From Clostridiales bacterium (GTDB taxonomy: Bacteria > Bacillota > Clostridia > Christensenellales > Aristaeellaceae), in the NCBI GenBank assembly GCA_024695415.1, contig JAILIE010000091.1, positions 1-33,932 on the forward strand: a stretch of DNA of 33,932 bases, read 5' to 3'. Made by a program: the position numbers and the translations under genes. Each line of letters opens with the position of its first letter. Positions within the stretch are counted from its first letter, which is position 1. Below are positions 1 through 33,932 of the stretch, piece after piece. The notes below the pieces were generated by a model that was not told the DNA's origin, made no database searches, and was given only the letters and a program-made list of their open reading frames with translations.

Positions 1-185
1 GGATTACGGAGATGACCGTTGCCCGGCTCAGCAACGATAACCGGCAGTTGTTCTTTGTTTCGGAGCCTTATCCCTACTGGATGACAGCCGGCATTCTGTT
101 CCTGTTCCTGACGGCCGCCCATTTCTGGTCGATGCGGATCCTGAAGAAGTGGGACGTGGCGGAAAACGTCAGGGATATGGAATAA
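1..185 (+). CDS. C-terminal end of a membrane protein (partial)
   Basis: The window opens inside a reading frame (codons starting at position 3) that stays open for 60 codons and stops at TAA 183-185. The visible tail has one clear hydrophobic segment (WMTAGILFLFLTAA) followed by a basic and polar end finishing RDME, which looks like the last transmembrane helix and cytoplasmic tail of an integral membrane protein, perhaps a transporter subunit. The family cannot be identified from this piece. No terminator is visible between it and the glnN promoter 47 bases downstream. Confidence 0.6.
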   Translation, partial: ITEMTVARLSNDNRQLFFVSEPYPYWMTAGILFLFLTAAHFWSMRILKKWDVAENVRDME

Positions 186-231
186 CCCGGAGAAATATTG
201 TTCAACAGTCCTGAAACAGTTTTCCGGATCC

Positions 232-260
232 TTGACAGAGGCGAATCTTTCTTCTAAACT
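232..260 (+). promoter_or_regulatory. Sigma-70/SigA promoter of glnN
   Basis: TTGACA at 232-237 and TAAACT at 255-260 are separated by exactly 17 bases. The predicted start of transcription lies about 30 bases before the glnN ATG. No obvious repressor operator was recognised around it. Confidence 0.75.
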
Positions 261-295
261 GTCCTGGAATGTTCGTAATGACGGGAGGGATTCTG

Positions 296-2383
<2,088 letters not shown>

Positions 2384-2429
2384 CTTTCGCGGTCGGATTG
2401 TTTTTCAGCTGTTTTTCACGCTCTACCGC

Positions 2430-2459
2430 TTGACACGCCGGCGGATTCCCTGTTATATT
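2430..2459 (+). promoter_or_regulatory. Promoter of the T-box/trpB2 transcript
   Basis: TTGACA at 2430-2435 with TATATT at 2454-2459 (18-base spacer), or TTATAT at 2453-2458 (17-base spacer). It lies immediately upstream of the T-box leader, with predicted transcription start near 2466. Confidence 0.75.
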
Positions 2460-2465
2460 TCGATA

Positions 2466-2731
2466 AACTGATGAGGAAGAGAAGTAATCCGGTTTTGTCG
2501 TTGCAGAGAGCCGCTGTCGCTGGAAACGCGGTACGATCCGCCGGACGAATGGACTTCCGAGGGCGAGCTGAAGGGGTCTGAACCCTTAAGGTGAGACGGA
2601 GTTCCCTCCGTGATCAAAGGATGCCGTATGATGGTACGGTACAGAGCGGGCGCGATTCGCGCCAAGCCGGGTGGCACCGCAGGAATGGATTTACATCCCT
2701 GTCCCAGCAAAGAACTGGGACAGGGGTTTTT
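2466..2731 (+). promoter_or_regulatory. Tryptophan-specific T-box riboswitch leader
   Basis: This is a tRNA-sensing transcription attenuator. Stem I can be drawn by eye: GAAG 2481-2484 pairs with CTTC 2554-2557, and TCCGG 2488-2492 pairs with CCGGA 2541-2545. These enclose a specifier loop with AGTAA-like bases on the 5' side and the triplet TGG (2550-2552) followed by A on the 3' side. TGG is the Trp codon. An AGAGAG element lies near 2505. Further hairpins follow, including GGCGCG/CGCGCC near 2649-2663. The T-box core GGGTGGCACCGC is at 2669-2680; its TGGC bulge would pair with a tRNA acceptor end carrying discriminator G, as bacterial tRNA-Trp does. A strong terminator follows. Uncharged tRNA-Trp should promote readthrough into the TrpB-like gene. 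Confidence 0.93.
2697..2731 (+). terminator. T-box-controlled intrinsic terminator
   Basis: An 11-bp stem, CCCTGTCCCAG (2697-2707) with CTGGGACAGGG (2715-2725), has a 7-base loop and is followed by a T run at 2727-2731. It sits directly after the T-box core, in the position expected for the alternative terminator fold. Confidence 0.9.
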
Positions 2732-2797
2732 CTTTGGATCCGCTGTCCCGAACGAACAGGCGGTTCATTCCGCCGGAAAAAGAAAGGAGAAATCCCC

Positions 2798-4171
2798 ATG
2801 GCAGCTGAAAAGAACATCCCCTACAAAATCTATCTCGAAGAAAACGAAATGCCCACGACCTGGTACAACGTCCGAGCGGATATGAAAAACAAGCCGGCTC
2901 CCCTGCTGAATCCCGGCACCCATGAGCCGATGACCGCCCAGGAGCTCTCCGGCGTCTTCTGCGACGAGCTGGTCAAGCAGGAACTGGACAACGACACCCG
3001 CTATTATCCGATCCCGGAAGAGATCCGGAACTTTTACAAAATGTACCGTCCCTCTCCCCTGGTCCGGGCTTACTGCCTGGAAAAGGCGCTGGACACCCCC
3101 GCGAAGATTTACTACAAGTTTGAGGGCAACAACACCTCCGGCAGCCATAAGCTGAATTCCGCGATCGCTCAGGCCTATTACGCCAGGCAGCAGGACCTGA
3201 AGGGCGTCACAACAGAAACCGGCGCCGGCCAGTGGGGCACCGCGCTGTCCATGGCCTGCTCCTATTTCGGCCTGGACTGCAAGGTCTTCATGGTGAAGGT
3301 TTCCTATGAGCAGAAGCCCTTCCGCCGGGAAGTGATGCGGACATACGGCGCATCCGTCGTTCCCTCTCCCTCCGATACGACGAACGTCGGCCGGAAGATC
3401 CTCGAGCAGTTCCCCGGAACCACCGGATCCCTCGGCTGCGCGATTTCCGAAGCGGTGGAAGTGGCCGTTTCCAATCCCGGATACCGCTACGTGCTGGGCA
3501 GCGTGCTGAACCAGGTCCTGTTGCATCAGAGCGTGATCGGCGTGGAATCCAAGATCGCGATGGACAAGTACGGCATCACGCCGGATATCATCATCGGCTG
3601 CGCCGGCGGCGGAAGCAACCTGGGCGGACTGATCGCGCCCTTCATGGGTGAAAAGCTCCGCGGGGAAAAGGACTACCGGATTATCGCGGTGGAACCCGCT
3701 TCCTGCCCCAGCTTCACCCGCGGCAAGTACGCCTATGACTTCTGCGATACCGGAATGGTCTGCCCCCTGGCGAAAATGTACACGCTCGGCAGCGGATTTA
3801 TTCCCGCCCCGAACCACGCCGGCGGCCTGCGCTATCACGGCATGAGCTCCATCCTGTCCCAGCTGTATGATGACGGCTATATGGAAGCGCGCAGCGTCGA
3901 ACAGACCAGCGTTTTCGCAGCGGCCGAGCAGTTCGCCCGCGTGGAGGGCATCCTTCCCGCGCCCGAAAGCAGCCACGCGATCCGCGTCGCGATCGACGAA
4001 GCGCTGAAATGCAAGGAAACCGGCGAGGAGAAGACTATTCTCTTCGGCCTGACCGGCACCGGCTATTTCGACCTGGTCGCCTATGAGAAGTATCATGACG
4101 GCCTGATGACCGACTACATCCCGACGGACGAGGAACTCCAGAAGGGCTTCGACGGGCTTCCCCGGATGTAA
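2798..4171 (+). CDS. trpB: Tryptophan synthase beta chain, TrpB2-type (PLP-dependent)
   Basis: Fold-type II PLP enzyme of 457 residues, expected to condense indole with L-serine to give tryptophan. SGSHKLNSA holds the likely Schiff-base Lys118, and GCAGGGSNLGG near 268 is the PLP phosphate loop. The length and N-terminal extension resemble the TrpB2 (TrpB-like) group rather than the roughly 400-residue TrpB1 that partners TrpA. The ATG at 2798 is preceded by AAAGGAG (2783-2789); the frame is open further upstream only because it runs through the T-box leader. No trpA or other trp gene is adjacent, which suggests use of free indole or of a TrpA encoded elsewhere. The TGG-specifier T-box supports a real role in tryptophan supply. 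Gene symbol is trpB in the broad sense. Confidence 0.92.
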   Translation: MAAEKNIPYKIYLEENEMPTTWYNVRADMKNKPAPLLNPGTHEPMTAQELSGVFCDELVKQELDNDTRYYPIPEEIRNFYKMYRPSPLVRAYCLEKALDTPAKIYYKFEGNNTSGSHKLNSAIAQAYYARQQDLKGVTTETGAGQWGTALSMACSYFGLDCKVFMVKVSYEQKPFRREVMRTYGASVVPSPSDTTNVGRKILEQFPGTTGSLGCAISEAVEVAVSNPGYRYVLGSVLNQVLLHQSVIGVESKIAMDKYGITPDIIIGCAGGGSNLGGLIAPFMGEKLRGEKDYRIIAVEPASCPSFTRGKYAYDFCDTGMVCPLAKMYTLGSGFIPAPNHAGGLRYHGMSSILSQLYDDGYMEARSVEQTSVFAAAEQFARVEGILPAPESSHAIRVAIDEALKCKETGEEKTILFGLTGTGYFDLVAYEKYHDGLMTDYIPTDEELQKGFDGLPRM

Positions 4172-4191
4172 TCCCGCCCCTTCGGGTACAG

Positions 4192-4223
4192 AAAATCCGG
4201 CTGCGCTGCTGCAGCCGGATTTT
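4192..4223. terminator. Bidirectional terminator between trpB and nagB
   Basis: A perfect 13-bp inverted repeat, AAAATCCGGCTGC (4192-4204) and GCAGCCGGATTTT (4211-4223), with a 6-base loop. It ends in T on both strands and lies between two convergent genes. Confidence 0.85.
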
Positions 4224-4238
4224 CGTATAAGTTCCTTT

Positions 4239-4970
4239 TTATCCCTTGTAGCCGATCTCGTCGGCCAGCTTCTGCTCGATGATGACCGTCGCGTCGCGGT
4301 GCATCCGCATGAACGTGCAGGGGCACTTCGGATCGATCTTGTCTTCGATCAGGAGCCGGGTGGCAGCGTCCTGTTTGTTGCCGGAGATGATCATCAGCAG
4401 GCGCTTTGCCCGCATGATGTTGCCCATGCCCATGGTCACCGCGCGGGTGGGAACATCTTCCTTGCTGGCGAAGAAGCGCTTGTTGGCCTCGATGGTGGAA
4501 TCATCCAGGACTTCCTCATGCGCGCCGTCGTAGAGCGTTTCGCCGGGTTCGTTGAAACCGAGGTGGCCGTCCGGGCCGACGCCCAGGACCTGGATCTCGA
4601 TTTCCGTCTTGTCCAGGATCTCGTTGAACTCTTTCAGGTTCGCCTGCACGTCGCCGGTTCCCTTCGCCACATAGGTGTTGTTCTTGTCGATGTTGATGTG
4701 GTCGAAGAGGTTGTCGTTCATGAAATACCGGTAGCTCTGGTCGTGGGTTCCGTCCAGGCCGACATATTCGTCCAGGTTGACGCTGTGGACGCGGCTGAAG
4801 TCGAGTCCTTCCTCCCGGCAGCGGCGGGCCAGCTCATTGTACATACCCACCGGGCTGGAACCGGTCGCAAGGCCGAGCGTGCATTCCGGGTTTTCCCGCA
4901 CGATTTTGTCGATGATGTCCGCCGCTTTCCGGGCGCCGTCCTGGTAATCCTTCGCGATGATCACTTTCAT
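4239..4970 (-). CDS. nagB: Glucosamine-6-phosphate deaminase
   Basis: Cytoplasmic aldose-ketose isomerase and deaminase that converts glucosamine-6-phosphate to fructose-6-phosphate plus ammonia. At 243 residues it has the standard NagB length. Residues matching the known active site are Asp67 (in VNLDEYVGL) and Asp134, His136 and Glu141 (in GVGPDGHLGFNEPG). LATGSSPVGMY near 35-44 forms the phosphate-binding loop. The ATG is preceded by GGAGG on the minus strand (about 4981-4985). It is the last gene of the glmM, acetyltransferase-like, nagB operon, about 20 bases after the previous stop. Grouping with glmM suggests balancing of the glucosamine-phosphate pool between wall synthesis and glycolysis. 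Confidence 0.95.
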   Translation of the reverse strand: MKVIIAKDYQDGARKAADIIDKIVRENPECTLGLATGSSPVGMYNELARRCREEGLDFSRVHSVNLDEYVGLDGTHDQSYRYFMNDNLFDHINIDKNNTYVAKGTGDVQANLKEFNEILDKTEIEIQVLGVGPDGHLGFNEPGETLYDGAHEEVLDDSTIEANKRFFASKEDVPTRAVTMGMGNIMRAKRLLMIISGNKQDAATRLLIEDKIDPKCPCTFMRMHRDATVIIEQKLADEIGYKG

Positions 4971-4991
4971 GGTGTGTTTTCCTCCGTATCT

Positions 4992-5654
4992 TCAGTCGTG
5001 TTTCGCAACGATCTTGCCGTTGTTCTTCCAGATGCTCTTTTCCGGAATGGTTCCGCGGACGCAGGACGTCGGATAGACGTTCGAATCCCGCCCGATCACG
5101 GTGCCCGGATTCAGCACGCTGTTGCAGCCGACTTCCACGCGGTCGCCGAGCATCGCGCCGATCTTCTTCAGGCCGGTCTCGATCTTTTCGTCCCCGCATT
5201 TCACAGTCACCAGCAGCTTGTCGCTCTTCACGTTGGACGTGATCGAGCCGGCGCCCATGTGGCTTTTGTATCCGAGGATGCTGTCGCCCACGTAGTTGTA
5301 ATGCGGTACCTGGACATTGTCGAACAGGATGACGTTCTTCAGCTCGGTGCTGTTTCCGACCACGCAGTTGTCGCCGACCAGGGCGCTTCCCCGGACGAAC
5401 GCGCCGGGGCGGACCTCGGTCTTATGCCCGATAATGGCGGGCGCGCCGATATAGTTGTTCGGATAGATCACCGCGTCCTTCGCGATCCATACGTTTTCGC
5501 TGACCTCGTCGAACTCGTCCACCGGAAGCGTTTTCCCGAGCTCAATAATGAATTCTTTGATTTTCCCGAGCGCTTCCCAGGGATACTCGGTCCCCTCCAG
5601 CAGGGACGCGGCCCGCGTATGGGAAAGGTCATACAGGTCCTTGGTCTTCAGCAT
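4992..5654 (-). CDS. Left-handed beta-helix acyltransferase resembling the GlmU acetyltransferase domain
   Basis: A 220-residue protein. An N-terminal helical part (1-50) is followed by hexapeptide repeats (about 57-200, for example IAKDAVIYPNNYIGAPAIIG). The stretch VPHYNYVGDS (His118) followed by GAGSITSN (Asn141) resembles the acetyltransferase site of GlmU, where the corresponding His and Asn take part in catalysis and acetyl-CoA binding. There is no nucleotidyltransferase (Rossmann) domain. The ATG at 5654-5652 overlaps the glmM stop (TAATG) and has GAGGTGAG just upstream, so it is preferred over a longer in-frame start inside glmM. Context suggests it acetylates glucosamine-1-phosphate, the product of GlmM. 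This substrate is inferred; related proteins are often annotated loosely as UDP-GlcNAc pyrophosphorylase-like. Confidence 0.8.
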   Translation of the reverse strand: MLKTKDLYDLSHTRAASLLEGTEYPWEALGKIKEFIIELGKTLPVDEFDEVSENVWIAKDAVIYPNNYIGAPAIIGHKTEVRPGAFVRGSALVGDNCVVGNSTELKNVILFDNVQVPHYNYVGDSILGYKSHMGAGSITSNVKSDKLLVTVKCGDEKIETGLKKIGAMLGDRVEVGCNSVLNPGTVIGRDSNVYPTSCVRGTIPEKSIWKNNGKIVAKHD

Positions 5655-7018
5655 TACTTTCTCACCTCGATCAGGTGGCCGCTCTGCTTCATCGCTTCGA
5701 TGATCGCGTCCACGTTCTTTTCGCATTCGTCCGAAGAGCCGGCTTCCGACATAACGCGGAGCACGGGTTCCGTTCCGCTCTTGCGCAGGAGCACGCGGCC
5801 GGTATCGCCGAGCGCCTCGGTGCAGGCGTTTACCGCGTCCATGACCTTCTGCTCGGAAAGGGTGCCGTCCTTGTCGTCCACGACGACGTTCTTCAGGACC
5901 TGCGGATACATCTTGCAGCCTTCCGCCAGCACGGAGAGCGGCAGTTGGGTATCGATCATGACCTCCATCAGCATAATGGCCGTGATCAGGCCGTCGCCGG
6001 TCCGGGCATGCTTCCGGAAGATAATGTGGCCGCTCTGCTCGCCGCCGATCAGGTGGTTGTAGGCCTTCATGTTTTCATAGACGTACCGGTCGCCGACCGC
6101 CGTCTTTTCATAGTTGATTCCGGCCGCGTCCAGGGCCTTGTACAGGCCGAAGTTGCTCATGATCGTGGTGACCACGGTATTGCTGGGGAGCTGGCCCTTA
6201 CTCTTGAGGTACTTGGCGCAGATATACATGATCTTGTCGCCGTTCACTTCCTCGCCGTTCTCATCCACCGCGAGGCAGCGGTCGGCGTCGCCGTCAAAGG
6301 CGAAACCGACGTCCATCTTGTTCTCCCGGACATATTCCTTCAGGCTGCCGATGTGCGTGCTGCCGCAGTCCTTGTTGATATTCAGTCCGTCGGGCTTGTC
6401 GTGGATCACGTAGGTCTTGGCGCCCAGCGCGTTGAATACGGCGGGCCCGATCATCCAGCTGGATCCGTTGGAGCAGTCCAGTGCGACTTTATGGTCGTCA
6501 AACGGGCGGGTGGCCAGGTTGGTCAGGTAGCCGATATACCGGTTGCGGCCGGTGTAGAAGTCGACGGTGCATCCGATTTTGTCCCCGGAAGCGAAGGGAA
6601 GCTCGTCCATCTCATGGTCGATGTACTTTTCGACCTGGTCCTGCAGGTCGTCGTCCATCTTTTCGCCCTTCTCGTTCATCAGCTTGATTCCGTTGTCATA
6701 ATAGGGATTATGGCTCGCGGAAATCATGACGCCGCAGTCAAAGCCCTCCGTGCGGGTAATGTAGCTGACGCAGGGTGTGGTGGTCACGTGGAGAAGGTAC
6801 GCGTCCGCGCCGGAAGAGGTGATGCCGGCCGCAAGGGCGGATTCATACATATAGGAGGACCGGCGGGTATCCTTGCCGATCACGATTCTGGCTTTGTCGT
6901 CGAGATGCTTTTTGCTGTAGTACCATCCCAGGAAACGCCCGGTCCTGAACGCGTGCTCGGCGGTCAGGTTGACACCGGCTTTTCCGCGGAAACCATCCGT
7001 TCCGAAATACTTTCCCAT
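5654..7018 (-). CDS. glmM: Phosphoglucosamine mutase
   Basis: Alpha-D-phosphohexomutase that interconverts glucosamine-6-phosphate and glucosamine-1-phosphate for peptidoglycan precursor synthesis. It is 454 residues, the usual family length. The phosphoserine loop is ISASHNP with Ser102; the Mg-binding loop is FDGDADR with Asp242, Asp244 and Asp246; the sugar-binding loop GGEQSGHI and the C-terminal phosphate-binding loop RKSGTEPVLRVM are intact. The start has GGAGG close upstream. It is the first gene of the three-gene amino-sugar operon and has a consensus promoter. Phosphoglucomutase activity is a formal alternative, but the neighbours and sequence favour GlmM. Confidence 0.95.
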   Translation of the reverse strand: MGKYFGTDGFRGKAGVNLTAEHAFRTGRFLGWYYSKKHLDDKARIVIGKDTRRSSYMYESALAAGITSSGADAYLLHVTTTPCVSYITRTEGFDCGVMISASHNPYYDNGIKLMNEKGEKMDDDLQDQVEKYIDHEMDELPFASGDKIGCTVDFYTGRNRYIGYLTNLATRPFDDHKVALDCSNGSSWMIGPAVFNALGAKTYVIHDKPDGLNINKDCGSTHIGSLKEYVRENKMDVGFAFDGDADRCLAVDENGEEVNGDKIMYICAKYLKSKGQLPSNTVVTTIMSNFGLYKALDAAGINYEKTAVGDRYVYENMKAYNHLIGGEQSGHIIFRKHARTGDGLITAIMLMEVMIDTQLPLSVLAEGCKMYPQVLKNVVVDDKDGTLSEQKVMDAVNACTEALGDTGRVLLRKSGTEPVLRVMSEAGSSDECEKNVDAIIEAMKQSGHLIEVRK

Positions 7019-7071
7019 TTTATCCCTCCGTTATCGTATTTGCGCGGGATCCGAAAATCCTGAACAAATGT

Positions 7072-7100
7072 ATTATAACGTCTTATTTTCGGGATGTCAA
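7072..7100 (-). promoter_or_regulatory. Consensus promoter of glmM operon
   Basis: On the minus strand, TTGACA (forward 7095-7100) and TATAAT (forward 7072-7077) are separated by 17 bases, matching both consensus hexamers exactly. It should be a strong constitutive promoter for glmM, the acetyltransferase-like gene and nagB. No terminator separates it from the GH2 gene upstream, so readthrough from that operon is possible. Confidence 0.88.
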
Positions 7101-7128
7101 ATCATTCATTCCGGATAGGTCCGCATCT

Positions 7129-10100
7129 TCAGTTTGCGGCGGGAATGAAGCGGAAAGCCTTGAAATCAAACAGGCTTCCGGGAAGAAACACAAAGGATAC
7201 GGTGCAGGGACCGCCCGGCACGTCCATCGGGAATTCCTGCGCTTCCCCGCCGTTTCCCAGGAAGTCGGCGATCCCGGTCAGGGTTTTCCCGTCCGCGCCG
7301 GTGAACCGGACCGTGACGGCGTTCACCGCATGCGGCGTGGCCCCCTCAATCCGCAGGATCGCGCGGCGGATGCCGCCGAAGTCCATTCCGCGGAATGTCA
7401 GCGTCACGTTGTTGCCGATTTCCTTCACGGCGTCCCCGTCCACACGGAAGGAATCCCCGTAGACCTCGTCGGCGCTTCCGGCGGATATCTGCAGGAAGGC
7501 CCGGTTCTGCCTTTCGAACCGGAAGGATTTCATATGGACTTTCTGCCGCATGCGGAAGCAAAGGGTTTTCATTCCGGTCAGACGCTGCGGCAGATGATAG
7601 GTTTCCTCCTGGTAAACGTTCCATATGCTGGGCTTTTCGTAGTGAAGGACGTCGATCCGCTTTCCGTCTTTGCGCGGGTCACCGTCAAACAGTTCGATTT
7701 CGTACGGTTTTCCGTCCAGCGCGAATATCGGAAGAATCAGCGTATCGGAACCGGATGCCCCGAAATCGACGCGGGAGAAGCCGACCATACTTTCCCCGTC
7801 CCGGGCAAATGCGATTCCCTTTTCGTTTCCGGTTCCGATGTCCCCCTCATGCAGGTCATACAGGCCCGCGGAAACGGATTCATAGGGATTCAGGGCGGGG
7901 TTGCCGATTCCTTCCGCCCGGATCTCGATCTGGCTGATGATATCCGCCCGGTCCGGTGAATCCCCGGCCAGGGCGCGAAGATAGAAGAATCCGTCCCCGG
8001 CCGCGGACACGCGGACTGTTCCGTTTTTCTCCCGGGCTTCGGCGAAGGGGGTCTCAATGCCGGCGGCGTTGGTCACCTGCCATTTCAGGCAGCGGACCTG
8101 CGCGTTTTCCGGTAAGGCCTTCCAGCGAATGACGCATTCCGGGTTTTCTTTCGTCAGGTACAGGTCCCCCTGCGGAACCAGCTCGATTTTCCGGACGGAT
8201 TCCTGCCCGGGGATCCGGCCGTCCGGAATCCGCTGAATCCGGGAGCACCCTTCCTTCACCGGTACATCCCGGACGCCGATCGAGATTTCGGAAGCGATCC
8301 CTTCACTGTTTTCCACCCGGATCCGCACCGGTTCCTTCCTCCCGGTGGATCCGGCCACCAGGAGCAACTTCCCGTTGAACAGCCTGCGGCATGCGGATTT
8401 ATAGCTGTCCGGGTCCGTGGAATCCCCATTGTCGGTGCCCATCAGGCATCCGCCGCCCTCCACCGTGATCCGGACCCGGTCCCGGGCGTTCTCCACCGGC
8501 CGGTCCGCGGAATCCAGGGCGGTGACCGTCACAAAAACGATATCGTCGCCGTCGGACAGGATGGTTTCGTCCGAAGCCTCCAGGCCAAAGCGGGCGGTGT
8601 CGCCGGGGGTCAGCCTGCGGTCTTCCGCAATGATCTTTCCGGACGCGTCATAGCCGGCCGCGCGGATCTCTCCCGCCTCATAGGGGATTTTCCATACCGG
8701 AAGGCATTTTCCCGGATCATCCCCGCTGACCTGCTTCTTCCCGGCGGAGCGGCCGTTGACAAAAAGCTCGGCTGAGGCGCAGTTCGTCATGACGGGAACG
8801 TCAATCATCTGTCCCGGGTTCCAGTCCCAGCTGACGCCGATGTGCAGCACCTGCCGGTCCGACCACAGGGACTGGAAAAGGTAATACGGGTCCTTCGGGA
8901 AACAGGCGGTGTCCGCCTGGCCGAAATAGCAGGAGCGGGTATGATAAGGCGTCGGTTCGCCGATGTAGTCGATCCCTGACCAGATAAACTGGCCCATGCT
9001 GTATTCGCATTTCAGGTCGTCCACGATCATGGATTTCAGGTCTTCGGCGCCCCAGCTGGTATTGCTGTTTCCCAGCGCGGAGCACTGCTGGTCGGCTTCG
9101 CTCATGATGCTGTTTTCGATCGGGAAATGATAGACGCCGCGGCTGGAAAGCACGCTGGCGGTTTCACTGCCGTAGATCACCCAGTCCGGATGCTTTGCGT
9201 GATGCTCCGCGTACAGCTTTTCACCGTAGTTGTATCCGGGCACCTTCACCACTTCCGCGCAGCGCTGGCCGCCTTCCCAGGGCATATAGTTGCAGCCGAA
9301 GGTCACGGTGCCGTTATGCTCCGGGTCGTGCAGGTGCACCTGTTCCATGAGCATCCGGCATACTTCCGTGCCGCGCTCGTCCGCGTGCATATCATAAATT
9401 TCATTCCCGACGGACCACATGACGACGGAGGGATGGTTGCGGTCGCGGCGGACCCAGGAAGCGACGTCTTCGTGTGCCTGTTCCGGGAAAAACCGGGCAT
9501 AGTCGAATTCGGTTTTCGGCCGTTCCCACATGTCAAAGGCTTCGTCGATCACCAGGATGCCCATTTCGTCACACAGGTCGAGCAGTTTCTCCGCGGGGGG
9601 ATTGTGGCTGGTGCGGAGGGCGTTCGCGCCCATGTCCTTCATCAATTGCAGCTGCCTGCGGGCCGCCTTTTCATGGAAAGCCGAACCGAGGCATCCCAGG
9701 TCGTGGTGCAGGCATACGCCTTTCAGTTTGATATGCTCCCCATTCAGGAAAAAGCCGTGGTCCGGATCCAGGCAAACAGACCGGAGTCCAAATCTGATCT
9801 CCCCAGATTCGCCCTGGTAACAGGTTCGGAGGGTGTAGCGTTCCGGGTTGCGGACGGACCAGGTTCTCCCCTTCGGAACGGTCAGCGTAACCTCCGCTTT
9901 TCCATCCAGGGATGCCGCCTCCGTTTCCGCGGCGGTACGGCCGTCCGGATCCAGGATCTCCGCCCGGAAGGGAATGCCATCCTTTCCTTTCGTTTCAACG
10001 GATATCCGGACGTTCCAGTCCTCTCCGCACGGCTTCCCGGTCAGGTACAGGCTGTACGGGACGACATAATCCTCCGGCAGGGTTATCAGATGGACGTCCC

Positions 10101-10497
10101 GGAAGATGCCGGAACCGGAATACCACCGGGAATTCGGGCTCCGGTGGCGGATATGGACCATCAGCTCGTTGTCTCCGCCCCTCACCGCGCCGCTCAGGTC
10201 CACGGTAAAGGCGGTATATCCGTAGCGGTGGACGGATACGACCGTCCCGTTGAACAGGACGTCACAGTCCATGTACACGCCGTCAAAGCGAACAAGCACC
10301 GTGGGGGGCGGATTTTCCGGGAAGGAAAGCGTCCGGCGATACCACGCGTCGGCGGTTTCATACAGGTCCTCCCTCCAGATCAGCCAGTCGTGCGGCAGGT
10401 CCACCCGCTGCCATCGGCCGCATCCTGCAGCGTCTTCCATCGTGCTTCCGAAGGGAAGCCCGGCATATTCCCACAGATCGTTGATCAGCTTTTTCAC
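7129..10497 (-). CDS. Glycoside hydrolase family 2 (beta-galactosidase-type) with C-terminal carbohydrate-binding-like domain
   Basis: A 1122-residue cytoplasmic glycosidase with no signal peptide. GH2 sugar-binding domain is at about 1-145, an Ig-like domain at about 145-240 and a TIM barrel at about 240-545. The acid/base is Glu366 (WSVGNEIYD) and the nucleophile Glu445 (YGSETAS); SHNP near 297 is also typical. A DUF4982-like domain follows at about 555-615, an Ig-like region at about 630-725, and a galactose-binding or CBM6-like fold at the C-terminus (about 980-1122). The start is GTG at 10497-10495 with AGGAGG about 7 bases before it. Substrate is probably a beta-galactoside or related beta-glycoside; specificity cannot be read from sequence. 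It lies 23 bases downstream of gpsA, so it is probably cotranscribed with it. Confidence 0.9.
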   Translation of the reverse strand: MKKLINDLWEYAGLPFGSTMEDAAGCGRWQRVDLPHDWLIWREDLYETADAWYRRTLSFPENPPPTVLVRFDGVYMDCDVLFNGTVVSVHRYGYTAFTVDLSGAVRGGDNELMVHIRHRSPNSRWYSGSGIFRDVHLITLPEDYVVPYSLYLTGKPCGEDWNVRISVETKGKDGIPFRAEILDPDGRTAAETEAASLDGKAEVTLTVPKGRTWSVRNPERYTLRTCYQGESGEIRFGLRSVCLDPDHGFFLNGEHIKLKGVCLHHDLGCLGSAFHEKAARRQLQLMKDMGANALRTSHNPPAEKLLDLCDEMGILVIDEAFDMWERPKTEFDYARFFPEQAHEDVASWVRRDRNHPSVVMWSVGNEIYDMHADERGTEVCRMLMEQVHLHDPEHNGTVTFGCNYMPWEGGQRCAEVVKVPGYNYGEKLYAEHHAKHPDWVIYGSETASVLSSRGVYHFPIENSIMSEADQQCSALGNSNTSWGAEDLKSMIVDDLKCEYSMGQFIWSGIDYIGEPTPYHTRSCYFGQADTACFPKDPYYLFQSLWSDRQVLHIGVSWDWNPGQMIDVPVMTNCASAELFVNGRSAGKKQVSGDDPGKCLPVWKIPYEAGEIRAAGYDASGKIIAEDRRLTPGDTARFGLEASDETILSDGDDIVFVTVTALDSADRPVENARDRVRITVEGGGCLMGTDNGDSTDPDSYKSACRRLFNGKLLLVAGSTGRKEPVRIRVENSEGIASEISIGVRDVPVKEGCSRIQRIPDGRIPGQESVRKIELVPQGDLYLTKENPECVIRWKALPENAQVRCLKWQVTNAAGIETPFAEAREKNGTVRVSAAGDGFFYLRALAGDSPDRADIISQIEIRAEGIGNPALNPYESVSAGLYDLHEGDIGTGNEKGIAFARDGESMVGFSRVDFGASGSDTLILPIFALDGKPYEIELFDGDPRKDGKRIDVLHYEKPSIWNVYQEETYHLPQRLTGMKTLCFRMRQKVHMKSFRFERQNRAFLQISAGSADEVYGDSFRVDGDAVKEIGNNVTLTFRGMDFGGIRRAILRIEGATPHAVNAVTVRFTGADGKTLTGIADFLGNGGEAQEFPMDVPGGPCTVSFVFLPGSLFDFKAFRFIPAAN

Positions 10498-10520
10498 GCG
10501 TACCCTCCTGGCTCTGTCCG

Positions 10521-11525
10521 TTATACGGACTCTTCTTTCAGTTTCCGGCTCATCAGGTCATGGACGATCTGTCCCGGATCGGCGTGGTCCTGGACGACGT
10601 CGCGGACAGCGCTGATCAGCGGCATTTCCATATGATACTGTTCGCAGAGCTTCACGGCCGCCGGCAGGGCGTTGATTCCCTCCACGACCATTCCGACTTC
10701 CCGGACCGCGTCCTCCGCCTTCATTCCCTGCCCGATCAGCATCCCGCACCTGTTGTTCCGGGAATGCATGCTCGTCGCGGTGACGATCAGGTCACCGATC
10801 CCGGCCAGGCCGAAGAACGTCCTTTCCCGGCATCCCATGGCCAGTCCGAGGCGGCGGATCTCCTCCATGCCGCGCGTCATCATGGCCGCGCAGGTATTGT
10901 CCCCGTAACCCAGCCCTTTGGCGATACCGACCGCCAGCGCCTCCACGTTCTTCAGCGCGCCGCAGATCTGTACGCCGCGGATGTCCGAGTTCGTATAGGG
11001 GCGGATACAGGTGCCCTCAAAGAGTTTCTGGACCGTGTCCGCGTTCTTTTTCCGGCCCGCCGCGACAATCAGCGTCGGCATGTCGCGGGCCACTTCCTCC
11101 GCGTGGGTGGGTCCGCTGACCGCGGTGATGTTCCGGGCCTGGACGCCGTGCTTTGCCAGCTCGTCCTCAATCACTTCGGTCATGATCATCGTCGTTCCGG
11201 ATTCAATTCCCTTGGAGGCGTTGACCCAGATGACGGATTCGTCCTGAATGACCGGGGCGAAAACGCGGATCGTATCGCGCATGAAAACGGAAGGGACGAC
11301 CGTCAGGATCACCTGGGCCCCCCGGACCGCCTCCGCCGCGTCCGCGGTAAAACGGATCCCCTCCGGAATCATGATCCCCGGCAGGTTCGGCGCCGTCCGG
11401 GTTTTGTCCAGCGCGGCCGCCTCCTCCGGAAACTTGCTCCATACCGTCACGGAATGACGGTTCAGGTACAGGACCCTCGCCAGTGCAATGCCCCATGTGC
11501 CGGCGCCGAGTACGGTGATATTCAT
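10521..11525 (-). CDS. gpsA: NAD(P)-dependent glycerol-3-phosphate dehydrogenase
   Basis: Reduces dihydroxyacetone phosphate to sn-glycerol-3-phosphate for phospholipid synthesis in the cytoplasm. It has 334 residues, the normal length. The N-terminal Rossmann loop is LGAGTWGIALA (6-16). SGPTHAEEV near 138-145 and GALKNVEA with catalytic Lys192 are typical, followed by GYGDNTCAAMMTRG. The ATG at 11525-11523 overlaps the TGA of the upstream DUF1934 gene (ATGA), so translation is probably coupled; only a weak AAGG-type ribosome binding site is present. Ends are clear. Confidence 0.96.
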   Translation of the reverse strand: MNITVLGAGTWGIALARVLYLNRHSVTVWSKFPEEAAALDKTRTAPNLPGIMIPEGIRFTADAAEAVRGAQVILTVVPSVFMRDTIRVFAPVIQDESVIWVNASKGIESGTTMIMTEVIEDELAKHGVQARNITAVSGPTHAEEVARDMPTLIVAAGRKKNADTVQKLFEGTCIRPYTNSDIRGVQICGALKNVEALAVGIAKGLGYGDNTCAAMMTRGMEEIRRLGLAMGCRERTFFGLAGIGDLIVTATSMHSRNNRCGMLIGQGMKAEDAVREVGMVVEGINALPAAVKLCEQYHMEMPLISAVRDVVQDHADPGQIVHDLMSRKLKEESV

Positions 11526-11986
11526 TGAACTCTGCCTTCCTTTTCTGCGGTGTATTCCAGGTGCAGTTCGTTGCTGGAAGCGTAGGAACCCTGGATATCC
11601 AGCTGGTATTTAAGGTGAACGGACCCGCGGGAGGATCCGATGTCGCACTGGACGCCCTTGGAGAAAACCCCCATGTTCATCTCGCCGTACGGGGTATGGT
11701 AAACCCCCTCAAACCGCTGTTCGGGAATGAATACCATGGTATTGGAAAACTCGCCGTTCCGGGTCATCGTCACCCGGTTCTTTTCCAGCGCGAGGGAAAC
11801 AAACGACTCGGTCACTTCCCCGCTGTCCTCGTCCCGGATGGATTCCGTATATTCGATCCGGGCGGAGCCCTCATCGTCGGTGACCAGGGTTCCCCGGGTC
11901 ATAAACTGGATCGGATAATCCGGCATTTTGTCATATCTGGCAATGGCCAGGAGATTGATCAGCACGGGAGTCTGCCTGTCCTGCAT
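11522..11986 (-). CDS. DUF1934 (YwiB-like) beta-barrel protein
   Basis: A 154-residue cytoplasmic protein of the DUF1934 family, which adopts a calycin-like beta-barrel in structures of family members; biochemical role unknown. Alternating strands such as PIQFMTRGTLVTDDEGSARI and a C-terminal LHLEYT strand fit the family. The start at 11986 has AAGGAGGG just before it; a longer in-frame extension runs into the divergent ispE promoter region and is rejected. Its stop overlaps the gpsA start by the ATGA arrangement, so the two are translationally coupled. Confidence 0.85.
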   Translation of the reverse strand: MQDRQTPVLINLLAIARYDKMPDYPIQFMTRGTLVTDDEGSARIEYTESIRDEDSGEVTESFVSLALEKNRVTMTRNGEFSNTMVFIPEQRFEGVYHTPYGEMNMGVFSKGVQCDIGSSRGSVHLKYQLDIQGSYASSNELHLEYTAEKEGRVQ

Positions 11987-12024
11987 GTGAACGCCCTCCT
12001 TCCGGACAATCTTCCTTCCCGTCC

Positions 12025-12033
12025 ATTTTACCA
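12025..12033 (-). promoter_or_regulatory. Extended -10 promoter candidate for DUF1934-gpsA-GH2
   Basis: On the minus strand the sequence reads TGGTAAAAT, an extended -10 (TGn plus TAAAAT), about 40 bases before the DUF1934 start. No good -35 hexamer is seen 17 bases upstream. Confidence 0.45.
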
Positions 12034-12087
12034 TATTCCTTTCCGGAAGGACAGAGTTTTCCGGTATTCTTTCTTTCCCCAACGCGC

Positions 12088-12116
12088 TTGTCTTTTCCGC
12101 CGGACGGCGGTATGAT
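12088..12116 (+). promoter_or_regulatory. Promoter of ispE
   Basis: TTGTCT at 12088-12093 and TATGAT at 12111-12116 with a 17-base spacer, 27 bases upstream of the ispE ATG. It is divergent from the DUF1934 promoter. Confidence 0.65.
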
Positions 12117-12143
12117 GCTTCCGTAGGATACGGGGGGAAGAGC

Positions 12144-13019
12144 ATGAAGCTTTCTGCGTTCGCGAAGATCAACTGGTCGCTGGATATCACCGGCGTCCGG
12201 GAGGACGGTTATCACCTGATGGACATGGTGATGCAGCCGGTATCCATTTCGGATGAAATCACCCTGGCGCCTTCGGGCGGCCTTTCCATTTCCGCTTCCG
12301 GTTTTCCCCGCGTCCGGGCGGACGGGTCCAACCTGGCATATCGCGCGGCCCTCGCGCTGAAAAACGCGGCCGGATACGCCGGCGGGGCTTCCATCCATGT
12401 ACAGAAAGCGATTCCGGTCGGCGCGGGAATGGGCGGCGGAAGCGCGGACGCCGCCGCGGTGCTGTTCGGCCTGAACCGCCTGTGGGGCCTGAACCTGTCC
12501 GGCAGCGAGCTGGAGGAAATCGGCCTGACGCTGGGCGCGGATGTTCCGTTCTGCCTGCGGGGCGGGCTCGCCCGGACCCGCGGCATCGGGGAAATCCTGG
12601 ATAACTATCCGGATGACCATCATTTCTGGCTCCTGGTCACGCAGCCGTGCAGGGGGCTCAGTACCGGAGACGTGTTCCGCGCCTACCATGAATCCCGGAA
12701 CGTCGTCCATCCGGATACGGAAAAGGTGCTTCAGGCCCTGTGCGCCGGGGATCTCGCCCTGCTGTCCTCCTCCGCCGGCAATGTGCTGGAGGCGGTTTCC
12801 GCGGCCATCCGGCCGAAGATTTCCGCCGCAGCGGAAGAGATGCGCCGCAGCGGCGCGGTGTTCGCCTCCATGACGGGCAGCGGAAGCGCGGTTTTCGGCG
12901 TTTACCGGAACCGGAGCGCCGCGGAAAAAGCCCGGACGGATCTGTCCCGGAGCAGCGGGAAGGTTTTCCTGGCCCACACGCAGTCCGACAGCATACGGAT
13001 CCTGGAGGAAGAGACATGA
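12144..13019 (+). CDS. ispE: 4-diphosphocytidyl-2-C-methyl-D-erythritol kinase
   Basis: GHMP-family kinase of the MEP (non-mevalonate) isoprenoid pathway that phosphorylates CDP-methylerythritol in the cytoplasm. It is 291 residues, as usual. AFAKINWSLDI holds the conserved Lys8; PVGAGMGGGSADAAA (91-105) is the glycine-rich ATP loop; LGADVPF holds Asp133; TGSGSAVFG is the C-terminal GHMP motif. The ATG has a purine-rich GGGGGGAAG just before it. Its stop overlaps the next start (ATGA at 13016-13019). Presence of ispE implies that the organism uses the MEP route. Confidence 0.95.
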   Translation: MKLSAFAKINWSLDITGVREDGYHLMDMVMQPVSISDEITLAPSGGLSISASGFPRVRADGSNLAYRAALALKNAAGYAGGASIHVQKAIPVGAGMGGGSADAAAVLFGLNRLWGLNLSGSELEEIGLTLGADVPFCLRGGLARTRGIGEILDNYPDDHHFWLLVTQPCRGLSTGDVFRAYHESRNVVHPDTEKVLQALCAGDLALLSSSAGNVLEAVSAAIRPKISAAAEEMRRSGAVFASMTGSGSAVFGVYRNRSAAEKARTDLSRSSGKVFLAHTQSDSIRILEEET

Positions 13020-13732
13020 AAAAGACCCTTGGATGCATCCGGAAGGCGGATACGGATTTCGGCCTGATCGAAGACGGCGACCGGATCGCCCTCGGCATTT
13101 CGGGCGGAAAGGACTCCCTGCTCCTTCTGCACGCGCTTTCCCTGTACCGGAAATTCACCCATAAGAATTTTGAGCTGCACGCCGTCACGGTCACCTCCGG
13201 CCTGCAGCCTTTTGACCTCTCGCCGGTCCGGGCGCTGTGCGGCGAGCTGGAAGTCCCCTACCATATCGTGGAAACTCAGATCGGTGAAATTGTCTTTGAG
13301 TACCGGAAGGAAAAGAATCCCTGCGCCCTGTGCGCGAAGATGCGCCGCGCGGTGCTTTCCAATACCTGCAACGAAATCGGCTGCAACAAGCTGGCTCTGG
13401 GCCATCACCGGGAGGATGCCGTCAACACGCTTTTGATGTCTATGTTTTATGAGGGAAGGTTCCATACCTTCCATCCGAAAACGCTGCTGAGCCGGACCGG
13501 AATCACGGTGATCCGCCCGCTGGTTTACCTGCCGGAAAAGCATGTCATCCATATGGCGAAGGTGCTCAGCCTGCCGGTGGTGACCTCCCCTTGCCCCGTC
13601 GACGGCAAGACCGCCCGGGCGGAGATGGACGACCTGATGCGGGAGCTGAAAAAGAAGTTCCCGGACGCGCCGGACCGCCTGCTGCACGCGCTGCAGCACG
13701 AGCCCTACGAACTTTGGCAGAAGGAGACCTGA
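13016..13732 (+). CDS. TtcA-like PP-loop tRNA thiolation protein
   Basis: A 238-residue member of the TtcA/TilS-type PP-loop ATPases. The SGGKDS P-loop lies at 29-34. CxxC at Cys103/Cys106 and a third Cys193 (SPCPVDG) match the arrangement that holds the Fe-S cluster in TtcA, which converts cytidine 32 of some tRNAs to 2-thiocytidine. GHHRED follows the middle domain. It is shorter than E. coli TtcA but similar to Firmicutes homologues. The start at 13016 overlaps the ispE stop and has GGAGG upstream, so the longer in-frame extension into ispE is rejected. The exact tRNA position modified is inferred from the family. Confidence 0.85.
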   Translation: MKKTLGCIRKADTDFGLIEDGDRIALGISGGKDSLLLLHALSLYRKFTHKNFELHAVTVTSGLQPFDLSPVRALCGELEVPYHIVETQIGEIVFEYRKEKNPCALCAKMRRAVLSNTCNEIGCNKLALGHHREDAVNTLLMSMFYEGRFHTFHPKTLLSRTGITVIRPLVYLPEKHVIHMAKVLSLPVVTSPCPVDGKTARAEMDDLMRELKKKFPDAPDRLLHALQHEPYELWQKET

Positions 13733-13802
13733 TTTTCCTTTCCGCCCGTTTTTTTCATTGAACTTTAATCTGGCTCTGCTTTTCTTTCGGTTAATCCTGT
13801 GA

Positions 13803-13808
13803 TATACT
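13803..13808 (+). promoter_or_regulatory. -10 element upstream of xpaC
   Basis: TATACT at 13803-13808 lies in an AT-rich gap 36 bases before the GTG start. The -35 region (TTTTCT) is poor. This is the best promoter candidate for the xpaC-telA pair. Confidence 0.45.
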
Positions 13809-13844
13809 AATTGTTGGTACTTATTTGTCAGGAGAGATTGTAAA

Positions 13845-14714
13845 GTGGCCAGAAAGAATTCCAACTTTAACGGAAAATCAGGCGGCGCCGGCTTCTTCAT
13901 CACGCTGGGTGTAGCCTATCTTCTTTTCAAGGGCGTCGCCGGAAGCGGCCTGGCCGGCCTGATCGTCGGCGCGATCATCGGCGCCGGCGTCGGCCTGGTG
14001 ACCAGTATCATGGGCAGCAAGCTGGATACGACCACCCATAACAAGCAGGATGTGGAACGCAGGAAGCAGGAAGAGCTCCAGCGGATGAAGGAAGAGGAAC
14101 AGAAGCGGAAGGAAGCCGCCTCCCAGATCCCGCTGACGGGCGACGAAGCTGCCGACGCCGTCATTATCAAGGGACAGGAAATGCTCAAGACCATCCGGAC
14201 CGAGAACGCCCTGATCCCCGATGAGACGCTGTCCGCCCAGATGGATACCCTCGCGGAAAAATGCCGCCAGATTTTCCTCACCGTTTCCGATTCGCCGGCC
14301 AAGGCGCCGCAGGTCCGCAAGTTCATGAACTACTACCTGCCCACCACGCTGAAAATGCTCGCCAACTACCGCAAGATGCAGGAAAGCGGCGTTTCCTTCC
14401 AGGAAATGAACCAGGCGAGGGAAACCGCGATCCGCGGTATGAACATGGTGCTGACCGCCTGCCAGAAGCTGATTGACAACCTGCACAAGGACAGCATGCT
14501 GGACATTTCCACCGATATCGACGTCATGGAGCAGATGCTCAAGCGCGACGGATACACGGAAAACGAAATTACCGGGAACAAAGGCCTCGTCATGGGCGCG
14601 AGAACCGCGGCGGAAGCCCAGATGAGAACCAGTTCCGCTCCTGTCATGGATTTCCCTGACCAGTCCGGGGATGAGAATCAGCCCGGCGCTGCCCATAAAT
14701 CACAAACCAAGTAA
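13845..14714 (+). CDS. XpaC-like membrane protein (5-bromo-4-chloroindolyl phosphate hydrolysis family)
   Basis: A 289-residue protein. The N-terminus carries a short basic stretch and a hydrophobic hairpin (about 15-30 and 33-56, Gly/Ala-rich), then a charged predicted coiled coil (about 66-92, ERRKQEELQRMKEEEQ). The rest is a helical cytoplasmic domain. This organisation and the following telA gene match the XpaC/TelA pair of Firmicutes. The family name comes from an old indicator-dye phenotype; the true role is not settled. The start is GTG at 13845 with AGGAGAG at 13830-13836; no ATG offers a better start before the membrane segment. Probably acts with TelA at the membrane. Confidence 0.85.
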   Translation: MARKNSNFNGKSGGAGFFITLGVAYLLFKGVAGSGLAGLIVGAIIGAGVGLVTSIMGSKLDTTTHNKQDVERRKQEELQRMKEEEQKRKEAASQIPLTGDEAADAVIIKGQEMLKTIRTENALIPDETLSAQMDTLAEKCRQIFLTVSDSPAKAPQVRKFMNYYLPTTLKMLANYRKMQESGVSFQEMNQARETAIRGMNMVLTACQKLIDNLHKDSMLDISTDIDVMEQMLKRDGYTENEITGNKGLVMGARTAAEAQMRTSSAPVMDFPDQSGDENQPGAAHKSQTK

Positions 14715-14728
14715 AGGAGGAAACCCCG

Positions 14729-15898
14729 ATGTCTGAATCCAGTCCGATCCTTCAGCTTTCCCTCAATCCCACGGCTCCCGAACCCGAAGCGCCCGCCGCT
14801 CCCGCAGAAAGCATTCAGCAGAATCCCGCGGAGAAGCCGGCGCCTGAGGCCGCCGCTCCCAAGCTGGACGACAGCCAGCTGACCGAAGCGGAAAAGAAAG
14901 CCATCGACGATTTTATCGCCAAGGTGGACGTGACCAATCCGGATCATGTGCTCCTTTTCGGCGCGGACGCGCAGAAGCGGATCGCGGATTTCTCCCAGAC
15001 CGCCCTGGACGCCGTCAAAACGCAGGATACCGGTGAAGTCGGCAACATGCTGGTAAACCTGGTGGCCGAACTGAAAGGCTTCCAGCACGACTCCGAGGAG
15101 CCCAAGGGCCTGGCCCGCCTCTTCTCCAAGGGCGAGGACAAGATCGAGCGGATGAAAGCGCGCTACGCGAAGGTGTCCACCAACGTGGAGAGCATCGCAT
15201 CCTCCCTGGAGTCCTACCAGACCCAGCTCCTGAAGGATATCGCGATGTTCGATCGCCTGTATGACCAGAACAGCGATTATTTCCATCAGCTTACGCTGTA
15301 CATCATCGCCGGCGACAAGAAGCTGGAGCAGGTCCGCAACACCGAGCTGAAAGAGCTCCGTGCGAAAGCGGAAGCCAGCGGGGACGCGATGGACGCGCAG
15401 AAGGCCAACGACCTTGCCGCGCAGTGCGACCGCTTTGAGAAGAAGCTGTACGACCTGAAGCTGACCCGCCAGGTTTCCATCCAGATGGCGCCCCAGATCC
15501 GCCTTTTGCAGAACAACGACAGCCTGCTGGTCGAGCGGATCCAGTCCACCCTGTCCAACACCCTGCCCCTCTGGAAGAGCCAGATGGTGCTCGCCCTCGG
15601 TATGCATCATTCCCAGCAGGCCCTCAAGGCGCAGACCGCGGTCACCGATATGACCAACGAACTGCTGAAGAAGAACGCTGAGGCGCTGAAGATCGGAACC
15701 ATCGAAACCGCGAAGGAAGCGGAGCGCGGAATCATCGATATCGAGACGCTGATCGAGACCAACCAGAACCTGATCGACACCATCAACGAAGTGATGGATA
15801 TCCAGTCCCAGGGCCGCGCCAAGCGCATGGAGGCGGAAAAGACACTCTACAATATGGAAGCCGAGCTGAAGAAAAAGCTGCTCTCCACCAACCTGTAA
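14729..15898 (+). CDS. TelA-family toxic anion resistance protein
   Basis: A 389-residue soluble, almost wholly helical protein of the TelA family, named for tellurite resistance and also linked to stress tolerance. Residues about 15-45 are a Pro/Ala/Glu-rich disordered lead, then the TelA helical core runs to the end (for example KGLARLFSKGEDKIERMKARY near 125-145, then SSLESYQTQLLKD). No membrane segment is present. It starts 14 bases after xpaC with AAAGGAGG ahead of the ATG, so the two form one operon. The product probably partners the XpaC-like protein. The annotated metal resistance is from the family and is not evident from context. Confidence 0.9.
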   Translation: MSESSPILQLSLNPTAPEPEAPAAPAESIQQNPAEKPAPEAAAPKLDDSQLTEAEKKAIDDFIAKVDVTNPDHVLLFGADAQKRIADFSQTALDAVKTQDTGEVGNMLVNLVAELKGFQHDSEEPKGLARLFSKGEDKIERMKARYAKVSTNVESIASSLESYQTQLLKDIAMFDRLYDQNSDYFHQLTLYIIAGDKKLEQVRNTELKELRAKAEASGDAMDAQKANDLAAQCDRFEKKLYDLKLTRQVSIQMAPQIRLLQNNDSLLVERIQSTLSNTLPLWKSQMVLALGMHHSQQALKAQTAVTDMTNELLKKNAEALKIGTIETAKEAERGIIDIETLIETNQNLIDTINEVMDIQSQGRAKRMEAEKTLYNMEAELKKKLLSTNL

Positions 15899-15911
15899 TT
15901 TCTTCGTTATC

Positions 15912-15940
15912 CGGCCCGGCACAAGGCATATGCCGGGCCG
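15912..15940 (+). terminator. Intrinsic terminator after telA
   Basis: A perfect 10-bp stem, CGGCCCGGCA (15912-15921) and TGCCGGGCCG (15931-15940), with a 9-base loop, followed by CTTTTC. The T run is short, so termination may be partial; the coaE ribosome binding site follows immediately. Confidence 0.75.
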
Positions 15941-15961
15941 CTTTTCAATCAAAGGAGCATT

Positions 15962-17365
15962 ATGCGGATTATCGGATTAACCGGCGGTATCGCCTGCGGG
16001 AAAACGACTGTCAGCCGTTATATCTCCTCCTGCGGAATTCCCGTGGTGGACGGGGATCTTCTTTCCCGTGAGCTGACCGCCCCCGGCAGCCCGGTCCTGC
16101 TTGAAATCCGGGATGTGTTCGGAGTCCGCTACCTGAACGACAACGGTTCCCTGAACCGGCGCGCCCTCGGCCGCCTGGTGTTTGAGAACGCCGAGGCCCG
16201 GCAGCGCCTGGACGACATCATGGCGCCGCACCTGATGGCCCTGACCCGCGCGCGGATTGAGGAGCATCGCCGTCAGGGCGCCCCGGCTTGCGTCCTGGAT
16301 ATGCCGCTTTTGTTTGAGAAGGGATATGATTCCCTCTGCGACACGGTCTGGACCGTATGGCTTCCGCAGCGGGAGCAGCTTTCCCGCCTGATGTCCCGCG
16401 ACGGATACACTGAGTCCGAAGCCATGGCCCGGATCCTTGCGGTCATGTCCTCGGATGAAAAAGCCTCCCGTTCCGATCAGGTCATCGACAATTCCGGCTC
16501 TGTCCAGCATACGATCGACCAGGTTTCCGCGCTGCTGAACGCGGTCCTGAACGAGGACCGGAAGCCGGCTGTCCCCGCACCGCCGCCGGCGTACACGCAG
16601 TACCCGGTCCGCAGCGATCCGGCCCAGCCGCCTTCCTTCGAAACCATGGAAAGACCCCGGGCTGCCCGAAGGTCCGCCCCGGTGCGGAAGGTCTCCTGGC
16701 GGATGCCGGCCTGGCTCATGGCGCTTCTGATTTCCACCGCCGTACTGCTCATTCTTTCCGTGACCGCCTATTCCCTGATGTCCGGATATCTCAGGCGCCA
16801 GGCGGAACAGCACGCGCGGGAGCAGCAGTGGATCGACGACCATTATCCGCTGCCGGACGACAAGATCATGGCCCTGGTCACGAAATACGCGGACGAATAC
16901 AACCTGGAAAAACCCTTCGTGCTGTCCGTGATTCTGAACGAGAGTTCCTTCAATCCCGATGCCGTGTCCCCCGTCGGCGCCATCGGGCTGATGCAGCTGA
17001 TGCCGGATACAGCCGAATGGATCGCGGAAAAGCTGAAGGTTTCCGGATTCGCGCCGGCGCGCATGTATGATCCAGAATCCAATATCCGTTTCGGATGCTG
17101 GTACCTGAACTACCTGTCCGGACTGTTCAGCGGGAATCCGGTCTGTGTGATCAGCGCGTATCACGCGGGACAGGGACAGGTCAAGATCTGGCTTTCAGAT
17201 CCGTCCCGGAGCCCGGACGGCCTGGTCCTGACCCTGGAAAGCCTGCCGGACGGCCCCACCAGAACTTACGCGGAAAGAGTGATGAGAGATTATGGAATCT
17301 ATCAGCAAAAGTACTTTACGCCGGATCTGCCTGATCTTGCTGGCCGCTGTGCTGATCCCGGTTAA
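15962..17365 (+). CDS. coaE: Dephospho-CoA kinase fused to a membrane-anchored lytic transglycosylase
   Basis: A 467-residue two-enzyme chain. Residues 1-195 are a full dephospho-CoA kinase (last step of CoA synthesis): P-loop GGIACGKT (8-15), VVDGD (29-32), and the DMPLLFEKG lid region. A Pro-rich linker (about 202-225) and basic segment (231-247) lead to one transmembrane helix (about 249-273). Residues 295-455 are an SLT/GH23 lysozyme-like domain: Glu327 in LNESSFNP is the likely catalytic acid, followed by GAIGLMQLMP and AYHAGQG. Positive residues before the helix predict kinase inside and transglycosylase outside. No stop or frameshift separates the halves. The start has AAAGGAG. An internal ATG at 16703 (residue 248) could give the membrane half alone, but its ribosome binding site is poorly spaced. 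Confidence 0.9.
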   Translation: MRIIGLTGGIACGKTTVSRYISSCGIPVVDGDLLSRELTAPGSPVLLEIRDVFGVRYLNDNGSLNRRALGRLVFENAEARQRLDDIMAPHLMALTRARIEEHRRQGAPACVLDMPLLFEKGYDSLCDTVWTVWLPQREQLSRLMSRDGYTESEAMARILAVMSSDEKASRSDQVIDNSGSVQHTIDQVSALLNAVLNEDRKPAVPAPPPAYTQYPVRSDPAQPPSFETMERPRAARRSAPVRKVSWRMPAWLMALLISTAVLLILSVTAYSLMSGYLRRQAEQHAREQQWIDDHYPLPDDKIMALVTKYADEYNLEKPFVLSVILNESSFNPDAVSPVGAIGLMQLMPDTAEWIAEKLKVSGFAPARMYDPESNIRFGCWYLNYLSGLFSGNPVCVISAYHAGQGQVKIWLSDPSRSPDGLVLTLESLPDGPTRTYAERVMRDYGIYQQKYFTPDLPDLAGRCADPG

Positions 17366-18863
17366 CGCGCTTTGCGCCGAATCGATCGGCGATACGCTGA
17401 TCGTCGGAATCCAGAGCTCCAAAACCCTGATCATCCGGCCATTTGAGCCGCTGGAACGGGACATGCTTTCCGTATACAACGAGATCTATGAGAGCCTGAT
17501 CACCATTGACGACAACTATATGCCGCAGGGCTGCCTGGCGGAAAGCTGGGAAACCAGCAGCAACGGCAAGGTCTGGACTTTTCACCTGCGCCACGATGTG
17601 GTCTTTTCCGACGGCACTCCGCTGACCGCTGACGACGTCGTCGCGTCCGCCCAGTATATCCTGGACCGCGCGAACGATGAAAACGTCACGGACCACGGCT
17701 TTTACAGCAACCTGAAGTATTTCGTTTCCTCCATATCCGCCAAGGACGATTACACCGTCACGGTCAAGGCGGCGCGCCAGTACTGGGGGCTGCTTTACGA
17801 GATGACGTTCCCGGTCGTTCCCGCGGACCGCGTTTCCGCGGACTCCCCTCCCGGCTCCGGTCCGTATATGGTGCGGGAGTTCCATGCCGGCTCGCGCATG
17901 TGGCTGACAGCGAACACGCTCTGGTGGAAGGCCCAGCCGCAGGTCAAGGAAATCAATTTCATGTTTCACGACACCGCCCGGGGCGTGATCGAAAGCTATG
18001 AATACGCCCGGGTGGACGCGGCGTTTACCCGATCCATCGCCGGCGCGCAGTACAAGACCGGTACCAGTTCCATTTCCATGGATTACCGGACCAACCAGCT
18101 GGAATGCCTGCTGATGAACAATTCTTCCAACGAACTGACGCGGGAGGTCCGGATCGCGATCCGCAACCTGATTGACAAGGCGAAGATCATCTCCAGCGTC
18201 TATTCCGGGCTCGCGGTGGAAACCAACTTCCCCTTCTTTCCCGGAACCTGGATGTACAACGAAAGCCTGGACGCGTCCTTCACCCGCGACATCGAGGAGG
18301 CCAAACGGCTCCTTGCCGAGGAAGGATGGGAGGATTCCGACGAAAACGGCATTCTGGACCGGATGACCAGCAAAGGAGAACCCCAGAACCTGAGCCTTCG
18401 GTTTTACTATTATGAGGAACCCGACAACGACGTCCGCGCCGAAACCGCGAACATCATTTCAGATGCCCTCGCGCAGGTGGGGATCAACTGCCGGATTGAA
18501 GCGATGACCATGGCGAACGTGCAGGCCAAGATCAAAGCGGGCTCCTTTGACCTCGCCCTGGTCTCCTACGCCATGGATGTCTGTCCGGATCCCGGTTTCC
18601 TCCTGATGAAGGGAAATACCGGTAACTATTTCCGGTATAAAAGCGACAAAATGGACACCCTCTGCAAATCCCTCCGGACCCAGGTGACCCAGGAAGGATA
18701 CCGGCAGAAGCTGATGGAGATCCAGCAGCTGTTCTATGAGGACTGTCCGTTCATCTGCCTGTACTGGCGTATGGGAAACGTCATTTCCAAATACATGTAC
18801 ACCACATGCCGTGACGTCCGGGAATATGAGTTGCTGCGGGGAATTGAAAGCTTTACCGACTGA
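17292..18863 (+). CDS. ABC-transporter solute-binding protein, family 5 (peptide/nickel type)
   Basis: A 523-residue exported protein of the SBP_bac_5 (OppA/DppA/NikA-like) family. An N-terminal signal peptide has RR and a hydrophobic core (about 10-24); the mature part begins near residue 30. WTFHLRHDVVFSDGTPLTADDV near 96-120 is a clear family motif. The Cys at 28 is preceded by Leu, so it is not a standard lipobox. The ATG overlaps the end of the coaE fusion by 74 bases, and the signal peptide needs this start or one nearby. No permease or ATPase gene is adjacent, so its transporter is unknown. Next to a transglycosylase, murein peptides are a plausible ligand, which is only inference. Confidence 0.85.
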   Translation: MESISKSTLRRICLILLAAVLIPVNALCAESIGDTLIVGIQSSKTLIIRPFEPLERDMLSVYNEIYESLITIDDNYMPQGCLAESWETSSNGKVWTFHLRHDVVFSDGTPLTADDVVASAQYILDRANDENVTDHGFYSNLKYFVSSISAKDDYTVTVKAARQYWGLLYEMTFPVVPADRVSADSPPGSGPYMVREFHAGSRMWLTANTLWWKAQPQVKEINFMFHDTARGVIESYEYARVDAAFTRSIAGAQYKTGTSSISMDYRTNQLECLLMNNSSNELTREVRIAIRNLIDKAKIISSVYSGLAVETNFPFFPGTWMYNESLDASFTRDIEEAKRLLAEEGWEDSDENGILDRMTSKGEPQNLSLRFYYYEEPDNDVRAETANIISDALAQVGINCRIEAMTMANVQAKIKAGSFDLALVSYAMDVCPDPGFLLMKGNTGNYFRYKSDKMDTLCKSLRTQVTQEGYRQKLMEIQQLFYEDCPFICLYWRMGNVISKYMYTTCRDVREYELLRGIESFTD

Positions 18864-18878
18864 TGGAGGAAAACGGCC

Positions 18879-19814
18879 ATGAAATGGATTGAACTGATTG
18901 TCCACACCACATCCGAAGGATCCGAGTTCGTATCGGATTCCCTGATGGACCGGGGCGCTTCCGGCACGATGATCGAAGACCGCGCCGATATTCCGGATCC
19001 TGCGAAACCCCACGGCATCTGGGAAATCATCGATCCGAAACTGCTCGACGCGATGCCGGAGGACGTGCTGGTCCACGCCTGGTTTGAGCCCGGGGATTCC
19101 TTTGGGGACTGTCTCAGGGATTATACGGAATTCCTGTCCCTCGCCCGGTCGGAGCACCCGGAATACGGAACCCTGGAAACCGACACCCGGACGGTTTCCG
19201 ACGAATCCTGGACCGAAGTCTGGAAAAAATACTACAAGCCCTTCTATGCCGCGAATCATATGGTGGTCAAGCCGTCCTGGGAGGAGTTCACTCCCCGGCC
19301 GGGAGACCGGATCATCGAGCTGGACCCCGGCATGGCTTTCGGCAGCGGCACCCACGAGACCACCGGCATGTGTATTTCCCTGCTGGAGGAAGCCATCCGC
19401 GGCGGAGAACATATTATTGATGTCGGAACCGGCAGCGGTATCCTGGCCATCGCGGCGGCGCTGCTGGGCGCCGGCAGCGTGCTTGCGGTGGATATTGATC
19501 CAGACGCCGTCCGGGTGGCCCGCGAAAACGTCGAAAAGAACCACGTGGAGAACATCGTCGAGGTTCGGGAGGGCAACCTCCTCGATCATGTGGAGGAAAC
19601 CTGCGATATCTGTGTCGCGAACATTATTTCAGACGTGATCATTTCCTTCGCGGCGCCGCTGATCCGCCATATCCGCCCGGACGGGCTCTTTATCTGTTCC
19701 GGAATCGTGAAGGAAAGGGCGGATGAGGTTCGCTCCGCGCTGGAAGCCGCGGGGTTCAAAATCCTGAAGGCCGAAACCCGCGGTGAATGGGCGGCGTTTG
19801 TTTCCGGGAGGTGA
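18879..19814 (+). CDS. prmA: Ribosomal protein L11 methyltransferase
   Basis: SAM-dependent methyltransferase acting on ribosomal protein L11. It has 311 residues, normal for Firmicutes PrmA. The N-terminal substrate-recognition domain is at about 1-125. The family motif LDPGMAFGSGTHETT (148-162) is followed by SAM motif I IIDVGTGSGILA (179-190) and ANIISDV, the NPPY-equivalent region. GGAGG lies just upstream of the ATG. It starts 15 bases after the solute-binding protein and leads the conserved prmA-rsmE-mtaB-HIT cluster; dnaJ, which often precedes prmA in Firmicutes, is absent here. Confidence 0.96.
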   Translation: MKWIELIVHTTSEGSEFVSDSLMDRGASGTMIEDRADIPDPAKPHGIWEIIDPKLLDAMPEDVLVHAWFEPGDSFGDCLRDYTEFLSLARSEHPEYGTLETDTRTVSDESWTEVWKKYYKPFYAANHMVVKPSWEEFTPRPGDRIIELDPGMAFGSGTHETTGMCISLLEEAIRGGEHIIDVGTGSGILAIAAALLGAGSVLAVDIDPDAVRVARENVEKNHVENIVEVREGNLLDHVEETCDICVANIISDVIISFAAPLIRHIRPDGLFICSGIVKERADEVRSALEAAGFKILKAETRGEWAAFVSGR

Positions 19815-19818
19815 CAGG

Positions 19819-20553
19819 ATGCATCGTTTCTACGCGGACAGCGAATCCCCTGAATCCGGCCGGGTATACCTGTCGCCCGAGGACGCGCATCATGCCCTGC
19901 ATGTCCTGCGGCTGAAAAACGGGGACGCCGTCGAACTGATCCTGAACGGGGAACGGTACCACGCCGGCCTGTCCCTGGAGGACAGCGGCAGGGTCTCCGC
20001 CGTGCTCGATTCCCTTCTTCCCGACACCGAGCCGAAAATCCGGATCACGCTGTTCCAGGGGATCCCCAAGGGGGACAAGATGGAACTGATTATCCAGAAA
20101 GCGGTGGAGCTCGGCGTCAGCACGATTGTACCGGTCATGATGTCCCGCTGTGTGGTCCGCTTTTCCGATAAGGACGCGGAAAGAAAGAGGGAAAGATGGC
20201 AGCGGATCGCCCGGGAAGCCGGCAAGCAGAGCGGCCGGTGCATGATTCCGGAAGTCTGCCTTCCCTGCCCGCTGTACAGCCTGGCGGATCATATCGCGGC
20301 CGCCGGGAACACGGTGGTTCCCTGGGAAAACTGCATCGGGACCGGTCCGAAGACCTATGCGGTTTCCCATCCGGAACTCCATTCCCTGGGCATCGTGATC
20401 GGACCGGAAGGCGGCATCGCGGACGATGAGATCGCCTTCCTGAGAACGCAGGGCTGCGAACCGATTACCCTCGGTCCCCGGATCCTGCGGACAGAAACCG
20501 CCGGCCTGGCCGCCGTCAGCGCGTTCCTCGCGCTGTACGGGGAAATGGAGTAA
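19819..20553 (+). CDS. rsmE: 16S rRNA (uracil-1498-N3) methyltransferase
   Basis: SPOUT-class methyltransferase of 244 residues that modifies U1498 of 16S rRNA. The N-terminal PUA-like part is at about 1-70. The trefoil-knot SAM site is visible at GIVIGPEGG (191-199) and LGPRILRTETA (218-228), and REAGKQSGR (132-140) is a conserved substrate segment. The start ATG at 19819 is 4 bases after the prmA stop with GGGAGGTGA before it; an earlier in-frame ATG within prmA is rejected. Cotranscribed with prmA and mtaB. Confidence 0.95.
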   Translation: MHRFYADSESPESGRVYLSPEDAHHALHVLRLKNGDAVELILNGERYHAGLSLEDSGRVSAVLDSLLPDTEPKIRITLFQGIPKGDKMELIIQKAVELGVSTIVPVMMSRCVVRFSDKDAERKRERWQRIAREAGKQSGRCMIPEVCLPCPLYSLADHIAAAGNTVVPWENCIGTGPKTYAVSHPELHSLGIVIGPEGGIADDEIAFLRTQGCEPITLGPRILRTETAGLAAVSAFLALYGEME

Positions 20554-20554
20554 T

Positions 20555-21853
20555 ATGCCGACCATCGCATGCCATACGCTGGGCTGCAAAGTCAATCAGT
20601 ATGATACGCAGGCCATGGAAGAACTGCTGAACCGGGCCGGTTACGAGTCGGTTCCTTTTCCCGGACCCGCGGATGTATACCTGCTCAATACCTGCACCGT
20701 GACCGGTACCGGGGATAAAAAATCCATGCAGACCGCGCGGAAGCTGAAGCGGGAGCATCCCGGCTCCCTGCTGATCCTGTGCGGCTGCATGGCTCAGCTC
20801 CAGGGGGAGAAACTGTTTTCCCTCGGCGCAGACCTGATTATCGGGACCCAGAGAAGGCAGGAGGTCGCACAGCTGCTTTCCCGGGTGATCGCCACCGGCC
20901 GCCCCGTCTGCGCGGTGGATCCGATTCCGGAGAAGCTTCCCTACGAGCCCCTGCACGTCACCCGCCAGAGTGAGCACACGCGGGCCGTCCTGAAAATCCA
21001 GGAAGGCTGCCGGAACCGCTGCTCCTACTGCATCATCCCCACGGTCCGCGGACCGATCCGGTCCCGGCCGCCGGAGGATATCCGGGAGGAAGCCCTGCGC
21101 CTCTCCGCCTCCGGTTTCTGCGAAGTGGTCCTGACCGGTATCCACCTTTCTTCCTACGGTAAGGATTTTGATGACGGTTCTACGCTGCTGGATCCGATCC
21201 GGATGCTGCAGGATATCCCCGGAATCCGGCGGATCCGCCTCGGATCCCTGGAACCGACCATCGCGACGGAGGAGTTTTCCGAATCGCTCTGTTCGCTGGA
21301 CAAGGTCTGCCCCCAGTTCCATCTGGCGCTTCAGTCCGGCAGCGACAGCGTTCTGCGCCGCATGCGCCGCCGGTATAATACCACCCAGTATCTCTCAGCG
21401 GTCCGGAATCTCCGCGCAAGCTTTCCGACGGCCGCCCTGACCACCGATATCCTCACGGGCTTTCCGGGAGAAACGGAGGAAGAGTTCCGTGAAACGGAGG
21501 CGTTTATCCGCGAGGTCGGGTTTGCCCGGATCCACGTTTTCCCCTATTCTCCCCGCCCCGGCACGCCCGCGGCGGAGGATCCGTCCCAGCTCAGCGACAG
21601 CCTCAAGCAGGAAAGGGCACGGATCCTGATCGCGGCCGGCCGGTGCTCCGCGCGTTTATACCAGGACCGGTGGATCGGCCGGGAAGCGGAACTCCTGCCG
21701 GAAGAAAAGGTGGACGGATGCTGGGAAGGCTATACCCGGGAATACCTCCGGGTCCGGATGGTTCCCGGTTCCGCCTGTGAATGCGGAAAACCGCTCCGGA
21801 TCATCATCCGGGAAAGCGGCAAAGAGGGTCTGATCGGGGAATCCATTCCCTGA
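20555..21853 (+). CDS. mtaB: tRNA (t6A37) methylthiotransferase MtaB
   Basis: Radical-SAM enzyme that adds a methylthio group to t6A37 of tRNAs, giving ms2t6A. It has 432 residues. The N-terminal UPF0004 domain supplies Cys11 (TLGCKVNQYD), Cys47 (LNTCTVT) and Cys78 (CGCMAQ); the radical-SAM cluster is CRNRCSYC (Cys152, Cys156, Cys159), and a C-terminal TRAM-like tail follows. The ATG follows the rsmE stop by a single base, so translation is coupled. Its substrate precursor, t6A, depends on the Sua5-type protein encoded at 30008-31045. MiaB and RimO are alternatives in the superfamily, but the motif TLGCKVNQYD points to MtaB. Confidence 0.95.
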   Translation: MPTIACHTLGCKVNQYDTQAMEELLNRAGYESVPFPGPADVYLLNTCTVTGTGDKKSMQTARKLKREHPGSLLILCGCMAQLQGEKLFSLGADLIIGTQRRQEVAQLLSRVIATGRPVCAVDPIPEKLPYEPLHVTRQSEHTRAVLKIQEGCRNRCSYCIIPTVRGPIRSRPPEDIREEALRLSASGFCEVVLTGIHLSSYGKDFDDGSTLLDPIRMLQDIPGIRRIRLGSLEPTIATEEFSESLCSLDKVCPQFHLALQSGSDSVLRRMRRRYNTTQYLSAVRNLRASFPTAALTTDILTGFPGETEEEFRETEAFIREVGFARIHVFPYSPRPGTPAAEDPSQLSDSLKQERARILIAAGRCSARLYQDRWIGREAELLPEEKVDGCWEGYTREYLRVRMVPGSACECGKPLRIIIRESGKEGLIGESIP

Positions 21854-21891
21854 AAAAGCATATCATTACGAAATGAAAGGATCTGAAGAAA

Positions 21892-22233
21892 ATGGATAAC
21901 TGCCTCTTCTGCAAAATCGTCCGCGGGGAGATTCCCTCCACGAAAGTCTATGAAAACGACAAGGTCTACGCCTTCCGGGATATCAATCCGCAGGCCCCGA
22001 CCCATGTCCTGGTCGTTCCGAAACAGCACGTGCCCTCCATCGACGGGATCAATGAAATGACCGACAGCGACCTGGCCGCCTGCCTGCGCGCTGTCCGGGA
22101 AATCGCGGCGCAGGAAAACCTGGCCGGCGGATACCGGGTGATCTCCAACTGCGGACCGGATGCCTGCCAGTCCGTCCCCCATCTGCATTTTCACATCCTG
22201 GGCGGCCGGAAAATGGCCGACCAGATGGCCTGA
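21892..22233 (+). CDS. HIT-family nucleotide-binding hydrolase (HinT-like)
   Basis: A 113-residue histidine-triad protein of the HinT branch, typically an adenosine phosphoramidase. Zinc-type residues Cys4 and Cys7 (CLFCKI) are present, with His46, and the triad HLHFHI has His97, His99 and His101. The length equals the family norm. It follows mtaB by 38 bases and has AAAGGA near the start. In Firmicutes this gene often closes the prmA-rsmE-mtaB cluster before rpsU, as here. The in vivo substrate is not known from context. Confidence 0.93.
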   Translation: MDNCLFCKIVRGEIPSTKVYENDKVYAFRDINPQAPTHVLVVPKQHVPSIDGINEMTDSDLAACLRAVREIAAQENLAGGYRVISNCGPDACQSVPHLHFHILGGRKMADQMA

Positions 22234-22258
22234 CGAAAAAGGCTTTTTGTGAAAAAAG

Positions 22259-22287
22259 TTGACTCAGGTGAGGAATGGTTGTATAAT
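22259..22287 (+). promoter_or_regulatory. Promoter of rpsU
   Basis: TTGACT at 22259-22264 and TATAAT at 22282-22287 with a 17-base spacer. Transcription should begin near 22294, leaving a leader of about 67 bases. Confidence 0.88.
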
Positions 22288-22295
22288 CTCTACAG

Positions 22296-22354
22296 GTTTT
22301 GCCCCCCGTCCATGTGGCCGGCTGCTGGCAAGACGTTTATGAGCGAGGGGAGGG
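22296..22354 (+). promoter_or_regulatory. Possible structured leader over the rpsU ribosome binding site
   Basis: GTTTTGC (22296-22302) can pair with GCAAGAC (22328-22334), with one G-U pair. The enclosed loop begins with a C tract (22303-22307), which could pair with the GGGG/GGG tract (22347-22354) of the rpsU ribosome binding site, giving an H-type pseudoknot. This is a hand-drawn fold; no known leader family is matched. Confidence 0.3.
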
Positions 22355-22360
22355 ATAACA

Positions 22361-22534
22361 GTGTCCGAGGTTCGTATCCGCGAAAATGAGTCCCTGGAAA
22401 GTGCGCTCAAACGGTTTAAGCGGCAGTGCGCCCGCAGCGGCGTTCTCCAGGAAGTTCGTAAGCGTGAGCACTACGAAAAGCCCAGTGTCAAGCGCAAGAA
22501 GAAGGCTGAAGCCGCCCGCAAGCGCAAGTGGTAA
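22361..22534 (+). CDS. rpsU: Small ribosomal subunit protein bS21
   Basis: A 57-residue basic protein of the 30S subunit, implicated in initiation. The sequence [18 protein letters not shown] followed by KRQCARSG and a Lys/Arg-rich tail ending RKRKW is typical of S21. The start is GTG at 22361 with a strong GGGGAGGG before it; no ATG fits. It has its own promoter and terminator, unlike the prmA cluster upstream. It is easily missed because it is short and lacks ATG. Confidence 0.95.
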
Positions 22535-22546
22535 TTTCGCTGATCA

Positions 22547-22572
22547 CCCTTCCCTCTCCGGGAAGGGTTTTT
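22547..22572 (+). terminator. Intrinsic terminator after rpsU
   Basis: CCCTTCCC (22547-22554) pairs with GGGAAGGG (22560-22567) around a 5-base loop, followed by five Ts (22568-22572). It lies 13 bases after the rpsU stop. Confidence 0.9.
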
Positions 22573-22597
22573 CTGTATCGTTCCGGATCAAAATCGC

Positions 22598-22626
22598 TTG
22601 AAAAACTTCCTCCCTTTTGCTATAAT
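22598..22626 (+). promoter_or_regulatory. Promoter of the methyltransferase-rho operon
   Basis: TTGAAA at 22598-22603 and TATAAT at 22621-22626 with a 17-base spacer, 38 bases before the ATG. Confidence 0.85.
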
Positions 22627-22663
22627 TTTTCATATCAATACGATCTGATGAAAAGAGGAAGTC

Positions 22664-23701
22664 ATGGTTTATACTTTCGCGCTGGTCAAACATGCGAATA
22701 TTCGTTACCGTGAATCTCTTTGCCGTCTGAGCCGTTGCGAATTATCCGCCATGCTGTCCGCTCTTTCCCTGGATTGTGAGATCCGTACGGAAACCGCCGG
22801 CGGCGCGGATTTCCTGTCGTTTGAATCTGATCCCCTCACCCCCGCGCAACTTTCCTTCCTCTCCCGCCACAGTTCCCTCGCGTTCATGGCGGAAAAGCAG
22901 GGGGATCTCCTGCGACCCCTGGATGTTTCATTCTCCGGCTATCTGACCGAGGATCTCCCGGAAGTTTTGAAATACAAAGGCAAAACCGCCGTCCCCTTCA
23001 CGAAGCTGATGCTGAACATGGCGCTTTCCCTGTCCCCCTTCGCGTTTTCCCTCCGGCCTGTGACCGTCCTGGATCCTCTGTGCGGGAAGGGAACGACCTG
23101 TTTCTGCGCCCTCCAGAACGGTTTCAGCGCCGTCGGAATGGACCAGGATACGAAGGCGGTCCGGGAAGCGGCGGACTATTTTGAACGTTTTCTTCAGTTT
23201 CATCAGCTGAAACACAGGCTGGTGCGCAGATCGGAAACTTGCGGAAAGGAATCCATTCCCGTTTCCGAATTCATCTTCGCCGACACGAAAGAAAACTATC
23301 AGGCCTCCGATACGCGTTCCCTGGTCCTGGCCACCGGGGATACGGCGCTCACCCCCGCCCTGATCCGTAAGCGGCCGGCCCACCTGATCGTCGCCGACCT
23401 GCCTTACGGCATTCAGCACGCGCCGCAAACCGGCCGGAAACCCGGTTCCTTTGCCGGCATGCTGGAAAGGGTGCTTCCCGCCTGGAGGAAATCCCTCCTG
23501 CCCGGCGGAATCATCGCCCTCAGTTTCAACACCCTGACCCTTCCCGTCCACACCGTGGTCCGGGAGCTGGAAAAAGCGGATTTTACCCCGGTTGAACGTG
23601 ACTGCTGCACGCATCTTCGCCACGAGGTCGAACAGGCTGTTGTCCGAGATGTGGTTTTTGCCGTAAATGAACCTTTCCGCAAGGAGGAAGACCCCGAATG
23701 A
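22664..23701 (+). CDS. TRM11/TrmG10-like RNA methyltransferase
   Basis: A 345-residue Rossmann-fold SAM-dependent methyltransferase. The N-terminal part (about 1-85) is a divergent substrate-binding domain. YKGKTAVPFTK (104-114) and SAM motif I VLDPLCGKGTT (135-145) are clear. Motif IV is DLPYG (245-249), similar to the DPPYG of Trm11/TrmG10, which modify guanine 10 of tRNA; canonical NPPY is not present. RNA guanine N2-methylation is the likely reaction, but the target is uncertain. AAGAGGAAG precedes the ATG. The stop overlaps the rho start by ATGA (23698-23701), so the two genes are translationally coupled. Confidence 0.8.
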   Translation: MVYTFALVKHANIRYRESLCRLSRCELSAMLSALSLDCEIRTETAGGADFLSFESDPLTPAQLSFLSRHSSLAFMAEKQGDLLRPLDVSFSGYLTEDLPEVLKYKGKTAVPFTKLMLNMALSLSPFAFSLRPVTVLDPLCGKGTTCFCALQNGFSAVGMDQDTKAVREAADYFERFLQFHQLKHRLVRRSETCGKESIPVSEFIFADTKENYQASDTRSLVLATGDTALTPALIRKRPAHLIVADLPYGIQHAPQTGRKPGSFAGMLERVLPAWRKSLLPGGIIALSFNTLTLPVHTVVRELEKADFTPVERDCCTHLRHEVEQAVVRDVVFAVNEPFRKEEDPE

Positions 23702-25452
23702 CAGAAAATGAACTGAAAAGCATGACGGTTGTACAGCTGAGAAAGGTCGCCCGTGACGCGGGCGTCGTTCTCGGTGCCGGAATAGATAAGGCAGGTATTA
23801 TCGCCAAGATCCTCGAGCACGGTGTTTCTTCCGCGCCCGCTGCCGCGCCCGCGGCCCCGGCGCCGGAACCCGCGTCCAGTGAGCCGAAATTCCAGGCTGC
23901 GTGGCATAACTCCGACGCGCCGCGCTATAATTCGCGCCCTGCCTACCAGTATAACCCGGCTCCGGCCCGCCCCGCGTGGCAGAACACGACGCCGGCCGGC
24001 AATCCCATGTCCCGCGAACAGCAGCGGGTCCAGCCGGTCCGTCCCGGTACGTTTACGCCCCGTTTCGGCCCTGCCGCGTCCGCTCCGGCATCTCCTGCCC
24101 AGGAATCCGCCGCGCCCGCGGAGACACCGCATACGCCGGCCGCTTCTCCCCTGCCCGAGCGCAGGATCGGGGAATCCTCCGGCTATACGCACCGTATCTC
24201 CGCCGTCTATACGCCGGCCTATACCGCGCCGTCGCATACCGCGCCCGCGGAATCCTTTGCCCCTCCGGCCCAGGATACGGCCGCTCCGGCCCTGACGCTC
24301 GAGGAACTGCTCGCTTCCGGCGAGTATGAAGAGGGCGGCGGCGTCCTGGAACTGCATCCGGACGGATACGGGTTCCTGCGCGCTCCCGGGTTCCTCCCGT
24401 CCACGAAGGACGTATATGTTTCCATGGCCCAGATCCGCCGCTTCGGACTGCGAACCGGCGACAAAATCGAAGGAAAAATCCGTCCCCAGCGTGAAGGGGA
24501 TAAATACGCCGCGCTGCTCTATATCTCCAGCGTCAACGGCGTGCCGGAGGAAGAGGCGTTCTCCCGTCCCCTGTTCGACGAACTGACGCCCGTGTATCCG
24601 ACCCGGAAGATTTCCCTGGAATCCGCGGACGGAAAATCCATGAAGGATATGCGGCTGATCGACCTGATCGCACCGATCGGGTTCGGCCAGCGCGGACTCA
24701 TGCTCTGCCCGCCCGGCACCGGGAAAAACGAGCTGATGCAGCATTTTGCCCAGATTATCTGCCAGAATTATCCCGAAGCGCATGTCCTGATGCTGCTCGT
24801 GGATATCAATCCGGAGGACGCCACGCTGATGCGGGATTCCGTGCCCTGCACGGTCCTGTCCTCCAGCTTCGACCAGGCGCCGGAGGTCCATCTCCGGCTT
24901 TCGGAGATTGTGCTGGAGCGCGCGATGCGCCTGGTGGAACAGAAAAAGGACGTCGTGCTCCTGGTAGACAGTCTGACGCGCCTGGCGAAGATCTACACAA
25001 CGGCCGCCGCCCAGCAGGGCCGCAGCCTGCCCGGCATGGTCAATCCCGCCAGCCTGTTCCGCGCCAAAAGGATGTTCGGCGCCGCCCGCGCCTGCAAGGA
25101 AGGCGGAAGCCTGACCGTCATCGCCGCGATGGATATCCTCACCGGCTCCAAGGTGGATGATTCGGTGGTGGAGGAATTCAAGGGAACCGCGAACATGGAG
25201 CTGACGCTGGACCTGAACGTGGCCCGCGCCGGAATCCGGCCGGCTCTGAACCTGCAGAACAGCTACACCAAGAATTCCGACCAGCTGCTGAACGACCGGC
25301 AGAAGGAAGGTCTTACCCTGATCCGCACCCTGCTGGGAAATTCCTCTTCCGCGGTGGCGATTCCGCAGTTGGAGTCCATGATGGATAAAGCGGAAACCAA
25401 CGACGAACTCCTTTTGAAAATGAAATCATGGTTCGCGCTGATGAATCGGTAA
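23698..25452 (+). CDS. rho: Transcription termination factor Rho, with substituted catalytic residues
   Basis: A 584-residue Rho homologue. The SAP-like Rho N domain is at about 4-42; a Pro/Ala/Tyr-rich low-complexity insertion at about 45-198; the cold-shock RNA-binding domain at about 212-282 (YGFLR, IRRFGLRTGDKIEGKIRP); the RecA-like ATPase follows. Walker A reads PPGTGKN, with Asn344 where Thr or Ser is expected. The usual DERP reads DINP (369-372), replacing the catalytic Glu and its Arg neighbour. The arginine-finger region reads ARAGIRPA, with Gly512 where the Arg is expected. Walker B LLVDS (Asp424) and the R-loop TGSK remain. Locus order matches standard rho. RNA binding is probably kept; ATP-driven termination is doubtful. 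The start has AAGGAGG. Confidence 0.9.
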   Translation: MTENELKSMTVVQLRKVARDAGVVLGAGIDKAGIIAKILEHGVSSAPAAAPAAPAPEPASSEPKFQAAWHNSDAPRYNSRPAYQYNPAPARPAWQNTTPAGNPMSREQQRVQPVRPGTFTPRFGPAASAPASPAQESAAPAETPHTPAASPLPERRIGESSGYTHRISAVYTPAYTAPSHTAPAESFAPPAQDTAAPALTLEELLASGEYEEGGGVLELHPDGYGFLRAPGFLPSTKDVYVSMAQIRRFGLRTGDKIEGKIRPQREGDKYAALLYISSVNGVPEEEAFSRPLFDELTPVYPTRKISLESADGKSMKDMRLIDLIAPIGFGQRGLMLCPPGTGKNELMQHFAQIICQNYPEAHVLMLLVDINPEDATLMRDSVPCTVLSSSFDQAPEVHLRLSEIVLERAMRLVEQKKDVVLLVDSLTRLAKIYTTAAAQQGRSLPGMVNPASLFRAKRMFGAARACKEGGSLTVIAAMDILTGSKVDDSVVEEFKGTANMELTLDLNVARAGIRPALNLQNSYTKNSDQLLNDRQKEGLTLIRTLLGNSSSAVAIPQLESMMDKAETNDELLLKMKSWFALMNR

Positions 25453-25471
25453 AACCCGCGCAACAAGCGTT

Positions 25472-25495
25472 CAGGCCGCCCCGAAGGGCGGCCTG
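25472..25495 (+). terminator. Terminator after rho
   Basis: A perfect 10-bp stem, CAGGCCGCCC (25472-25481) and GGGCGGCCTG (25486-25495), with a CGAA tetraloop, followed by a weak T-rich stretch (ATTCTTTGA). It lies between rho and the convergent gene. Confidence 0.7.
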
Positions 25496-25515
25496 ATTCT
25501 TTGATATGGTCATAT

Positions 25516-26466
25516 TCAGTTTAAATTGATTTCCCTCAGTCCGATCATGTCCCCGGTGTAATCCAGCGATACCAGCATGTATCCGTCTTCCCGGCCGCTC
25601 CGGTACTTGATGTCGATCGCGTCGGTCCGCAGCGTGATATCAAACGGATCATACAGGTCCGCGTTGATGAAGTAGGATTTCCAGAGGACTTTGCCGTCCT
25701 GGTTGATCGCGATCGGCCGGGGGCCGTCGGTGCCGGTGATGTACATGTTGCCGTTGTCACCGACCGCCACCGCCGCGGCGTTTCCGAGGTTGCAGTTCCC
25801 GGTGGTCAGGGTCCATACTTCCCGCCCGCTCAGCAGGTCCAGCATGGTCAGGCCGTATCCCCCGTCATAGATCATCACCTGGGGATCGTCCGCCGTACCG
25901 CCGATGAATACCTTCAGCATGTCGTACTGGCTGAACTGCTCACAGGTTTCGATATGCCCCCAGAGCGGTTCGGAATTGATGAAGCACCCGACGCGCATCA
26001 CTTCAAAGGTCTTTTTGTTCTGCGTCACATACTCGTGGGCGGCCACCACGGAAATATTGAAGTCCTTCCAGTCCAGGATGCGGGTGGATTCCTCGGACCC
26101 GAGCACTTCCTCCAGGGTCATCAGCACCGTACGCGCGCTGGATTCAGGCGGTTCGTATTCGGGCGCCTTTTCCAGGTAGGTCGCGAGGATATAGCCGGCC
26201 TGCCCTTCGTATTCACAGTACAGGAAGCTCTTCTTCTGCGGAATTGTTTTGCAGTTATAGACGATGGCGCCCAGCGGAACCCGTGTCAGTGCCGCCGCGG
26301 TTTTGTACGGCTGCTCGCGCAATGTGACGTATTCCTTGCACTTGACGACCTTCATCGCCCCGATATACCGGTAGCCCTTCACCTCGGGAATCCGGTCCGC
26401 CAGAGCGGCGGAAACGGACAAAACCATCAGGAGGACAGCAAGAAGCAATGAAAAAAACCTTTTCAT
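25516..26466 (-). CDS. Secreted SH3-like and propeller-repeat protein of unknown function
   Basis: A 316-residue exported protein. The signal peptide (KR, then a hydrophobic stretch to about residue 20) ends at ALA-D (23/24). Residues about 40-95 resemble a bacterial SH3 domain (YVTLREQP, then GQAGYILATYL), often binding wall peptides. The C-terminal half has propeller-like strand repeats (DLLSGREVWTLTTGN and NQDGKVLWKSYF), similar to PQQ-type blades, but the number of repeats is too small for a full propeller. GGAGGTGG precedes the ATG. It is convergent with rho and has no recognised operon partners. A cell-surface sensing or binding role is guesswork. Confidence 0.75.
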   Translation of the reverse strand: MKRFFSLLLAVLLMVLSVSAALADRIPEVKGYRYIGAMKVVKCKEYVTLREQPYKTAAALTRVPLGAIVYNCKTIPQKKSFLYCEYEGQAGYILATYLEKAPEYEPPESSARTVLMTLEEVLGSEESTRILDWKDFNISVVAAHEYVTQNKKTFEVMRVGCFINSEPLWGHIETCEQFSQYDMLKVFIGGTADDPQVMIYDGGYGLTMLDLLSGREVWTLTTGNCNLGNAAAVAVGDNGNMYITGTDGPRPIAINQDGKVLWKSYFINADLYDPFDITLRTDAIDIKYRSGREDGYMLVSLDYTGDMIGLREINLN

Positions 26467-26497
26467 TCCTTTACCACCTCCACTGACTGTACATCAA

Positions 26498-26503
26498 ATT
26501 ATA
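26498..26503 (-). promoter_or_regulatory. -10 element for the secreted SH3-like gene
   Basis: TATAAT on the minus strand (forward 26498-26503) in an AT-rich gap, about 32 bases before the start codon. No convincing -35 hexamer is seen at 17 bases. Confidence 0.5.
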
Positions 26504-26543
26504 TTTTATCTCAATATGTTGTTTTTAACAAGAGAAGAACAGA

Positions 26544-26571
26544 AAAAGAGCGCATTTCCATGCGCTCTTTT
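26544..26571 (-). terminator. Terminator of rpmE
   Basis: A 12-bp perfect stem, forward AAAAGAGCGCAT (26544-26555) and ATGCGCTCTTTT (26560-26571), with a TTCC loop. It ends in T on both strands and lies just after the rpmE stop on the minus strand. Confidence 0.85.
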
Positions 26572-26579
26572 CATCGGTT

Positions 26580-26780
26580 TCATTCCATATTGAAACGCTT
26601 CTTGAAGCGATCAACACGTCCGCCAGTGTCTACCAGCTTCTGTTTGCCGGTATAGAAAGGATGGCATTTGGAGCAGATATCAACCTTCATCTCTTTCTTG
26701 GTTGAGCCGGTCTCAAAAGTTTCACCGCATACGCAGCGAACCACACACTTGCCGTACTGGGGATGAATGTTTTCCTTCAT
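26580..26780 (-). CDS. rpmE: Large ribosomal subunit protein bL31 (zinc-binding type)
   Basis: A 66-residue ribosomal protein. Cys16 and Cys18 with Cys36 and Cys39 form the C-x-C...C-x-x-C zinc site that defines the zinc (C+) form, and [10 protein letters not shown] begins the protein as in other L31s. The start at 26780 has AGAGGTGA just before it; an in-frame extension upstream runs through the promoter and is rejected. It sits divergently from yqhQ and near rho, a common Firmicutes placement. Confidence 0.96.
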
Positions 26781-26829
26781 TGCTGTTTCACCTCTTTCGC
26801 GTATGCAATGGCGGATAACCGCAAAACAT

Positions 26830-26858
26830 ATATTAACATAACGGATATTGAATTGCAA
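26830..26858 (-). promoter_or_regulatory. Promoter of rpmE
   Basis: On the minus strand, TTGCAA (forward 26853-26858) and TAATAT (forward 26830-26835) with a 17-base spacer. The short transcript leader carries no clear structure and no recognised Zur box. Confidence 0.7.
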
Positions 26859-26922
26859 CCGTTTTTTTTATTCGAATTCAGAAAATTCCTTCTTCGGGAG
26901 GGTTTCGGAAAGCGGTGTAAAA

Positions 26923-26931
26923 TGGTATAAT
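26923..26931 (+). promoter_or_regulatory. Extended -10 promoter of yqhQ operon
   Basis: TGGTATAAT at 26923-26931 is an extended -10 with a perfect TATAAT, 37 bases before the ATG. The -35 is weak (TTTCGG). It is divergent from the rpmE promoter. Confidence 0.7.
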
Positions 26932-26967
26932 TTGATGTATTTTGTACTTCTTTCTGGAGGTTTCCCG

Positions 26968-28092
26968 ATGAGTCAGAAGAATCAGGTTTCAAAGCCCTTT
27001 GATGTCGGCGGCCAGGCCGTAATGGAAGGCGTCATGATGCGCTCCCCGAGCGCGACCGCCGTGACCGTCCGCCGTCCCGACGGAACGATGGTCACCAAGC
27101 TGACCCCTTTTACTCCCCTGAAGGAAAAGCACCCCTGGATGGGTTATCCCTTCATCCGCGGCGTCATCAATATGGGCACCATGCTCTATTACGGAATGAA
27201 TACGCTCCAGGATTCCACTACCATGCTCGGCATCCTGGACGAGGAACCCACCCGCTTCGAGAAGTGGCTTTCGAAAAAGACCGGGAAAAGCGTCGATAAA
27301 ATCGTCATGGGCGTCGCGATTGTCCTGGCGGTCGCGATGGCGCTCGGGCTTTTCATGCTGGCGCCCCATCTTTTCGTGAGCCTGCTGAAAAACGCCGGAG
27401 TGCCGCACCTCTGGGCCGAACTGGCCGGCGGAGCGCTGCGGATTTTGCTGCTGGTCGGATATATGATCATCTGCGGTTTCATCCCGGATGTCCGGAAAAC
27501 CTTCCAGTACCACGGCGCGGAACACAAGTCCGTTCACTGCAACGAATCCGGCAAACCGCTCACGCCCGAAAACGCGAAGCAATTCTCCCGGCTGCATCCC
27601 CGCTGCGGAACCGCGTTCCTCCTGATCGTTTTCCTGATCAGTATGATCCTTTCCATCTGTGTCCAGAACTATCTGCTGCCGGAAAATATGCATTCCGCGC
27701 TGCGTTTCCTGATCCGCCTGGCCATGCTGCCGGTGGTCGCCGGCCTCAGCTATGAAGTACTGATGGGCCTGGCGCATTCCAAAAGCCGCTCGGCCTGCGT
27801 CCTTCGCTGGCCCGGCATGCAGATGCAGCGCCTGACCACCCGGGAGCCGGACGAATCCATGCTCGAGTGCGCGATCGTATCCGTCAATGTCGTCCTCAAC
27901 GGTTTCCCGGAAGGATGCCGGAAATCGCCGGAAGGCTGGGGCGTGTTCCACAGTTACAAGGAATCCGAGCCCGGATATGTGCTTCCGGAGGAAAAGGGCG
28001 CTGAAGAAGCGGAAGCCGCCGAGGTTCCTGTGGCGGAAAACGTTCCGGAAAAGCCGGAGGATGAAAGCGCTCCCGAAGGACCGAAGGCATGA
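26968..28092 (+). CDS. DUF1385 (YqhQ-like) membrane protein
   Basis: A 374-residue membrane protein of the DUF1385 family, function unsettled (sometimes called a predicted metal-dependent enzyme). The family signature VGGQAVMEGVMMRSP (13-27) and HGAEHKSVHC (182-191) are intact. Hydrophobic segments lie at about 112-136, 153-172, 214-234 and 245-268. The C-terminus (about 345-374) is an acidic Glu/Pro-rich tail not usual in the family core. The start at 26968 is preceded by TGGAGG; a longer in-frame start lies within the divergent promoter and is rejected. It is the first gene of the yqhQ-prmC-prfA-sua5 operon, and its stop overlaps prmC by ATGA. Confidence 0.9.
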   Translation: MSQKNQVSKPFDVGGQAVMEGVMMRSPSATAVTVRRPDGTMVTKLTPFTPLKEKHPWMGYPFIRGVINMGTMLYYGMNTLQDSTTMLGILDEEPTRFEKWLSKKTGKSVDKIVMGVAIVLAVAMALGLFMLAPHLFVSLLKNAGVPHLWAELAGGALRILLLVGYMIICGFIPDVRKTFQYHGAEHKSVHCNESGKPLTPENAKQFSRLHPRCGTAFLLIVFLISMILSICVQNYLLPENMHSALRFLIRLAMLPVVAGLSYEVLMGLAHSKSRSACVLRWPGMQMQRLTTREPDESMLECAIVSVNVVLNGFPEGCRKSPEGWGVFHSYKESEPGYVLPEEKGAEEAEAAEVPVAENVPEKPEDESAPEGPKA

Positions 28093-28925
28093 CTCCCCGA
28101 TCGCTGTTACGCCGGGCTGCTGAGGCTTTCCGGGAAAGCGGCGTTCCGGATCCGGAGACAGACGCCTCCTGGATTCTCGCATCGCTCTGCTCCCGTTCTC
28201 CCCTCTCGCTTCGCCTGGATGATACCACGGAACTGGATGACCGGATCCTGGATGAATTCCGGGAGCTTTCACAGCGCCGGATCCGCCGGGAACCGCTTCA
28301 GTATATTCTCGGGGAGACGCCGTTCTGCGGGTTTTCCTTCCGGACGGATCCGCGGGCACTGATTCCGCGCCCCGAGACGGAGTTTCTGTGTGAATGGGCC
28401 GCGGAGCTTCTTGCCCGAAATGCCGGAGCTTCCGTCCTGGATCTTTGCTGCGGCAGCGGCTGCATTGGAATCTCGCTGAAACTCCTGCGTCCGGATCTCT
28501 CTGTAACGCTGTCCGACATTTCCGGTGACGCGCTCTCCCTTGCCCGGGAGAACGCCGGCGTCCTGAACGCTTCCGTCCGCTTCGCGCAGGGAGATATGTT
28601 TTCTCCCCTTTCCGATTTTCGTTTCGACCTGATTGTTTCCAATCCGCCCTATATTCCGTCCGCGCAGTACGACGGCCTTCAGCGGGAGCTGATGTGGGAG
28701 CCGAAGGAAGCTCTGCTCGGAGGGAACGACGGGCTGGACTTTTACCGTGTTCTGGCCCGAAAGGCTCCGGAATATCTTTCCCCCGGCGGCATGCTTCTGA
28801 TGGAGCTGGGTGACCGGGAAGCGGAACCGGTCCGCTGTTTCATGAAGGAATCCGGCTTTTCCGGCGTTGAGGTACGGTGCGATCTCCATGACCTGGAGCG
28901 GATGATTCTCGGGTATTATTCCTGA
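28089..28925 (+). CDS. prmC: Peptide chain release factor N5-glutamine methyltransferase
   Basis: SAM-dependent enzyme that methylates the GGQ glutamine of release factors. It has 278 residues. The N-terminal helical domain is at about 1-75, IPRPETE at 92-98, SAM motif I VLDLCCGSGCIGISL (116-130) and catalytic NPPY (185-188). It overlaps the yqhQ stop (ATGA at 28089-28092). Its substrate, prfA, follows 11 bases downstream, the usual coupling of modifier and target. Confidence 0.96.
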   Translation: MTPRSLLRRAAEAFRESGVPDPETDASWILASLCSRSPLSLRLDDTTELDDRILDEFRELSQRRIRREPLQYILGETPFCGFSFRTDPRALIPRPETEFLCEWAAELLARNAGASVLDLCCGSGCIGISLKLLRPDLSVTLSDISGDALSLARENAGVLNASVRFAQGDMFSPLSDFRFDLIVSNPPYIPSAQYDGLQRELMWEPKEALLGGNDGLDFYRVLARKAPEYLSPGGMLLMELGDREAEPVRCFMKESGFSGVEVRCDLHDLERMILGYYS

Positions 28926-28936
28926 ACGGAGGCATT

Positions 28937-30001
28937 ATGTTCGACAAGCTTGAAGCGATCCGGGACCGGTATATGGAACTGGGCGAGGCGGTCGCCCAGC
29001 CGGAAGTCATTCAGGATTTCCCGCGCTATCAGGCTTACCTGAAGGAAATATCCGGCCTGGAGCCGATTGTCAGAAAATACGACGAATACCTGTCCGTGGG
29101 CAAACATATGGAAGACGCCCGGCTCCTGCTGGGCGACCCGGATCTGGCCGCCGAGGCGGAGGCGGAAATCCGGGAGCTGACAGAGCGTTCTTCCTCCCTG
29201 GAGGAGGAACTTAAACTGCTGCTCGTTCCGCCGGACCCCCTGGACACCCGAAACGTTTTCCTGGAAATCCGCGCCGGCGTCGGCGGTGAGGAAGCCGCGC
29301 TTTTCGCGTCCGACCTGATGCGGATGTACCTGAAGTACGCCGACCGGAATCATCTCCGGACAGAGCTTCTGTCCGCGAGCGATACCGACCTGGGCGGGAT
29401 CAGCGAAGCAGTCCTGATGGTCAGTGGGGAAAACGCGTACGCCCTGCTGAAGTACGAAAGCGGCACCCACTGTGTCAAGCGCGTGCCGGTCACGGAAAGC
29501 GGCGGAAGGATCCATACGTCCACCGCGACCGTCGCGGTGCTTCCGGAAGCGGAAGAGGTGGAAGTGGAGATCAATCCCTCCGACCTGCGGATCGACGTGT
29601 ATCACGCGTCCGGCCACGGCGGCCAGGGCGTGAACACCACGGACAGCGCGGTCCGGATCACGCACCTGCCCACCGGCACGGTGGTCACCTGCCAGGATGA
29701 GAGAAGCCAGCTGGAAAACAAAAACAAAGCCCTGAAGGTCCTCCGTTCCCGGCTCTATGACCGCAGTCTCGCGGAACAGGAAAAGCAGCAGGCCGCCAGC
29801 CGCCGCTCCCTGATCAAAAACGGCGACCGGAGCGAGAAAATCCGCACCTATTATTTCAACCATGATTATGTCGTCGATCACCGGATCGGCATGACCGTCA
29901 ACCGCACAGCCAACGTGCTCAACGGCGATCTTTCCGTCCTGACGGAAGCGCTGCGTCTGGCGGATAAGACAGAACGGCTCCATGATTCTGAACGGAAGTG
30001 A
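28937..30001 (+). CDS. prfA: Peptide chain release factor 1
   Basis: RF1 of 354 residues, terminating translation at UAA and UAG. The codon-recognition tripeptide appears as PVT in RVPVTESGGRIHTS, the P-x-T form of RF1 (RF2 has SPF). The peptidyl-hydrolysis GGQ is at 228-230 in GHGGQGVNTTDSAVR; Gln230 is the PrmC target. The start has GGAGG upstream. Stop TGA is at 29999-30001. Confidence 0.97.
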   Translation: MFDKLEAIRDRYMELGEAVAQPEVIQDFPRYQAYLKEISGLEPIVRKYDEYLSVGKHMEDARLLLGDPDLAAEAEAEIRELTERSSSLEEELKLLLVPPDPLDTRNVFLEIRAGVGGEEAALFASDLMRMYLKYADRNHLRTELLSASDTDLGGISEAVLMVSGENAYALLKYESGTHCVKRVPVTESGGRIHTSTATVAVLPEAEEVEVEINPSDLRIDVYHASGHGGQGVNTTDSAVRITHLPTGTVVTCQDERSQLENKNKALKVLRSRLYDRSLAEQEKQQAASRRSLIKNGDRSEKIRTYYFNHDYVVDHRIGMTVNRTANVLNGDLSVLTEALRLADKTERLHDSERK

Positions 30002-30007
30002 ATTTCA

Positions 30008-31045
30008 TTGCAAACCCGGCTGCTTTCCCCCGGACCGGACGCCCTCGCGCTCGCGGCCCGGCTTCTGAACGACGGCGCGCTCGTGGCCTTTCCGACGGAA
30101 ACCGTGTACGGCCTCGGCGCGAACGCCCTGAACCCGGACGCTGTCCGCTCCATCTTTGAGGCCAAGGGCCGCCCCGCGGACAATCCCCTGATTGTCCATA
30201 TCTATGACCGCGCGCAGCTTGAACCGCTGTGTACTGTTCCGGAGCGGGCTCCCCTGCTGATGGACGCTTTCTGGCCCGGTCCCCTGACGATGCTGTTCCC
30301 CCGGAAAAGCACCATCCCGGATATCGTGACTGCGGGCCTGCCGACCGTCGCGATCCGCATGCCGTCCCATCCGGTCGCCGCGGCCATGCTGGAGGCCTGC
30401 AGGCTGCCGATTGCCGCTCCGTCCGCCAATCTGTCCGGACGGCCCAGTCCGACCACCGCCGCGCACGTCATGGAGGATATGAGCGGCAAAATCCCTCTGA
30501 TTCTGGACGGCGGTCCCTGTGACGTCGGCCTGGAATCCACGGTGCTGGACCTGTGCCACGGCCGGCCGGTGATCCTGCGTCCCGGCGGCGTCACGAAGGG
30601 CATGCTGGAGGAAGTCCTCGGTGAAGAGGTTGAACTGGCCGGCAGTATCCTGCGTCCCCTGAAACCGGACGAAAAAGCCCTGTCCCCCGGTATGCGCTAC
30701 CGGCACTACGCGCCGAAGGGAACCGTCACCCTGGTGGAGGGAGACGACAAACGTGTGGTCGAAACCATGCGCTCCCTTTGCCTGAAGGACCTTTCCGGCG
30801 GAAAGAAATCCTGTGTGCTCTGCTTCTCCGAACATGTGGACCAACTGTCCGGCTGTTTCCCCCATGACATGGGATCCAGGCGGGATGAAAAGGAAGTGGC
30901 CCACCGCCTGTTCGATATCCTGCGTGCCCTTGACCAGGAAGGCATGGAAACGGTTTACAGCGAGGTCTTGCCCCCGGAAGAGGTGGGCCTGGCGGTGATG
31001 AACCGCCTGGGCCGCGCCGCTTCCTTCAAAACCATCCGGATATAA
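30008..31045 (+). CDS. L-threonylcarbamoyladenylate synthase (Sua5 type)
   Basis: Makes threonylcarbamoyl-AMP from threonine, bicarbonate and ATP, the first step of the t6A37 tRNA modification. At 345 residues it has both the YrdC domain (about 1-205: FPTETVYGLGANA, KGRPADNPL, SANLSG) and the C-terminal Sua5 domain, joined by the family linker PGMRYRHYAPKG near 227-238. The frame has no ATG early; TTG at 30008 is preceded by GGAAGTGA (29994-30001) with 6-base spacing and is the best start. It follows prfA by 6 bases. MtaB elsewhere in this window acts on the finished t6A. Confidence 0.93.
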   Translation: MQTRLLSPGPDALALAARLLNDGALVAFPTETVYGLGANALNPDAVRSIFEAKGRPADNPLIVHIYDRAQLEPLCTVPERAPLLMDAFWPGPLTMLFPRKSTIPDIVTAGLPTVAIRMPSHPVAAAMLEACRLPIAAPSANLSGRPSPTTAAHVMEDMSGKIPLILDGGPCDVGLESTVLDLCHGRPVILRPGGVTKGMLEEVLGEEVELAGSILRPLKPDEKALSPGMRYRHYAPKGTVTLVEGDDKRVVETMRSLCLKDLSGGKKSCVLCFSEHVDQLSGCFPHDMGSRRDEKEVAHRLFDILRALDQEGMETVYSEVLPPEEVGLAVMNRLGRAASFKTIRI

Positions 31046-31076
31046 AACCAGCCGGCTCCTGTCAGCCGGCTGGTTT
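31045..31076. terminator. Bidirectional terminator between sua5 and pgi
   Basis: A perfect 13-bp stem, AAACCAGCCGGCT (31045-31057) and AGCCGGCTGGTTT (31064-31076), with a 6-base loop, between convergent genes. The T run is short on either side. Confidence 0.8.
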
Positions 31077-31091
31077 CTGTATAATACGATA

Positions 31092-32672
31092 TCAGATGTT
31101 CAGCAGGTCGCTGAAGGCCTTCAGCGCGCCGTCCGTTTCATGGGCCAGGACTTTCTTCGCCAGCACCTTGCCCAGCTGGACGCCTTCCTGGTCGAAGCTG
31201 TTCAGGTTCCAGATGAAGCCCTGGAACATGACCTTGTTCTCAAAATGGGACAGCAGGGCGCCCAGCGCTTCAGGCGTCAGCTGATCGCCGACGATGATAC
31301 TGGACGGCCGGCATCCGGCGAAATACTTGTTCCGGTTCTCGTCGTCCTTGCCGCAGGCGAAAGCCATGATCTGGGCGGCGACATTCGCGCACAGCTTCTG
31401 CTGGCTGGTACTTCCCTGAATGACCACGTCCATTCCCGCCTGGTTGCTGCGGAATCCGATGAACTGCAGCGGGATGATATCCGTTCCCTGGTGGAGAAGC
31501 TGGTAGAAGGAATGCTGTCCGTTCGTACCGGGTTCGCCGAAAATGACGGGGCCTGTCGGATAATGGACCGGTTCGCCGAAACGGTTGACGGATTTGCCGT
31601 TGGATTCCATGTCCAGCTGCTGCAGATGGGCCGGGAAGCGGCTCAGCGCCTGGGAGTACGGCAGCACCGCGGTGCAGGGCCAGCCGAGGATATTGCGCTC
31701 ATACACGCCAATCAGCGCGTCCAGCATAGCCGGGTTGCGGAGCGGATCCTTTTCGGTGCTGAGGCGGTCTTCTTCCGCCGCGCCCTCCAGGAAGCGGGCG
31801 AAAACTTCCGGTCCGAAGGCGAGGGACAGGACCGCGCCGCCCACAGCGGAAGTGGAGGAATACCGGCCGCCGATATAATCGTCCATGAAAAACGCGGCCA
31901 GGTAATCGCTGCTCTTTGCCAGGGGGGACGTCTCGCTGGTCACGGCGATCATATGCTTCGACGGATCCAGGCCGTCGTTCTTCAGCGCGTCCTTGACAAA
32001 GGATTCATTGGTCAGTGTTTCCAGCGTGGTGCCGGATTTGGAAACCAGGATAAAGATGGACCGGGAAGGATCGATCGTTCCGAGCACGGATGCCACGTCG
32101 TCCGGGTCCACATTGCTGATGAAACGGGCTTCCATCCTGAAGCATCCGTTCTTCCGCGCCCAGTTCTCCAGCGCCAGGTACATGGCCCGGGGACCCAGGT
32201 CGCTGCCGCCGATGCCGATCTGGACCGCGGTGGTGAATTTCTCTCCTTTTTCGTTGACGATCGCACCGTTATGCACCTTCGCAGCAAACTCCGCGATCTT
32301 TCTCTGCTGCTCCGCGTAAAACGCGCGCTTGTCAGTTCCGTCCGCCGTGACGGGACCGCCCAGCTGGCCGCGGGTCAGCTGATGCAGGACCAGGCGCTTT
32401 TCACCGGTATTGATGACCGCGCCGTTATACAGTTCGGCAAATTTATCCGCGAGCTCCGCCTCTTCAGCCAGCGCGCAAAGGTCTTTCAGGATCGTGTCGT
32501 CCACGGCCTTCGCGGCGTAATTGTACGAAAGGCCCGCGGCCATATTCACCTGATACTTGGCCACGCGCTGCGCCCCGTCAGCGCCACCGAGCTCCTTTTT
32601 CAGGTCCGCGTGGTGGGAATCAGACGCGAGGTTCCGGTAGGCTTCCAGGGTGTCCAGGTTGTTCCACTTCAT
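31092..32672 (-). CDS. pgi: Glucose-6-phosphate isomerase
   Basis: Interconverts glucose-6-phosphate and fructose-6-phosphate in the cytoplasm. It has 526 residues, nearer the longer E. coli-type PGI than the roughly 450-residue Bacillus type. Signature regions: GIGGSDLGPRAM (153-163), SKSGTTLET (211-219), catalytic Glu356 (DMESNGKS), His387 (NGQHSFYQ) and Lys502 (EGVQLGK). GGAGGAAG precedes the ATG at 32672. It has its own promoter and ends at a shared convergent terminator. Being an E. coli-type isomerase in a Firmicutes-like genome is worth noting but not rare among gut Clostridia. Confidence 0.96.
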   Translation of the reverse strand: MKWNNLDTLEAYRNLASDSHHADLKKELGGADGAQRVAKYQVNMAAGLSYNYAAKAVDDTILKDLCALAEEAELADKFAELYNGAVINTGEKRLVLHQLTRGQLGGPVTADGTDKRAFYAEQQRKIAEFAAKVHNGAIVNEKGEKFTTAVQIGIGGSDLGPRAMYLALENWARKNGCFRMEARFISNVDPDDVASVLGTIDPSRSIFILVSKSGTTLETLTNESFVKDALKNDGLDPSKHMIAVTSETSPLAKSSDYLAAFFMDDYIGGRYSSTSAVGGAVLSLAFGPEVFARFLEGAAEEDRLSTEKDPLRNPAMLDALIGVYERNILGWPCTAVLPYSQALSRFPAHLQQLDMESNGKSVNRFGEPVHYPTGPVIFGEPGTNGQHSFYQLLHQGTDIIPLQFIGFRSNQAGMDVVIQGSTSQQKLCANVAAQIMAFACGKDDENRNKYFAGCRPSSIIVGDQLTPEALGALLSHFENKVMFQGFIWNLNSFDQEGVQLGKVLAKKVLAHETDGALKAFSDLLNI

Positions 32673-32710
32673 AGAATACTTCCTCCGTCCGGAATAAAGT
32701 TTACAGAAGT

Positions 32711-32739
32711 ATTATACCCGCCTCCCTGACGGGTGACAA
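32711..32739 (-). promoter_or_regulatory. Promoter of pgi
   Basis: On the minus strand, TTGTCA (forward 32734-32739) and TATAAT (forward 32711-32716) with a 17-base spacer, 38 bases before the ATG. Confidence 0.85.
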
Positions 32740-32782
32740 GCGGAATCTGTCTGTCCGGGACCAAACAATATTTTCCGGCATG

Positions 32783-32809
32783 AAAAAACCCGCACAGCAA
32801 TGTGCGGGT
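32783..32809 (-). terminator. Terminator of the rplM-rpsI operon
   Basis: A 9-bp stem, forward ACCCGCACA (32788-32796) and TGTGCGGGT (32801-32809), with a GCAA loop. On the minus strand it is followed by a run of T (forward A at 32783-32788). It lies 19 bases after the rpsI stop. Confidence 0.9.
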
Positions 32810-32827
32810 CTGTAAACCGGATATAAA

Positions 32828-33217
32828 TCAGCGCTTGCTGAACTGGGGAGCCCGGCGGGCAGCTTTGAGGCCGTACTTTTTCCGTTCCTTCATACGAGGG
32901 TCACGGGTCAGCAGGCCGGCCTTCTTCAGGGTGCCGCGCAGTTCGGGATCAGACTTGCACAGGGCACGGCTGATTCCGTGACGGATCGCGCCGGCCTGTC
33001 CGCTCAGTCCGCCGCCCTTCACGTTGACCATCACGTCGAAGTTTCCGACATTGGTCAGGGACAGGGGCTGACGAACGGTCATCTTCAGGGTTTCCAGCCC
33101 GAAGTAATCATCGATATCACGCTTGTTGATCACGATTTTTCCATCACCGGCAACCAGACGGACGCGGGCAACGGCCTTCTTGCGGCGGCCAACAGCATTG
33201 TATTCAATCTTAGCCAT
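32828..33217 (-). CDS. rpsI: Small ribosomal subunit protein uS9
   Basis: A 129-residue 30S protein. [12 protein letters not shown] near 10-21, [19 protein letters not shown] in the middle, and the conserved basic C-terminus ending SKR, whose tail reaches the P-site tRNA. It follows rplM by 21 bases on the same strand with GGAGTAAC-type ribosome binding site, the universal L13-S9 pairing. Confidence 0.97.
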
Positions 33218-33238
33218 TTTCTGTTACTCCTTTCCGCG

Positions 33239-33670
33239 TCACTTCAGGTCCAGCACTTCAGGCTTCTGAGCAGCCTGTTCATGCTCGGGACCGGCGTAAA
33301 CTTTCAGCTTCTTCGCCATCTGGCGGCCCAGGGGGCCCTTGGGCAGCATGCCGACCACCGCGCGGCGGACAGCAAACTCAGGCTTCTCGGCCATCAGCTT
33401 CCGGTATTTGGTCTCTTTCAGGCCGCCGGCATAACCGCTGTGATGATAGTAAACTTTCTGATCCAGCTTTTTGCCGGTCAGCACAGCCTTGGAGGCGTTA
33501 ACGATAATCACGAAGTCGCCGGTGTCCATGTTGGGGGTATAAATGGGCTTGTTCTTGCCGCGAAGAATGTTCGCGACCTGGCTGGCCAGGCGGCCAAGCA
33601 CCACTCCATCAGCGTCGACAACGTACCATTTGCGGTCGATGTCAGCTGTTTTCGGAATAAAAGTCTTCAA
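33239..33670 (-). CDS. rplM: Large ribosomal subunit protein uL13
   Basis: A 143-residue 50S protein, the usual L13 length. [21 protein letters not shown] and [16 protein letters not shown] near the start, then [13 protein letters not shown] and [12 protein letters not shown], are typical. The start is TTG at 33670-33668, with AGGAGG (forward 33679-33684) at 8-base spacing. The same frame has an ATG 42 bases upstream, but that lies in the leader and would add 14 residues absent from the family, so TTG is preferred. It is first in the rplM-rpsI operon. Confidence 0.95.
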
Positions 33671-33773
33671 GGGAACTTCCTCCTGTGTTGTGGTAGTACG
33701 TTGTCCTCCCATGATGGTCGCATGTTCGGACCAGTGTCAAGAGCTACCGGGGCTAGCGGAGCTTTTGATGCCA
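33671..33773 (-). promoter_or_regulatory. Leader of rplM, possible L13-binding autoregulatory RNA
   Basis: About 100 bases lie between the predicted transcription start and the TTG start codon. Short pairings are visible, including GCTA/TAGC around the CCCCGG loop and GTCC with GGAC just before the ribosome binding site. L13 operons of Firmicutes are known to carry an L13 leader; I could not fit this sequence to that consensus by eye. Confidence 0.4.
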
Positions 33774-33779
33774 ACGAAT

Positions 33780-33808
33780 AATATATCGCAAAAAGTTAGC
33801 TCCGTCAA
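33780..33808 (-). promoter_or_regulatory. Promoter of rplM-rpsI
   Basis: On the minus strand, TTGACG (forward 33803-33808) and TATATT (forward 33780-33785) with a 17-base spacer. Confidence 0.8.
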
Positions 33809-33932
33809 GCATTTTCTTTATCCTTTTTGGCGTAAAACATAGTAAAACGCCACCTGTGCACATGGCGCAGGCGGCAGGTTCCGATGGATGCAAAAAGGGT
33901 GTCAGGTATCCAGCAGGTGAGCGCATTCGCTC
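33809..33932. other. Edge segment with no assignable gene
   Basis: The last 124 bases hold two short open minus-strand frames reaching the window edge. One would stop at a TGA inside the rplM -35 region (forward 33805-33807) and end AKKDKENA. Neither resembles a known family. The segment could hold the tail of an upstream gene (truA often precedes rplM in Firmicutes), but nothing here proves it. The minus strand also shows a short GAGCG/CGCTC hairpin at the extreme edge. Confidence 0.3.

Follow-up and report, generated by a model that had tools for sequence, protein, structure and literature searches.

The window, which is the whole 33,932-nt stretch of DNA analysed here, contained a rho gene on the forward strand (positions 23698–25452), which started with ATG and encoded 584 residues without an internal stop codon. 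The frame was thus undamaged, as the preliminary description of the locus had stated. The protein scored 416 bits with the Rho model NF006886, above the cut-off of 315, and 408.9 bits with TIGR00767, below the cut-off of 509, which was reached by none of the 45 genomes of its genus. The features of the locus were as follows, with residue changes given from E. coli Rho to the window protein.

22664–23701, forward strand: methyltransferase-like gene upstream of rho, overlapping its start by 4 bases (PF01555, 27.9 bits)
23698–25452, forward strand: Rho ortholog with a degraded ATP site (NF006886, 416 bits; TIGR00767, 409 bits; single copy)
23899–23910, forward strand: AWHN motif, a match to [AP]W[HN]N, within the low-complexity N-terminal region
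24061–24072, forward strand: RFGP motif, within the same low-complexity region (from the motif count across the Rhos of the family)
24337–24546, forward strand: Rho RNA-binding (OB/cold-shock) domain, intact, residues 214–283 (PF07497, 102 bits, cut-off 27)
24649–25266, forward strand: RecA-type ATPase domain, residues 318–523 (PF00006, 59 bits)
24715–24729, forward strand: Walker A, K181 to Gly340, K184 kept as Lys343, T185 to Asn344, with M186 to Glu345 adjoining (alignment)
24802–24810, forward strand: D210 kept, catalytic E211 to Ile370, arginine valve R212 to Asn371 (alignment)
24967–24969, forward strand: Walker B, D265 kept as Asp424 (alignment)
25132–25134, forward strand: L320 to Asp479, a new acidic residue in the gamma-phosphate/bicyclomycin cavity (column scan)
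25150–25152, forward strand: R-loop, K326 kept as Lys485 (alignment)
25231–25239, forward strand: R353 to Gly512 and adenine-stacking F355 to Arg514 (alignment)
25270–25272, forward strand: arginine finger R366 to Lys525 (alignment)

Downstream of rho lay the genes of a DUF1385 protein, PrmC and a Sua5 protein, and the methyltransferase, DUF1385 and PrmC surroundings correspond to the usual clostridial rho neighbourhood. The gene is best explained as the lineage's own rho, vertically inherited at the orthologous locus. A homolog of the methyltransferase-like gene adjoined rho in 35 of the 36 rho loci of the window's genus (g1), and it was rejected as a partner linked to ATPase loss because it also stood beside canonical rho in several genera. 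The AlphaFold2 model of the monomer had a pLDDT of 88.2 with E. coli Rho as the top match (TM 0.91), and the predicted fold of the window Rho is intact.

Chain 1pv4_A of E. coli Rho served as the reference for aligning the window Rho, and E. coli numbering is used below. The substitutions were K181G, T185N, M186E, E211I, R212N, R347L (Leu506), R353G, F355R, and R366K, and residues K184, D210, D265, R269 (Arg428), K326, and K336 were kept. In the excerpts of PMC11718236 consulted, the adenine is sandwiched by F355 and M186, the gamma-phosphate is bound by K181, R212, and R366, T185 contacts Mg, and E211 is the catalytic glutamate; R366 is named the arginine finger there and in excerpts of PMC11829017. 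According to passages of PMC4499133, E. coli E211A still binds ATP and forms oligomers but no longer hydrolyses ATP, and E386A, the equivalent of E211A, gives no transcript release. A passage of PMC5379054 reports that D265N and R366A lose the ATPase activity and not RNA binding.

The preliminary description had read the motifs PPGTGKN, DINP, and ARAGIRPA, all of which were present, and its assignments of T185 to Asn344, E211 to Ile370, and R212 to Asn371 agreed with the alignment; Gly340, which it had noted in place of a usual lysine, aligned with K181. Of its five equivalences, those of T185, E211, and R212 stood, and the two others were shifted, since Gly512 corresponds to R353 rather than R366 and Leu506 to R347 rather than R353. 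The arginine finger was therefore not Gly512, as claimed, but Lys525, which is a milder change. The R366K substitution, the loss of F355, and the new Asp479 at position 320 had been overlooked. The intact cold-shock RNA-binding domain, Walker B aspartate, and R-loop were recovered as described (PF07497 at 102 bits; D265, K326, and K336 kept). The window protein is a Rho by descent, and judged by its tested residues it is outside the class of ATP-dependent Rho terminators. Bicyclomycin insensitivity is plausible as a prediction for it.

When the 45 genomes of g1 were searched, 37 gave matches and 36 had a Rho, the 37th match (G009) being a distant ATPase-like hit. A Rho was present in all 13 genomes with a completeness of at least 90%. 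The 36 proteins scored 398–429 bits with TIGR00767 (cut-off 509) and shared the altered ATP site. Residue E211 was absent in 36 of 36 (Val in 25, Met in 4, Leu in 3, Ile in 2, and Ala in 2) and position 353 was glycine in 36 of 36, while position 366 was lysine in 34 and arginine in 2. Residue F355 was lost in 34 of 36, T185 was neither threonine nor serine in 15 of 36, and K181 was replaced by Asp, Asn, Gln, Gly, or Glu, being acidic in 15 of 36. Residues K184 and D265 were kept. The window genome is 80% complete and in 143 contigs (2.16 Mb), which could favour a sequencing, assembly, or binning error; however, the same pattern recurred in 36 genomes, some of which consist of one or two contigs (G001, G002, G021, and G031). 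The preliminary description had proposed a search of the genome for another, canonical Rho. None was found, since no second Rho was detected with TIGR00767 in the 45 g1 genomes and all other matches were below 51 bits. Error and a second canonical Rho were therefore both rejected, with a probability close to nil.

The family set drew 168 Rhos from 47 genera within the window's GTDB family; from the 140 matching family genomes, G137, G084, and G181 were left out as fragments or weak matches. In 31 genera, called canonical here, none of the 71 complete Rhos had lost any of the residues K184, E211, R353, and R366 (L150, the 72nd canonical Rho, was truncated at a contig end and excluded from the conservation counts). 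In the 16 degraded genera, at least one of the four residues was lost in 95 of 96 Rhos and at least two in 80; the Rho of G111 (L127), with all four residues intact, was counted among the 96. The losses amounted to 25 for K184, 59 for E211, 93 for R353, and 73 for R366. This split by genus, 71 of 71 against 95 of 96, represents a pattern beyond chance. The residues lost first differed by genus. Only K184 of the four was lost in g16, whereas R353 and R366 were lost in g15 with E211 kept; g12 lost R353 plus D210 and R269, and g14 additionally K184 and E211. A distinct class of Rho, as had been proposed from the single gene, was thus borne out and is broader than one genome. Rho has repeatedly lost ATP-burning residues in a clade of gut bacteria.

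Two RpoB trees were built, one of 70 rows and a second of 76 rows with bootstraps, from which 10 canonical genera were deliberately omitted. Genus g3 was absent from both, as RpoB was not found for its genome G046. The 15 placed degraded genera fell in one clade. The canonical genera g20, g23, and g29 were nested inside this clade as the sister of g35 (branch 100/100), and the canonical g8 was placed at its base, with a weak branch (89/56) parting it from the rest. At least seven or at least eight separate first losses were required, assuming that lost residues are never regained. Two short motifs of the N-terminal region followed the same clade. The RFGP motif was found in 92 of 96 degraded Rhos, in 12 of 12 nested canonical Rhos (g20, g23, and g29), and in none of 60 Rhos from 28 other canonical genera; the corresponding counts for [AP]W[HN]N were 61 of 96, 12 of 12, and none of 60. 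In a further set of Rhos, every member outside the motif clade lacked both motifs. This distribution indicates that the AWHN and RFGP motifs in the Rho of the clade predate the losses at the ATPase site. All counted losses lay inside the motif clade, which made up 17% or 34% of the branch length that was still canonical in the two trees, and the chance of this at one uniform rate was 3.6e-6 or 1.9e-4 in a post hoc test, which is unable to show cause because the motif has a single origin.

When the columns invariant in canonical Rhos were compared, g1 retained 96% of those in the OB domain (n = 25), 47% of the ATP contacts (n = 12), and 73% of the other columns of the ATPase domain (n = 89). 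Of 131 invariant columns, 30 were switched in g1. The ATPase domain held 29 of these 30, and 8 were newly fixed to another residue. The switched columns were enriched in the ATPase domain (29 of 101) relative to the OB domain (1 of 26; p = 0.008). The ATP contacts (6 of 12) did not differ significantly from the rest of the ATPase domain (23 of 89; p = 0.098), which indicates drift of the domain as a whole and not of the pocket alone.

The dN/dS ratios were calculated by the Nei–Gojobori method, which saturates in deep pairs, so that high values are possibly overstated. The median for the ATPase domain of g1 was 0.125 (181 pairs), within the range of medians of the canonical genera (0.026–0.160), and the altered ATPase domain of g1 is under purifying selection. 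The preliminary description had looked to the same substitutions in relatives, with purifying selection, as support, and this pattern was found, E211 being absent and R353 replaced by glycine throughout the genus. The medians were similarly low in g10 (0.112), g15 (0.138), and g14 (0.173), and higher in g25 (0.307), g12 (0.342), g30 (0.509), g48 (0.521), g44 (0.525), and g7 (0.913). There seem to be two fates across the degraded genera, one stabilised and one decaying. The Rhos of g7 were without the segments of the Q-loop and the R-loop and had lost about 80 residues from the C-terminus; rho was nevertheless still carried by five g7 genomes, all of those whose frames were full-length or nearly so, plus a sixth cut by a contig end, and the predicted model of one g7 Rho still matched Rho (TM 0.70). 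The decay-like pattern in several other genera had not been foreseen in the preliminary description.

The best reading of these results is a Rho without a motor that is stabilised in some genera and decaying in others. For g1 the protein is probably a Rho that has no motor activity but continues to bind RNA, a reading held with some reserve. It is drawn from the substitutions common to all 36 Rhos, the 96% retention of OB columns, the ATPase-domain dN/dS of 0.125, the presence in 13 of 13 near-complete genomes, the lack of a second Rho, and the predicted fold, and from the laboratory mutants at equivalent residues (E211A, D265N, and R366A), which lose the ATPase activity. The site for ATP hydrolysis has been lost repeatedly in the clade, with different residues going first, and the g1 product would have been stabilised as a folded RNA binder acting through the OB domain and probably also through the retained R-loop (K326 and K336). 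It may form a ring, and it would neither hydrolyse ATP nor translocate, so that classical transcript release would be impossible. Such a protein might clamp RNA statically or serve as a scaffold, with partners perhaps set by the conserved AWHN and RFGP motifs of its disordered N-terminal arm. The preliminary description had suggested an RNA-binding ring kept by selection and perhaps unable to translocate; this is the best-supported reading for g1, given the shared substitutions, purifying selection, OB domain, single Rho, and own locus, with the ring itself putative. The anti-termination role that it had also offered gained no support.

Two functional read-outs were both weak. Rho-less Bacilli lose the coding purine bias, according to a passage of PMC13323073, and coding purine content was compared in 60 genomes, using one 20-kb stretch of each and a crude ORF caller, with phylogeny handled as genus means only. 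The raw content was 0.505 in 40 degraded genomes and 0.509 in 20 canonical genomes (p = 0.33); after adjustment for GC it was lower in the degraded genera by 0.010 (se 0.0043, genus level, permutation p = 0.0098). This is the direction given for Rho loss in the consulted part of PMC13323073, and it was counted as a weak point for the motor-less reading, whereas the lack of a raw difference was counted against it. Lost Rho termination might have raised the number of intrinsic terminators; sites resembling them were not commoner at gene ends in degraded (57 of 336) than in canonical genomes (28 of 151; p = 0.70), and this null result, from a weak read-out, counts against the motor-less reading, as do the relaxed selection in the sister genera of g1 and the drift of the ATPase domain beyond the pocket. 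Loss of NusG as a companion was rejected, since NusG was over the cut-off in 26 of 30 genomes, the exceptions being the window's incomplete genome, where the best match had 36 bits, G068, which gave no match, G091, and G055.

The relaxed genera also suggest an alternative for the whole clade, in which classical Rho termination has become dispensable and the gene is drifting to loss, at stages that differ by genus. Decay would account for the high ATPase-domain dN/dS in g7 (0.913), g44 (0.525), g48 (0.521), and g30 (0.509), saturation permitting, and for the missing Q-loop, R-loop, and C-terminal segments of g7. It also agrees with the order as a whole, where no Rho was detected at E 1e-20 in 38 of 201 high-quality genomes and other families appear to be Rho-less. 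In addition, catalytic residues were lost in the Rhos of the unrelated families f14, f28, f8, and f5 (single genomes), which were without RFGP and several of which had eroded OB domains with altered residues. However, the medians of 0.11–0.17 in g1, g10, g14, and g15, the Rho in every near-complete g1 genome, the open frames, and the retained OB domain and motifs all argue against decay, which is considered unlikely as the general explanation. The loosening of Rho is an order-wide trend, and the window's clade is special by its retained OB domain, its motif, and the renewed constraint in some genera.

A rewired NTPase was considered as another alternative, in which the catalytic carboxylate has shifted from E211 to Asp320, Lys366 acts as a lysine finger, and the motor persists, perhaps with another nucleotide preference. 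According to excerpts of PMC8828861, position 320 lines a cavity beside K184 and the gamma-phosphate. It was Asp in 36 of 36 g1 and 6 of 6 g48 Rhos; E211 is lost in both genera, which makes a relocated carboxylate conceivable. The position was Asn in 8 of 8 Rhos of g25, g3, g9, and g33, which keep E211, and Leu or Ile, never acidic, in 71 of 71 complete canonical Rhos. Over columns 140–399, a scan of the g1 ATPase domain gave Asp320 as the sole newly fixed acid. All 36 g1 Rhos have also acquired a lysine at column 377, which was set aside because g14 and part of g44 share it. The retention of K184 and D265 and the basic residue at position 366 (Lys in 34, Arg in 2) also fit a rewired site. On the other side, F355 and R353 are lost in nearly all and all g1 Rhos, respectively, 15 of 36 have neither Thr nor Ser at position 185, and K181 is acidic in 15 of 36. 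An acid at 320 was absent in 17 other Rhos without E211 and present in 3 that keep it, and selection on g48 is relaxed. Most g1 Rhos have lost the usual acid at 322, so that a local charge shift could partly explain Asp320, although g48 keeps 322. A persisting motor of this kind is improbable, slightly more so than general decay. Residual or altered NTPase activity could remain in g1, since K184 and D265 are kept and Asp320 is gained, and the altered chemistry mentioned in the preliminary description thus received an unexpected lead.

The motor-less reading can be extended to a fuller scenario, which is speculative and, as a whole, rather doubtful. A short linear motif would have been gained in the disordered arm, ATP hydrolysis would then have become dispensable, and the site would have been lost at least seven to eight times. 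In some genera (g1 and g14) Rho would be a stable, translocation-independent regulator that clamps nascent RNA and in this way still governs RNA polymerase or RNA, and the pocket of g1 and g48 with Asp320 would serve a new ligand or chemistry.

Rho is an ATP-driven motor. A clade in which the catalytic residues were naturally removed many times, with the RNA-binding fold and the gene kept, provides material for asking what role Rho has without its motor, and the annotation of a rho gene does not imply that the genome has Rho-dependent termination. Whether Rho must translocate in order to act on RNA polymerase is disputed, and the title of Said et al. reportedly bears on this question. A similar dispute over the need of M. 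tuberculosis Rho for its motor is described in passages of PMC4499133. A search of open-licence PMC full text found no report of a natural Rho with lost catalytic residues.

The window Rho shared orthology, the OB domain, the RecA fold, the Walker A lysine, the Walker B aspartate, and the R-loop with the canonical Rhos of E. coli, B. subtilis, and T. maritima (TIGR00767/NF006886). However, it replaced the catalytic glutamate, the arginine valve, the arginine finger, R353, and the adenine-stacking phenylalanine, and it fell below the TIGR00767 cut-off. It resembled M. tuberculosis Rho, described in excerpts of PMC4499133 as a weak motor for which an action uncoupled from motor activity was at one time proposed, in having a large, poorly conserved N-terminal insert, whereas the M. 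tuberculosis protein keeps E386, D440, and R541 and needs ATP hydrolysis according to the same source; its cavity differs only by L320 to Met in the consulted part of PMC8828861. The long disordered N-terminal part is also found in the phase-separating Rho of B. thetaiotaomicron and the prion-like Rho of C. botulinum, although loss of the ATP site is not mentioned for them in the abstracts of PMC10284900 and PMC4703818. At the ATP site it resembled the laboratory ATPase-dead mutants E211A, D265N, and R366A, in which the same residues are lost and RNA binding is kept, whereas the losses in the window's genus are natural, multiple, and conserved over the genus.

The catalytic residues of Rho were also lost in further families of the same order (f14, f28, f8, and f5), in the following sequences:
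L470, L471, L474, L476, and L478, family f14, genus g63
L477, family f28
L467, family f8
L468, family f5
The source genomes of these Rhos were 91–99% complete. Residues of the RNA-binding OB domain were changed too in several of them, and the N-terminal RFGP motif of the window's clade was absent from the degraded Rhos of all these families. These degradations are separate events.

The Rhos of genus g7 (L157–L162) were extreme remnants: Walker A was missing, as were the segments that form the Q-loop and the R-loop and some 80 residues at the C-terminus. Their N-terminal stretch containing AWHNP was still well conserved. The Rho L127, from genome G111 of the degraded genus g30, retained Lys184, Glu211, Arg353, and Arg366 (E. 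coli numbering) and carried Ala for Phe355 and Ile for Lys326 of the R-loop; it is an early stage of degradation, reached by another route.

The P-loop residue Lys181, a γ-phosphate contact, was recurrently replaced by an acidic residue in degraded Rhos (15 of 36 in g1, the window's genus, 5/5 in g44, 5/5 in g15, and 4/6 in g48). One g48 genome, G091, contained two differing degraded Rho genes (L137 and L151) on separate contigs, representing either a duplication or a mixed bin.

Directly upstream of the window rho lies the following gene:
22664–23701, + strand, methyltransferase-like gene, with a four-base overlap (ATGA) at the start codon of Rho
It adjoined rho in 35 of the 36 g1 loci, and the two genes are likely translationally coupled.
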